Assembly (NCBI GenBank): GCA_013327885.1
Contig: JABUMY010000024.1
Coordinates: 1 to 43,558 of the forward strand
Direction: 5' to 3'
Origin: Flavisolibacter longurius
GTDB taxonomy: Bacteria; Bacteroidota; Bacteroidia; Chitinophagales; Chitinophagaceae
Length of the DNA stretch: 43,558 bases
Positions within the stretch are counted from its first letter, which is position 1. Each line of letters begins with the position of its first letter. Shown piece after piece: positions 1 to 43,558 of the stretch. The translations under genes and the position numbers were made by a program. Under the pieces are notes generated by a model. It ran no database searches. It worked only from the letters and a program-made list of their open reading frames with translations, and was not told the origin of the DNA.

Positions 1-1082
1 ACTTTCAGGGTTTCGGTCGTTCCGTTTTCCTGGCTAACGCGGATAAAATACATGCCTTTACCCAGGCTGCTCATGTCCACGGTGGTTTGGATAGAACCAC
101 TTGCAGGCTGAATGTTTCTTACTACACGGCCTTCTGCATTGGCGATAGAGATCGAGGTCTTACCGTCGTAAGAAGGGTGCTGCAGGGTAAGGGTATTAGC
201 CACCGGCTGCGGGAAAGCTTTCAGTACAATGGAGCTTCTGCCACCAGAGATGCGGGCAATTGAACTGTACTTAAAGGCACCGTCATTATCTACGTTTTTA
301 ATGCGGTAGTAAGCGCTGGCTACCGGTGCATCGTCGGAGAAATTGTAGATGTCCTTGCCATGGCTTTGGATCTGGCCAATGCGGGTGTAGCTGCGACCGT
401 CTTCGCTGCGCTCTACTTCGTAGCGGGCTACGTTTTCTTCACCAGCGATCTTCCAGGTCAGCAGCACGGAGTTGCCCAGCTTTTTGGCGTCAAAGCCAAT
501 AAAGGTTACCGGCAGAGCAGCTTGTGAGATCGTGCCGTTTGTTTGGAAATCATCAAAGGTAATGGTTTGGCCTACGGCACCGGTACCCGAAGCTGAAACC
601 AAGCTATAATTCAGGCGGTACTGGCCACCGGCAGGAAAACCGGGCAGACCGGCCAGGGATACAGTTTGGCAAACATTGGCAACGCCACCACTGTAGGTTG
701 GTGTTACCTCTGCTAACAATACATTTACAATCTCGTTGTTCAAAGTAGAGCGGAAAGAAATAAGAATATTGATCTTTCCAACCTGCTGTGTGCCGCCCAA
801 TTCAAAGCCAAAAAGGACCGAGGTGGCTGCGTTGGGAAGAACATACGTTGGGGTAGTTACGGAATAAGCTACAGTAGGCAACACCTTGTCTTTTTGCAGG
901 TAGCCATCAATTCCTGTTGTGGTAATACCCAGTTCTCCCGTAAAGCCGGCCGTGCTACCGCTGGTGTTGTCAAAATCTTCTACAACAGTTGTGCAGGGGC
1001 CTTGTGCTATAACAGCATTGCCACCCAATACAAGGGCGGATAAAAAAAGACTGCGTTTCAGGGTAGCGTAAATTTGTACCAT
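1..1082 (-). CDS. T9SS-sorted secreted protein (C-terminus cut by window edge)
   Basis: Translating the minus strand from the ATG at 1082 gives an uninterrupted frame of 360 codons that runs off the window, so only the last residues are missing. Residues 1-26 form a signal peptide (a lysine/arginine followed by a hydrophobic stretch, ending AVIAQ). The middle (about 30-185) is beta-rich and unrecognised. From about residue 190 (LPVTFIGFDAKK, then LLTWK and YEVERSEDG) it follows the fibronectin-like pattern common just before Bacteroidota sorting domains. From about residue 285 (KAFPQPVANTL, ending GMYFIRV) it matches the type IX secretion C-terminal sorting domain. The inferred product is exported by Sec, then by T9SS across the outer membrane; its function is unknown. 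No good promoter was found upstream. Confidence 0.85.
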   Translation of the reverse strand, partial: MVQIYATLKRSLFLSALVLGGNAVIAQGPCTTVVEDFDNTSGSTAGFTGELGITTTGIDGYLQKDKVLPTVAYSVTTPTYVLPNAATSVLFGFELGGTQQVGKINILISFRSTLNNEIVNVLLAEVTPTYSGGVANVCQTVSLAGLPGFPAGGQYRLNYSLVSASGTGAVGQTITFDDFQTNGTISQAALPVTFIGFDAKKLGNSVLLTWKIAGEENVARYEVERSEDGRSYTRIGQIQSHGKDIYNFSDDAPVASAYYRIKNVDNDGAFKYSSIARISGGRSSIVLKAFPQPVANTLTLQHPSYDGKTSISIANAEGRVVRNIQPASGSIQTTVDMSSLGKGMYFIRVSQENGTTETLK

Positions 1083-1547
1083 AATCGTTTGTTTGTTTTT
1101 AAGTGTACTAATAATTCGATAGTTAACGTGACTTCGCTTTTTCCAGGATACAGAACGATTACAGCTTTCGAAGGATTTGGAGTGGTTATGGATCAACAGG
1201 TTTTACCTGCAATCAATACAAGGTTGCACGGGGCTTTCAAAAAGGACGGAAGATTTTACAATAAATGGTGAAGGATAATTGGGTACGTTACTCAAAGAAG
1301 AACCTTTGTTGTTGGTCTTAATAAATGAGTAGAGTGTAAAGGGTAGGTCAAAGAAAATATTGTTTTTTTGAAAATGCAAGCCTCTTGGTAGCAAGCACAG
1401 CCTTTTTTTTCCACAAAGCGTAAAAACCCGCGTGGATAAAAAGCAGCCAGTTTCTTTTTTTGGCATATATAACGGCAATGCCTGTATGCCGATAGGACTT
1501 GTTTCTGAGACAGTAAAAACAGAAATACAGAACAGCGTATTCCAACA

Positions 1548-1578
1548 AAAAAGGGTTTCAAATTTTGAAACCCTTTTT
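1548..1578 (-). terminator. intrinsic terminator, possibly bidirectional
   Basis: The arms 1548-1562 and 1564-1578 are perfect inverted repeats (AAAAAGGGTTTCAAA and its complement) with almost no loop, so about 13 bp can really pair. The stem ends in an A-run on one side and a T-run on the other, giving a U-tract in both directions. It lies about 85 bp past the stop of the leftward oxidoreductase gene and would end that transcript. Confidence 0.8.
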
Positions 1579-1618
1579 GCTTATATACTAAAATCTACCG
1601 TCAATGGAATGAATCGAT

Positions 1619-1658
1619 ACGAGCAATATCCCAATACCTAATATCCCAATATCCATCC
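1619..1658. repeat. short-period repeat tract 1 (unit about aatatccca)
   Basis: Three to four imperfect copies of a 9-nt unit (aatatccca, aatacct, aatatccca, aatatcca) lie directly against the stop codon of the oxidoreductase. Sixteen bases (taatatcccaatatcc) recur exactly in the tract next to argS, 32 kb away. Confidence 0.7.
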
Positions 1659-1661
1659 CAG

Positions 1662-2828
1662 TTATTGCACCTCCAAGCTATACGGCGTCCATTTTTCATT
1701 GCTTTGGCTGCTCCTAACAACGGATTCTACAAAGGCCATACCCCGGATGCCTTCCGTTACCGAAGGAAATTCAACGATCGCTTCGTCAACCGATGCGCCC
1801 AGTTTTTTTGCCACTACCGTAAAAGCAAAGTTGCGGTAGATGTTGCCAAACGCTTCCAGGTAACCTTCGGGGTGACCACCGGGAGTGCGGCAGTTGTGTC
1901 TTGCCATATCGCTCAGGTAAGGCTGCCCGGCCCGCAGAATTTCAGCGGGTTTATCAGCCCATTTTACCAACAGTGTGTTGGGTTCCTGCTGATGCCATTC
2001 AAGGCCACCGTTTTCGCCATACACTTTAATGGTCAGGTTATTTTCTTCACCGGCAGCTACCTGGGTGGCGGCCAGCACACCACGGGCACCATTATCAAAC
2101 TTCAATAAAACGCTGCCGTCATCATCCAACTGGCGACCATCCACCATCGTATTCAGGTCGGCACATACCTCCGAAACCTGCAGCCCGCTGATGTATTCGG
2201 CCAGGTTAAAAGCATGGGTGCCAATATCGCCCATAACGGCGCTTTTGCCGCCTTTTTTGGGATCGGTACGCCAGGCAGCACCCTGGTTACCTTCCCGCTC
2301 CAGCAGCTTGCTCAGCCAACCCTGGCGGTACTCCACAAACACTTTTTTAATGCGGCCAAGTGACCCGCTCTGCACCAAACTCTTTGCCTGTTTAACCATG
2401 GGGTAGCCGGTATAGGTATGCGTGAGGCAAAGGGTGCGGCCGGTGGCATTGAGTTTATCTTTTAACTGCAAGGCTTCGTCCAGTGAAAGGGTGATGGGCT
2501 TTTCCACCACCACGTCAAAGCCTTTGTCCAGGGCCATCATGGCCGGGGCAAAATGCGCAAAGTTGGGTGTAACAATGGTCACGAAATCCATGCGTTCGCC
2601 GTCGGGAAGCTTGCTTTCGGATTCCAGCATTTCTTCCCACGACGTATAGATCCGGTCTTCCGGTAAAAACAAGGTGCGGCCACTGTCGATGGCGATCTCT
2701 TTGTTGATGCTGAGCGAGCCGCAAACCAGTTCTACCAATCCATCCATGTTAGCGGCAATGCGGTGAATGGCGCCAATAAAGGCATCCTTGCCACCACCGA
2801 TCATGCCCATGCGCAATTTTCTGTTCAT
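1662..2828 (-). CDS. Gfo/Idh/MocA family oxidoreductase
   Basis: A 388-aa cytoplasmic NAD(P)-dependent oxidoreductase of the Gfo/Idh/MocA family, whose members oxidise or reduce sugars, inositols and similar polyols. The N-terminal Rossmann fold shows GMIGGG at residues 8-13. VVEKPIT near residue 110 is the family EKP signature with the catalytic lysine, and GDIGTHAFN near residue 200 is the conserved substrate-binding and catalytic segment. Length is typical. The substrate cannot be read from sequence. It is transcribed alone: a TACATTTG -7 element lies at 2867-2874 and a strong terminator at 1548-1578. The ATG at 2828 is the only start that keeps the whole Rossmann motif. Confidence 0.93.
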   Translation of the reverse strand: MNRKLRMGMIGGGKDAFIGAIHRIAANMDGLVELVCGSLSINKEIAIDSGRTLFLPEDRIYTSWEEMLESESKLPDGERMDFVTIVTPNFAHFAPAMMALDKGFDVVVEKPITLSLDEALQLKDKLNATGRTLCLTHTYTGYPMVKQAKSLVQSGSLGRIKKVFVEYRQGWLSKLLEREGNQGAAWRTDPKKGGKSAVMGDIGTHAFNLAEYISGLQVSEVCADLNTMVDGRQLDDDGSVLLKFDNGARGVLAATQVAAGEENNLTIKVYGENGGLEWHQQEPNTLLVKWADKPAEILRAGQPYLSDMARHNCRTPGGHPEGYLEAFGNIYRNFAFTVVAKKLGASVDEAIVEFPSVTEGIRGMAFVESVVRSSQSNEKWTPYSLEVQ

Positions 2829-2866
2829 GATGATTCTTTATTTTTTCTAAATATAGAGGTTAATCC

Positions 2867-2874
2867 CAAATGTA
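2867..2874 (-). promoter_or_regulatory. -7 promoter element TACATTTG
   Basis: A perfect match on the minus strand to the Bacteroidota -7 consensus TAnnTTTG, 38 bp before the oxidoreductase ATG. No clear TTG/TTTG -33 box is visible at the expected distance, so only the -7 half is supported. Confidence 0.55.
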
Positions 2875-2897
2875 TGTCATGTGGCGGAGAGGAGGGG

Positions 2898-2965
2898 AAC
2901 GGGATAATGTGATAATTCGATAATGAAATAATTGGGTAATGGGTTGAATGCAGTTAATGGTGGCT
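2898..2965. repeat. short-period repeat tract 2 (unit about gataat)
   Basis: A run of drifting copies: gataatgt, gataattc, gataatga, aataattg, ggtaatgg, gttgaatg, gttaatgg. It lies in the 342-bp gap between the oxidoreductase and the small lipoprotein gene; no gene was found in that gap. Confidence 0.6.
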
Positions 2966-3148
2966 TTGTTTTTTCAATATAAGAGAAAGGGAAGAGGGAC
3001 TTAGGCCTGAGACAGTCGGTTTGCCGGCTAAGATGAGGACGGAAAGTTGAGATGTTCCCTGCAATCAATTTCTGGTGTAGAGAATAAAGTTGGGTTGGCT
3101 ATAATGATGAGCAGAATGGCACCAATTCGGGTTAACGGAAACTGTTTT

Positions 3149-3156
3149 ATCTTGCA
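3149..3156 (+). promoter_or_regulatory. possible -7 element TATCTTGC
   Basis: TATCTTGC resembles TAnnTTTG and sits 14 bp before the ATG of the small lipoprotein. A TTCG 19 bp upstream (3126-3129) could serve as a weak -33 box. Confidence 0.35.
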
Positions 3157-3170
3157 GCCAAACGAAGTTT

Positions 3171-3341
3171 ATGAAATACATCCTCTGCTTTTTTGCGTCA
3201 GCACTCTTCCTTGTTGCCTGCTCCAACAGCAGCACTACAACAGAAGAAACAAAGGATACAGGCATACCGGTAACAACAGATACAACCATCAACAGCGGCT
3301 CCGATGTGGTGACACCACCTGCCAGCAACGGCCAGTTCTAA
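3171..3341 (+). CDS. small Thr/Ser-rich lipoprotein (56 aa)
   Basis: An ATG at 3171 opens a 56-aa frame ending in TAA at 3339-3341. It starts MKYILCFF with a short hydrophobic signal and has a lipobox, LVACS, with the acylated cysteine at position 17. The mature 40 residues are almost all Thr, Ser, Asp and Pro, a flexible low-complexity tail. Many Bacteroidota carry such orphan mini-lipoproteins, and no function can be assigned. A -7-like element precedes it and a hairpin with a T-run follows (3378-3400), so it looks like a complete monocistronic unit. The alternative is chance, but lipobox, promoter and terminator together make that less likely. Confidence 0.7.
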   Translation: MKYILCFFASALFLVACSNSSTTTEETKDTGIPVTTDTTINSGSDVVTPPASNGQF

Positions 3342-3352
3342 CTTTACGAAAT

Positions 3353-3408
3353 GGATTGACTATTTCAAGGAGGATTTACCGTCATCCTATTGACGGTTTT
3401 GTCAATCC
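3353..3408 (+). terminator. nested hairpin terminator
   Basis: An inner stem ACCGTCA/TGACGGT (3378-3384 with 3391-3397) is followed by a T-run (3397-3400). It is nested in an outer stem GGATTGAC/GTCAATCC (3353-3360 with 3401-3408). It lies just after the small lipoprotein stop. Confidence 0.6.
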
Positions 3409-3486
3409 AACTACCCATTCACGAATGCCTGGTTGTGCTTTGTTTTAAGTCAATTGTTACAACACAAAGCATTGGTTAGACTAGTG

Positions 3487-4074
3487 CTAGCTTTCTTGCC
3501 GGCGTATCCACCAGATCCCTTTGATATCGGAGCGCCAATCGGGGAGAAGCAGCACCAGTATGATCTCTTCCACCAATCCTAAGGAAGTAACGGCCGCCGC
3601 TGCATAAAACAGGAGCAGCGGCTCTTCCGGCAGGAAGAAAAACAACACAAGAAATAAGGCCTGGAGGATGGCCGCCGCTTTTGCCAGGTAGGTGTGAAAA
3701 GAAGTAAGCCTGCCGTACCGGATCAGTGCCAGCATCAGTTGCACCAGGTAAAGTCCGAGCATGACAAAAACCCATACGCGTTGCTGCAGGAGAAAATCGC
3801 CGTTGAAAGCAAAAATGGCTATGATTGCCATCAGCACGGTCAGGTCATCAGCAACGGAATCAAGTCTTGAGCCCTTTACACTCACTACCTTCAGCCAGCG
3901 GGCCAGGATGCCGTCGATGGCATCGGTGAGGAAACTAATGGCAAGCAGCCATTTGAAAATATGCGGTTGATCTGTGATGATAAAATAGAGTAACACAAAG
4001 GCCGCCAGGAGCCGGTAAAGGGTGATGCCGTTGACAATATAATACGCTTTGGGTTGCATGGCGCGGGGTTGCAT
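3487..4074 (-). CDS. CDP-alcohol phosphatidyltransferase family membrane protein
   Basis: A 195-aa integral membrane enzyme carrying the full family signature D-x2-DG-x2-AR-x8-G-x3-D-x3-D: D51, D54, G55, A58, R59, G68, D72 and D76. The four aspartates bind two divalent metals and the CDP group, with the last Asp as base. Such enzymes transfer a phosphoalcohol from a CDP-lipid to an alcohol (for example phosphatidylglycerophosphate, cardiolipin or phosphatidylinositol-type synthesis). The acceptor is not evident here, and 195 aa fits a minimal six-helix core. A second Met at residue 6 is an alternative start. It is a single gene, with its start separated by about 210 bp from the DUF3857 pair. 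Confidence 0.88.
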   Translation of the reverse strand: MQPRAMQPKAYYIVNGITLYRLLAAFVLLYFIITDQPHIFKWLLAISFLTDAIDGILARWLKVVSVKGSRLDSVADDLTVLMAIIAIFAFNGDFLLQQRVWVFVMLGLYLVQLMLALIRYGRLTSFHTYLAKAAAILQALFLVLFFFLPEEPLLLFYAAAAVTSLGLVEEIILVLLLPDWRSDIKGIWWIRRQES

Positions 4075-4286
4075 CGGCCAGGGACTGCCGGTTTTAAATA
4101 GTCGCAGCAGCCATTGACACGACGCCGTTTTGCCCCTATAAGATAAGCAATAAATAAAGTTGGGAGAAAGGGAAATACAACTCCGTTCTTCCTACAATAC
4201 AACAAGTAAATTCCAACCATTATTTACTTGATTCCGTTACAAAGAGTCAAGCTTCCTTAACAATATTTTTATTTTCGATCGGTTTC

Positions 4287-6224
4287 TTAAAAAGCAGCTG
4301 TGGCCTGCGCCGGTTTGCTTTCTTTCAACAGCACGAAGGTTTCTTCTTCCAGCTCATTTACACTTCTGAAAAATTGCACCATACCTGCATAATCCGCTGC
4401 AGGGATCACATGGTTTTTCAGGTGGAGCACACTCACCGCAGTCAGGGTGTTAGCTGCCTTATCGTAACGGCAGGTTCGTTTGTAGAAGCTATGTTTGGTA
4501 CTGATTTCTTTATCGGCCGGAACAACCTCCAACACGTGACCCTCGGGCAATTTAAAAACGGTTGTATCTGATTTTGAATAGGGGTACTGAAACAAAAATT
4601 CGGTGGTGCGCTGGAAAGGTTTGACCTTTTCCGTCGCCAGCTTGTTGATGCAAAGCGGGTAAAAATATTTGCCGCCGGCCTTGAACTGAAACAGCTTGTT
4701 GTAACTGCGTTGAATGGCAAATTCTACATCGTCGGGCCCTGTTGCAGTTGTCACCAAAAGTTCTTCCGGGTTTTTGTAAAGCAGGTGCTCCACGAGCGCC
4801 TCTTTTTGCTCATCGCTGGAAAGCTGGCTGATATACTGGAAAAAAGAAGCCGCATCGCCGCTGCTGCGGGTTTTGTTGCCGATGCTTGCATCTCCATCCG
4901 GAGAAATGGTGACAGTACTTTGCGAGGCCACACGATTGGTCCTGTAATCACTCCTGGGTGTGTTCACCAAAATGCCACCGGTTTCGGTTAATAGGAGTGC
5001 TTTTTTGTTTTCGGTAAACGTACCCAGTTCATTCACCTTGTTATCATTGCTGGTGCATTCAAGCCAAGTAGTGTCTTTCGCACCAGGAATGCAAAGGATC
5101 ACATGGTTGAACGGATCGGACGGAAAGGCCGCATCCGCAGGGATCTTATTGTGCCCTGCATTTATCAGGGCGGGATAGGAGGGAATGTCCACCGCCTTCA
5201 GCAGGTAACGCATGTAATTGGTCAGGGCTTTACAGTCGCCGTATTTTTTGTTGTCAACAAAATTTACTGCGAACGGCTTAAAGCCACCGATGCCCAATTG
5301 AATGCTTACATAGCGCATGTTTTTTTGCAGGTACTGGTAAAGTATCCGGATCTTTTCCTCACGTTCTTGTGTATGCGCTACCAGGGCTTTTACCTCGGCA
5401 AGCCGCAAAGGATGAAAGGCTTCTTTTTCTTCGTAAAGCGCAAAGTTCCAGGCACCAAAATCCTTCCAGGTCCGGAAGCTTCCTTTGTAACCATCGTAGG
5501 AAAACTCGTTGGGCGCCACCTCGATCTGTGGCAGGTAAAGAGCAGCTTCAAAACCTTCGCTTTCCAGCCTACGGGCTTTGATCCCATTTGCTGTCCAGGT
5601 ATATTTTTTCTTGTTGCCAACCATTTCGGTAGTGGGGGTGATGGAAAAATTCAGGGTGCGGTGACGCACATCCAGGCCAGTCGGCACGCTGACTTCGTAC
5701 CGGAAAACTTCGGTTGCTGCTTCGTGGTAATTGATATACCAATTGGGCAGTTCGATATAGCCTGTATTGCGGCGTTTGTATTGTACATCGATGGTACAGG
5801 GATAGCCCGGCGCCGGCGTGTACAATTCCATTACTTTGTCATCGGTCACCAACGAAATGCCGTCAAAGGCGGCTTCTACTGAAAAATCTTTTTTACCGTA
5901 TTTTTTTACCAGGGCGCCGGCAGCATTGTACACACTGATCTCCACAAAATCCACTTTGTTGAATTTGTCGATGCCAATGCGGTGACGCAGGTGGTGGGCA
6001 CCTTCCGCATTTATGATGGTGACGACCTGCCTTACCGTAAAGCTGTATTCGGAAGGTGATTCCACATCAAGTTTGGCTTCGTCAAGCCGGAAAACTGTAT
6101 TGGCGTTTTCTTTCAGGGAGTCCGCTATGCCATCGGCCGTATAATTGATAGCCTGTTGGCCAAACGTTGTCAAGCTGCCAAGGCTAATACAAATGAATGA
6201 ATAAAGGATCCGGTTCATGGTCAT
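4287..6224 (-). CDS. DUF3857/transglutaminase-like secreted protein (Cys and His retained)
   Basis: A 645-aa exported protein. Residues 1-23 are a signal peptide ending TFGQQ. An N-terminal beta-rich DUF3857 domain (about 40-230) is followed by a transglutaminase-like fold (about 280-395) and a C-terminal beta region. The catalytic cysteine is C331 in YGDCKAL and the histidine is H374 in FNHVIL; the third acid position is E389 in WLECTS, where Asp is more usual. It is probably periplasmic or surface-attached. Substrate and reaction (cross-linking, protease or deamidase) are unknown. Its ATG overlaps the stop of the upstream paralogue by 4 nt, so the two are translationally coupled and probably work together. 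Confidence 0.85.
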   Translation of the reverse strand: MTMNRILYSFICISLGSLTTFGQQAINYTADGIADSLKENANTVFRLDEAKLDVESPSEYSFTVRQVVTIINAEGAHHLRHRIGIDKFNKVDFVEISVYNAAGALVKKYGKKDFSVEAAFDGISLVTDDKVMELYTPAPGYPCTIDVQYKRRNTGYIELPNWYINYHEAATEVFRYEVSVPTGLDVRHRTLNFSITPTTEMVGNKKKYTWTANGIKARRLESEGFEAALYLPQIEVAPNEFSYDGYKGSFRTWKDFGAWNFALYEEKEAFHPLRLAEVKALVAHTQEREEKIRILYQYLQKNMRYVSIQLGIGGFKPFAVNFVDNKKYGDCKALTNYMRYLLKAVDIPSYPALINAGHNKIPADAAFPSDPFNHVILCIPGAKDTTWLECTSNDNKVNELGTFTENKKALLLTETGGILVNTPRSDYRTNRVASQSTVTISPDGDASIGNKTRSSGDAASFFQYISQLSSDEQKEALVEHLLYKNPEELLVTTATGPDDVEFAIQRSYNKLFQFKAGGKYFYPLCINKLATEKVKPFQRTTEFLFQYPYSKSDTTVFKLPEGHVLEVVPADKEISTKHSFYKRTCRYDKAANTLTAVSVLHLKNHVIPAADYAGMVQFFRSVNELEEETFVLLKESKPAQATAAF

Positions 6225-8146
6225 TTTGCTTTAAGGAGAACAGGTTCGTTCATCAGGTCTGTCACTTCTTTAAAAAATCCTTTTACATCAGGGTATTCGT
6301 CTGCAGGATATTTTTCCCTGTTGATTTCAACGGCCACACGGAGACGAATGGCATTGTCAACTTTTTCGATAAAGCGGCTGGCCGACATTGACTTGTCTAC
6401 GGAAACGATCTTTTTGTTACCGGGCAGCGATTCGGGCTGTAGGTTATTGGGCAGCGTAAAACTTCCCACCAGGGCAAGGCTGTATTTTGTTCCAAAATCA
6501 ATATCGGTAAAACGGTATTGCGTGATGAAAGGATTCTCCTGCATGCCGGTGAAAAAATTGTACTCGAGCAGTGAATAGGCGCCCGATTTTTTCAGGTTGG
6601 TTTGAAACCGCACGTTTTGCTGCAAGGCTACCGAATCATCTTCAAAACCCGCCACGCTAAACGAATCCACTTTCAGGGTGGGATGTTCTTTCACGATGGC
6701 ATCGAGGTAACGGGCTTTATCGGTTTTGTACCGCCGTAATTTGCCCAGGCGTGCATAGTCCGACAGGCTGATAACGGCGTTTGTTTTCATGGTGCCGTCT
6801 TCCATGATCTCGCCAGAAAGCGTGATAAACTCCCGCTGCTTTTGCGGAAGGTCTTTGAAATAAACAAAGCCCTGCTTTTTTTTGTCAACCAAAAACCCGA
6901 TGGTGTTCAGCAGATCAGCAGGCACCAAAAAGAAAGGCGTGATCTTATCGGTACCATCCAGCACATATTGTTTGCCATCGGCATAGGCAATGGCCACTAC
7001 GCTGTTAAACTGGTCGAGGAAAGAATAGGCGGTATCCACCAGCCCATGTTGTCTTTCGCTTACCAGCAGGGGATAGGCTTCCACGCCAGCGCTTCGCAGC
7101 AGGCTAACCAGCAGCAGATTGATCTCACCGGTAGTGCCCTTTTTCTTTTCCAGCGTCGACTTGGAGCCTTCGGTGCTGTATTTAGAATTGAACTCATTCC
7201 AGGTAATGTTAGCCTGGACAAAATCATAAACAGCCTGCAGTTTTTCTACGGCTGTGAGGTTAGGGGAAAGACTTTTGATAAAGGGAATGCCCGAAAAGTC
7301 CTTGTCAGCCTGCGAGCCAAAGGCCTTTTCACGCAGCAATTCGGTCGCCAGTGTTTTCCAGGTATTGGTGTAATCGGTTTTGCCCATGTAATTGGTATAG
7401 CTGGCAAACTGGAAATTGACCCGCTGCAAAAAATTACGGGTTGTAGCCGAAAACACTTCATCCCGCAGACCCGGTACATTGTTCATGATAAACTTCACCT
7501 TGCCTTCGCTTTTGTTGGGAATAATTTCGATGGGCAGTTCCGGTGTTTTGTACACCGAATAGGCAAATTCCGAATTGGGAATGGGAGCCAGTTCATATTG
7601 GCTGCTCACCACGGGGATCTCTCCCTGGAACTCCCAGCGGTCCAGGCCACCATAGCTTTTCATGATGCTCTGGTATTTGTAGTCGATGATGCTGCCGACT
7701 GACACATTGGGCATGGCAAAGCTTTGCACCGAGTACAGGCTGTTGATCTGCTGGTTAAAAATGTTCTTTCGCTCCAGGCGGGTGGTGTTGTAGCCGCCGT
7801 TCCCGGTTGGGGTGATCACTACGCCTTCGATGTTGCGAAGGATCTCATACCCGTTGTTGCTATAATAAGGAATGCGGATGTTGGCCCGCTCGATGCCTTT
7901 TTGCTTCAGGATCTTCAAGCGGATCCTTCTTTCTGTTATGAGGTTGTGTTCATCGTTGAAATAGGCCACGGCATTGTCAAGTAAAACAACGGCATCGGCG
8001 CTCTTATCAAACGTGCATTCTTTCATCGCAAGCTCCGGTATTGTTGCTTGTCCAAAATCGATCACGGGTTGTTGCGCTTTTGCAGCAAAGGCAGGCAAAA
8101 GGAAAGCCAACGTTTTGGCAACCCTGGCAATAGCATTGTAAGACAT
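6221..8146 (-). CDS. DUF3857/transglutaminase-like protein with degenerate active site
   Basis: A 641-aa exported protein, first gene of the pair, with a signal peptide at residues 1-25 (ending AAKAQQ). The architecture matches its neighbour: DUF3857-like N-terminus and transglutaminase-like core near 295-400. A gapless alignment with the neighbour puts Thr339 (KGTTGEIN) where the catalytic Cys should be and Ser382 (FNSVVA) where the His should be; an acid, D397 (VLDGTD), remains. It is therefore predicted to be catalytically inactive and may act as a binding or regulatory partner of the coupled downstream protein. A good promoter lies at 8211-8242. Retention of the fold and full length argues against a decaying pseudogene. 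Confidence 0.85.
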   Translation of the reverse strand: MSYNAIARVAKTLAFLLPAFAAKAQQPVIDFGQATIPELAMKECTFDKSADAVVLLDNAVAYFNDEHNLITERRIRLKILKQKGIERANIRIPYYSNNGYEILRNIEGVVITPTGNGGYNTTRLERKNIFNQQINSLYSVQSFAMPNVSVGSIIDYKYQSIMKSYGGLDRWEFQGEIPVVSSQYELAPIPNSEFAYSVYKTPELPIEIIPNKSEGKVKFIMNNVPGLRDEVFSATTRNFLQRVNFQFASYTNYMGKTDYTNTWKTLATELLREKAFGSQADKDFSGIPFIKSLSPNLTAVEKLQAVYDFVQANITWNEFNSKYSTEGSKSTLEKKKGTTGEINLLLVSLLRSAGVEAYPLLVSERQHGLVDTAYSFLDQFNSVVAIAYADGKQYVLDGTDKITPFFLVPADLLNTIGFLVDKKKQGFVYFKDLPQKQREFITLSGEIMEDGTMKTNAVISLSDYARLGKLRRYKTDKARYLDAIVKEHPTLKVDSFSVAGFEDDSVALQQNVRFQTNLKKSGAYSLLEYNFFTGMQENPFITQYRFTDIDFGTKYSLALVGSFTLPNNLQPESLPGNKKIVSVDKSMSASRFIEKVDNAIRLRVAVEINREKYPADEYPDVKGFFKEVTDLMNEPVLLKAK

Positions 8147-8210
8147 ACGGCAGTTAGTTTAGTGGCAAACCATTCGAAATAGAGGCGGAAAAATGGCTGC
8201 TATTCAGGGG

Positions 8211-8242
8211 CAATTTTAATGATTCTGAAAGGAATGTCAAAA
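8211..8242 (-). promoter_or_regulatory. promoter TTTTG-N19-TAAAATTG
   Basis: On the minus strand, TTTTG (8242-8238) is followed after 19 bp by TAAAATTG (8218-8211), one mismatch from TAnnTTTG. It reads towards the DUF3857 pair, whose first ATG is 64 bp downstream. Confidence 0.55.
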
Positions 8243-8390
8243 TCCAGCACCATATATCATTATTCCTAATGGGTTGAGCGCCTTTTGCGATGGGAGCTAA
8301 AGCCATTTGTTTAACAGCCTCTTTACAGTTTTCTTCAGAATCGCTTCAGAAGTGCATCCTAAGATTGCAGAAAGCAAAACAAAATAACCC

Positions 8391-9875
8391 ATGACACTAA
8401 AACAATCATTGACAACAAGCTTGCTGGTAGCCGCCACCGCTATCGGCAGCATCTGGGGATACGACCAGGTAAAACAACATGACGGAACCAGTGTACTGAC
8501 CGATAACGGCTTGTTTAAAACAGCCAGTTACGTGGAAAGCCCGCTGATCGATCCGGGTGTGGATTTTGAAAAAGCCGCAACAAAGGCCGTTCCGGCCGTC
8601 GTGCATATCAAAACCGTTTCCAAGGCAAGGCAGGTAGCCGTGCCCCGTGGAGAGGCCAACCCGTTCCGCGAATTTTTTGGCGATGGCTTTGACGAGATGT
8701 TGGGTGGCCGCCAGACCGTTCCGCAGGTAAAAAGAGGCGCCGGTTCAGGTGTGATCCTTTCCGCTGACGGCTACATTGTTACCAACAACCACGTAGTGGA
8801 TGGCGCCGATGAACTGATGGTGACCCTGAGCAATAACAAAAGCTACAAAGGTAAAGTGGTGGGTACAGATCCCAGCAGCGACCTTGCCGTGGTAAAGATT
8901 GACGCCACTAAGCTTCCGTTTCTAACCTTTGCCAATTCCGATGATGTGCGGCTTGGGCAATGGGTACTCGCTATTGGCTATCCCCTGAACCTTGACGCTA
9001 CGGTAACATCCGGCATTGTCAGTGCCAAGGCAAGAAGCATTGGCATCAACAGCCGCAACAGCAAAACACCGTTGGAAGCCTTTATTCAAACGGATGCAGC
9101 CATTAACCCCGGCAACAGTGGTGGTGCTTTGGTGAATACGAATGGTGACCTTATCGGCATCAACAGCGCCATTGCTTCGCCAACGGGATCTTATGCTGGT
9201 TATGGCTATGCGATTCCCTCGAACATGGTCAACAAGATTGCCGCGGACATTATCAAATACGGCAGTACAAAACGGGCTTACCTGGGTGTGATGTTTGGCA
9301 ACGGGCAGAGTGAAGAAGAACTGGCCAAAACGAAGACCGTGGATGGAGTTTACATCGTAGAAGTTTCGAAAGGAAGTGCGGCTGCCGAAGCAGGTTTGCA
9401 GAAAGGGGATGTGATCACCGGCTTAAATGGAGCCAGGATCACCACCGGTACGCAGGTGATTGAAAGAATTGCAGCCATGCGTCCGGGCGAAAAGGTGACG
9501 CTTACTTATAACCGCGATGGTGCCGATAAAACGGTATCGCTTACCCTGAAAGGTGAAGCCGGAACTTATGCAGCGTTAACCGGGAAAGCAACCGAACAAC
9601 TGGGAGCATCTTTTGAAAACCTTTCAAAAGAAAAAGCAGCCGGACTGGGACTGACCGGCGGTGTGCAAATCAAAAGCCTGAAGCCGGGAATCCTGAGCGA
9701 ACAAACCCGCATCCGTGAAGGTTTTGTGGTGACAAAAGTGAATGGTAAAAAAATAAGCACAACAGAAGAACTGACCACAGCCCTGCAGGCAGCCGGCAGT
9801 AGCGCCATCATCAGCGGCGTGTATTCTTCGCAGCCGCAACGCGAATACCAGTATGCCCTGAACGACCTGGGCTAA
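8391..9875 (+). CDS. DegP/HtrA (Do) family periplasmic serine protease
   Basis: A 494-aa envelope quality-control protease/chaperone. An N-terminal hydrophobic segment (about residues 6-22) acts as signal or anchor. The trypsin-like domain carries the full triad: H134 (NNHVVD), D164 (SSDLAVVK) and S243 (GNSGGALV). A first PDZ domain follows at about 290-390 (AYLGV, then GSAAAEAGLQKGD), and a second, shorter PDZ-like region at about 400-485 (GVQIKSLKPG, then REGFVVTKVNG). The length and two-PDZ layout fit Do-type proteases that degrade or refold misfolded envelope proteins. The gene is monocistronic: it diverges from the DUF3857 pair and ends at a strong terminator. A weak -7-like TAAGATTG lies at 8360-8367. 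Confidence 0.95.
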   Translation: MTLKQSLTTSLLVAATAIGSIWGYDQVKQHDGTSVLTDNGLFKTASYVESPLIDPGVDFEKAATKAVPAVVHIKTVSKARQVAVPRGEANPFREFFGDGFDEMLGGRQTVPQVKRGAGSGVILSADGYIVTNNHVVDGADELMVTLSNNKSYKGKVVGTDPSSDLAVVKIDATKLPFLTFANSDDVRLGQWVLAIGYPLNLDATVTSGIVSAKARSIGINSRNSKTPLEAFIQTDAAINPGNSGGALVNTNGDLIGINSAIASPTGSYAGYGYAIPSNMVNKIAADIIKYGSTKRAYLGVMFGNGQSEEELAKTKTVDGVYIVEVSKGSAAAEAGLQKGDVITGLNGARITTGTQVIERIAAMRPGEKVTLTYNRDGADKTVSLTLKGEAGTYAALTGKATEQLGASFENLSKEKAAGLGLTGGVQIKSLKPGILSEQTRIREGFVVTKVNGKKISTTEELTTALQAAGSSAIISGVYSSQPQREYQYALNDLG

Positions 9876-9913
9876 ACGAAATTTAGTTGATTGTTGGTTT
9901 TGGTTATAGAAAA

Positions 9914-9942
9914 TGTCCCGCCCCCGTGGCGGGCATTTTTTT
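9914..9942 (+). terminator. intrinsic terminator after the HtrA gene
   Basis: The stem CCCGCC/GGCGGG (9917-9922 with 9928-9933), with a 5-nt loop, is followed by a run of seven T (9936-9942), 40 bp past the stop. Confidence 0.9.
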
Positions 9943-9947
9943 GGACG

Positions 9948-10018
9948 AGAAACGAAAAACGAGAAACGAGAGAAGTCAGACGAAAAACGTCAAAATTCAA
10001 AATTCAAACGAGAAACCG
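9948..10018. repeat. short-period repeat tract 3 (unit about acgagaa)
   Basis: Drifting copies acgagaa, acgaaaa, acgagaa, acgagag, then acgaaaa, cgtcaaaattcaaaattcaa and acgagaa. It starts directly after the HtrA terminator, in the 309-bp gap before the response regulator. Confidence 0.65.
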
Positions 10019-10069
10019 TTGCTTTACCATTTTGAAACCAGGTTTACATTAGCCAGAATCAAAGTAACC

Positions 10070-10128
10070 TATTAACCAATTTACTTATCAACTTATCAAC
10101 CATTCAACCATTCAACCTATTAACCTTC
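10070..10128. repeat. short-period repeat tract 4 (units cttatcaa / ccattcaa)
   Basis: Successive near-copies: attaacca, atttacttatcaa, cttatcaa, ccattcaa, ccattcaa, cctattaacc. It lies in the same gap as tract 3 but has a different unit. Nothing else was found in this gap apart from the promoter of the response regulator. Confidence 0.65.
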
Positions 10129-10146
10129 CACTCCCAACTCGTGAAC

Positions 10147-10179
10147 TTGTAAACTTTCCCTTCCTCCTGCGTAATTTTA
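10147..10179 (+). promoter_or_regulatory. possible leaderless promoter TTG-N22-TAATTTTA
   Basis: TAATTTTA at 10172-10179 (one mismatch from TAnnTTTG) with TTG at 10147-10149. The -7 box ends 5 nt before the ATG, so a normal start site would fall on the start codon. An alternative promoter with a longer leader is TACATTAG at 10045-10052. Confidence 0.4.
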
Positions 10180-10184
10180 ACCGC

Positions 10185-10874
10185 ATGAAAGTCTTGGTGA
10201 TTGAAGATGAAAAGGCCTTGCGGGAAACGATACAAACCTACCTGGAAAAACAGGGCTTTACCTGCGAGGCAGTGGCTGATTTCCGGGCAGGGCTGGAAAA
10301 GGTGCAGCAGTATACCTACGATTGCGTGGTAGTGGATATTGGCTTACCCCTGGGCAGCGGGCTGGATATTGTTCGCGAACTGAAACTTATGGAAGCCAGA
10401 GCGGGTATCATCATAATTTCTGCAAAAGCATCACTCGAAGACAAACTCACAGGCCTTGAATTGGGATCCGATGATTACCTCACCAAACCTTTTCATCTTT
10501 CTGAACTCAATGCAAGGATCCATGCCATTATCCGCAGGCGCAATTTTGGTGGGAGCAAAGCCATTGCCTTTCACGAGATCAGGCTGGAACCGGAATCGCA
10601 GGCCGTTTCCGTGGAAGGCAAGAACGTGGAGCTTACCGAAAAGGAATACCAGTTGCTGGAATACTTTATCGCCAACCAGCGGCGTGTGCTTACCAAAGGC
10701 GCCATTGCCACGCATATTTGGGGTGATGAATACGAGCAGGTAAGCAACTATGATTTTATTTATACGCATATCAAAAACCTGCGGAAAAAACTGGTGGACG
10801 CCGGAAGCTTAGACTACATTAAAACGGTTTACGGAACCGGTTACCGGTTTACGGATAACCAGGTGAGAAGCTAG
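10185..10874 (+). CDS. OmpR/PhoB-type response regulator
   Basis: A 229-aa two-component transcription factor. The receiver domain (1-115) has the acidic pocket E7/D8, the phosphoacceptor D51 (VVVDIGLP), a switch serine at S79 and the conserved K101 (LTKPF). The winged-helix DNA-binding domain (about 130-224) ends in the family signature YIKTVYGTGYRF. It is encoded just before its cognate histidine kinase with a 71-bp gap. When phosphorylated by the kinase it should bind promoter DNA; targets are not visible. The ATG may be at the transcription start itself (see the promoter entry). Length and motif order are standard. Confidence 0.95.
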   Translation: MKVLVIEDEKALRETIQTYLEKQGFTCEAVADFRAGLEKVQQYTYDCVVVDIGLPLGSGLDIVRELKLMEARAGIIIISAKASLEDKLTGLELGSDDYLTKPFHLSELNARIHAIIRRRNFGGSKAIAFHEIRLEPESQAVSVEGKNVELTEKEYQLLEYFIANQRRVLTKGAIATHIWGDEYEQVSNYDFIYTHIKNLRKKLVDAGSLDYIKTVYGTGYRFTDNQVRS

Positions 10875-10918
10875 TGGCGAGTAGCTAGTAGCCAGTTGCC
10901 AGTAGCGAGTAGTAGGGA
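10866..10918. repeat. short-period repeat tract 5 (unit about agtagc) inside an operon
   Basis: Copies gctagtggcg, agtagcta, gtagcca, gttgcca, gtagcg, agtag, tag lie between the regulator and kinase genes. It begins at the regulator stop codon, so the tract would be transcribed within the bicistronic mRNA. Confidence 0.65.
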
Positions 10919-10945
10919 ACTACTTAGGAAGTAAAAAAGAACAGT

Positions 10946-12223
10946 ATGAAATTGCTCACCCGCACCACGCTTTATTTTTTAGCTGCGATGGTCCCGCTGC
11001 TGGCAGTGGGAGGGTACTTGCTTTTCTATCAATTTAGCAACGAGATCAACAAGCGGGTGGACCGCGAACTGGTTTCAGAGGAAGTGCAATGGATCCGCTA
11101 CCTGCAAACCGCAACAGCAGGCGGCAGCCGTTTTGCCCTGCGGTCGCCGGACATCCTGATTTACCCGGTGCGGGACGAACCAACGCTTTACCCTGAGATC
11201 AAAAGCACGGTTGACAAACGAGAAGAGACAAATGAGCAGGTCACCTTCCGGCAACTCAGCCATGTGGTGCTGGTGAGGGGCATTCCATACCAGATCATCA
11301 TTCGCAAATCGCAGGAGCAAAAATCTGCCCTCGTTGCCAACGTTACCTGGATCATGCTGCTGGTTTTTGGCGGCTTGTTTGGCGCCATGATGCTGTTCAA
11401 TTGGTTTATCAGTCAAAAGGTCTGGCAGCCTTTCCGGAAAACCCTGCAAAAAATTCGTACGATGGAGCTGGGCAAAATGCCGGCTGTGCATTTTGAAGAA
11501 ACAGCCACAGAAGAATTTTCCGAGCTCAATGCTTCGCTCAACACCATGACCCAAAAGATCTACAGTGATTACCGCTCGATGAAAGAGTTTACCGAAAACG
11601 CCGCCCATGAAATGCAAACACCGCTGGCGGTAGCGCAGTCCAAGCTTGAGCTGCTGCTACAGGACGAATCCTTGCAGGAATCGCAAGGTGAGGCCATTGC
11701 ACAGGCCAGCATGGCGCTTGGCCGGTTGGGCAAATTAAACCAGTCGCTGCTCCTGCTGGCCAAGATCGAAAACAACCAGTATAAAGCAACGGAGCCGGTA
11801 AGTATGGCCGAAACCACCCGCAAATACCTCCGCCAGTTCGACGAATTAATCAAAGACAAAAACCTGCAGGTGCATACCGAGTTCTGGGCCAACTTTTTTG
11901 TCTGGATCCATCCTTCGCTTGCCGATTCGCTGGTGAGCAACCTGCTGGGCAATGCCATAAAATTTAATTATAGCGGTGGTGAGATCCAGGTCAGCATCTC
12001 CGAAAAAGAATTTTGCATTGCCAACACCAGCCGCCTGCCTGCCATTGACCCTGACCGCCTTTACAAGCGTTTCCATACGGCCGGCAACACCGGCGAACCT
12101 TCCACTGGCCTTGGATTGGCCATTGTAAAGGGGATCGCCGATAATCATAACCTCCTTATCACGTATGATAAAGAAGGAAAGACCCACCGATTTTGCCTGT
12201 CGAAAAAAGGCGAGAACACCTGA
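10946..12223 (+). CDS. membrane-bound sensor histidine kinase
   Basis: A 425-aa kinase paired with the preceding regulator. It has two transmembrane helices (about 8-28 and 131-152) enclosing a periplasmic sensor of about 100 residues. A HAMP-like linker follows (about 155-205). The dimerisation/phosphoacceptor domain has H221 in ENAAHEMQTPL. The ATPase domain shows an N-box (NLLGNAIKFN) and a GLGLAIVKG G-box near the C-terminus. It autophosphorylates on H221 and passes phosphate to D51 of the regulator. The sensed signal is unknown because the sensor region has no recognised fold. The ATPase domain is compact, with a short F-box region. Confidence 0.93.
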   Translation: MKLLTRTTLYFLAAMVPLLAVGGYLLFYQFSNEINKRVDRELVSEEVQWIRYLQTATAGGSRFALRSPDILIYPVRDEPTLYPEIKSTVDKREETNEQVTFRQLSHVVLVRGIPYQIIIRKSQEQKSALVANVTWIMLLVFGGLFGAMMLFNWFISQKVWQPFRKTLQKIRTMELGKMPAVHFEETATEEFSELNASLNTMTQKIYSDYRSMKEFTENAAHEMQTPLAVAQSKLELLLQDESLQESQGEAIAQASMALGRLGKLNQSLLLLAKIENNQYKATEPVSMAETTRKYLRQFDELIKDKNLQVHTEFWANFFVWIHPSLADSLVSNLLGNAIKFNYSGGEIQVSISEKEFCIANTSRLPAIDPDRLYKRFHTAGNTGEPSTGLGLAIVKGIADNHNLLITYDKEGKTHRFCLSKKGENT

Positions 12224-12400
12224 CTTATCCCTCGAAAAAACAATTTTGCCACTTTCCTTCGCTATGAAAAAGGCAGAATTCCGTACTTTGCCCCGCACAG
12301 AAAAAGGCCCGTTTTGGGTGTTTTTGGTAAGGGATCGGAACCTCAGCTTCGAATCAAAAGAACCATTCGTTAAAACGAAAGGGATACCGGCTCGCTCCTT

Positions 12401-12408
12401 TACATTTG
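12401..12408 (+). promoter_or_regulatory. -7 promoter element TACATTTG
   Basis: A perfect TAnnTTTG 25 bp before the ATG of the adenylate cyclase gene. No clear -33 box at 17-23 bp. Confidence 0.55.
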
Positions 12409-12433
12409 CAAAAATTATCGCGATTTCAACCAT

Positions 12434-14356
12434 ATGTCCGAACCATTTCACCAATTGGCTGCCATTCTGTTTGTCGACATCGTCGGCTACACGGCCATGA
12501 TGCAGGAAGATGAGAAAGAGGCTGTAAAAAAGATCAATCACTTTCGCGAGGTGCTGGAGATCATTGCCGGTGAACTGGACGGAAAGATCATTCAATACTA
12601 TGGCGATGGTTGCCTTATCCTGTTCAACAGCGCCACCGATTCGGCCGAATTTGCCAAGCTTCTCCAGGCCGACCTCCACGAAGAACCCGTTGTGCCGGTG
12701 CGCATCGGTATTCACATGGGCGATGTGCTGCTGCACGGGGCTAATGTGTTTGGCGATGTGGTGAACATTGCTTCCCGTCTCCAGGCACAGGCGCCCGCCG
12801 GTGGCATTTATGTTTCGGAAATGGTGTACCGCAACATAGTGAACAAGCAAGGACTGGATTGTGTTTTTATCAAGGAAGAAAAGCTAAAGAACATCAAAGA
12901 AACGGTGCGCATTTACGAGTTGCTGACACCTTACAGCGAACCGGCGCCGGCTGCCCTGCCCGAACGGCCGCTAAAGCAAAAATCAAAAACCAGCATCGCC
13001 GTTCTGCCTTTCTTCAACATGAGCAACGACCAGGACCAGGAATATTTCAGCGATGGCCTGACGGAAGATATCATTACCCAGCTTTCCAAGATCAAGGCGT
13101 TGAAAGTAGTCTCCCGTACCTCGGTGATGCAATACAAAAAAGCACCCAAGCATGTAAAGGAGATCGGGCGGGAACTGGGTGTTTCCGTTATCCTCGAGGG
13201 CAGTGTGCAGCGGTCGCTCGACCAGGTACGCATCACGGCACAGTTGATCGATGCAGCTACCGACGAACACCTTTGGGCCGACTCCTACGACCGTAACGTA
13301 AAAGATATTTTTTCAATTCAGCGGGAAGTGGCGCTGGCCATTGCCGATGTGCTGAATGCTAAACTCTCGCAGCAGGAAACAAAGCAGCTTGACCAGAATC
13401 CCACCCAAAACCTGGAGGCCTATGACCTTTACCTCCGTGGCAAATTTTTGGTGGAGAAGCGTACCAAAGAAGAACTGCTCGGTGCCCGTGACCTGTTTGA
13501 ACAATCCGTTGGCAAGGACAGCAATTTTGCCAACGCTTATTCAGGCCTGGCGGTAACCTACCTGCTGGCCTCTTACCGTGGCTACGAAGATCCTGTACGC
13601 ATGCTGTGGATGGCCAAAAAATACATTGACCTGGCACTGGCGCTAGATCCGCAGTCGGAAGAAAGCCAGGCAGCACTGGGCTATTGGTACCACCAAAAGT
13701 TCGACTGGCATGCAGCGGAAATCACCTACCGTCGGTCCATCGATCTCAATCCCAACCAGTCGAATGTTTATTTATGGCTGGGCCTTTTGCTCGAAGGAAA
13801 AGGCGAAACCGATGCGGCGATAAAGATCTATGAAACCGGCTGCAACATTAACCCGGGCTGGGATTACCTGACGGTAAACCAGGTGCGTTGCCTGGCCAAC
13901 GCAGGTAAAAAAGAAGACGCTATCGAACTGCAAAAAAAGCTGATCGAACGGAACAGCGACAGCCCCGACGATTGGCAGGAATTCAACAACGAGCTGGCAA
14001 GGCTGTACTGGCATGTGGGACAAACCGAAGAAGCCATTGAAGCGGCGGAGAAAAGCGGTGACCGTGGCCTGGTAAAACTTTTCCGCGAAGGCGACAACAG
14101 TGACATGGTGCGGGCCGTTGACGAAAAATACGAAGGCCTGAAAAAAAGGAGCGATCACATTTCGCAATTGTGGATGGGGATCGACTATGCCAGGGCCGGT
14201 GCCCGCGAAAAAGCCCTTGATTGCTTCAACAATGCCATTGCCCTGCGTGATGTTGCCGTTACTTACCTATTGGTGGGGCATTACGACTTTATCAATATCA
14301 AATACCTCAACATGGCGCTCATTACCCGCAAGCTGCGTATGCTGGTGAACTTTTAG
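12434..14356 (+). CDS. class III adenylate/guanylate cyclase with TolB-like and TPR regions
   Basis: A 640-aa soluble protein. The class III cyclase domain (about 5-165) has the metal-binding aspartates D15 (FVDIVG) and D58 (YYGDG), base-recognition K51 and D108 (FGDVVN), and transition-state N111 and R115 (NIASRL). The K/D pair suggests ATP, so cAMP is the likely product. Residues about 175-310 (IAVLPFFNMS, then YFSDGLTEDI and LEGSVQRS) match the TolB-like nucleotide-cyclase-associated domain. Residues about 325-620 are TPR repeats that should bind a partner protein. No transmembrane segment was seen. It is preceded by its own promoter and is not in the two-component operon. Confidence 0.9.
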   Translation: MSEPFHQLAAILFVDIVGYTAMMQEDEKEAVKKINHFREVLEIIAGELDGKIIQYYGDGCLILFNSATDSAEFAKLLQADLHEEPVVPVRIGIHMGDVLLHGANVFGDVVNIASRLQAQAPAGGIYVSEMVYRNIVNKQGLDCVFIKEEKLKNIKETVRIYELLTPYSEPAPAALPERPLKQKSKTSIAVLPFFNMSNDQDQEYFSDGLTEDIITQLSKIKALKVVSRTSVMQYKKAPKHVKEIGRELGVSVILEGSVQRSLDQVRITAQLIDAATDEHLWADSYDRNVKDIFSIQREVALAIADVLNAKLSQQETKQLDQNPTQNLEAYDLYLRGKFLVEKRTKEELLGARDLFEQSVGKDSNFANAYSGLAVTYLLASYRGYEDPVRMLWMAKKYIDLALALDPQSEESQAALGYWYHQKFDWHAAEITYRRSIDLNPNQSNVYLWLGLLLEGKGETDAAIKIYETGCNINPGWDYLTVNQVRCLANAGKKEDAIELQKKLIERNSDSPDDWQEFNNELARLYWHVGQTEEAIEAAEKSGDRGLVKLFREGDNSDMVRAVDEKYEGLKKRSDHISQLWMGIDYARAGAREKALDCFNNAIALRDVAVTYLLVGHYDFINIKYLNMALITRKLRMLVNF

Positions 14357-14463
14357 GCAGGATGTAAAGGAGCCATTTCCGTTCATGTAATTCCGGCTGC
14401 CCTACTTAGGCAATTTTGCTATCTTACGCACTTGTTTTGGAGAGGCTCCATTAACCCTTTACC

Positions 14464-15168
14464 ATGCTTATGAGGAAACAACTTTACCTTTTTTTCGCCC
14501 TGGCCATTTCAGGTCCTGTTTTTTCGCAGGCCGATTCTGTCTTGTTTGCCGCCGCCCTTCAACCGCGGGTGCATACAAATCCTGGCGACCCTTTGTATTC
14601 CGGTCGGCAATACACAGGTTACGAATTCAATGTAAAAGGAAACCAGTTTTATGGTTCGGAAGGTTGGCAAAAAAGCGTTATCCGTTACCGTGATATTACC
14701 TACGCCGGCATCAATTTAAAATACGAGCAGGTGAAGGACGAAGTGCTGGTGCTGCATCCCAACGGGTTTACACCGGTTGTTTTGTTTACGCCACGCATCC
14801 ATTCCTTTACCCTTGGCGACAAACAATTTGTGAACCTGCCCGAAACCGAAGTGGTGCCATACAAAGCAGGTCTTTACGAAGTGCTGGCCACCGGTCCCAT
14901 AAACCTCTACGCCAAACGCTCCATGTTGCTGGAAGAATCCATTGTCTCCAATGCCTTGGAACGGGAGTTTGTTTACACCTATTCGTATTATGTAAAAAAA
15001 GACGGGGTGTTCCAGTCCGTTAAAAACGAAAAAACAATCTTGCAATTGGTAGGCGACAAACGAAAAGAAGCCAAATCGCTGCTAAAAAAAGCCGGTATCA
15101 AATTCAGGAAAGCGCCGGAAGAAGCACTGCTTACCATCGTTAATTATTATAACCAGTCCAGCCGTTGA
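14464..15168 (+). CDS. exported hypothetical protein, first gene of a TonB-receptor operon
   Basis: A 234-aa protein with a signal peptide (residues 1-22, ending PVFSQ) and a beta-rich body with many Tyr and Phe residues. The C-terminal 40 residues are lysine-rich and helical (KEAKSLLKKAGIKFRKAPEEALL). No known domain is recognised. It is followed after 1 nt by the TonB-dependent receptor gene, so the two are almost certainly co-translated and the product is likely an envelope accessory of that receptor. An internal Met at residue 3 gives an alternative start with an equally good signal peptide. TATCTTAC at 14420-14427 may be its -7 element. Confidence 0.75.
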   Translation: MLMRKQLYLFFALAISGPVFSQADSVLFAAALQPRVHTNPGDPLYSGRQYTGYEFNVKGNQFYGSEGWQKSVIRYRDITYAGINLKYEQVKDEVLVLHPNGFTPVVLFTPRIHSFTLGDKQFVNLPETEVVPYKAGLYEVLATGPINLYAKRSMLLEESIVSNALEREFVYTYSYYVKKDGVFQSVKNEKTILQLVGDKRKEAKSLLKKAGIKFRKAPEEALLTIVNYYNQSSR

Positions 15169-15169
15169 T

Positions 15170-17926
15170 ATGCGAAACAAACTGCTCCTTTTTTTCTTTA
15201 TCTTTTTAGCCGCCAACGCAAGCGGGCAAACGCCTTCGCTGGTCTCCGGCCATTTCGTAAACCTGCCGCTCAAGAAGTTTTTCCAGCAGGTAGAAGCACA
15301 AACCCCGTATTATTTTTACTACGACAGCACGCAGGTGGATAGTCTGACGGTAAACATCCTGGTACAGGAGGAAACCCTGCCGGCTGTCTTGCAAAAAGTA
15401 TTTCGCGGCACCGACCTGCAGTTTGCCATCGATGCGCAAAACCGCGTTTTTATTACCGAAAAGATCCCGCTGCAAACACAGTTACCCCCCAATTTTTTCC
15501 AGCCGGTAAAAGGGCAGCCAAAAACCGATCATACCCAATCGATGGTCATAACCAGTACGGCAGAAAGCCGGCGGCAGGCCGCATCGGAAAACAAGATCTA
15601 CGAAGTCGGCATTAAGACCAACAACATCAAACCGGGCAACGTGGTGGTGAGTGGTTATGTAAGGCACGAACGGTCTGGCGAACCTGTAGCCAATGCTTCA
15701 CTGTTTGTCGATAGCCTGAACCGCAATGTGCTGACCAATACGGAAGGCTATTACAACATCACGCTTCCGGCCGGAAGCCACAACCTGTATGTGCAAAGCC
15801 TGGGTATGCAGGATGCCAAACTAAAAGTGGTTGTGTACAGCGAAGGAACGCTGAACCTGGAGTTAAAAGAACACGTTGCCCTGCTGAAAGAAGTGGTGGT
15901 TTCGGCCCAAAAGCTGGCCAATGTTAACCGCGTACAATTAGGTATGGAACGCTTAAGCATCGAAGCTATTAAAAAGGTTCCCGCTGTATTTGGCGAGGCC
16001 GATATCCTGCGGGCCGTATTGACCCTGCCGGGTGTAAAAACAGTGGGAGAGGCCAGCACGGGTTTGAATGTTAGAGGCGGTTCGGCCGACCAGAACCTCG
16101 TGCTGATGAATGGCGCCACCGTATACAATCCTTCGCACTTTTTTGGCATGTTTGCAGCCTTTAACCCGGAGATCGTAAAAGACGTAGAACTGTATAAAAG
16201 CAGCATTCCGGCAAAGTACGGCGGGAGGCTTTCTTCGGTGCTCGACATTGGACTGCGGGAAGGCAACAAAAAAGAGATCACCGGTTCGGCCGGTATCGGT
16301 ATTGTCACCAGCCGCTTCAACATTGAGGGGCCGCTGGCTAAAGAAAAAACATCGTTTATACTCGGCGGTCGCACCACCTATTCCAACTGGCTCATGGACC
16401 TGCTGCCGGACGAATACAGAGACGCGAAAGCTTCTTTTTATGATGTAAACCTTGGCATCAGTCACCGCATCAATCCAAAAAATGACCTGTATTTTACCGG
16501 TTATATAAGCAACGATAAATTCAACCTGGCCAGCGATACCACTTATGGTTACAGCAACCGCAATTTCAACCTGCGGTGGCGCCACCAGTTCAGCACAAAA
16601 ATGCTGGCCAACTTTTCGGTTGGCAGCGACCGTTATGAATACGGTGTTAACAGCACCCGCAACAAGGTAAACGCCTACAAACTTGGTTTTGATATTAACC
16701 AGTTGAACCTGCGCGGCGATTTTTCCTACGTGGCCAGTTCAAGCCATACGCTGGAATTTGGCGCTTCCTCCATCCGGTACAAATTGCACCCCGGCACTTA
16801 TGTTCCCAACGGTGGCGAGTCGCTGATTACTCCCAACATTGTTGCACCGGAACAGGCCCTTGAATCGGCAATCTATCTTTCCGACCGTTATACCATTTCC
16901 TCCAATTTCAGCATCAGTGGCGGTATCCGCTTTTCGTTATTCCAGTACCTGGGTGGCAGGGATGTCAGCTACTATGCACCCGGTGTTCCCCGCGATGAAA
17001 GCACGGTTATCGAAACAAAGTCCTTTGGTTCGGGGAAAGTGATCAACACCGATAAAGGCCCGGAGTACCGAGTGTCGGCACGGTATGCGTTTTCGCCCAG
17101 CTTTTCTGTGAAGGCTGGCTACAATTCACAGCGGCAATACATTCATATGCTGTCCAACACAACAGCCATTGCACCCACCGATGTTTGGAAGCTGAGCGAT
17201 CCCAATATCAAGCCGCAGCGCGGCGACCAGGTTTCAATTGGTCTTTACAAAAATTTAAAGTCCAACACCATTGAAACATCAGCCGAAGTTTATTACAAAA
17301 AGATTAGGGATTACCTCGATTATAAACCCGGTGCATCCCTGGTGCTTAATCACAACATTGAAACGGACGTGATCAATACAAGGGGCAAAGCCTACGGCGC
17401 CGAGCTGATGATACGCAAAACAAGCGGCAAGCTGAATGGCTGGGTAAGCTATACCTACTCCCGCATCCTGTTGCAGGTAGATGACCCAACGGTTTCGCTG
17501 CCGGTGAACGACGGCAAATGGTACCCGGCGAACTACGACAAGCCGCACGATGTAACAGCCATCGGCAATTTCAAGGTCAACCACCGCTTCAGCCTTTCGC
17601 TGAACCTTACTTACAGCACGGGGCGTCCCATAACCCTGCCCATCGGCCTTTTTAATTACGCCGGCTCGCAACGGGTTTTGTATGCCGACAGGAATTCTTA
17701 CCGCATCCCGGATTATTTCCGTGCCGATTTTTCCATGAACATTGATGGCAACCATAAGGTAAAACAACGCACCCATAATTCCTGGACCATTGGCGTGTAC
17801 AATCTTACCGGTCAGCGCAATCCCTTCTCTGTGTATTACGTGTCCGAAGCCGGGCAGGTGCGGGGTTACAAGCTTTCCATCTTTGGAAATGCTATTCCGT
17901 TTGTCAACTTTAATATCAGGTTCTGA
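15170..17926 (+). CDS. TonB-dependent receptor with N-terminal STN domain
   Basis: A 918-aa outer-membrane receptor. It has a signal peptide (1-19) and an STN domain at about 25-100 (LPLKKFFQQVEAQ, then VFITEKI). A carboxypeptidase-regulatory-like beta-sandwich follows at about 155-240 (VSGYVRHERSGEPVANASL). The plug domain is at about 255-400 (LRAVLTLPGVKT, then LNVRGGSADQNLV), and a C-terminal beta-barrel ends in NFNIRF with a terminal aromatic. An STN domain usually links a receptor to a FecR/FecI-type anti-sigma pathway, but no such pair is in the window. Its stop overlaps the start of the DUF4249 lipoprotein gene (TGATG), a pairing typical of Bacteroidota uptake or export systems. The ligand is unknown. 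Confidence 0.92.
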   Translation: MRNKLLLFFFIFLAANASGQTPSLVSGHFVNLPLKKFFQQVEAQTPYYFYYDSTQVDSLTVNILVQEETLPAVLQKVFRGTDLQFAIDAQNRVFITEKIPLQTQLPPNFFQPVKGQPKTDHTQSMVITSTAESRRQAASENKIYEVGIKTNNIKPGNVVVSGYVRHERSGEPVANASLFVDSLNRNVLTNTEGYYNITLPAGSHNLYVQSLGMQDAKLKVVVYSEGTLNLELKEHVALLKEVVVSAQKLANVNRVQLGMERLSIEAIKKVPAVFGEADILRAVLTLPGVKTVGEASTGLNVRGGSADQNLVLMNGATVYNPSHFFGMFAAFNPEIVKDVELYKSSIPAKYGGRLSSVLDIGLREGNKKEITGSAGIGIVTSRFNIEGPLAKEKTSFILGGRTTYSNWLMDLLPDEYRDAKASFYDVNLGISHRINPKNDLYFTGYISNDKFNLASDTTYGYSNRNFNLRWRHQFSTKMLANFSVGSDRYEYGVNSTRNKVNAYKLGFDINQLNLRGDFSYVASSSHTLEFGASSIRYKLHPGTYVPNGGESLITPNIVAPEQALESAIYLSDRYTISSNFSISGGIRFSLFQYLGGRDVSYYAPGVPRDESTVIETKSFGSGKVINTDKGPEYRVSARYAFSPSFSVKAGYNSQRQYIHMLSNTTAIAPTDVWKLSDPNIKPQRGDQVSIGLYKNLKSNTIETSAEVYYKKIRDYLDYKPGASLVLNHNIETDVINTRGKAYGAELMIRKTSGKLNGWVSYTYSRILLQVDDPTVSLPVNDGKWYPANYDKPHDVTAIGNFKVNHRFSLSLNLTYSTGRPITLPIGLFNYAGSQRVLYADRNSYRIPDYFRADFSMNIDGNHKVKQRTHNSWTIGVYNLTGQRNPFSVYYVSEAGQVRGYKLSIFGNAIPFVNFNIRF

Positions 17927-19041
17927 TGAAACGAATTCCAATACTATTTTTTGTTGCCTTTTTGTTGCTTTCAGGCTGTCGTGATAGGTACGACATTCCC
18001 CTACGCGACAACGATATTTCCCTGTTGGTTGTGGAAGGCGCCCTGGTTGTAGGTGGCCCTACCAACATTACCCTTTCCCGCAGCGTAAAGCTCACCGATG
18101 CGGTTAAGTTTAAACCGGAACTGAATGCCCAGGTTAGCGTGGAGGACAGGAACGGGGGCAGTTTTCCCTTGCAACAAATGGGCAACGGTATGTATGTGCA
18201 CGCCCAACTTCCGATGGTGGCGGGGCAGGAATACCGGCTGCATATTCGCACCACAAACAACAAAGAATACCTTTCCGATTACGTAACCGCAAAACTGACA
18301 CCCGCGATCGACTCTATCTCCTGGAGAAAAGAGCGGGAAGGGGTGCAGATCTATGCCAACACGCATGATGCCACCAACAACACGCTTTATTACAAATGGG
18401 ATTACGACGAAACCTGGGAGATCAGGAGTTATTTTCCTGCAAGTTACCGGTGGACGGGTGGTACCACCATCGTGTATGCAGGATTATACAATTACATCTG
18501 CTGGAAGTATGACCAGTCGAAAACCATCCTGATCGGCTCCACTGCGCAACTGCAATCCGATGTGGTGAGTGAGGCGCCGCTGACCTTTATTCCTCCCGGC
18601 GCCGAAAGGCTGGGTGTACGTTACAGCATCATGGTAAGACAACAAGCGCTTACCAAGCCGGCTTACGAGTATTTGTCGCAGATGAAAAAGAATACCGAAT
18701 CGCTGGGAACGATCTTCGATCCGCAGCCTTCCGAGCTGCGGGGAAATATTCGCTGTGTTTCCAATCCTGAAGAGGACGTGATTGGCTACCTGACCGCCTC
18801 CAGCATTGAAGAAAAAAGGCTGTTCATTACGGCTGCAGAAGCCAGGTGGCGATACATACAAAGCTGCGAATCGTTTAAAATAGCAAACATCCCCGATTCG
18901 ATTGCATTGTGGGTGCCAGGCTACCTGCCTCACAGTGCAGAAGAAATGTTTGGTGTAGTGACGAAATATGACATGTCAGCAGCGGGCTGTGTTGACTGCA
19001 CGGCCCGTGGCGGAAACCTAAACAAACCCAGTTACTGGTAA
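17926..19041 (+). CDS. DUF4249 family outer-membrane lipoprotein
   Basis: A 371-aa lipoprotein with lipobox LLSGC (cysteine at residue 18). The region after it (LLVVEGALVVGGPTNITLSRS) matches the DUF4249 N-terminus, a beta-sandwich found in lipoproteins encoded next to TonB-dependent receptors. Its start overlaps the receptor stop by 1 nt. By analogy with SusD-type partners it is probably a surface-exposed ligand-binding component for the upstream receptor, though DUF4249 is not SusD. A Cys pair near the C-terminus (GCVDC) might form a disulphide or bind metal. Confidence 0.88.
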   Translation: MKRIPILFFVAFLLLSGCRDRYDIPLRDNDISLLVVEGALVVGGPTNITLSRSVKLTDAVKFKPELNAQVSVEDRNGGSFPLQQMGNGMYVHAQLPMVAGQEYRLHIRTTNNKEYLSDYVTAKLTPAIDSISWRKEREGVQIYANTHDATNNTLYYKWDYDETWEIRSYFPASYRWTGGTTIVYAGLYNYICWKYDQSKTILIGSTAQLQSDVVSEAPLTFIPPGAERLGVRYSIMVRQQALTKPAYEYLSQMKKNTESLGTIFDPQPSELRGNIRCVSNPEEDVIGYLTASSIEEKRLFITAAEARWRYIQSCESFKIANIPDSIALWVPGYLPHSAEEMFGVVTKYDMSAAGCVDCTARGGNLNKPSYW

Positions 19042-19057
19042 AAACACCTGCTGAATC

Positions 19058-21412
19058 ATGATGCAAATGAGCAAACGACTTACTTCTGGCTTTCTCGTTT
19101 TCCTGCTGGCAAACGGCCTTTCCGTGCAGGCTCAATTGGCGGATGTGCAGGAAAAGCTTGGTGCTTATGTCAAGGCCTATACGCCGGAGAAGCTTTATCT
19201 CCACACCGACAAAAATGCCTATGCCGCCGGCGAGATCCTTTGGTTGAAAGCCTACGCCGTGGATGGTATTTATCACCGGCCTTTTGCCGCCAGCAAGATC
19301 GCTTACGTGGAACTGTTGGATGAAGCCAATATTCCCGCTTCCAGGATAAAGATCGCCTTGGATGAAAAAGGCGGCAATGGTTCCATCCAGTTGCCGTTTG
19401 GGCTGAAAAGCGGCAACTATACCTTGCGGGCCTATACCTCCTGGATGAAAAATTTAGGTGCCAGTCATTTTTTCGAAAAAGGACTCACCATCATCAATAC
19501 CCTGAAAACACCCGAAGTGACCGACGAAAAAGCGGTGCCCGAGGCAGGCCTGCAGCTTTATCCCGAAGGCGGTGACCTGGTAGCCGGGCTTCCGTCAAAG
19601 GTGGCCTTCCGTCTTTCGGGTAAGGACGGAAAAGGAACGGTTGGCAAAGGTTTTTTACTCAACGAAAAAGCGGATACCCTGGCTTCCTTTTCGCCTTTGC
19701 AATTTGGGATGGGGCAGTTTGAATTTACGCCGCAGAAAGGCAGTCGGTACAAAGCTGTCTTCCAGTTGGGTGATGGAAATACCGTTTCGCGGGCCATGCC
19801 CGACGCCCTGGAAAACGGTTATACGGTACGGGTAGAGGATGCCGGCAGTGATGACATAACCATCGAGGTAAGAAATGGTGGCGGCAATGCAGAAGTGTAC
19901 TTGCTGGCGCAGACACGCAACCTGTCAAAAGCAGTGCAAAAAGCCATTACCCAAAACGGAATAGCAAGGTTTACGATCAACAGGAAATTGCTGGGCGAAG
20001 GCGTATCGCAATTCACGGTTTTTGATGCGGCAATAAAGCCGGTTTGCGAACGGCTTTATTTTATTCCTCCTGCAAAAAATAAGGTTCAACTGCAAACGGC
20101 CCGGCAGCTGTATGGCACCCGCCAAAAAGTTGACCTGTTGCTGGATTCAATCCCCGATAGCCGCTCCAGTCTTTCGCTTGCCGTTTACCAGCTGGATGAA
20201 TGGCAAAGCGGCGATGACCTTACCATTGAACAATACCTTTGGCTAACCTCTGAGTTAAGCGGGCCGGTGGAGTCTCCTGCCTTTTATTTTGGTCCCGTAA
20301 CGGAAGATGCAAGACGAACCGCTGATCTGCTGATGATGACCCAGGGCTGGCGACGGTTTCAATGGAATGGGTTGCAGGAAGCGCCTGTCCTTAAATATCC
20401 CCGCGAAAGGGCAGGACACCTGGTTACCGGACGTGTAACCGATGTGCAAACCGGGTCGCCGGCGAAAGAGGTACAGGTTTATCTTTCGGTACCGGCATCG
20501 CCCTATAAGCTATTTACGGCCATAAGCGACAGCAACGGTGTTGTGCAGTTTGAGGTAAGTGATTATTATGGCGATGGCGAAATGGTCGTTCAGACTGCGG
20601 TTGCAAAAAATACACAACATAAGGTGGAAATCCTGACGCCATTTGCCGAATCGTACGGAGAAAGGGCAACTTACCCTTTGGCGTTCAATCCGGCCTGGCA
20701 AAATGCTTTGCTTAATCGTAGCATTGGCATGCAGGCGCAGCACATTTACCACACCGATGCCATCAGGCAATACAAGTACCCGCCGGTAAAGGACACGCTG
20801 CCATTTTATGGCAAAGGGATGTACGCATACAGTCTTGATGATTATGTTCGCTTCAACACCGTGGAAGAAGTGCTGCGGGAATATGTTAGGGAGATCAATG
20901 TAGGAGTTAAAGGCAGTGGCGAATCGCTCCGGTTCAAGTTGTATAATGACATGGAGCGCCGTTTTCACGAAGCCAATATCCTGGTGCTGGTGGATGGTGT
21001 TCCGCAACTCAATCCCAACAAAGTTTTTGACCTGGACCCGCTGAAAATAAAAAACCTCGATGTCATCCCCCGGAATTTTGTCTTGGGGCAAATCAACTAC
21101 CAGGGACTGGCCAATTTTAAAAGCTACACCGGTCAATACGAAGGCTTGGAGCTGGATCCGCAGGCTATCAGCATTGACTACAGCGGGTTGCAGCTGCAGC
21201 GGTCTTTTTTCACACCAGAATACGCAACAGAACAACAGCGGGAGAGCCGCCTGCCCGACCTGCGCACGACGCTTTACTGGCAGGGCGATGTTACCTCGAA
21301 GACGGTGAGTTTTTACACCGGTGATAACAAGGGGCGTTTCCTGGCCGTGTTGCAAGGCATCGATGGCAACGGCCGCACGATTAGCACATCGGTTCCTTTC
21401 GAAGTGAAATAA
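19058..21412 (+). CDS. MG2-domain secreted protein with an orphan TonB-plug-like region
   Basis: A 784-aa exported protein with a signal peptide ending SVQAQ (about residue 27). An alpha-2-macroglobulin MG2-like beta-sandwich covers about 40-150 (PEKLYLHTDKNAY, then GEILWLKAY). Further beta domains follow, including a carboxypeptidase-regulatory-like one near 450-540. Residues about 635-690 (VLVDGVP, then LDPLKIKNLDVI and FKSYTG) read like the end of a TonB-receptor plug, but no barrel follows. It is the last gene of the four-gene operon, 16 bp after the DUF4249 gene and before a large hairpin. It may contact the receptor from the periplasm or cell surface; that is inference. Confidence 0.82.
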   Translation: MMQMSKRLTSGFLVFLLANGLSVQAQLADVQEKLGAYVKAYTPEKLYLHTDKNAYAAGEILWLKAYAVDGIYHRPFAASKIAYVELLDEANIPASRIKIALDEKGGNGSIQLPFGLKSGNYTLRAYTSWMKNLGASHFFEKGLTIINTLKTPEVTDEKAVPEAGLQLYPEGGDLVAGLPSKVAFRLSGKDGKGTVGKGFLLNEKADTLASFSPLQFGMGQFEFTPQKGSRYKAVFQLGDGNTVSRAMPDALENGYTVRVEDAGSDDITIEVRNGGGNAEVYLLAQTRNLSKAVQKAITQNGIARFTINRKLLGEGVSQFTVFDAAIKPVCERLYFIPPAKNKVQLQTARQLYGTRQKVDLLLDSIPDSRSSLSLAVYQLDEWQSGDDLTIEQYLWLTSELSGPVESPAFYFGPVTEDARRTADLLMMTQGWRRFQWNGLQEAPVLKYPRERAGHLVTGRVTDVQTGSPAKEVQVYLSVPASPYKLFTAISDSNGVVQFEVSDYYGDGEMVVQTAVAKNTQHKVEILTPFAESYGERATYPLAFNPAWQNALLNRSIGMQAQHIYHTDAIRQYKYPPVKDTLPFYGKGMYAYSLDDYVRFNTVEEVLREYVREINVGVKGSGESLRFKLYNDMERRFHEANILVLVDGVPQLNPNKVFDLDPLKIKNLDVIPRNFVLGQINYQGLANFKSYTGQYEGLELDPQAISIDYSGLQLQRSFFTPEYATEQQRESRLPDLRTTLYWQGDVTSKTVSFYTGDNKGRFLAVLQGIDGNGRTISTSVPFEVK

Positions 21413-21427
21413 GACAGAAACATAGAA

Positions 21428-21482
21428 TTACAAGCTGTCACGAGTGGAAGGCAAATTGCATATTGCTCGTGACAGTTTGTAA
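21428..21482 (+). terminator. large hairpin at the end of the receptor operon
   Basis: The main stem CTGTCACGAG/CTCGTGACAG (21435-21444 with 21466-21475) is extended by TTACA/TGTAA (21428-21432 with 21478-21482) across a small internal loop, then followed by ATATTTTA. It probably terminates or protects the operon mRNA. Confidence 0.65.
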
Positions 21483-21551
21483 TATTTTAGCTGGCTATCG
21501 GAAATAAAAACGGCCGTTCAAACGGCGTTTCCACCTTCTTTCCACAGGGAC

Positions 21552-21582
21552 TTGCAGTTTTGCGCAGCAACAACTACATTTG
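21552..21582 (+). promoter_or_regulatory. strong promoter TTG-N20-TACATTTG
   Basis: TTG (21552-21554), a 20-bp spacer and a perfect TACATTTG (21575-21582) together fit the Bacteroidota consensus. The first ATG downstream with an open frame is the 58-aa gene at 21648. Confidence 0.65.
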
Positions 21583-21647
21583 TTTCACCCTCCTGTGAAT
21601 AGCCTCACTTCCTCTCCTCTGACTGACCTACCTAAAACACTTAACCT

Positions 21648-21824
21648 ATGCTATTCATCAAATTCTACTTTTATTTTTTTTATGCATTTGTGTACGCCCT
21701 TGTTGGTATTTGCGAGTTGGTGGGTTACCTGAACAAGATGCAGTTTAGCTGGCCTAAAAAAAGACAGGTTCGTGTGCGGGAATGGGCTGCTTTGCTCCAT
21801 CTCGATTTTGGCAAGGTGCATTGA
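21648..21824 (+). CDS. membrane microprotein (58 aa)
   Basis: An ATG at 21648 opens a 58-aa frame ending in TGA at 21822-21824. Residues 2-26 are strongly hydrophobic and aromatic (MLFIKFYFYF to LVGI), a single membrane helix. The rest is basic (WPKKRQVRVREW), which would sit in the cytoplasm by the positive-inside rule. The motif LVGYL at 24-28 is echoed in the neighbouring 40-aa protein. It has a strong promoter 65 bp upstream. Function is unknown; a small membrane regulator or a type-I-toxin-like peptide are possibilities. No homologue is recognised by eye. Confidence 0.6.
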   Translation: MLFIKFYFYFFYAFVYALVGICELVGYLNKMQFSWPKKRQVRVREWAALLHLDFGKVH

Positions 21825-21892
21825 TGAGAACTGTTTGGCCCCGTAATTTTAGAAATTGATTTTGTAAGCTTTTTATACTGCTGCTTTTAATT

Positions 21893-22015
21893 ATGGATTC
21901 GGAAAAAGAGAATTATCGGAATTATTCACTCGTGAAATTCCTGGTCATTTTAGTTGCTGTTTTTTCTTACCTGATGCTGAAGTTCCTGGGTTACCTGGAT
22001 CAATGGGGATTGTGA
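21893..22015 (+). CDS. membrane microprotein (40 aa)
   Basis: An ATG at 21893 opens a 40-aa frame to TGA at 22013-22015. A charged N-terminus (MDSEKENYRN) precedes a single membrane helix (about 13-35) and the C-terminus FLGYLDQWGL. The FLGYL motif resembles LVGYL in the 58-aa neighbour, so the two may be diverged copies. It is 68 bp after that gene and before a strong terminator, so the pair could share one transcript. A frame this short can arise by chance; hydrophobic design, spacing and the terminator are the only support. Confidence 0.5.
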   Translation: MDSEKENYRNYSLVKFLVILVAVFSYLMLKFLGYLDQWGL

Positions 22016-22079
22016 TGAATTGCAGTTGGCGAAGCCTCCGTGCAGGTGTCCGGGAAAGAATAAATTTGTTTTGCTTTTG

Positions 22080-22107
22080 AATATGGGGCCTGCTTTGGCC
22101 CCATATT
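22080..22107 (+). terminator. hairpin after the microprotein pair
   Basis: A perfect 11-bp stem AATATGGGGCC/GGCCCCATATT (22080-22090 with 22097-22107) with loop TGCTTT, followed by TATT. It could also stop leftward transcription from the 59-aa gene. Confidence 0.75.
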
Positions 22108-22249
22108 TATTCCATCAGCTCCTTTTCAAACATTGTGCATAAAGAAACCATTCTAATAAGGTGCGAAAGTTGTTTTTGTCATTCCCAAACGTTTTTTATT
22201 TCTTCAGGACCACAAAACGCCGCTGTTATTCTTGGGTTCTTTCACCCGA

Positions 22250-22429
22250 CTAATGAACGACATGTACTTTGGCTGCAAAGGCGCTTTTGGCAAATTCGAT
22301 TTCTTTTTCTTCCAGTTTGCCGGTAACCTGCAATCGCTCTTTGTTCAGGTGACAATGCTTGTTATCGATCATATCCAGAAATAATTCGACCTCGTATATG
22401 TCCTCAAACTCCAGGGTAATTGTCTTCAT
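22250..22429 (-). CDS. small acidic soluble protein (59 aa)
   Basis: The minus-strand ATG at 22429 opens a 59-aa frame to TAG at 22250-22252. The protein is acidic at its N-terminus (MKTITLEFEDIYEVE) and has alternating polar/hydrophobic stretches that suggest a beta-alpha-alpha fold with a coiled segment (KLEEKEIEFAKSAF). No signal peptide, membrane helix or known domain is seen. A well-formed promoter is 25 bp upstream (22454-22488). Promoter placement and amino-acid composition argue that it is real. Function is unknown. Confidence 0.62.
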   Translation of the reverse strand: MKTITLEFEDIYEVELFLDMIDNKHCHLNKERLQVTGKLEEKEIEFAKSAFAAKVHVVH

Positions 22430-22453
22430 GGCATGTAACTAAAACGGCGGAAG

Positions 22454-22488
22454 CAAAAATAAGACCTGCAACGGATAACCGTTACAAA
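22454..22488 (-). promoter_or_regulatory. promoter TTTG-N23-TATTTTTG
   Basis: Minus strand: TTTG (22488-22485), 23-bp spacer, perfect TATTTTTG (22461-22454). It reads into the 59-aa gene. Confidence 0.6.
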
Positions 22489-22665
22489 GGCGCCAGTGTC
22501 CACCCGGTATTCAAATTTTGCCATTTTTAGGGGAATGATATTAGCGCCTTAGGTTACAGTTTGTGCTAGTGAAATGCCATGCCATCGCAAATGAAAAGTG
22601 AAACGGGTTGCACTCAATTTTCTGTGTGTAGTAATGACGGGATAAATGGCCTGCCAAAGCAATCG

Positions 22666-22711
22666 CCATCGGGGCTCAAGTGGGAGTTGACGGGTTCGAA
22701 CCGCCGACCCT
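22666..22711. repeat. 46-bp direct repeat, copy A (tRNA-Val 3' end)
   Basis: Identical except for one base to 23005-23050. It contains the T arm, the 3' acceptor strand and 16 bp of downstream flank of tRNA-Val(TAC), in the same orientation, 339 bp from the intact copy. Confidence 0.9.
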
Positions 22712-22981
22712 TCCGCCGGAAGCGGAATGCGCTGAACCGGCGATCTGGTCTTGGTTCCTGGTTTTGCTTTTCCAGCCATTTATTTCCCTTTCTCTTGCAT
22801 AAGCCAAGCTTTTATTTTCAGCTTCTTCTTTGTAAACGATTTGCCAGTCTGCAGTTTTGCCGGTAAAGCCTTTGTGATTTGTGTTGTGTTTTCGCATGCG
22901 TGAGGAAGGATCATCACCCGTGTGGCCTATATAATATTACTTGAGTGAAGAAGATTAGAGTATATAGACATGGAAAGCCAT
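22676..22981 (-). pseudogene. GIY-YIG nuclease, broken by two in-frame TAA codons
   Basis: Reading from the ATG at 22981 in one frame gives a 101-codon GIY-YIG endonuclease. It starts MAFHVYIL, then stop (codon 9, 22955-22957), SSSLK, stop (codon 15, 22937-22939), then YYIGHTGDDPSSRMRKH. The GIY-like VYIL, the YYIG motif, the conserved arginine region (SSRMRKH) and the catalytic-type glutamate (AREREINGWKS) are all still there. Only the two nonsense codons spoil it, so decay looks recent. The last 20 or so residues (GGRVGGSNPSTPT) are encoded by tRNA-derived sequence. The gene starts 7 bp past the tRNA-Val terminator stem. A truncated product from the internal Met at 22897 is conceivable but lacks the GIY and YIG strands. 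Confidence 0.85.
22681..22740 (-). pseudogene. truncated tRNA copy (T arm, 3' acceptor, altered anticodon arm)
   Basis: Minus-strand sequence homologous to the 3' two-thirds of tRNA-Val. The T arm and 3' acceptor strand AACTCCCA are identical, the anticodon arm is changed (stem TTCCG/CGGAA, loop CTTCCGG, nominal anticodon TCC), and part of the D loop (GGTTCA) remains. The 5' acceptor strand and half of the D stem are missing, so it cannot fold as a working tRNA. It doubles as the 3' coding end of the GIY-YIG pseudogene. Confidence 0.8.
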
Positions 22982-22991
22982 AAAATAAAAA

Positions 22992-23015
22992 ATCCCCGAT
23001 GTTTCCATCGGGGAT
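22992..23015 (-). terminator. intrinsic terminator of tRNA-Val
   Basis: The stem ATCCCCGATG/CATCGGGGAT (10 bp) with a 4-nt loop is followed on the minus strand by a T-rich run (22991-22982). It starts 4 bp after the tRNA 3' end. Confidence 0.92.
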
Positions 23016-23050
23016 CAAGTGGGAGTTGACGGGTTCGAACCGCCGACCCT
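23005..23050. repeat. 46-bp direct repeat, copy B (inside intact tRNA-Val and flank)
   Basis: Partner of the repeat at 22666-22711. It covers one arm of the terminator stem, the tRNA 3' end and the T arm. The two copies bracket the GIY-YIG pseudogene. Confidence 0.9.
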
Positions 23051-23094
23051 CTGCTTGTAAGGCAGATGCTCTGAACCAGCTGAGCTAAACTCCC
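23020..23094 (-). tRNA. tRNA-Val (anticodon TAC)
   Basis: A complete cloverleaf can be drawn on the minus strand: acceptor GGGAGTT/AACTCCC with discriminator A, D stem GCTC/GAGC, anticodon stem TCTGC/GCAGA with loop CTTACAA (anticodon TAC, reads GTA), and T arm GGCGG-TTCGAAC-CCGTC with one G-U pair. The CCA is not encoded. A TATTTTTG -7 element lies 35 bp upstream and a strong terminator follows. The 3' end has been duplicated downstream around a nuclease pseudogene. Confidence 0.96.
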
Positions 23095-23128
23095 TTTTTT
23101 AAGAACTGTCCCGTTTTCGTTGGGAGTG

Positions 23129-23136
23129 CAAAAATA
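23129..23136 (-). promoter_or_regulatory. -7 promoter element TATTTTTG for tRNA-Val
   Basis: A perfect TAnnTTTG on the minus strand, 34 bp before the tRNA 5' end. The -33 region is a T-rich stretch without a clear TTG. Confidence 0.6.
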
Positions 23137-23189
23137 AGGGGATGCGGTTAATTGAAAAAAATATTTTTCGGCTTTTCTGTAAAAAAATT

Positions 23190-23480
23190 TTAGTTCAGTT
23201 GTACCGCAGGCAGGCGGTATAACTGTCCATCCCAAACCATCAATTCATTTACCGCAATGCGAAAATGTTTGTAAAAAGGCGAAGGCTGCAAATACGCTTT
23301 TGCTTCGCGTTTTGTTTTGGCATTGATGGTAATCCACACAGTCTGTATTTCCATGCTGACGACGTAATGCTCGATCACCTGTTCATCTATCAGGTGATTG
23401 ATGTGCTGCCGGTGTTCCTGCACCAGGTCCATCATTTCTTCGTTCCAGTTAAACGTAGCAGTTATCAGGTATTTTTTCAT
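23190..23480 (-). CDS. small protein with ferredoxin-like (muconolactone isomerase-like) look
   Basis: A 96-aa soluble protein starting MKKYLITATF. The frame extends 14 codons further upstream into mtaB, but the ATG at 23480 is preferred because it leaves a 5-bp gap after the mtaB stop and gives a normal beta-strand start. The pattern (KKYLITATF, then HVVSMEIQTVWITINAKTKREAKAYL-like strands and helices, ending FRIAVNELM) resembles small alpha/beta dimeric-barrel proteins such as muconolactone isomerase-like or YciI-like ones, but no catalytic residue is evident. It probably shares the mtaB transcript. Confidence 0.72.
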   Translation of the reverse strand: MKKYLITATFNWNEEMMDLVQEHRQHINHLIDEQVIEHYVVSMEIQTVWITINAKTKREAKAYLQPSPFYKHFRIAVNELMVWDGQLYRLPAVQLN

Positions 23481-23485
23481 TTTGG

Positions 23486-24763
23486 TTAGTGTAGGGTCCA
23501 GTCCACCACATTGTTTGCCCAATTGGCACGGTAAGCTGTGGTAACGCGGATGTAATTGTCAGTATAACCTTCCATCATGCCGTTCTTGTTAAAGCCTTCA
23601 AACAAAACCTTGCGTTGCTGTCCCAGGTGTTCACTGGTAAAATACTGCATTTTCATATAGCTAAGGTTACGCAAGGCCTTGTTTCTTTCGTGGCGTTCGT
23701 GCATGGGCACAACCGGCGAGATCTCCAGGGCTTTGGTGCCATCTCTTTCCGAATACGTGAACACGTGCAGGTACGAAACCGGCAGGCTGTGTAAAAAGTC
23801 AAAGGTCTCTTTGAAATGGGCGTCGCTTTCGGAGGGAAAGCCAACGATCACATCCACGCCAATGGCGCAATGCGGCATCAGTGCTTTGATCATCGCTACC
23901 CGTTCGGCATACAATTCCCGCTTGTACCGCCGGCGCATCGCTCCTAAAATAGCATTGCTGCCGCTCTGCAGGGGAATATGAAAATGGGGCATGAACTTTT
24001 TGCTTCCGGCAACAAAATTGATAATGTCTTCCGTCAGCAGGTTGGGTTCAATGGAGGAGATGCGGTAACGCTCAATGCCGTCCACCGCTTCCAGTTCCTG
24101 CACCAGGTCAAAAAAGCTTTCTTCGTTCTTTTTATTACCGTCAGGACCTTTGCCAAAATCGCCAAGGTTAACGCCGGTCAGCACAATTTCCTTTACACCG
24201 TCCAGCGCCAGCTTTTCGGCATTACGTACAACATTGGCGATGCTGTCGCTGCGGCTTTTGCCGCGGGCCATGGGTATGGTGCAAAACGAGCAGGTGTAGT
24301 CGCAACCATCCTGCACTTTTAAAAAGGTACGGGTACGATCGGCCATGGAAAAAGATGCTGTAAAGCCGGAAACATTTTCTATATCGCAACTGCTGATCTT
24401 GCCCGAATCATTCTTGGTAAGCTCTTTCAGGTGGGTGGCCAGGTTAAACTTTTCTGCCGCACCCAGCACCAGGTTCACCCCGGGTATGCTGGAGATCTCC
24501 TTCGGTTTTAACTGGGCATAGCAGCCGGTGATCACCACCAGGCTTTCAGGTGCTTTCCGCTGAATGCGGCGCACGATCTGTCGGCATTCTTTGTCGGCAT
24601 TTTCGGTGACCGAGCAGGTATTGATCACATACACATCGGCCACCTCCTCAAACGCTTTTTTCTGGAAACCTTCGCCTTCCAGCATCCGCGAAAGGGTAGA
24701 GGTCTCTGAAAAATTGAGCTTGCAGCCAAGAGTATGAAAAGCTACGCTACGCTGTTTTTCCAT
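23486..24763 (-). CDS. mtaB: tRNA t6A37 methylthiotransferase MtaB
   Basis: A radical-SAM methylthiotransferase that turns t6A37 into ms2t6A in ANN-decoding tRNAs. Counting from the ATG at 24763 (425 aa), the N-terminal domain has three cysteines for an auxiliary 4Fe-4S cluster: C14 (TLGCKLN), C50 (NTCSVT) and C81 (TGCYAQ). The radical-SAM motif is C154-x3-C158-x2-C161 (CDYTCSFC). HIPLQSGS and GVDVIVGFPSE are family segments, and a TRAM-like C-terminus follows. TLGCKLNFSET fits MtaB rather than MiaB. A TTG three codons upstream is also in frame but falls inside the -7 box, so the ATG was chosen. Confidence 0.93.
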   Translation of the reverse strand: MEKQRSVAFHTLGCKLNFSETSTLSRMLEGEGFQKKAFEEVADVYVINTCSVTENADKECRQIVRRIQRKAPESLVVITGCYAQLKPKEISSIPGVNLVLGAAEKFNLATHLKELTKNDSGKISSCDIENVSGFTASFSMADRTRTFLKVQDGCDYTCSFCTIPMARGKSRSDSIANVVRNAEKLALDGVKEIVLTGVNLGDFGKGPDGNKKNEESFFDLVQELEAVDGIERYRISSIEPNLLTEDIINFVAGSKKFMPHFHIPLQSGSNAILGAMRRRYKRELYAERVAMIKALMPHCAIGVDVIVGFPSESDAHFKETFDFLHSLPVSYLHVFTYSERDGTKALEISPVVPMHERHERNKALRNLSYMKMQYFTSEHLGQQRKVLFEGFNKNGMMEGYTDNYIRVTTAYRANWANNVVDWTLH

Positions 24764-24769
24764 GACGGG

Positions 24770-24777
24770 CAAAGGTA
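24770..24777 (-). promoter_or_regulatory. -7 element TACCTTTG, 6 nt before the mtaB ATG
   Basis: A perfect TAnnTTTG on the minus strand ending 6 nt before the ATG. Transcription would start at or next to the start codon, implying a leaderless mRNA. Confidence 0.5.
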
Positions 24778-24837
24778 GCTAAATAGGGCAGAGTAGGGAA
24801 GGGCGGGGCGGTTATTAGGAAAATGTTAAGGGAGGGA

Positions 24838-24930
24838 AGAAGAGAGTATGCAGTAGGCAGTAAGCAGTTGGCAGAGGAAAGCAGGCAACTTTACAATAGT
24901 GCATATTGCTTACTGCCTACTGCGTACTTT
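24838..24930. repeat. short-period repeat tract 6 with a 17-bp perfect inverted repeat
   Basis: Copies of gcagtaggcagtaagcagttggcaga on the left are mirrored by tgcttactgcctactgc on the right. Arms 24850-24866 and 24907-24923 are perfectly complementary over 17 bp around a 40-nt centre that itself has AGTTG/CAACT pairing. It lies between the GLPGLI stop and the mtaB promoter. Confidence 0.7.
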
Positions 24931-24935
24931 TTATT

Positions 24936-25670
24936 TCAAATCACAAAATTGAGAATCATATTCCTGCCGTGCTTGCCCCAATTTTTTAGCACGGCTTCAA
25001 GCGAAGCGGTCATTTTTTTTCGGTCAACTTTTGTGCCTTTTGTGGCGGGAACGATCTTGGCTGTTGGCACGCCGTTCACCTCCACCTTGGTGGCAAACCA
25101 GGTAATGTGAAGGCGGGGAATGCCCATGCCGAGGATCATGCCCGGGAGACCCTGTACGCTTTCAGGACCGCCTGTTACAAGGATCTCGTCGGTATAAAAA
25201 GCAAAAACAGTAAGCGTATCGTTGATAAAGCCAATGGCCTTGCGGCAATCAAAACCCGCAATGTTGCGGGTGTCGGCTGTCAGCTTCCAGCGGATAGGAA
25301 CCAGGCTGTCCTCCACTAAAAACGTTTCTTCAAAAACAGGTTTTTGCGTAATGGTTTTGCCTGTTGTGTAATCGTTGTACACCACGTTTTTATCGGCAAG
25401 GGGCTGGTACCAGCTTCGCGGGTTGAGCTGCGCTTCTTTTGTTTCGCGGAAAAGCGATTTTTCCGTGGTGCCGATAAACTCGTAATAACTCACCACCTGG
25501 TCGGGGATCATGGCTTTGAACTGGTCGTACCACTCCTGGTAAAGCTCCATATAAAGCTGCTTGGAGTAAACGGTTTTTTCAAATTCGATTTTTACTTCGG
25601 GGTGAAAACGTGTCTGTGCAAAGGACTGCACCGAAACCATCACCAGCAAGCCAAGAATTATTTTTTTCAT
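24936..25670 (-). CDS. GLPGLI family exported protein
   Basis: A 244-aa protein with a signal peptide (MKKIILGLLVMVSVQSFAQ). The frame extends nine codons upstream, but the ATG at 25670 gives a normal signal sequence and was chosen. SVQGLPGMILGMGIP at about 170-185 is the GLPGLI signature, here with Met for Leu. YTGKTITQKPVFEET-like and FDCRKAIG segments are also typical. It is a Bacteroidota-specific envelope family of unknown function, often next to an outer-membrane barrel gene, as here (49-bp gap). The two are inferred to form an operon read from the barrel gene. Confidence 0.9.
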   Translation of the reverse strand: MKKIILGLLVMVSVQSFAQTRFHPEVKIEFEKTVYSKQLYMELYQEWYDQFKAMIPDQVVSYYEFIGTTEKSLFRETKEAQLNPRSWYQPLADKNVVYNDYTTGKTITQKPVFEETFLVEDSLVPIRWKLTADTRNIAGFDCRKAIGFINDTLTVFAFYTDEILVTGGPESVQGLPGMILGMGIPRLHITWFATKVEVNGVPTAKIVPATKGTKVDRKKMTASLEAVLKNWGKHGRNMILNFVI

Positions 25671-25719
25671 AACTGTGTGATTAACTGAAAACATCAAACT
25701 TCAAATTGTAAACGCTAAA

Positions 25720-28467
25720 CTATTCTCCCCCCATCTTATTAAAACTCCACTCCAGCTTCAGCATCACGTATTGCCCGATGCGCTGAAAGCGGTCTTCGGT
25801 AATAAAATTGGAATTGATCACCCGGTTAAAGCCACGGTTCTGGTCAAGGATGTCGCGGGCCAAAAGGGAAATGATCCCAGACTTGTTTTTAAATACCGTC
25901 TTGCGCAACTCGGCATTCCAAAGAATAATATTCGGATTGGCATTAAAGGCCGACAGCTTTTGCTGCAGGTTCAGCTCAATATCGGATACCAGCTCAAAAT
26001 TGCCGGGAAGTTTCAGTCGTCCCTGGCTTTCGCCGCCATAGGTGAGGAAAGATGTTTTTGCGGCTTTGTTCAGCGAAGAAAGTGACTGGCTGTAGCCGAT
26101 CCGAGGACGGATATGCAGGCTCCATTTTTCTTCCACTTCGTAACGCAGTCCATATCCAATACTGTAATTGGCATAGGTGGTGCGGTTGGCAAATGCATTG
26201 ATGAAATTGTTGTTGATACCGCCGCTCAATTCCAGCATGGCCGTGTGAATGAGCTTTTTCGACCCTTCGCCTTTGTTCCATTCGCCCCAGAAATTCCAGC
26301 CTTTGTTGCCATCCACGTTCACCGGCATGGTGGTGCGTACGCCGCGGGAATCGATGATCGTGCGGTTGGCGATGGCGTTAGTGGTGGTGTTATAATTCAG
26401 CGAAGCCCAGATGCCGGTTTGCTTCAGCAGCTTGTAGTTGTTGTACGACAAATACATATTGTGGCGGAAGCCAACTTCAAGGTCAGGGTTACCCAAAACA
26501 ATGTTTAGCGGATCGATGTTGTTGCGCAGGGGTTGCAGCTGTTCAATGTTTGGTTGCAGCGTTCCGCCACGATAATTCAAACGAACAGTGTTGTTGGGTT
26601 TAATAGTGTAGGCCACCGACGACTGCGGCGTAAGGTTTAAGAAATTATAATTCCGCTTCGACGCATTATCCATGTTCAGCAAATCCAGTTGTACCGACGA
26701 CACACCGGAACCGAGTGACACCTGCAGCTTTTTGGTAGCGTAACGACTGATCAGCGTACCGGTATGCGACTGCGCTACAAAATCAAAATTGTTACTGAAC
26801 TGCGGGATATAGGTCTCGTATTTGCCGTTGGAAGCTTCTTCGTAAGTATTTCGCTTGGAGACGGCATTGTTCTGGTTATAGCTGTATTCCATTACCAGTG
26901 AAACCTTGTCGCTGAGCGGTTCGGCAAATGTCACCTTTGCACCCAGGGTTTCCGAATGGTTGTTGTTGATCTTTTGCTGGCTGGCACTGGCAGTTGAATC
27001 TAAAATGCCGTTGCGGTAAAACTGGTTGGTGAAGTCGAGGTAGCCAATGCCTTCGTCGTCCACTACGTTAAACCGCAGGTTAGCGATCAGTTGCCTTCCT
27101 TTCTTTTTAAACAGGCGTTTGTACTGCAAGGCGTTGTCGGCCTGCAGCTTTGTGTTCACCCCTTCGTTTTTTTTGTCGCCGGTGTTCACGAAGGCACGTT
27201 CTTCTGACAGGGATTCCGATCGTGTGTTGTTCAGGTAATTGGTCTTTTTGCGGGTAAGCGCACTGGTAAAGCGCAGGGTGCTCAGCGAATCAAGCTTCCA
27301 TTCCCAGCGGCCGTTAAAAGCATGCTGCTCATTCAGGCTGCGTGTCTTTGCATACTGGTTCGAATAGAACAAGGTGTCAGGCAGAATATTTTGCGTCAGC
27401 GTTGAACTCTCATTGCGGGTACCGAGGCGGTTGTACCGGTACGATGCGTTTGTGCTGTGCTTGTCCTCGTTAAATTTGTTGGCGTACAAAGCACCGGCCG
27501 TGTAGGCATCGGGCAGTCCACGCAGGCTCCAGCTGTTAAAGGTGTTGTCGTAATCACCGGAGAACATAAAATAGCCCGATATCTCGTCAAACTCAATATC
27601 GCTCATGCCTAACCGTCGCTCGTCCTCCCAGTTCAGGCTACCGGTGCTGGTATTGCTTTTGGTGGCATAAACAGATAGTTTCTTTTTGCCAACAAAGCGG
27701 TTGTAAAGCAGGTTGGCATCTGTATAGCTTTTGAAATTGGTCGCTACCGAATAGCGGCCAAACCCACCCTTTTTCTGGTCTTCTTTTAGTTTGATGTTCA
27801 CCGTTTTTCCCTCGGTTCCCGTACTGATGCCGGTAAGCTGCTGCTGATCGGTCTTGCTGTCAAAGACCTGCACTTTGTCAACCGCCTTGGCCGAAATATT
27901 TTTCGTGGCCATTGTGGGATCATCGCCAAAGAACTCCTCACCATCCACCAACACTTTCTGTACCCTTTGGCCTTGTGCCGTGATCTCTCCCTTGCTGTTC
28001 ACCTGGAAACCGGGTAGTTTTTTCAGCAGTTCTTCCACCGTGGCGCCTTCCCTTACCCGGAAGCTGTCGGCAACAAACTCGGTGGTATCGCCTTTAATAC
28101 GAATGGCACCCGCACTTTTAATGATGACGGCCTGCAGCAACTGCGCCTGCTGTGTCAATGGCACCGTGCCCACATCGGCCGTTTCGGCTTTAACTACAAG
28201 GTCATCGGCATAGTCGGCAAATTTGGGAAAGGTCACCAGCAGCATGTAGTTCCCTTGCGGCACCTGGCTTAGCTGAAATGCGCCTGCTTTATCGGTACGG
28301 GTGAATTTATAAAGCGTGGAATCTTTTTTGTGATGAAGGGAAACAACAGCGTTGTGTAGTGGTTTTTTATCGGCTGTGTCAACAACGGCACCTTTTACGG
28401 TGGATAGCTGTGCAAACAGCGCGGAGTTGCAAAAGAGCAACGTTGCACACAATAGAAGCTTTCTCAT
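25720..28467 (-). CDS. TonB-receptor-like outer-membrane beta-barrel protein
   Basis: A 915-aa outer-membrane protein starting MRKLLLCATLL, with a signal peptide ending ALFAQ. A frame extension to 28578 would overlap glgB and was rejected. A carboxypeptidase-regulatory-like beta-sandwich is at about 22-105 (VKGAVVDTADKKPLHNAVVSL). A plug-like domain follows at about 110-230 (VEELLKKLPGFQV, then QKVLVDGEEFFGDD). The long C-terminal barrel is rich in aromatic and Asn residues. This layout fits the outer-membrane beta-barrel family 3 proteins of Bacteroidota. There is no TonB box evidence. It is paired with the downstream GLPGLI gene; ligand unknown. Confidence 0.88.
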   Translation of the reverse strand: MRKLLLCATLLFCNSALFAQLSTVKGAVVDTADKKPLHNAVVSLHHKKDSTLYKFTRTDKAGAFQLSQVPQGNYMLLVTFPKFADYADDLVVKAETADVGTVPLTQQAQLLQAVIIKSAGAIRIKGDTTEFVADSFRVREGATVEELLKKLPGFQVNSKGEITAQGQRVQKVLVDGEEFFGDDPTMATKNISAKAVDKVQVFDSKTDQQQLTGISTGTEGKTVNIKLKEDQKKGGFGRYSVATNFKSYTDANLLYNRFVGKKKLSVYATKSNTSTGSLNWEDERRLGMSDIEFDEISGYFMFSGDYDNTFNSWSLRGLPDAYTAGALYANKFNEDKHSTNASYRYNRLGTRNESSTLTQNILPDTLFYSNQYAKTRSLNEQHAFNGRWEWKLDSLSTLRFTSALTRKKTNYLNNTRSESLSEERAFVNTGDKKNEGVNTKLQADNALQYKRLFKKKGRQLIANLRFNVVDDEGIGYLDFTNQFYRNGILDSTASASQQKINNNHSETLGAKVTFAEPLSDKVSLVMEYSYNQNNAVSKRNTYEEASNGKYETYIPQFSNNFDFVAQSHTGTLISRYATKKLQVSLGSGVSSVQLDLLNMDNASKRNYNFLNLTPQSSVAYTIKPNNTVRLNYRGGTLQPNIEQLQPLRNNIDPLNIVLGNPDLEVGFRHNMYLSYNNYKLLKQTGIWASLNYNTTTNAIANRTIIDSRGVRTTMPVNVDGNKGWNFWGEWNKGEGSKKLIHTAMLELSGGINNNFINAFANRTTYANYSIGYGLRYEVEEKWSLHIRPRIGYSQSLSSLNKAAKTSFLTYGGESQGRLKLPGNFELVSDIELNLQQKLSAFNANPNIILWNAELRKTVFKNKSGIISLLARDILDQNRGFNRVINSNFITEDRFQRIGQYVMLKLEWSFNKMGGE

Positions 28468-28500
28468 GCGTTGGTTTAAATGGTAAGGACAAATTAGTGC

Positions 28501-28528
28501 TTGAAAACTAATTGACTTGTTAACTTTA
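28501..28528 (+). promoter_or_regulatory. promoter TTG-N17-TAACTTTA before glgB
   Basis: TTG (28501-28503), 17-bp spacer and TAACTTTA (28521-28528, one mismatch from TAnnTTTG), 24 bp before the glgB ATG in the divergent gap. Confidence 0.5.
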
Positions 28529-28552
28529 CTTGAACGGTAAAAAAACCAATCT

Positions 28553-30526
28553 ATGATGCAGGACGAAAGAATTTCCATAACAGGATCGGCAGAGCGGTAC
28601 GAGGATAAAAATTTTGTAGATACATCGGGTCCTGTGTGGAATTATTCCATCCTGTACGATGATGACATCGCTACCTTTCAGCAAGGCACCAACTACCGCC
28701 TGTACGAAAAGTTTGGTTCCAAGCCTTTAACGGTGCTCGACAGGCAAGGCTATTATTTTTGTGTATGGGCGCCCAACGCCACCCAGGTTTCCGTTATTGG
28801 CAATTTTAACCACTGGAATGCGGAAACCCACCAACTGACGCCACGGTGGGACAAAAGCGGCGTATGGGAAGGTTTTATCCCCGGCATTGCCAAAGGAGAG
28901 CTGTACAAATACCACATTACCGGCTACCAGGGACGAATAACCGTAAAAGGCGATCCCATGGCCAACTTCTGGGAAAAGCGGCCCCAAACTTCTACCATTA
29001 CCTGGGAGTTTGACTACCAGTGGGGCGATGCCGAATGGATGAAAACCCGGGCAAAAAAAAATGCGTTGGATGCACCCTGGAGTGTTTACGAAGTGCACCT
29101 GGCTAGCTGGATGCGGCCCGATCCCGCCAACGAAGAAGAATACAACACCTACGAATACCTCACCGAACGGCTGGTAAGCTATGTGACCGAAATGGGCTTT
29201 ACCCATGTAGAGTTGATGCCGGTGATGGAGCATCCTTTCGATGGAAGCTGGGGCTACCAATGCACCGGCTATTTTGCCCCAACGGCAAGGTTTGGCCCAC
29301 CCGAAGGGCTGATGCACATGATTGACCAATTGCACCGGGCAGGCATTGGCGTTATCCTCGACTGGGTGCCTTCGCATTTTCCTTACGATGCCCATGGCCT
29401 GTTTATGTTCGATGGCACACATACTTACGAATATGCCGATATGCGCAAAGGTTTTCACCCCGATTGGAACTCCTATATTTTTAATTACAAAAGGGGTGAG
29501 GTAAAGTCCTTCCTCATCAGCAGTGCCCGCTTTTGGTTTGACCTGTTTCACATTGACGGGATACGGGTTGATGCTGTTTCTTCCATTCTGCGGCTTGATT
29601 ATTCCCGCACCGAAGGACAGTGGGAACCCAACGAGTTTGGCGGTAACGGAAACCTCGAAGCCATCGCTTTTATCAAAGACCTGAACGAAACCATTTTCCG
29701 CGATTTCCCGGATGTACAAACCATTGCCGAAGAATCCACCGACTGGCCGGGTATTTCCAAGCCAACGTTCATGGGCGGCTTGGGGTTTGGCATGAAATGG
29801 ATGATGGGCTGGATGCACGATACGCTGGATTATTTCAAGATAGATCCTTATCACCGGCCGCACCACCAGAACAAGTTTTCGTTTAGCATGATGTATTTCT
29901 TCGACGAAAACTTTATGATGCCCCTGAGCCACGACGAAGTGGTGCACGGCAAAAGCCCGATGATCTATAAAATGCCCGGTGACGAATGGCAGAAGTTTGC
30001 CAACCTGCGTACCCTTTATGCGTATATGTGGACGCACCCCGGTGCCCGGCTTCTTTTTATGGGCAACGAATTCGGGCAAACGGCAGAATGGAACTACAAG
30101 TCGGAGCTGCAATGGTACCTGCTGCAGCACGACCCGCACAAAAAGCTGCAGGCCTGTGTAAAAGCTCTCAACAACCTCCTGACAACCGAGCCTGCTTTGT
30201 ACGAAAACCAGTTTTCACCGGAAGGTTTTCAATGGGTAGATCTTAACCACCGCAACGATTGCGTGGTGGTGTACAAGCGCATGGGAAAAGCGGAAGACGA
30301 TGATATTTTGGTGGTGTTGAACTTGAATCCTGTCCCCAAAGAAAATTGGGAAATAGAGGTAACGAGAGAATACAAAAAAGAGATCTTTAACAGCGACAGT
30401 ATGGATTTTTGGGGAACGGGTAATTATGCCAATCCTGTGATCAACTGCCAGCAGGTTGAGGGCGAAGAGCACCGGTACAAACTTGTGGTGGACCTGCCTC
30501 CGCTGGCAGCTGTTTTATTCAAATAA
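28553..30526 (+). CDS. glgB: 1,4-alpha-glucan branching enzyme
   Basis: A 657-aa cytoplasmic GH13 enzyme that makes alpha-1,6 branches in glycogen. A CBM48 domain covers about 60-155 (YYFCVWAPNATQVSVIGNFN). The (beta/alpha)8 catalytic domain has the nucleophile D340 (GIRVDAVSS), acid/base E393 (TIAEEST) and transition-state D461 (LSHDEVVHG), plus branching-enzyme segments DGSWGYQ and MGNEFGQ. A C-terminal beta domain ends LPPLAAVLFK. The size is on the short side of the family, with no long N1 module. No other glycogen gene is in the window. The start codon lies 24 bp after a promoter. Confidence 0.97.
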   Translation: MMQDERISITGSAERYEDKNFVDTSGPVWNYSILYDDDIATFQQGTNYRLYEKFGSKPLTVLDRQGYYFCVWAPNATQVSVIGNFNHWNAETHQLTPRWDKSGVWEGFIPGIAKGELYKYHITGYQGRITVKGDPMANFWEKRPQTSTITWEFDYQWGDAEWMKTRAKKNALDAPWSVYEVHLASWMRPDPANEEEYNTYEYLTERLVSYVTEMGFTHVELMPVMEHPFDGSWGYQCTGYFAPTARFGPPEGLMHMIDQLHRAGIGVILDWVPSHFPYDAHGLFMFDGTHTYEYADMRKGFHPDWNSYIFNYKRGEVKSFLISSARFWFDLFHIDGIRVDAVSSILRLDYSRTEGQWEPNEFGGNGNLEAIAFIKDLNETIFRDFPDVQTIAEESTDWPGISKPTFMGGLGFGMKWMMGWMHDTLDYFKIDPYHRPHHQNKFSFSMMYFFDENFMMPLSHDEVVHGKSPMIYKMPGDEWQKFANLRTLYAYMWTHPGARLLFMGNEFGQTAEWNYKSELQWYLLQHDPHKKLQACVKALNNLLTTEPALYENQFSPEGFQWVDLNHRNDCVVVYKRMGKAEDDDILVVLNLNPVPKENWEIEVTREYKKEIFNSDSMDFWGTGNYANPVINCQQVEGEEHRYKLVVDLPPLAAVLFK

Positions 30527-30589
30527 TTTTGACGAATGTTGGCTGCTGGATAGCTTTTCCTTGCCAATGAGCAATGGAAACATTTGTGT

Positions 30590-30625
30590 GATTAGGTTGA
30601 AAAAAATGGTTTTTTCAACCTAATC
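30590..30625. terminator. 16-bp hairpin after glgB
   Basis: Perfect 16-bp arms GATTAGGTTGAAAAAA and its complement (30590-30605 with 30610-30625), loop ATGG. The T-run lies inside the stem, at its loop side, and AAAATC follows, so it is not a textbook terminator. It may act as an mRNA 3'-end stabiliser. Confidence 0.55.
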
Positions 30626-30673
30626 AAAATCAGCTCACCGGGCAGGGAGTAACCGTACTTTCATGCACTAAAC

Positions 30674-31672
30674 ATGATGGGAATGACTGGCTTTTCTCCC
30701 CTGGTCATCTTTTTAATTGGATTGGTAGTGATTACCAGTGGTGCAGAATTGCTGCTTCGAAATGCAACAAGGATTGCCGCAATGTTAGGTATTAAGCCCA
30801 TTCTTATCGGGCTAACAGTGGTATCCATTGGTACCAGCATGCCCGAACTGGCCGTAGGCATAAAAGCCGTGCAGGAAGGCAAGGGCCCTATGGCTGTAGG
30901 AAACATTGCAGGTACCAATATCATCAACATCCTGTTTATACTTGGACTGAGTGCCGCCATTCGTCCGCTGAAAATTCACCTGCAAAGCATTAAGCTGGAT
31001 GTGCCCGTGATGATCGCCACTTCCTTTGCCCTGATCCTGATGGCCATGGATGGCAAGCTGGAGCGATGGGAAGGGATTGTGTTGCTGGTAGCGGCCATAA
31101 TTTATTTAGTTATCCTGGTTCGAACCAACCAAAAGGAATCGGCCGAAGTAAAAAAAGAGTTCGGGGATATGTATGAAAATGCCGATGCCGGAAAAACCGA
31201 AAAACCAAAAAAGATGCGGGGAGTTTTACCGGTTGTCCTGCTGCTGGCAAGCATGGCGCTTACCATTTGGGGGGCGGACCTCCTGGTAACCGGTGCTGTC
31301 AGCATAGCACAGGCAATTGGTGTTTCCGATGCCGTTATTGGGCTCACCATTGTGGCCATTGGCACCTCGGCACCCGAACTGGCCACCACGATTGTGGCCA
31401 CGTACAAAAACGATCGCGATGTGGCCGTGGGAAACCTGATCGGCAGCAGCATTACAAACGTTCTGGTTATCCTGGGCCTTACTTGCCTTGCGGCGAAAAG
31501 TATCGATGTTAGCAATGATATCCTGTTTATCGACCTGCCGCTGGCCGCCGTTGTGGCCATTGTTTGCTACCCGGTATTTCGCAGCGACCGGATGGTGTCC
31601 CGGATGGAAGGCGTGTTGTTTGTAACCCTTTACCTGCTTTATCTTGCCTGGCTGCTGATCTTTCGCATGTAA
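30674..31672 (+). CDS. calcium/sodium antiporter (CaCA family, YrbG-like)
   Basis: A 332-aa inner-membrane exchanger with about ten helices in two inverted repeats. The alpha-1 repeat shows SIGTSMPELAVG followed by GNIAGTNIINI (about residues 55-98). The alpha-2 repeat shows AIGTSAPELATT followed by GNLIGSSITNV (about 230-270). These GTSxPE and GN-x-x-G-(S/T)-x-x-x-N segments line the ion path in the family. A hydrophilic loop (about 155-185, rich in Lys and Glu) separates the halves. It should exchange Ca2+ for Na+ or H+ across the inner membrane. It is probably a single gene. Confidence 0.93.
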   Translation: MMGMTGFSPLVIFLIGLVVITSGAELLLRNATRIAAMLGIKPILIGLTVVSIGTSMPELAVGIKAVQEGKGPMAVGNIAGTNIINILFILGLSAAIRPLKIHLQSIKLDVPVMIATSFALILMAMDGKLERWEGIVLLVAAIIYLVILVRTNQKESAEVKKEFGDMYENADAGKTEKPKKMRGVLPVVLLLASMALTIWGADLLVTGAVSIAQAIGVSDAVIGLTIVAIGTSAPELATTIVATYKNDRDVAVGNLIGSSITNVLVILGLTCLAAKSIDVSNDILFIDLPLAAVVAIVCYPVFRSDRMVSRMEGVLFVTLYLLYLAWLLIFRM

Positions 31673-31773
31673 GAAAAAGTTTGTTTGTCGTTGAAACGAG
31701 CAGCCTTTATTTTCCCTGGTAAAAACTGTCAGGTTGTAAACATTGTTTGCAACTAAACAGGATGGCCGCAACG

Positions 31774-31781
31774 TACATTTG
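31774..31781 (+). promoter_or_regulatory. -7 promoter element TACATTTG
   Basis: A perfect TAnnTTTG, 59 bp before the DUF486 ATG. A TTTG at 31746-31749 is 24 bp upstream, slightly beyond the usual spacer. Confidence 0.5.
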
Positions 31782-31840
31782 CCGGTAATTTTTTTCATAC
31801 AGATTTCAGAACGAAGCCTGTCTTGACTAATCAAAGCAAA

Positions 31841-32209
31841 ATGATGAAAAGCGTATTGACCGTGGGATTGCTGGTTGTGTCAAATATTTTTATGACGCTG
31901 GCCTGGTATGGACACCTGAAAATAAAGGAGTGGGGATGGATGGCCAAGAGTGGCTTGTTTGCCATTATTCTCCTGAGTTGGGGACTGGCGTTTTTTGAAT
32001 ATTGTTTCCAGGTGCCGGCCAATAAGATTGGTTTCCAGGGAAATGGTGGGCCGTTCTCTCTTTTCCAGCTAAAGGTGATACAGGAAGTGATCACGCTGGT
32101 GATCTTTGTGATCTTTGCCCGTATCTTTTTCAGCGGGGAGCAATTGACCTACAACCATGCCATCGCTGGCCTGCTCCTGGTTGGCGCCGTGTATTTTGCC
32201 TTTCGGTAA
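31841..32209 (+). CDS. DUF486/DMT-like small membrane protein
   Basis: A 122-aa membrane protein with four predicted helices, starting MMKSVLTVGLL. An upstream TTG in frame was rejected because the ATG pair at 31841/31844 gives a standard family start. The segments NIFMTLAWYGHLK and FEYCFQVPANKIGF are recognisable family features, and it ends AGLLLVGAVYFAFR. DUF486 proteins resemble half of a drug/metabolite transporter and may dimerise; the substrate is unknown. It is a single gene with a -7 element 59 bp upstream. Confidence 0.9.
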   Translation: MMKSVLTVGLLVVSNIFMTLAWYGHLKIKEWGWMAKSGLFAIILLSWGLAFFEYCFQVPANKIGFQGNGGPFSLFQLKVIQEVITLVIFVIFARIFFSGEQLTYNHAIAGLLLVGAVYFAFR

Positions 32210-32296
32210 GATGGATAATAGATCAGTCGGTACATAAAACATACTTCCTTTTTCGTTTCGGCCGGTAGTTTTCCCTTGCTTTGGACAAGTCTTTTT

Positions 32297-32346
32297 AGCC
32301 CTGAAAGGGCGACATATATCAGCCCGGCCGGCAAGTGCCGGGTTAA
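32297..32346 (+). repeat. REP-like two-hairpin unit A
   Basis: Hairpin 1 is GCCCT-GAA-AGGGC, then a linker GACATATATC, then AGC, then hairpin 2 CCCGGC/GCCGGG with loop ending GCAAGT, then TTAA. It is about 80% identical to unit B in the opposite orientation. Confidence 0.75.
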
Positions 32347-32403
32347 TCGTTTCGATAAAAAAAAGAGCTCTGAATTGGCGAGACAGCAAGAGGCATTTCA
32401 TAA

Positions 32404-32425
32404 CCAGTGTCGCCCCTTCAGGGCT
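32404..32425 (-). repeat. REP-like partial unit C (hairpin 1 only)
   Basis: Minus strand GCCCT-GAA-GGGGC followed by GACACTGG. It keeps hairpin 1 with a G-U closing pair. Confidence 0.6.
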
Positions 32426-32446
32426 CTGGTCATACTATCTGAATCT

Positions 32447-32495
32447 TTAACCCAGGACTTGCACCCTGGGCTAATATGTGTCAGCCTTTCAGGCT
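32447..32495 (-). repeat. REP-like two-hairpin unit B
   Basis: Minus strand: GCCT-GAA-AGGC, linker TGACACATATT, AGC, then CCCAGG/CCTGGG with loop ending GCAAGT, then TTAA. Compared with unit A, two base pairs of hairpin 2 differ by compensatory changes. Confidence 0.75.
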
Positions 32496-32692
32496 TGTAA
32501 GTATGGCCCACTTTTCGCCTGCCGTTCTCGTTCTAATTTATGAAGTAGGGTTGCTTTGTGTCATCTTACATGTGTGCACAAACAATTGAAATGGTATAAC
32601 ACTTCCATGCCGCTAACTGTTTTTCATGTCCATCAAAAAAGGAACTTTGAAAAGGCCCCTTTTTCATAAACGAAACTATAATTTGAATCCTA

Positions 32693-32742
32693 CCTATTCA
32701 CCACTCACGACTCACCACTCACTATCTCACCATCTCACTGCA
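32693..32742. repeat. short-period repeat tract 7 (unit about actcacc)
   Basis: Copies attcacc, actcacg, actcacc, actcact, atctcacc, atctcact sit against the stop codon of the leftward lipoprotein gene. Confidence 0.65.
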
Positions 32743-33247
32743 CTTCCTTATAACCGGCAAACGCTTGCCGGCTAAACACATCGGGAGCCGCATGGCTGCC
32801 TTCTTCAAAATCAATGCGCACATGGTTGATGCCTTTTACGGAGGTAAGGTTCAGCACGACCTGTGCTATGTATTCTTCCGATCCGGCGCTGCCCATTTGA
32901 TTGGTGAAATAAGCTGCATTTTTTATTTGTGTGTAAAGCGTGTCATGCCCCAGTCTTTTTTTCTCCAGCAGGATCTGCGGGTAGCGTTCATTCAGTCCCA
33001 TGAGCAACGTATCTACACTGTAAAAGCTGGGGTGAAGCGAAGGGTTTTTCTTCAGTGTTTTTGCATCGGTATCAACCTCCCAAATGAAGTACTGGTCTTT
33101 GGCAACAGGAGCGGACTCCAGTTCCGATCCCTGATATGCCTCGGTGCTGTCAACAATTTCCTCTGAACTTTTAGAAATATTGTCTCCTGCATTATTGCTA
33201 CAGGAAAACAGGAAGGCCAGTAAAAAAAGGGCGGTCAGTTGTTTCAT
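32735..33247 (-). CDS. hypothetical lipoprotein (170 aa)
   Basis: Starting at the ATG at 33247, MKQLTALFLLAFLFSCSNN gives a signal peptide and lipobox LFSC, with the cysteine at position 16. A 19-residue upstream extension lacks sense and overlaps the neighbouring gene, so it was rejected. The mature protein starts with a Ser/Glu-rich linker. Its C-terminal part (YIAQVVLNLTSVKGINHVRIDF) has a faint resemblance to GerMN-type domains of envelope lipoproteins; this is not enough for a call. It lies 37 bp after the glyoxalase-like gene, probably co-transcribed. Confidence 0.8.
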   Translation of the reverse strand: MKQLTALFLLAFLFSCSNNAGDNISKSSEEIVDSTEAYQGSELESAPVAKDQYFIWEVDTDAKTLKKNPSLHPSFYSVDTLLMGLNERYPQILLEKKRLGHDTLYTQIKNAAYFTNQMGSAGSEEYIAQVVLNLTSVKGINHVRIDFEEGSHAAPDVFSRQAFAGYKEVQ

Positions 33248-33284
33248 GCTTAAATGTAAAGATTGTAAAAGCAGGTTTGCCTTT

Positions 33285-33674
33285 TCACGAAGCTGTTTGC
33301 GCATTTTTAACGTTCCGCTCTGCCAGGATAAGCAGGTTGTGAAAGGGGTCGATCAGCTTTACCTGCAAAGCGTTTTCGTCATAGAACGGTACTTCAATGG
33401 CAGGCCGGTTGTATTTGTACTTTTTTTCCAAAAGCTCTTTGTGATAAGCGGCAAGGTTGGCAAAGTCGTCGATAAACACATGGGTGCCCGGAGTGCCGTC
33501 GCCGCTGTGCTCAGAAAGGTGCAGCACAATATCACCCCGCGATACCTGAAAGTAAACAGGCGACCCTTCCTCAAAGCGGTGCTCCCAGTCCACCGTAAAG
33601 CCCAGCCAGTGTACGTAAAAATCGAGCGCCTGCTGGTAACCAAAGATGCGTAAAACCGGTTTTACTGTTGCCAT
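33285..33674 (-). CDS. glyoxalase/bleomycin-resistance fold protein
   Basis: A 129-aa protein of the vicinal oxygen chelate superfamily: two beta-alpha-beta-beta-beta units, ALDFYVHWLGFTVDW in the first and the typical end KLIDPFHNLLIL in the second. VYFQVSRGDIVLHLSEH and GTHVFIDD resemble bleomycin-binding-type members. The reaction is not predictable; it could sequester an antibiotic or be a metal-dependent lyase or dioxygenase relative. Two genes form a short leftward unit, this one first. Confidence 0.85.
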   Translation of the reverse strand: MATVKPVLRIFGYQQALDFYVHWLGFTVDWEHRFEEGSPVYFQVSRGDIVLHLSEHSGDGTPGTHVFIDDFANLAAYHKELLEKKYKYNRPAIEVPFYDENALQVKLIDPFHNLLILAERNVKNAQTAS

Positions 33675-33699
33675 GTTGTAAGGTTTTTAGGGAGAGAAG

Positions 33700-33762
33700 C
33701 TATCAGCCGTGAGCCGTGAACTTTTAGCTTTTAGCCCTTAGCTATTAGCAAAGACAAAATAA
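33700..33762. repeat. short-period repeat tract 8 (units gagccgtga / cttttagc)
   Basis: agccgtgagccgtgaa followed by cttttagcttttagcccttagctattagc. It lies in the gap between argS and the glyoxalase gene, next to tract 9 but with different units. Confidence 0.6.
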
Positions 33763-33784
33763 AAAAGTACCAATAATTAGCTGC

Positions 33785-33838
33785 TAACGAATACGACAAT
33801 ATCTCAATATCCAATAACTAATATCCCAATATCCTCTC
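33785..33838. repeat. short-period repeat tract 9 (unit about aatatccc)
   Basis: Copies aatatctc, aatatcc, aataact, aatatccc, aatatcc end 3 bp from the argS stop codon. It shares the unit and 16 exact bases with tract 1 near 1.6 kb. Confidence 0.7.
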
Positions 33839-33841
33839 TTC

Positions 33842-35755
33842 CTACATCCTTTCCGGCACCCGTATGCCCAGCAACTGCATGCCGTTTTTAATAACGGTTG
33901 CCGTTAGCTGGCAGATCAGCAGGCGCAGCGCTTTTTTCTCTTCGCTTTCGGCCCGCAATACGCTGTGCGCTGTGTAAAACGAATTAAAGGTTTTTGCTAC
34001 TGCATATACATAGTTGGCAACGGCCGAAGGGTTGTGTTCGTTAGCAGCCTGCTGCACCACATCCGCAAACTGCTCCAGTAAAAGCAGCAGCTCTTTTTCC
34101 AGCGGTAACAACGGCAAACCGGAAACGGTAAACGGTAAATTCTCTCCTCCAGTTTCCACCTTCCGCAGGATCGATTTCAACCGGGCATGCGTGTATTGAA
34201 TAAAGGGTCCGGTAAAACCCTGGAAGTCGATGGACTCTTCGGGATTAAAGACCATCTTTTTCTTCGGGTCAACTTTTAGCAGGAAAAATTTCAGCGCACC
34301 AAGGGCAATCGTTTCATACAACTCTTTCAGTTCTTCGGCACTGAACTCGGCGATATTGCTTTTTTCGGCCGTTACTTTTTCGGCCTGCTGCACCATCTCG
34401 TTCACCAGGTCATCGGCATCCACTACGGTGCCTTCGCGACTCTTCATACGGCCGCTGGGCAGTTCCACCATTCCGTAGCTCAGGTGGAAGATACCATCGG
34501 CATAGGGCATGCCCAGTTTTTTCAGGATGAGTTGCAACACCTTCATGTGGTAGTTCTGCTCATCGGCAATCACGTAAAAGCTTTGCTCGTAGGGAAAGTC
34601 CTCGTATTTCTGTTGCGCCAGGCCAAGGTCCTGCGTGATGTAAACCGATGTGCCGTCTTTGCGCAACAGCAACTTTTCATCCAGCCCCTCTTCTGTTAGA
34701 TTTATCCAAACGCTGCCGTCTTCTTTGCGGTAGAGCACACCTTTTTCCAGGCCCTCGTCCACAAATTTTTTTCCGAGCAGGTAGGTTTCGCTTTCGTAGT
34801 AAGTTTTGTCAAAGTCAGTGCCGATGCGGTGGTAAGTTTCATCAAAGCCCTCGTACACCCAGCCGTTCATCCGCCTCCACAGCTCGATCACTTCGGGCTT
34901 ACCCGCTTCCCAGTCGCGCAGCATAACCTGCGCTTTTTTCATGATGGGCGTATTGGCGCGGATGATCTCCTTGCGGTCATCGGCTATCTTTTTCAGCTTT
35001 TCTTTTTCCTTGTCCGATGTACCGTTGATGGCGGCTGCCTGTTCAGCCAGCGTTGCCAGCTTTTGCGCATCCTGTGGGGAAAAATCTTCGGTATTGCCGG
35101 CCTGCAGCTTTTCTTCCAGCACCGCAGCTTCCGCCTTGATGCCGTTCTCGCATTTTACGTAATAGTCGCCAACAAAATGATCACCTTTAGTGCCGGTTGA
35201 TGCCGGTGTTTCGCCATTGCCATAAAGTTCCCAGGCGATCATGCTTTTGCAGATATGAATGCCGCGGTCGTTTACAATACAGCTTTTCATCACGTCGTTG
35301 CCCGTGGCCTTCAGGATCTCGGCTACGCTCCAGCCCAAAAAGTTGTTCCGCAAGTGCCCCAGGTGAAGGGGTTTGTTGGTGTTGGGAGAGGAGTACTCTA
35401 CCATAATTTTTTTGCCACCGCTGCTGGTATGTCCTACCGTTTTATGGCCGGAAGCCGCCTGTAAATAATCGGTAAAACTATTATCGGCCACTGTCAGGTT
35501 CAAAAATCCCTTGATGACATTATACGCTGTGAAGAGCCCGGGTCTTGATGCTACTAGGTGAGCCCCCAGTTCTTCGCCAAGGCTCTCCGGCGATTTGCGC
35601 AATTGTTTGATCAGGGTAAACAACACAATGGTGTAGTCACCTTCAAACTCGGGTTTGGTTTGATTGATGGTGATCTCCGCCGGGGATAATCCAATGCCAA
35701 ACTTTTCTTGAATCGCGTCAACAGCAGCGCTTTTTATCGTAGCAACCAGGCTCAT
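33842..35755 (-). CDS. argS: arginyl-tRNA synthetase
   Basis: A 637-aa class I aminoacyl-tRNA synthetase that charges tRNA-Arg. An N-terminal additional domain (about 1-115) precedes the HIGH-type motif HLGHL (about 137-141) after SSPNTNKP. The KMSKS-equivalent is MKSREG (about 415-420), and a C-terminal DALR anticodon-binding domain ends in RVPERM. It is about 40-60 residues longer than common bacterial ArgS. The extra part looks like a charged helical stretch around residues 200-270 (Gln, Glu and Lys rich). It is a single gene, with a TAAATTGC-like element upstream near 35777. Confidence 0.96.
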   Translation of the reverse strand: MSLVATIKSAAVDAIQEKFGIGLSPAEITINQTKPEFEGDYTIVLFTLIKQLRKSPESLGEELGAHLVASRPGLFTAYNVIKGFLNLTVADNSFTDYLQAASGHKTVGHTSSGGKKIMVEYSSPNTNKPLHLGHLRNNFLGWSVAEILKATGNDVMKSCIVNDRGIHICKSMIAWELYGNGETPASTGTKGDHFVGDYYVKCENGIKAEAAVLEEKLQAGNTEDFSPQDAQKLATLAEQAAAINGTSDKEKEKLKKIADDRKEIIRANTPIMKKAQVMLRDWEAGKPEVIELWRRMNGWVYEGFDETYHRIGTDFDKTYYESETYLLGKKFVDEGLEKGVLYRKEDGSVWINLTEEGLDEKLLLRKDGTSVYITQDLGLAQQKYEDFPYEQSFYVIADEQNYHMKVLQLILKKLGMPYADGIFHLSYGMVELPSGRMKSREGTVVDADDLVNEMVQQAEKVTAEKSNIAEFSAEELKELYETIALGALKFFLLKVDPKKKMVFNPEESIDFQGFTGPFIQYTHARLKSILRKVETGGENLPFTVSGLPLLPLEKELLLLLEQFADVVQQAANEHNPSAVANYVYAVAKTFNSFYTAHSVLRAESEEKKALRLLICQLTATVIKNGMQLLGIRVPERM

Positions 35756-35794
35756 TCTTTTTTTCTTTTGGGCTGCAATTTAAGGCAAAGAAAG

Positions 35795-35825
35795 GCCTCC
35801 CCCGTCCCCTCCGGTGGAGGGGCTC
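35795..35825 (+). repeat. GC-rich dispersed repeat, partial copy
   Basis: ggcctcccccgtcccctccgg and the following tggagggg match the centre of the copy at 42803-42881 with few differences. CCCTCC/GGAGGG can form a hairpin. Confidence 0.6.
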
Positions 35826-35973
35826 AGATCGAAGACACTATTTTTTTCGGCAACAGACTGTTATTATACGAATCTCTAAACTATAAATGAAGAGCTGCAC
35901 TTGGTAGATACGACAAGCGTGACCGTTTCGCAACCCTTGGAATTGGTGTTTTTTATTTTAAAGAGGCATCTCC

Positions 35974-36033
35974 CAAAAGCAAGGGTCTGTGTGTTGGCTG
36001 TTCCTCCCCCACCGGGGGAGGTTAGGTGGGGGC
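35974..36033 (-). repeat. GC-rich dispersed repeat, copy 2
   Basis: Both ends are the exact reverse complement of the ends of the 42803-42881 copy: CACAGACCCTTGCTTTTG (18 bases) and GCCCCCACCTAACCTC (16 bases). The middle differs and contains a CCCCC/GGGGG palindrome. Confidence 0.8.
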
Positions 36034-36097
36034 CATAGGGGTTGGGGGAGGCCCCTGTTTTAACGAAAAGGGAAGGCGTTGTACCGGCAAAGCATCT

Positions 36098-36105
36098 TAC
36101 ATTCG
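36098..36105 (+). promoter_or_regulatory. -7-like TACATTCG, 7 nt before the GtrA-like ATG
   Basis: One mismatch from TAnnTTTG. A TTG lies at 36079-36081 (16-bp spacer). Transcription would begin at or just before the ATG. Confidence 0.4.
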
Positions 36106-36112
36106 CTTTCTA

Positions 36113-36709
36113 ATGCGTAAGGTTCACAACAGGGTGAGGGAGACCATCTTTTCCGTACTGGATATTTTTTATCCGCTGTTCAAACGCTTTATGCCCCTGC
36201 AAACCTATCACTACGCTGCCTGCGGCGGCAGCAATACGCTGTTCAATATTTTTCTTTACCACATGTTTTACAATTTTGTGTTGCACAAGCAGGTGGTGCA
36301 TGTGGGTATGCTGGCCTTTAAGCCCCACGTGGCGGCTTTTATCATGGCCTTTTTTATTACATTCCCAATCGGTTTTTACCTCAGCATGTACGTGGTGTTC
36401 CAGGGGTCTTACCTGCGGCGGCGCATCCAGTTGATCCGCTATTTTCTGGTGGCCATGGCCTGTGTTGGACTGAACTATATTCTCCTGAAATTCTTTATCG
36501 AAACGCTGGGATGGCACCAGCATCCAACGCTTTCGCTGATTGCCACGGCAGTGATCGTTGTGCTGTTCAGCTATTTTTCGCAGCGATTTTTCTCCTTTCG
36601 TTCCGCCACCGGCAAGCCCATTGATCCGGATGCCGAAGTATTGGCGCCTGCCAAGCTAAAGCGGTCTGTGTTAAAGCCCCAGGTCGATCTCCGAAACCGT
36701 AATTTGTAA
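36113..36709 (+). CDS. GtrA-like membrane protein
   Basis: A 198-aa protein with four membrane helices, starting MRKVHNRVRETI. The open frame reaches back to 36026, but the upstream part is encoded by a dispersed repeat and is not protein-like. The GtrA signature region is at about 45-70 (YAACGGSNTLFNIFLYHMF). FPIGFYLSMYVVFQGS is loop 2, and the last helix ends FSYFSQRFFSF. GtrA proteins take part in moving prenyl-linked sugars or in cell-surface polysaccharide synthesis; the partner here is unknown. A basic, disordered tail (about 40 aa) follows. The gene's last 39 bp overlap the convergent DUF4403 gene. Confidence 0.88.
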   Translation: MRKVHNRVRETIFSVLDIFYPLFKRFMPLQTYHYAACGGSNTLFNIFLYHMFYNFVLHKQVVHVGMLAFKPHVAAFIMAFFITFPIGFYLSMYVVFQGSYLRRRIQLIRYFLVAMACVGLNYILLKFFIETLGWHQHPTLSLIATAVIVVLFSYFSQRFFSFRSATGKPIDPDAEVLAPAKLKRSVLKPQVDLRNRNL

Positions 36710-38068
36710 ATTACCGGTACAGGCTGTCCGTAAAAAAAGATGCGCCGGCCTTGCCTCTGCCTGCAGCAGTTTTAATTCCTTGATGGCGCCTTTACCGCTG
36801 ATACCTTTGGTCCATTCGCGGTTAAGCGATTGGGTCAATCTCTGCTGCGCCGAATCAAAATAAGCACCCAGCGGAATGCGGGATGCCTTCTTCAGTTCCG
36901 TTTCAATTTTTGCGGCAAAAAGCCATTTGGCGCCTTTCAGGAGAAGGTTTTTTGTTTGCAGGTCGTAGTCAAGGTTCTGTACTTCCAGCGTTTTGCTTTC
37001 GGTGTTGTAATGGGGCTTCCCGGTAAAAAAGGCTGTGCCGTTGAACGAGCCGGTAAAATCTACTTTCAGCAGCAAGTTTCCTTCCGCATTGCCAGCTACC
37101 GATACTTCTTTTACCACAATATGTTTGGCAAAAAGGCCCTCTGATACATCAAAACGTTTTCCCGCCATATAACCATTGATCACATGACCCAGCGAGTCGT
37201 ACGAAAGCGCCGCATCCAGGTAAACCGTAAAACCGCCGGATGGTTGGGCCGGGGTCAGGTTGGGGAGTGGTGATGCATTTGTGACTGCCTTTTCAAACTG
37301 TACAACCGGCGCAGCCGTTATGCCGATGGTAATGTTCAGGAGGTCGTTTTGTGCGTTGAGGTTTTGCATGTGTAAGCTTTTGGGATTTAGAGAAAAAATA
37401 CCAACACCAGGAATCGGGTAAGGTTCGTTCAACAGGCGCCAGGCCTTTTGCAGGTAGGGCCAAAGGGGATAAGCGCCAAAGGAATCTTCCATTGCTTTGC
37501 GGGAAAGGTCGAGCTCTTTTTTAAGTCCATCCAATACAGTTGTCGTGACATCCTGCCCCCAGAAACACACTTCGCATTTGTCGTGGGCCACCGGTTCTTT
37601 CCGGGTGATTTTTGTCTGCAAAACATAATCGGGCCGCAGGAAAAAACTACTCGTAAAACCGATGGTGACCTTTCGTTCGGGTTCGTCAAAACCACAGGTG
37701 CAGGATGGCGTCCAGGGCGAAAGAACGGTGCTGCCACTGCACAGCCGCGTGGCACCGGCAATTTTGTAAAAACCGGTGAACGAAAGATCCATAGAAGTTC
37801 CCTGCATGCGCAACTGCAGGGGGCTGCGCCGGAAGTGGTATTTGTACCGCGTACCGCAATCAGCCTGCACCCAGCCTTCGGGGTATTGGGGCGATGTAAA
37901 GACCGTATCAACGGCCTTTTCCGCGAGCCGGTAAATGGGTTTCAGGTTCACCTGTATCGGGATGTCGATGCGGGATAGCGGCAGCGAATCGGTCCGTTGT
38001 CCCAGCATGAAAAGGGGAGAGAAGAGGATAGCGCAAAACAGGATTCTTGCCAGGGGCATGGAATGCAT
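36671..38068 (-). CDS. DUF4403 family exported protein
   Basis: A 465-aa protein with a signal peptide (MHSMPLARILFCAILFSPLFMLGQ). The start of the mature region (SRIDIPIQVNLKPIYRLAEKAVD) matches the DUF4403 family, beta-rich proteins of possible lipid-binding (BPI-like) fold and unknown role in the Bacteroidota envelope. It has several cysteines in CxC and CxxC arrangement (SCTCGFDE, HDKCEVCFWG) that may form disulphides. A second Met at residue 4 is an alternative start. Its 3' end overlaps the GtrA-like gene on the other strand. A TATCTTGA element sits 6 nt before the ATG. Confidence 0.88.
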   Translation of the reverse strand: MHSMPLARILFCAILFSPLFMLGQRTDSLPLSRIDIPIQVNLKPIYRLAEKAVDTVFTSPQYPEGWVQADCGTRYKYHFRRSPLQLRMQGTSMDLSFTGFYKIAGATRLCSGSTVLSPWTPSCTCGFDEPERKVTIGFTSSFFLRPDYVLQTKITRKEPVAHDKCEVCFWGQDVTTTVLDGLKKELDLSRKAMEDSFGAYPLWPYLQKAWRLLNEPYPIPGVGIFSLNPKSLHMQNLNAQNDLLNITIGITAAPVVQFEKAVTNASPLPNLTPAQPSGGFTVYLDAALSYDSLGHVINGYMAGKRFDVSEGLFAKHIVVKEVSVAGNAEGNLLLKVDFTGSFNGTAFFTGKPHYNTESKTLEVQNLDYDLQTKNLLLKGAKWLFAAKIETELKKASRIPLGAYFDSAQQRLTQSLNREWTKGISGKGAIKELKLLQAEARPAHLFLRTACTGNLQITVSEIDLGL

Positions 38069-38074
38069 TTGGCG

Positions 38075-38082
38075 TCAAGATA
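38075..38082 (-). promoter_or_regulatory. -7-like TATCTTGA, 6 nt before the DUF4403 ATG
   Basis: Minus-strand TATCTTGA resembles TAnnTTTG and lies right before the first ATG. If that ATG is the start, the mRNA would be leaderless; with the Met at residue 4 the leader would be about 9 nt. Confidence 0.35.
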
Positions 38083-38211
38083 AGGCCAAATGCGGAGGCC
38101 ACAAACCGGTGAATACGTTAAACATTTCATGTCGCCATTCCTGCGGTTCATACAGCACGGGTTATGAAAAAAGCACCATTTGTTTTAAGTTTACCCTACC
38201 GAAACAACGCA

Positions 38212-39348
38212 ATGAAAGCCTTTAACCTTACCGTCATTTCCTTGTTCTGTTTTCTTCTCTCCACCCGTTCGCAGGAAGGAGCACTTTTTACATTGTACGG
38301 AACGCAACTGGTCAACGATTCTGCCCTTCAGATGCTGAGTTTTGACCCACTTGTTTTCCGCCCAGCATCTCCTGTAATGGGATTTGCCCGCCAGAAAAAG
38401 ACGGGCAAGTTCGTGCTTCACACCACCAAAAAAGGCCAGGCCCTGGACGTTTATTATTTTCCTGGGAAAAGCGATAAAAATGCAGTGGTTATTGGCGGCA
38501 TGCATGGCTCCGAACTTTCTTCCATTGAAGTGGCCATGGCGCTGGTGAAAAAATTGTCACAAGGTGAGAAGCCCTATTACAACGTCGTGATCATTCCCAC
38601 ACTTTTTCCCGATAATGCGGCACTGGCACGAAAGGACGACAAAAACCGCGTGGCAAACAACACGGGGCGGTATACCAATGAGCACACGCCTGACCCCAAC
38701 CGGCAAATGCCGCTTTTGGGCAAGCCTTACGTGGAGGCGGTATCGAGAGATGCCATGGGACGTGAGATAGAAGGCGAGAATGCGGCCCTGCTGCAATTGC
38801 TGCAAACGGTTAAGCCTGACCGTTTGGTTAGCATTCACGCCATAAAAGACAAAGCAAGGGCAGGCGTGTTTGCCGATCCGCGAACGGATTGTAGTGGTTA
38901 TGCGCTTGGTTATGATTCCGACAAAGCGCTGGCACTGCTGATGGCGCAGCGAATACAGGAACTGGGTGGGATTTGTCCGGGTAACAATTTAGAAGCAGAA
39001 CCAACAACACTTTATTACCTCGATCCACCCGTGGCCCAGCAGGGTCAAAAGCAGGAGCGGAGCTTTGATGGTTCGAAAGGTACGGGCAGGGGCATCGGTG
39101 TTTCGCTGGGAAGCTGGAGTAGCACCGCGGTTTGTCATGAAGAAGAAAGCCTGAGCCGCCCGGCCATTCGCACCTTTACCATGGAATTCCCCGGTTACAA
39201 ACGCCCTATCGAATACAAAACAGAAGCGGACCAGAAATTGTTTGAAAAACTGGTGCAGGTTTACGCCAGCTCTATTCACAACATTTTCCTGCAGTCATAT
39301 TTTGTTGAAGAAGGACAAGAACCGGCAACCCGCTACCTTTCTAACTAA
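38212..39348 (+). CDS. M14-like zinc carboxypeptidase, exported
   Basis: A 378-aa protein. The ATG at 38212 is preferred over the one at 38164 because MKAFNLTVISLFCFLLSTRSQ is then a clean signal peptide. The zinc ligands H98 and E101 lie in GGMHGSELSS (HxxE) and H209 in VSIHAIKD. The catalytic glutamate is probably the one in TMEFPGY near residue 324. DPNRQMP carries the Asn/Arg pair that binds the substrate carboxylate. The family cleaves C-terminal residues or peptidoglycan peptides; here a periplasmic peptidase is inferred. It is a single gene divergent from DUF4403. Confidence 0.85.
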   Translation: MKAFNLTVISLFCFLLSTRSQEGALFTLYGTQLVNDSALQMLSFDPLVFRPASPVMGFARQKKTGKFVLHTTKKGQALDVYYFPGKSDKNAVVIGGMHGSELSSIEVAMALVKKLSQGEKPYYNVVIIPTLFPDNAALARKDDKNRVANNTGRYTNEHTPDPNRQMPLLGKPYVEAVSRDAMGREIEGENAALLQLLQTVKPDRLVSIHAIKDKARAGVFADPRTDCSGYALGYDSDKALALLMAQRIQELGGICPGNNLEAEPTTLYYLDPPVAQQGQKQERSFDGSKGTGRGIGVSLGSWSSTAVCHEEESLSRPAIRTFTMEFPGYKRPIEYKTEADQKLFEKLVQVYASSIHNIFLQSYFVEEGQEPATRYLSN

Positions 39349-39365
39349 AACGGTTATACGTTTTT
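39347..39365 (+). terminator. weak hairpin at the peptidase stop codon
   Basis: AAAACG/CGTTTT (39347-39352 with 39359-39364), 6-nt loop, followed by T and G. It overlaps the stop codon. Weak because the stem is short. Confidence 0.35.
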
Positions 39366-39401
39366 GTACCCGCTAACATCTCACCGGAAATATCACTCCA
39401 C

Positions 39402-39440
39402 TATTTATTGCTGATTGCCTATTGCACATTGCCAATTGCC
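39402..39440. repeat. short-period repeat tract 10 (unit about attgcc)
   Basis: Copies attgctg, attgcct, attgcac, attgcca, attgcct end at the stop codon of the leftward YdeI-like gene. Confidence 0.65.
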
Positions 39441-40097
39441 TTATCGCCCGGCAGGATTTTTCCACCCTTTCCCCAGCCGCTCTATTGTTTCTGCCACACG
39501 TGTCTTTCTTGTCTCTTCCCGTTTTGCCGATACCACCCATTCTACATATTCTTTCCGGTTGGTAAAGGACAGGGTGTCAAAAAATGCTTTTTGTTCCGGT
39601 GCCGTTAAAAAAGCTTTTGCCATATCACCGGGAAGGGTGATGGTTTTAGTGGCAGCATCTGCGTAAGCCGCCACAGGATTTTCTTTCGGCTTTGTTTCCC
39701 TTTTTTCGTCTGCACCCGTTTGTAACCGCAGGGCAAAGGCCGACCAGGTTTCGTCAAACGACACAAGCGAAAGCCATTGCAGGCCCTTGCGGGTGGGTAA
39801 GTCGCCCCAGCCATGGTCGCGGGTAAGGTCAGTTTGAATTTTGGAACTTCCTTTAGGAAAATAAATCCAAAGCGTAACACCTTCTTTCAGCATTGCCAGT
39901 ACTTTTTTTTCTTCGCCTTCCCGCTGCGCAATGTTCCTGACAAACCAATGAACCTGGTCATAAGTTTTACCGGTGTTAGATACACGAACACCTGCAGGCA
40001 ATGTCCCCAGCGCCTTTTCAAAATCGGCCGGTGCGCCAATGGTAAGTAACGTAAAGCCTTCTTTGATCTTTAATTTTTGTACAGGTGTGGCCGGCAT
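39441..40097 (-). CDS. YdeI/OmdA-type protein with DUF3052-like N-terminus
   Basis: A 218-aa cytoplasmic protein in two parts. Residues about 1-125 (KLKIKEGFTLLTIGAP, then VTLWIYFPKGSSK) resemble the DUF3052 family. After a charged linker, residues about 145-218 match the YdeI/OmdA (bacteriocin-protection-like) domain: GDMAKAFLTAPEQKAFFDTLSFTNRKEYVEW, with the run of basic and acidic helices that follows. The biochemical role is unknown. A good promoter lies upstream (40117-40145). It is convergent with the peptidase gene. Confidence 0.85.
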   Translation of the reverse strand: MPATPVQKLKIKEGFTLLTIGAPADFEKALGTLPAGVRVSNTGKTYDQVHWFVRNIAQREGEEKKVLAMLKEGVTLWIYFPKGSSKIQTDLTRDHGWGDLPTRKGLQWLSLVSFDETWSAFALRLQTGADEKRETKPKENPVAAYADAATKTITLPGDMAKAFLTAPEQKAFFDTLSFTNRKEYVEWVVSAKREETRKTRVAETIERLGKGWKNPAGR

Positions 40098-40116
40098 AAC
40101 AGTGTTTTGCTAAGAC

Positions 40117-40145
40117 CAAAAATAATGGTTTCCACTACAGGCAAA
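40117..40145 (-). promoter_or_regulatory. promoter TTTG-N17-TATTTTTG
   Basis: Minus strand: TTTG (40145-40142), 17-bp spacer and a perfect TATTTTTG (40124-40117), 19 bp before the YdeI-like ATG. The best two-box match in the window. Confidence 0.7.
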
Positions 40146-40211
40146 CAAAAACCGAAATGATGTATCTATATTGTGATTCACCAGGTGAAACGCTGAACTT
40201 TTGCCAGGGCT

Positions 40212-40219
40212 TATCTTCG
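40212..40219 (+). promoter_or_regulatory. -7-like TATCTTCG, 4 nt before the Ldh ATG
   Basis: Two mismatches from TAnnTTTG at most, directly before the ATG at 40224; no -33 box at normal distance. It resembles the other start-adjacent -7-like elements in this window. Confidence 0.3.
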
Positions 40220-40223
40220 CCGC

Positions 40224-41318
40224 ATGAACGAAACGGTTTTTTCTTACGAGCAGCTTGCGGGCTTTACCCGTTCTGTTTTTTTGGCAATGGGTTGCAGCGA
40301 TGCGGATGCAGAGCTGGCCACGAAGGTTTTGCTCTCGGCCGATAGCCGCGGGATCGATTCGCACGGCATTGCCCGCCTGAGTGGTTATGTGCGCCTTTGG
40401 GAAGCAAAACGCGTCAATGCAACACCAGGGGTAAAGATCCTGCACCAAACGCCTTCTACAGCAACAGTTGACGGCGACAGCGGCCTGGGATTGGTGGTGG
40501 CGCCCAGAGCCATGCAGATCGCTATCGACAAAGCAAAAGCCGTAGGAACAGGTTGGGTAAGTGTGCAGGGCAGCAACCATTTTGGCATTGCCGGTTACCA
40601 TGCCATGATGGCCCTCGAAGAAGACATGATCGGCATCTGCATGACCAATGCCAGTCCACTGGTGGCACCTACGTTTTCGATCGAGCGACTGCTGGGAACA
40701 AACCCAATCTGTGTGGCCATTCCAGCCGGAGAAGAACCGCCTTTTGTAGCCGACCTGGCCACCACAACAGCGGCCAATGGAAAGCTGGAAATTTTGCAAC
40801 GCAAGAATGCCGAAGCACCAACGGGATGGATACAGGACAAGGATGGTGCATCTTCCACCAATCCGCATGAATTAAAAACAGGCGGTTCCCTGTTGCCGCT
40901 CGGTGGCGACCGTGAGCACGGCAGTCACAAAGGCTATGCGTTGGGTGCGGTGGTTGATATTTTTTCCGCTGTTTTAAGCGGGGCCAATTACGGTCCCTGG
41001 GTGCCGCCCTTCCCGGCCTATGTGCCCATGCCAACGGGCATGCCCGGCAAAGGCATCGGTCATTTTTTTGGTGCCATGCGGGTGGATGCGTTTCGGCCGG
41101 CAGAGGAATTCAAGCAGCACATGGACAATTGGATCCGTCGTTTTAGGTCAGCCAAAACCGCTGGCGGCCATGAAAGAGTATTGATTCCGGGCGACCCCGA
41201 ACGGGAGATGGAAAAGGAGCGGAAGAAGTCAGGCATCCCGCTACTGGAGCCTGTGGTGCAGGATCTGCAGGCACTGGGAGAGAAGTTCGGCCTTTCCATT
41301 TTGCAAGCAGGCAAATAG
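40224..41318 (+). CDS. Ldh-family (malate/L-lactate dehydrogenase type 2) oxidoreductase
   Basis: A 364-aa NAD(P)-dependent dehydrogenase of the Ldh/MDH2 superfamily, whose members act on malate, lactate, sulfolactate, ureidoglycolate and related 2-hydroxyacids. The family His is H47 in DSRGIDSHGIARL. SNHFGIAGYH (H119) is the catalytic segment, GTNPICVAIPA and VADLATTTAANGK bind the cofactor, and HGSHKGYALG is the conserved C-terminal substrate loop. The C-terminus has a basic helical tail. The substrate cannot be set from sequence alone. It is a single gene. Confidence 0.93.
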   Translation: MNETVFSYEQLAGFTRSVFLAMGCSDADAELATKVLLSADSRGIDSHGIARLSGYVRLWEAKRVNATPGVKILHQTPSTATVDGDSGLGLVVAPRAMQIAIDKAKAVGTGWVSVQGSNHFGIAGYHAMMALEEDMIGICMTNASPLVAPTFSIERLLGTNPICVAIPAGEEPPFVADLATTTAANGKLEILQRKNAEAPTGWIQDKDGASSTNPHELKTGGSLLPLGGDREHGSHKGYALGAVVDIFSAVLSGANYGPWVPPFPAYVPMPTGMPGKGIGHFFGAMRVDAFRPAEEFKQHMDNWIRRFRSAKTAGGHERVLIPGDPEREMEKERKKSGIPLLEPVVQDLQALGEKFGLSILQAGK

Positions 41319-41433
41319 CGGTAAGACGACTTGGCCATCGTACGAGTAGCAAAAAAACAGCATGCGAAATCGGGCAGTTAACCCGTAAATTCGTCCGGCA
41401 AAAAAAATCAGTTAAACGCACCGGATAATCACT

Positions 41434-42801
41434 ATGCAAGACGCAACAGCAACCCAGCAAAAAGCAGCAGCAACGGGCTCGATCAAGGTTATGAAATTTG
41501 GCGGTACGTCGGTAGGGAAGCCGCACCGCATGCACGAAGTGGCCAATCTTATTACCAAAGACAGCGAACGAAAGATCGTTGTGCTGAGCGCCGTTTCGGG
41601 TACAACCAATAGCCTGGTGGAGATCGGCAATTTTTTAGCAGCCGGCAACAAAGGCGCTGCCAAAGAAAAGATCGAAGCACTGGAAGGGCAGTACCAGGCT
41701 TTTATCAAAGAGCTGGTGACAACTCCTGAGGCCCTTCAGAAAGCGGGGGATGTGTTGCGGGAGCATTTTGAATTTCTGACCATCATCCTGCGTATCTCTT
41801 ACAACGAAGCACTGAACAAAGACATTCTTGCACAGGGTGAATTGCTTTCTACAAAACTGTTCAGCATTTACCTGGGTGAAAAAGGCATCGACCATGCCTT
41901 GTTGCCGGCGCTTGATTTTATGAGCATTGATGCTAACGATGAACCCCAGGTGGAAACCATCCGTGAAAAGCTGTCGGCCATTCTTGCGCAGCAGGGTGGT
42001 AAAAAGCTTTTTATTACACAAGGCTATATCTGCCGGAATGCAAAAGGAGAAGTGGACAACCTGAAACGCGGTGGGAGCGATTACAGTGCTTCACTTATTG
42101 CCGCTGCGGTAAGCGCTTCGGTATGCGAGATCTGGACGGACATCAGCGGTATGCATAACAACGATCCACGCATCGTTAACAAAACAATTCCCATCGATCA
42201 ATTAAGCTTTGATGAAGCGGCGGAACTGGCCTATTTCGGTGCCAAGATCCTGCACCCGGCTTCTATCTGGCCTGCACAACAATACAAGATCCCGGTTAAG
42301 CTGTTGAACACCATGGAGCCCGATGCAAAAGGCACGAGCATTGTGGAAGCAGCAGCATCAGTAGGCGTAAAAGCAGTAGCGGCCAAAGATGGCATTACGG
42401 CCATCAACATCAAAAGCAGCCGTATGTTATTGGCCTACGGTTTCCTACGCAAGGTGTTTGAAGTGTTCGAAAAATACCGCACACCAATTGATATGATCAC
42501 CACATCAGAAGTGGCGGTATCGGTGACCATCGACAGCGATGCAGCGTTGAAAGAGATCGTCCGCGAACTGGAGACTTTTAGCACGGTGAGTGTGGACAAA
42601 GGACAAGCCATTGTTTCCATCGTAGGCAACCGGATCGCTGATCAGCCAAGCACATTGAAAAATGTTTTTGAAAGCCTGCAAAAGATCGATGTTCGCATGG
42701 TGTCTTACGGCGGCAGTGCCCATAACATTTCATTGCTGGTTGCAGCAAGCGATAAGAACGAAGTGCTGCAAGGATTGAATACAGGTTTGTTTGGGTTGTA
42801 A
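41434..42801 (+). CDS. lysC: aspartate kinase (monofunctional)
   Basis: A 455-aa enzyme that phosphorylates L-aspartate, the first step to lysine, threonine, methionine and diaminopimelate. An N-terminal extension of about 15 residues (Gln, Ala rich) precedes the kinase start KVMKFGGTSVGK. The kinase core covers about 15-300 (VVLSAVSGTTNSL, then FITQGYICRN and LKRGGSDYSASLIA). Two ACT domains follow, about 315-385 (INIKSSRMLL) and 395-455 (VSIVGNRI, then VSYGGSAHNISLLV), which usually sense lysine or threonine. No homoserine dehydrogenase is fused. An internal Met at residue 20 could be the start if the extension is not translated. A terminator follows about 100 bp after the stop. Confidence 0.94.
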   Translation: MQDATATQQKAAATGSIKVMKFGGTSVGKPHRMHEVANLITKDSERKIVVLSAVSGTTNSLVEIGNFLAAGNKGAAKEKIEALEGQYQAFIKELVTTPEALQKAGDVLREHFEFLTIILRISYNEALNKDILAQGELLSTKLFSIYLGEKGIDHALLPALDFMSIDANDEPQVETIREKLSAILAQQGGKKLFITQGYICRNAKGEVDNLKRGGSDYSASLIAAAVSASVCEIWTDISGMHNNDPRIVNKTIPIDQLSFDEAAELAYFGAKILHPASIWPAQQYKIPVKLLNTMEPDAKGTSIVEAAASVGVKAVAAKDGITAINIKSSRMLLAYGFLRKVFEVFEKYRTPIDMITTSEVAVSVTIDSDAALKEIVRELETFSTVSVDKGQAIVSIVGNRIADQPSTLKNVFESLQKIDVRMVSYGGSAHNISLLVAASDKNEVLQGLNTGLFGL

Positions 42802-42802
42802 A

Positions 42803-42881
42803 GCCCCCACCTAACCTCTTCCAACGGCCTCCCCCTGCCCCTCCGGTGGAGGGGAGATTTAGGCACAGACCCTTGCTTTTG
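42803..42881 (+). repeat. GC-rich dispersed repeat, copy 1, inside the lysC 3' UTR
   Basis: It starts 2 bp after the lysC stop and ends before its terminator. Ends GCCCCCACCTAACCTC and CACAGACCCTTGCTTTTG match copy 2 exactly, inverted. The centre (ggcctccccctgcccctccgg) matches the partial copy at 35795-35825. It is palindromic and can form a hairpin. Confidence 0.8.
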
Positions 42882-42898
42882 CACGATACAACATTTAG

Positions 42899-42928
42899 CC
42901 TCTGTCAATTTTTTGGCGGAGGTTTTTT
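42899..42928 (+). terminator. intrinsic terminator of lysC
   Basis: CCTCTGTC pairs with GGCGGAGG (two G-U pairs; 42899-42906 with 42915-42922), followed by six T (42923-42928). Confidence 0.75.
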
Positions 42929-42978
42929 GTATGGGGAAATAACAATTGTAAACTGCAACATTTGATATGCGTAGGGAT

Positions 42979-43083
42979 ACGCCGTGGCGTGTCTTTAGAA
43001 GCCCAATAGGGCTTCAATATGAATAGCGCCGGGTGAAACTAGGGGAAAGGATGCATGATGAACTGGAACCCCGGATGGGGTTC
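42979..43083 (+). repeat. composite multi-hairpin repeat, family 2
   Basis: In order: ACGCC-GT-GGCGT (42979-42990); AAGCCC-AATA-GGGCTT (42999-43014); linker CAATATGAAT; AGC; a degenerate CCGGGTGAAACTAGGGG (43029-43045); then GAACCCC-GGAT-GGGGTTC (43066-43083) followed by CAATG. Hairpin, AT-rich 10-nt linker, AGC and second hairpin is the same layout as the family 1 units at 32.3 kb. Confidence 0.7.
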
Positions 43084-43287
43084 AATGTTTAATTTGTTTT
43101 TGTGAGATGTTCCATTTATGCGTTGGAAATATTATTTGGCTTTGTAAACCCACCCCAAGTCATTATAGAAATAACAAACGTTAGGTCGCACATCCGAGGA
43201 GGGAAAGTTTGCTTTAGTAAGAAAAGTTGGATGACGGAAAGAATGAAATCATCATCGTTATTTCAAATAAATGGAGGAATAAATTTT

Positions 43288-43322
43288 CAATAATCAACTC
43301 ACAATTTTCAATTCGCAAATAC
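43288..43322. repeat. short-period repeat tract 11 (unit about tcaatt)
   Basis: attttcaataatcaactcac followed by aattttcaattcgcaaatac: drifting copies of a (t)tcaa-type unit in the terminal gap. Confidence 0.5.
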
Positions 43323-43402
43323 GAAAACCGGTATGACATTTATTTCCCTTATCCCGCTGGTTCCGCGCCTTATTGCGCATTAGCTAACGATTCTATTTGC
43401 TA

Positions 43403-43442
43403 TAAGAAAAGAGTAGCGCAATACAGCGCTTGCCGTTTCTTA
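43403..43442. other. imperfect nested hairpin
   Basis: TAAGAAA/TTTCTTA (43403-43409 with 43436-43442) encloses AGCGC/GCGCT (43415-43419 with 43426-43430). Role unknown; no neighbouring gene to link it to inside the window. Confidence 0.4.
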
Positions 43443-43558
43443 CGTTATAAGCCGATAGATATAATTGCATCAAACAACGTGAAGTGAAAATGAAAGTCGA
43501 AAAGAAGGACTGCATACAAAATGAATCAGGCAACCAATAGTGAAAGGCTCTTGTGCGC

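Follow-up and report, generated by a model that had tools for sequence, protein, structure and literature searches.

A dead GIY-YIG nuclease unit beside tRNA-Val in Flavisolibacter longurius: one copy of a large family of candidate tRNA-targeted homing elements

The window, by which we mean the whole stretch of 43,558 nucleotides analysed here (positions 1 to 43,558 of contig JABUMY010000024.1, assembly GCA_013327885.1), carries an intact tRNA-Val(TAC) gene followed on the same strand by a broken GIY-YIG nuclease gene and a partial copy of the tRNA (Table 1). The 3' part of the tRNA and its flank form a direct repeat around the nuclease gene, with one mismatch, as the earlier note had claimed: the two copies are identical at 45 of 46 bases and are spaced 339 bases apart. 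That note divided the repeat into 30 bases of tRNA and 16 of flank, a split that becomes 32 and 14 when the tRNA end set by ARAGORN is used. Among the 12 families of direct repeats listed between 21500 and 24500, this one is the longest, and a chance origin was ruled out by the repeat analysis together with the data on the family presented below. The gene between the copies had been described as a GIY-YIG endonuclease. The family assignment stands (PF01541, 47.1 bits, E 1.5e-11), but the frame is broken by two in-frame TAA codons, for which reason this copy is regarded as a dead pseudogene. It starts at 22981, just past the terminator-like hairpin, and its last codons fall within repeat copy 2.

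Table 1. Features of the tRNA-Val locus in the window
Feature	Position	Strand	Basis
Intact tRNA-Val(TAC) gene, presumed target	23019..23094	(-)	ARAGORN; Rfam tRNA 70.5 bits, 23094-23020
Direct repeat copy 1, 3' part of the intact tRNA plus flank	23005..23050	(-)	
Direct repeat copy 2	22666..22711	(-)	
Terminator-like hairpin plus six-T run, between tRNA and nuclease gene	22987..23013	(-)	by eye
GIY-YIG nuclease pseudogene, 102 codons including stop	22676..22981	(-)	
Pseudo-tRNA-Val fragment: D-loop remnant, hairpin, T arm, 3' acceptor strand	22680..22741	(-)	
Hairpin TTCCGC-TTCCG-GCGGAA in the anticodon-arm position of the fragment	22711..22727	(-)	

The tRNA likeness of repeat copy 2 extends past its 46 bases, over the whole of the fragment listed in Table 1, to which the Rfam tRNA model gives 21.3 bits (22681-22741), below the cut-off of 29 bits. 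The D-loop remnant reads GGTTCAGCGCAT. Judged from its sequence, the fragment is a pseudo-tRNA in which a hairpin has replaced the anticodon arm. A group I intron was rejected as an explanation of the locus, the tRNA being whole and no Rfam intron family being found up to E 1 in 22200-23400. Outside the unit, a palindrome-like sequence, TACCGCAGGCAGGCGGTA, lies at 23203-23220, at the end of a 110-residue frame; it is spanned by the Rfam cyano-S1 model, below the cut-off (24.3 vs 39.9 bits).

A second unit is present in the same genome, where a profile search yielded four matches to PF01541. Two of these belong to frames 609 and 461 residues long, which by their length we take to be UvrC and a Cho-like protein, and a third is the window's own. 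The remaining one marks the second unit (L003 1386-1807, G000:C9), which consists of tRNA-Pro(ggg), a 91-residue GIY-YIG frame and a tRNA-Pro 3' end, with a repeat spacing of 342 and the hairpin TCCCGC-TGAG-GCGGGA ahead of the T arm. Another tRNA gene, tRNA-Pro(cgg), follows this unit.

Association with tRNA genes is found throughout the family and beyond. A PF01541 search covered 147 genomes of the family, and the best 150 matches of a longer list were taken, of which 146, from 74 genomes, were examined and four were left out. The earlier note had proposed a search for GIY-YIG genes near tRNA genes in related genomes, and such genes were found: 76 of the 146 examined matches, in 49 genomes, adjoin a tRNA gene, i.e., have one within 300 bases before or 450 bases after the nuclease gene, for a chance expectation of about 1% (an estimate from at most ~60 tRNA genes per 4-Mb genome). 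All of the 88 tRNAs that adjoin the examined matches are on the strand of the nuclease gene, and they are of 11 kinds (Leu, Ala, Arg, Lys, Met, Asp, Pro, Glu, Val, Phe and Ser). At E 0.001, a level at which members of a related clade that is not tRNA-bound (see below) can be included, a profile of 70 tRNA-bound proteins (A1) matched 200 genomes in a sample of 296 from the phylum; its matches reach 20 in one genome, at most 20 candidates per genome having been scored. Among 48 loci of other Bacteroidota, namely the 28 best new A1 loci and the next 20 in the list, 39 adjoin a tRNA gene and none does so on the opposite strand; Asn, Gly and Cys tRNAs are additions to the kinds seen in the family. 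Similarly, a profile of the tRNA-Val type gave 80 named loci, of which 61 adjoin a tRNA gene (tRNA-Val(tac) in 44 cases), never on the opposite strand; three of the 80 carry names from other phyla (Limnohabitans, Bifidobacterium and Paraglaciecola MAGs) and are presumed to be misnamed bins. The window unit is thus one dead copy of a large GIY-YIG family, and the proposal of a minimal tRNA-bound unit that lacks an integrase is supported, with many more such units than the one from which it was drawn. That the locus could be an old tandem pair of tRNA genes with a chance neighbour gene, as a second tRNA near some loci such as L003 might suggest, is in effect already refuted by the rate of association, the strand rule, the related clade that serves as a control and the patchy occupation of the site within the genus (see below).

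The units come in two mirror-image layouts. In the 3' type, to which the window unit belongs, the tRNA is followed by the gene and then by a fragment that reaches the tRNA 3' end, often including the terminator; in the 5' type, a fragment that starts from base 1 of the tRNA is followed by the gene and then by the intact tRNA. Among the 69 fragments, the 3' type is clear in 42 and the 5' type in nine (L054, L060, L072, L086, L096, L097, L099, L105 and L121), and 18 match neither layout cleanly, in some cases because the fragment itself is called a tRNA. When the nearest tRNA is used for the assignment, the counts are 56 for the 3' type and 20 for the 5' type, some of the latter, as well as several 5' calls among the 80 named loci, being due to ARAGORN naming the fragment a tRNA. 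Both layouts are held within a single nuclease clade, for instance those at Asp and Leu tRNAs. The 5' type had no place in the earlier note, nor had the hairpin in the fragment, which is perhaps the key part of the element.

How closely the fragment resembles the tRNA of its own host was determined for 26 tRNA-Val loci, after eight of the 34 loci tried had been dropped for want of a recognisable fragment. The last 27 tRNA bases of the fragment were 97.7% identical to the tRNA of their own locus and 76.7% identical to those of the other loci, a comparison in which the own value is favoured by the choice of the fragment for its likeness to the tRNA of its locus. Own identity exceeded the mean of the other loci in 26 of 26 cases and was complete in 19 of them. 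In this set the outer half of the fragment therefore matches the tRNA of the host itself and does not look like a fixed tail moved between hosts, which goes against the earlier idea that the element carries its own tRNA tail to restore its target. It reads better as target sequence that may have been duplicated, or left behind, at insertion, and it could be a recipient half that remained after repair, the product of a local duplication or the outcome of conversion after arrival.

Elements with a tyrosine integrase usually leave a tRNA 3' end behind as a direct repeat, and the present units resemble the islands formed by these in that a tRNA gene serves as the site, an end of the tRNA is repeated and the tRNA stays whole. 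In contrast with such islands, the window unit has no integrase and measures ~340 bases, and the elements also use 5' ends and carry a hairpin in the fragment. It is very improbable that the window unit is the relic of an integrase-borne tRNA island reduced to one gene between its attachment sites: the direct repeat of the tRNA 3' end is what such a relic would show, but the same compact unit recurs at at least 11 kinds of tRNA, the 339-base unit of the window has room for one gene only, and neither the 5' type nor the hairpin has a place in such a history.

The fragment usually bears a hairpin in the D, anticodon or T arm. Thus, the palindrome CCTGCCTGCCGGCAGGCAGG is found in the anticodon loop of a Leu(caa) fragment, in the D loop of an Arg(tct) fragment and in the T loop of another Leu(caa) fragment, and in other fragments the anticodon stem is replaced by TCCCGA..TCGGGA or TCCGCC..GGCGGA. 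A perfect stem of at least 6 was detected at the breakpoint of 57 out of 65 fragments, about eight of which look by eye like terminators or mispairs, against 140 of 1300 random windows; outside the family such a stem is present at 23 of 34 phylum loci. The pairing is also conserved by compensation: in a set of tRNA-Val and tRNA-Arg fragments, four of the eight pairs change on both sides, a covariation score reached by none of 500 shuffles. Over these 24 fragments, a set preselected for the hairpin (33 loci tried, 26 with a T arm, 23 used plus L110, which is apparently from the same genome as L183), 94.8% of the hairpin cells pair, and the innermost pair fails in 10 fragments.

The conservation of both the hairpin and the T arm as structures, together with the common strand of gene, tRNA and fragment, might be expected of a system acting at the RNA level, in which the protein would act on the tRNA and the hairpin-bearing pseudo-tRNA would be a decoy or antidote RNA, in the manner of a toxin-antitoxin pair. 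This we consider improbable. Part of the tRNA is usually absent from the fragments, and the mirror layouts, the arrays and the empty sites would be left without explanation; in addition, to our knowledge the known GIY-YIG enzymes act on DNA. An assignment as a defence gene was rejected, the PADLOC matches, seen in three of six proteins, being weak and limited to short parts of larger models.

The nuclease itself is small and conserved. Six columns are invariant in 70 sequences (Y16, G18, R26, H30, E62 and K66), and the family thus keeps the GIY-YIG active-site residues, as a free-standing homing endonuclease does, whereas the window copy is broken. Among eight proteins scanned with Pfam, PF01541 was above the cut-off in seven, the eighth being the C-terminal piece of the window's protein; T5orf172 was matched in four, in two of them above the cut-off, and no HUH family was found in these eight. 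TIGR01453, the model of group I intron endonucleases, gave four of the eight proteins 18.0-21.9 bits, below its cut-off of 56.05. From the start of the domain to the stop codon there are 73-97 residues in 59 of the 60 frames listed and 116 in the remaining one, a length that leaves no room for the separate C-terminal DNA-binding region found in classic homing enzymes and absent from the present proteins. The closest solved sequences are the UPF0213 proteins 1zg2 and 1ywl, followed by SLX1 entries; we know of no UPF0213 or SLX1 protein that is a tRNA-bound mobile element. The protein is under constraint, its function being kept: dN was lower than dS in all of the 12 usable pairs among 63 close pairs (median ratio 0.12), many of these 12 being members of one array and hence not independent.

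A tree of 148 GIY-YIG domains, built on 73 columns by a short search, splits into groups of 43 and 105 rows with an SH-aLRT support of 96. None of the 43 rows of the first clade is at a tRNA gene; in the second, 88 of 103 are, tandem members counted, and the 105 rows of this clade are made up of these 88, of 15 for which no tRNA was found and of two from the window's genome. For six of the 15, a contig end is less than 200 bases away, and another, L150, is a member of an array whose tRNA is farther upstream. Several loci of the non-tRNA clade (L005, L007, L009, L011 and L015) lie among repeats such as CTTCGACAGGCTCAG and are possibly another palindrome-linked group.

Within the tRNA-bound clade, nuclease lineage and target go together. 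The tRNA species requires 32 changes on the nuclease tree, for a shuffled mean of 65, the arm 18 as against 32 (with arm labels assigned from the breakpoint by a rule, some of them doubtful) and the hairpin class 20 as against 37, values that none of 200 shuffles reached in any of the three cases; the layout also clusters, one of 200 shuffles being as low. A group with a TGCTGAC-like hairpin in the T arm occupies Leu, Asp, Lys and Val tRNAs, which is expected of an enzyme that reads the arm in which tRNAs are most alike, and the Ala group, the Leu group and the main Met group each keep to one amino acid. This combination would match what a target site at the position of the hairpin predicts. 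The group with the TCCCGA hairpin in the anticodon arm occurs on Val, Arg and Met tRNAs, so that a rule of one tRNA for the anticodon arm is a loose one. The host family requires 15 changes on the same tree, for 21.9 when shuffled, and the host order 19, for 27.9, in a test that is poorly resolved with 73 columns. From this tree, inheritance appears to be at least partly vertical, and much of it looks vertical.

Palindromes like those of the fragments are dispersed in some genomes. The pattern TCCCGAN{2,7}TCGGGA has 72 dispersed matches in a genome of the same genus (G147), for none with a reversed-pattern control; most of these, among the matches listed, are TCCCGATAGCTATCGGGA, and they resemble the hairpin of tRNA-Val elements elsewhere. 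Likewise, genome G071 has 34 forward matches of CCTGCCGGCAGGCAGG, for none with the reversed pattern. In genomes G059 and G053, the matches to the CCTGCC type are confined to the elements. A genome-wide palindrome family in the window's own genome was rejected, since a genome-wide pattern search gave no match there for the TCCCGA and CCTGCC types and 11 sites for TCCGCNNNNNGCGGA, as against 5 for its control.

REP palindromes are associated with RAYT enzymes of the HUH (Y1) type, and the present elements resemble them in the tie between a short palindrome and a small nuclease gene and perhaps in the dispersal of palindromes, seen in some genomes but not in that of the window. They differ in that the enzyme is of the GIY-YIG rather than the HUH type and in that the palindrome is found inside a tRNA copy. 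It is conceivable, albeit rather unlikely in our view, that the elements are a GIY-YIG counterpart of REP/RAYT, in which a structure-specific nuclease would duplicate its target: acting on hairpins or cruciforms as do its SLX1 and UPF0213 relatives, it would have the palindrome as the mobile end and folding tRNA arms as landing sites. The ranking of the solved relatives, with two UPF0213 proteins ahead of SLX1, is in line with this, as are the paired changes that preserve the shape of the hairpin, the insertions, which are placed in arms or loops of the copied tRNA, the dispersed palindromes of G147 and G071 and the match of the fragment with the tRNA of its own host. On the other hand, the window's genome has neither of the two palindrome patterns, those of the CCTGCC type in G059 and G053 occur at the elements alone, and the clades track the tRNA species, which argues for targeting at the level of sequence.

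The tRNA-Val site is occupied in a patchy manner within the genus. In nine genomes of the genus, the site is empty in five, holds broken remains in two, a dead unit in one and an array of three units in one, a tally of present states in which gains and losses are not told apart. The comparison of orthologous tRNA-Val loci suggested by the earlier note thus yielded five empty sites and four with remains or units, and neither of the findings that it had named as contrary to its claim, a nuclease at this site in all relatives or the remnant of a tandem tRNA pair with no empty sites, was made. At the tRNA-Val gene that adjoins the neighbour gene of the window locus, a profile search up to E 1 gave no match in the five empty genomes (G151, G154, G152, G159 and G004). 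In G147, the nuclease gene is broken by TGA and TAG and there is no fragment, and in G157 an 18-residue stub is left (E 0.002).

The three units of Flavisolibacter ginsengisoli DSM 18119 (L201) follow tRNA-Val at a spacing of 345 and comprise two whole frames of 87 residues and a truncated one. Their fragments bear the hairpin TTCCGC-TTAAA-GGCGGAA, like that of the window, and a second palindrome is present in the T arm, besides that of the anticodon arm, at L201 1920-1965 and 2265-2310. Ahead of the tRNA-Val gene, at L201 1380-1536, lie two tandem copies of an 81-base pseudo-tRNA-Val in which TTCCGC-TTCAA-GGCGGAA replaces the anticodon arm and which have no nuclease gene; these are possible non-autonomous units. 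The neighbour gene that marks the window locus is 40 kb away in F. ginsengisoli, and the context of the locus therefore differs in that species. Tandem rows are also visible among the profile matches of the family and the phylum, and two arrays that were measured contain 5.0 copies of 315 bases with 99% matches and 5.3 copies of 450 bases with 98%.

A viral vehicle was looked for and rejected: among viral contigs, 50 pattern matches with the tRNA-Val type profile included no relative, the 12 matches obtained in phages with a tRNA-Met type query were weak and all below 40% identity, and a tRNA-Val type query gave one weak match in plasmids (37.7%). The nearest known system that was found is SegB of T-even phages. 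According to the available portions of two papers, SegB is encoded by a free-standing GIY-YIG gene beside tRNA genes and cuts the DNA of the tRNA region, where there is microhomology between the 5' end of a tRNA and the 3' end of the nuclease gene and where tandem repeats of tRNA and nuclease gene arise; by the same account, the sites cut by free-standing phage enzymes are hundreds or thousands of bases away from the genes of these enzymes (PMC13096335; PMC2988022). As far as those portions go, the present elements share with SegB and intronless homing the free-standing GIY-YIG gene beside a tRNA and the tandem tRNA-nuclease repeats. They differ from the phage-borne SegB in that they are chromosomal, very small, each bound to a single tRNA gene, of two mirror layouts and phylum-wide, and in that they have a hairpin-bearing pseudo-tRNA, a feature absent from the same SegB descriptions. 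No description of chromosomal tRNA-bound GIY-YIG elements was found among the titles and opening lines of abstracts listed by a full-text literature search that covered few subscription articles and no preprints. In the available part of a 2006 survey of GIY-YIG proteins, tRNA is mentioned three times, in connection with a methyltransferase fusion and in references (PMC1564403).

The reading that we favour, with a probability of about 0.6, is that the window unit is a decayed example of a free-standing homing element that is chromosomal, targets tRNA genes and does without an integrase. A working element would span ~300-450 bases and comprise a GIY-YIG gene of ~80-90 codons, an intact tRNA and a partial tRNA copy on the far side of the gene. 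The nuclease would cut a cognate tRNA gene that is still unoccupied, in the anticodon, D or T arm depending on the clade, and an occupied tRNA would serve as donor for the repair of the break. One of the two halves produced by the cut would pair with the intact tRNA of the donor and copy across the nuclease gene, and the other half of the recipient tRNA would stay behind and form the outer part, one half, of the fragment. Priming of the repair by the 5' half would place the gene after the tRNA, as in the 3' type of the window, and priming by the 3' half would place it before the tRNA, as in the 5' type. The hairpin, located at the presumed cut position, would make sure that the fragment is no longer a target, and the repeats would then permit tandem expansion and loss. 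If so, mobility and transfer would proceed through the nuclease, the element would probably be selfish, and tRNA genes would best be read as both its target and its refuge, following a logic close to that of phage SegB.

This homing model accounts for both layouts, for the fact that the clear fragments are complete on their outer side, for the position of the hairpin and for the match between clade and target. Several points sit less well with it. Among them are the TCCCGA group on three kinds of tRNA, the 18 fragments outside either layout, the partly vertical inheritance, the outcome of the vehicle search in viral contigs, phages and plasmids, the short proteins with no space for a DNA-binding region and the 15 rows of the tRNA-bound clade for which no tRNA was found. 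The intact tRNA of an occupied locus keeps the presumed target, and its escape from cutting is not explained. Furthermore, homing from divergent donors should leave more mismatches between fragment and tRNA than are seen, and with the two identical in 19 of 26 loci one has to suppose that the donors were close relatives, that conversion came later or that the duplication was local. More tentatively, and on balance doubtful as a whole, these might be phylum-wide ultra-small elements in which a lone GIY-YIG gene and a hairpin-bearing pseudo-tRNA form the complete mobile unit, each lineage being tuned to one tRNA arm and the pseudo-tRNA both blocking re-cutting and templating repair, with non-autonomous repeats such as the 81-base copies of F. 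ginsengisoli and dispersed palindromes riding along.

If the homing model is right, tRNA genes across the phylum would house some of the smallest self-spreading elements known, which would work without an integrase, a transposase or an intron. It would account for the abundance of small GIY-YIG genes in these genomes, some of which end inside tRNA sequence, and nature would have supplied a collection of small nucleases that are each fitted to one tRNA site. It would also open a simple test of how a selfish element may use an essential gene without the death of its host.
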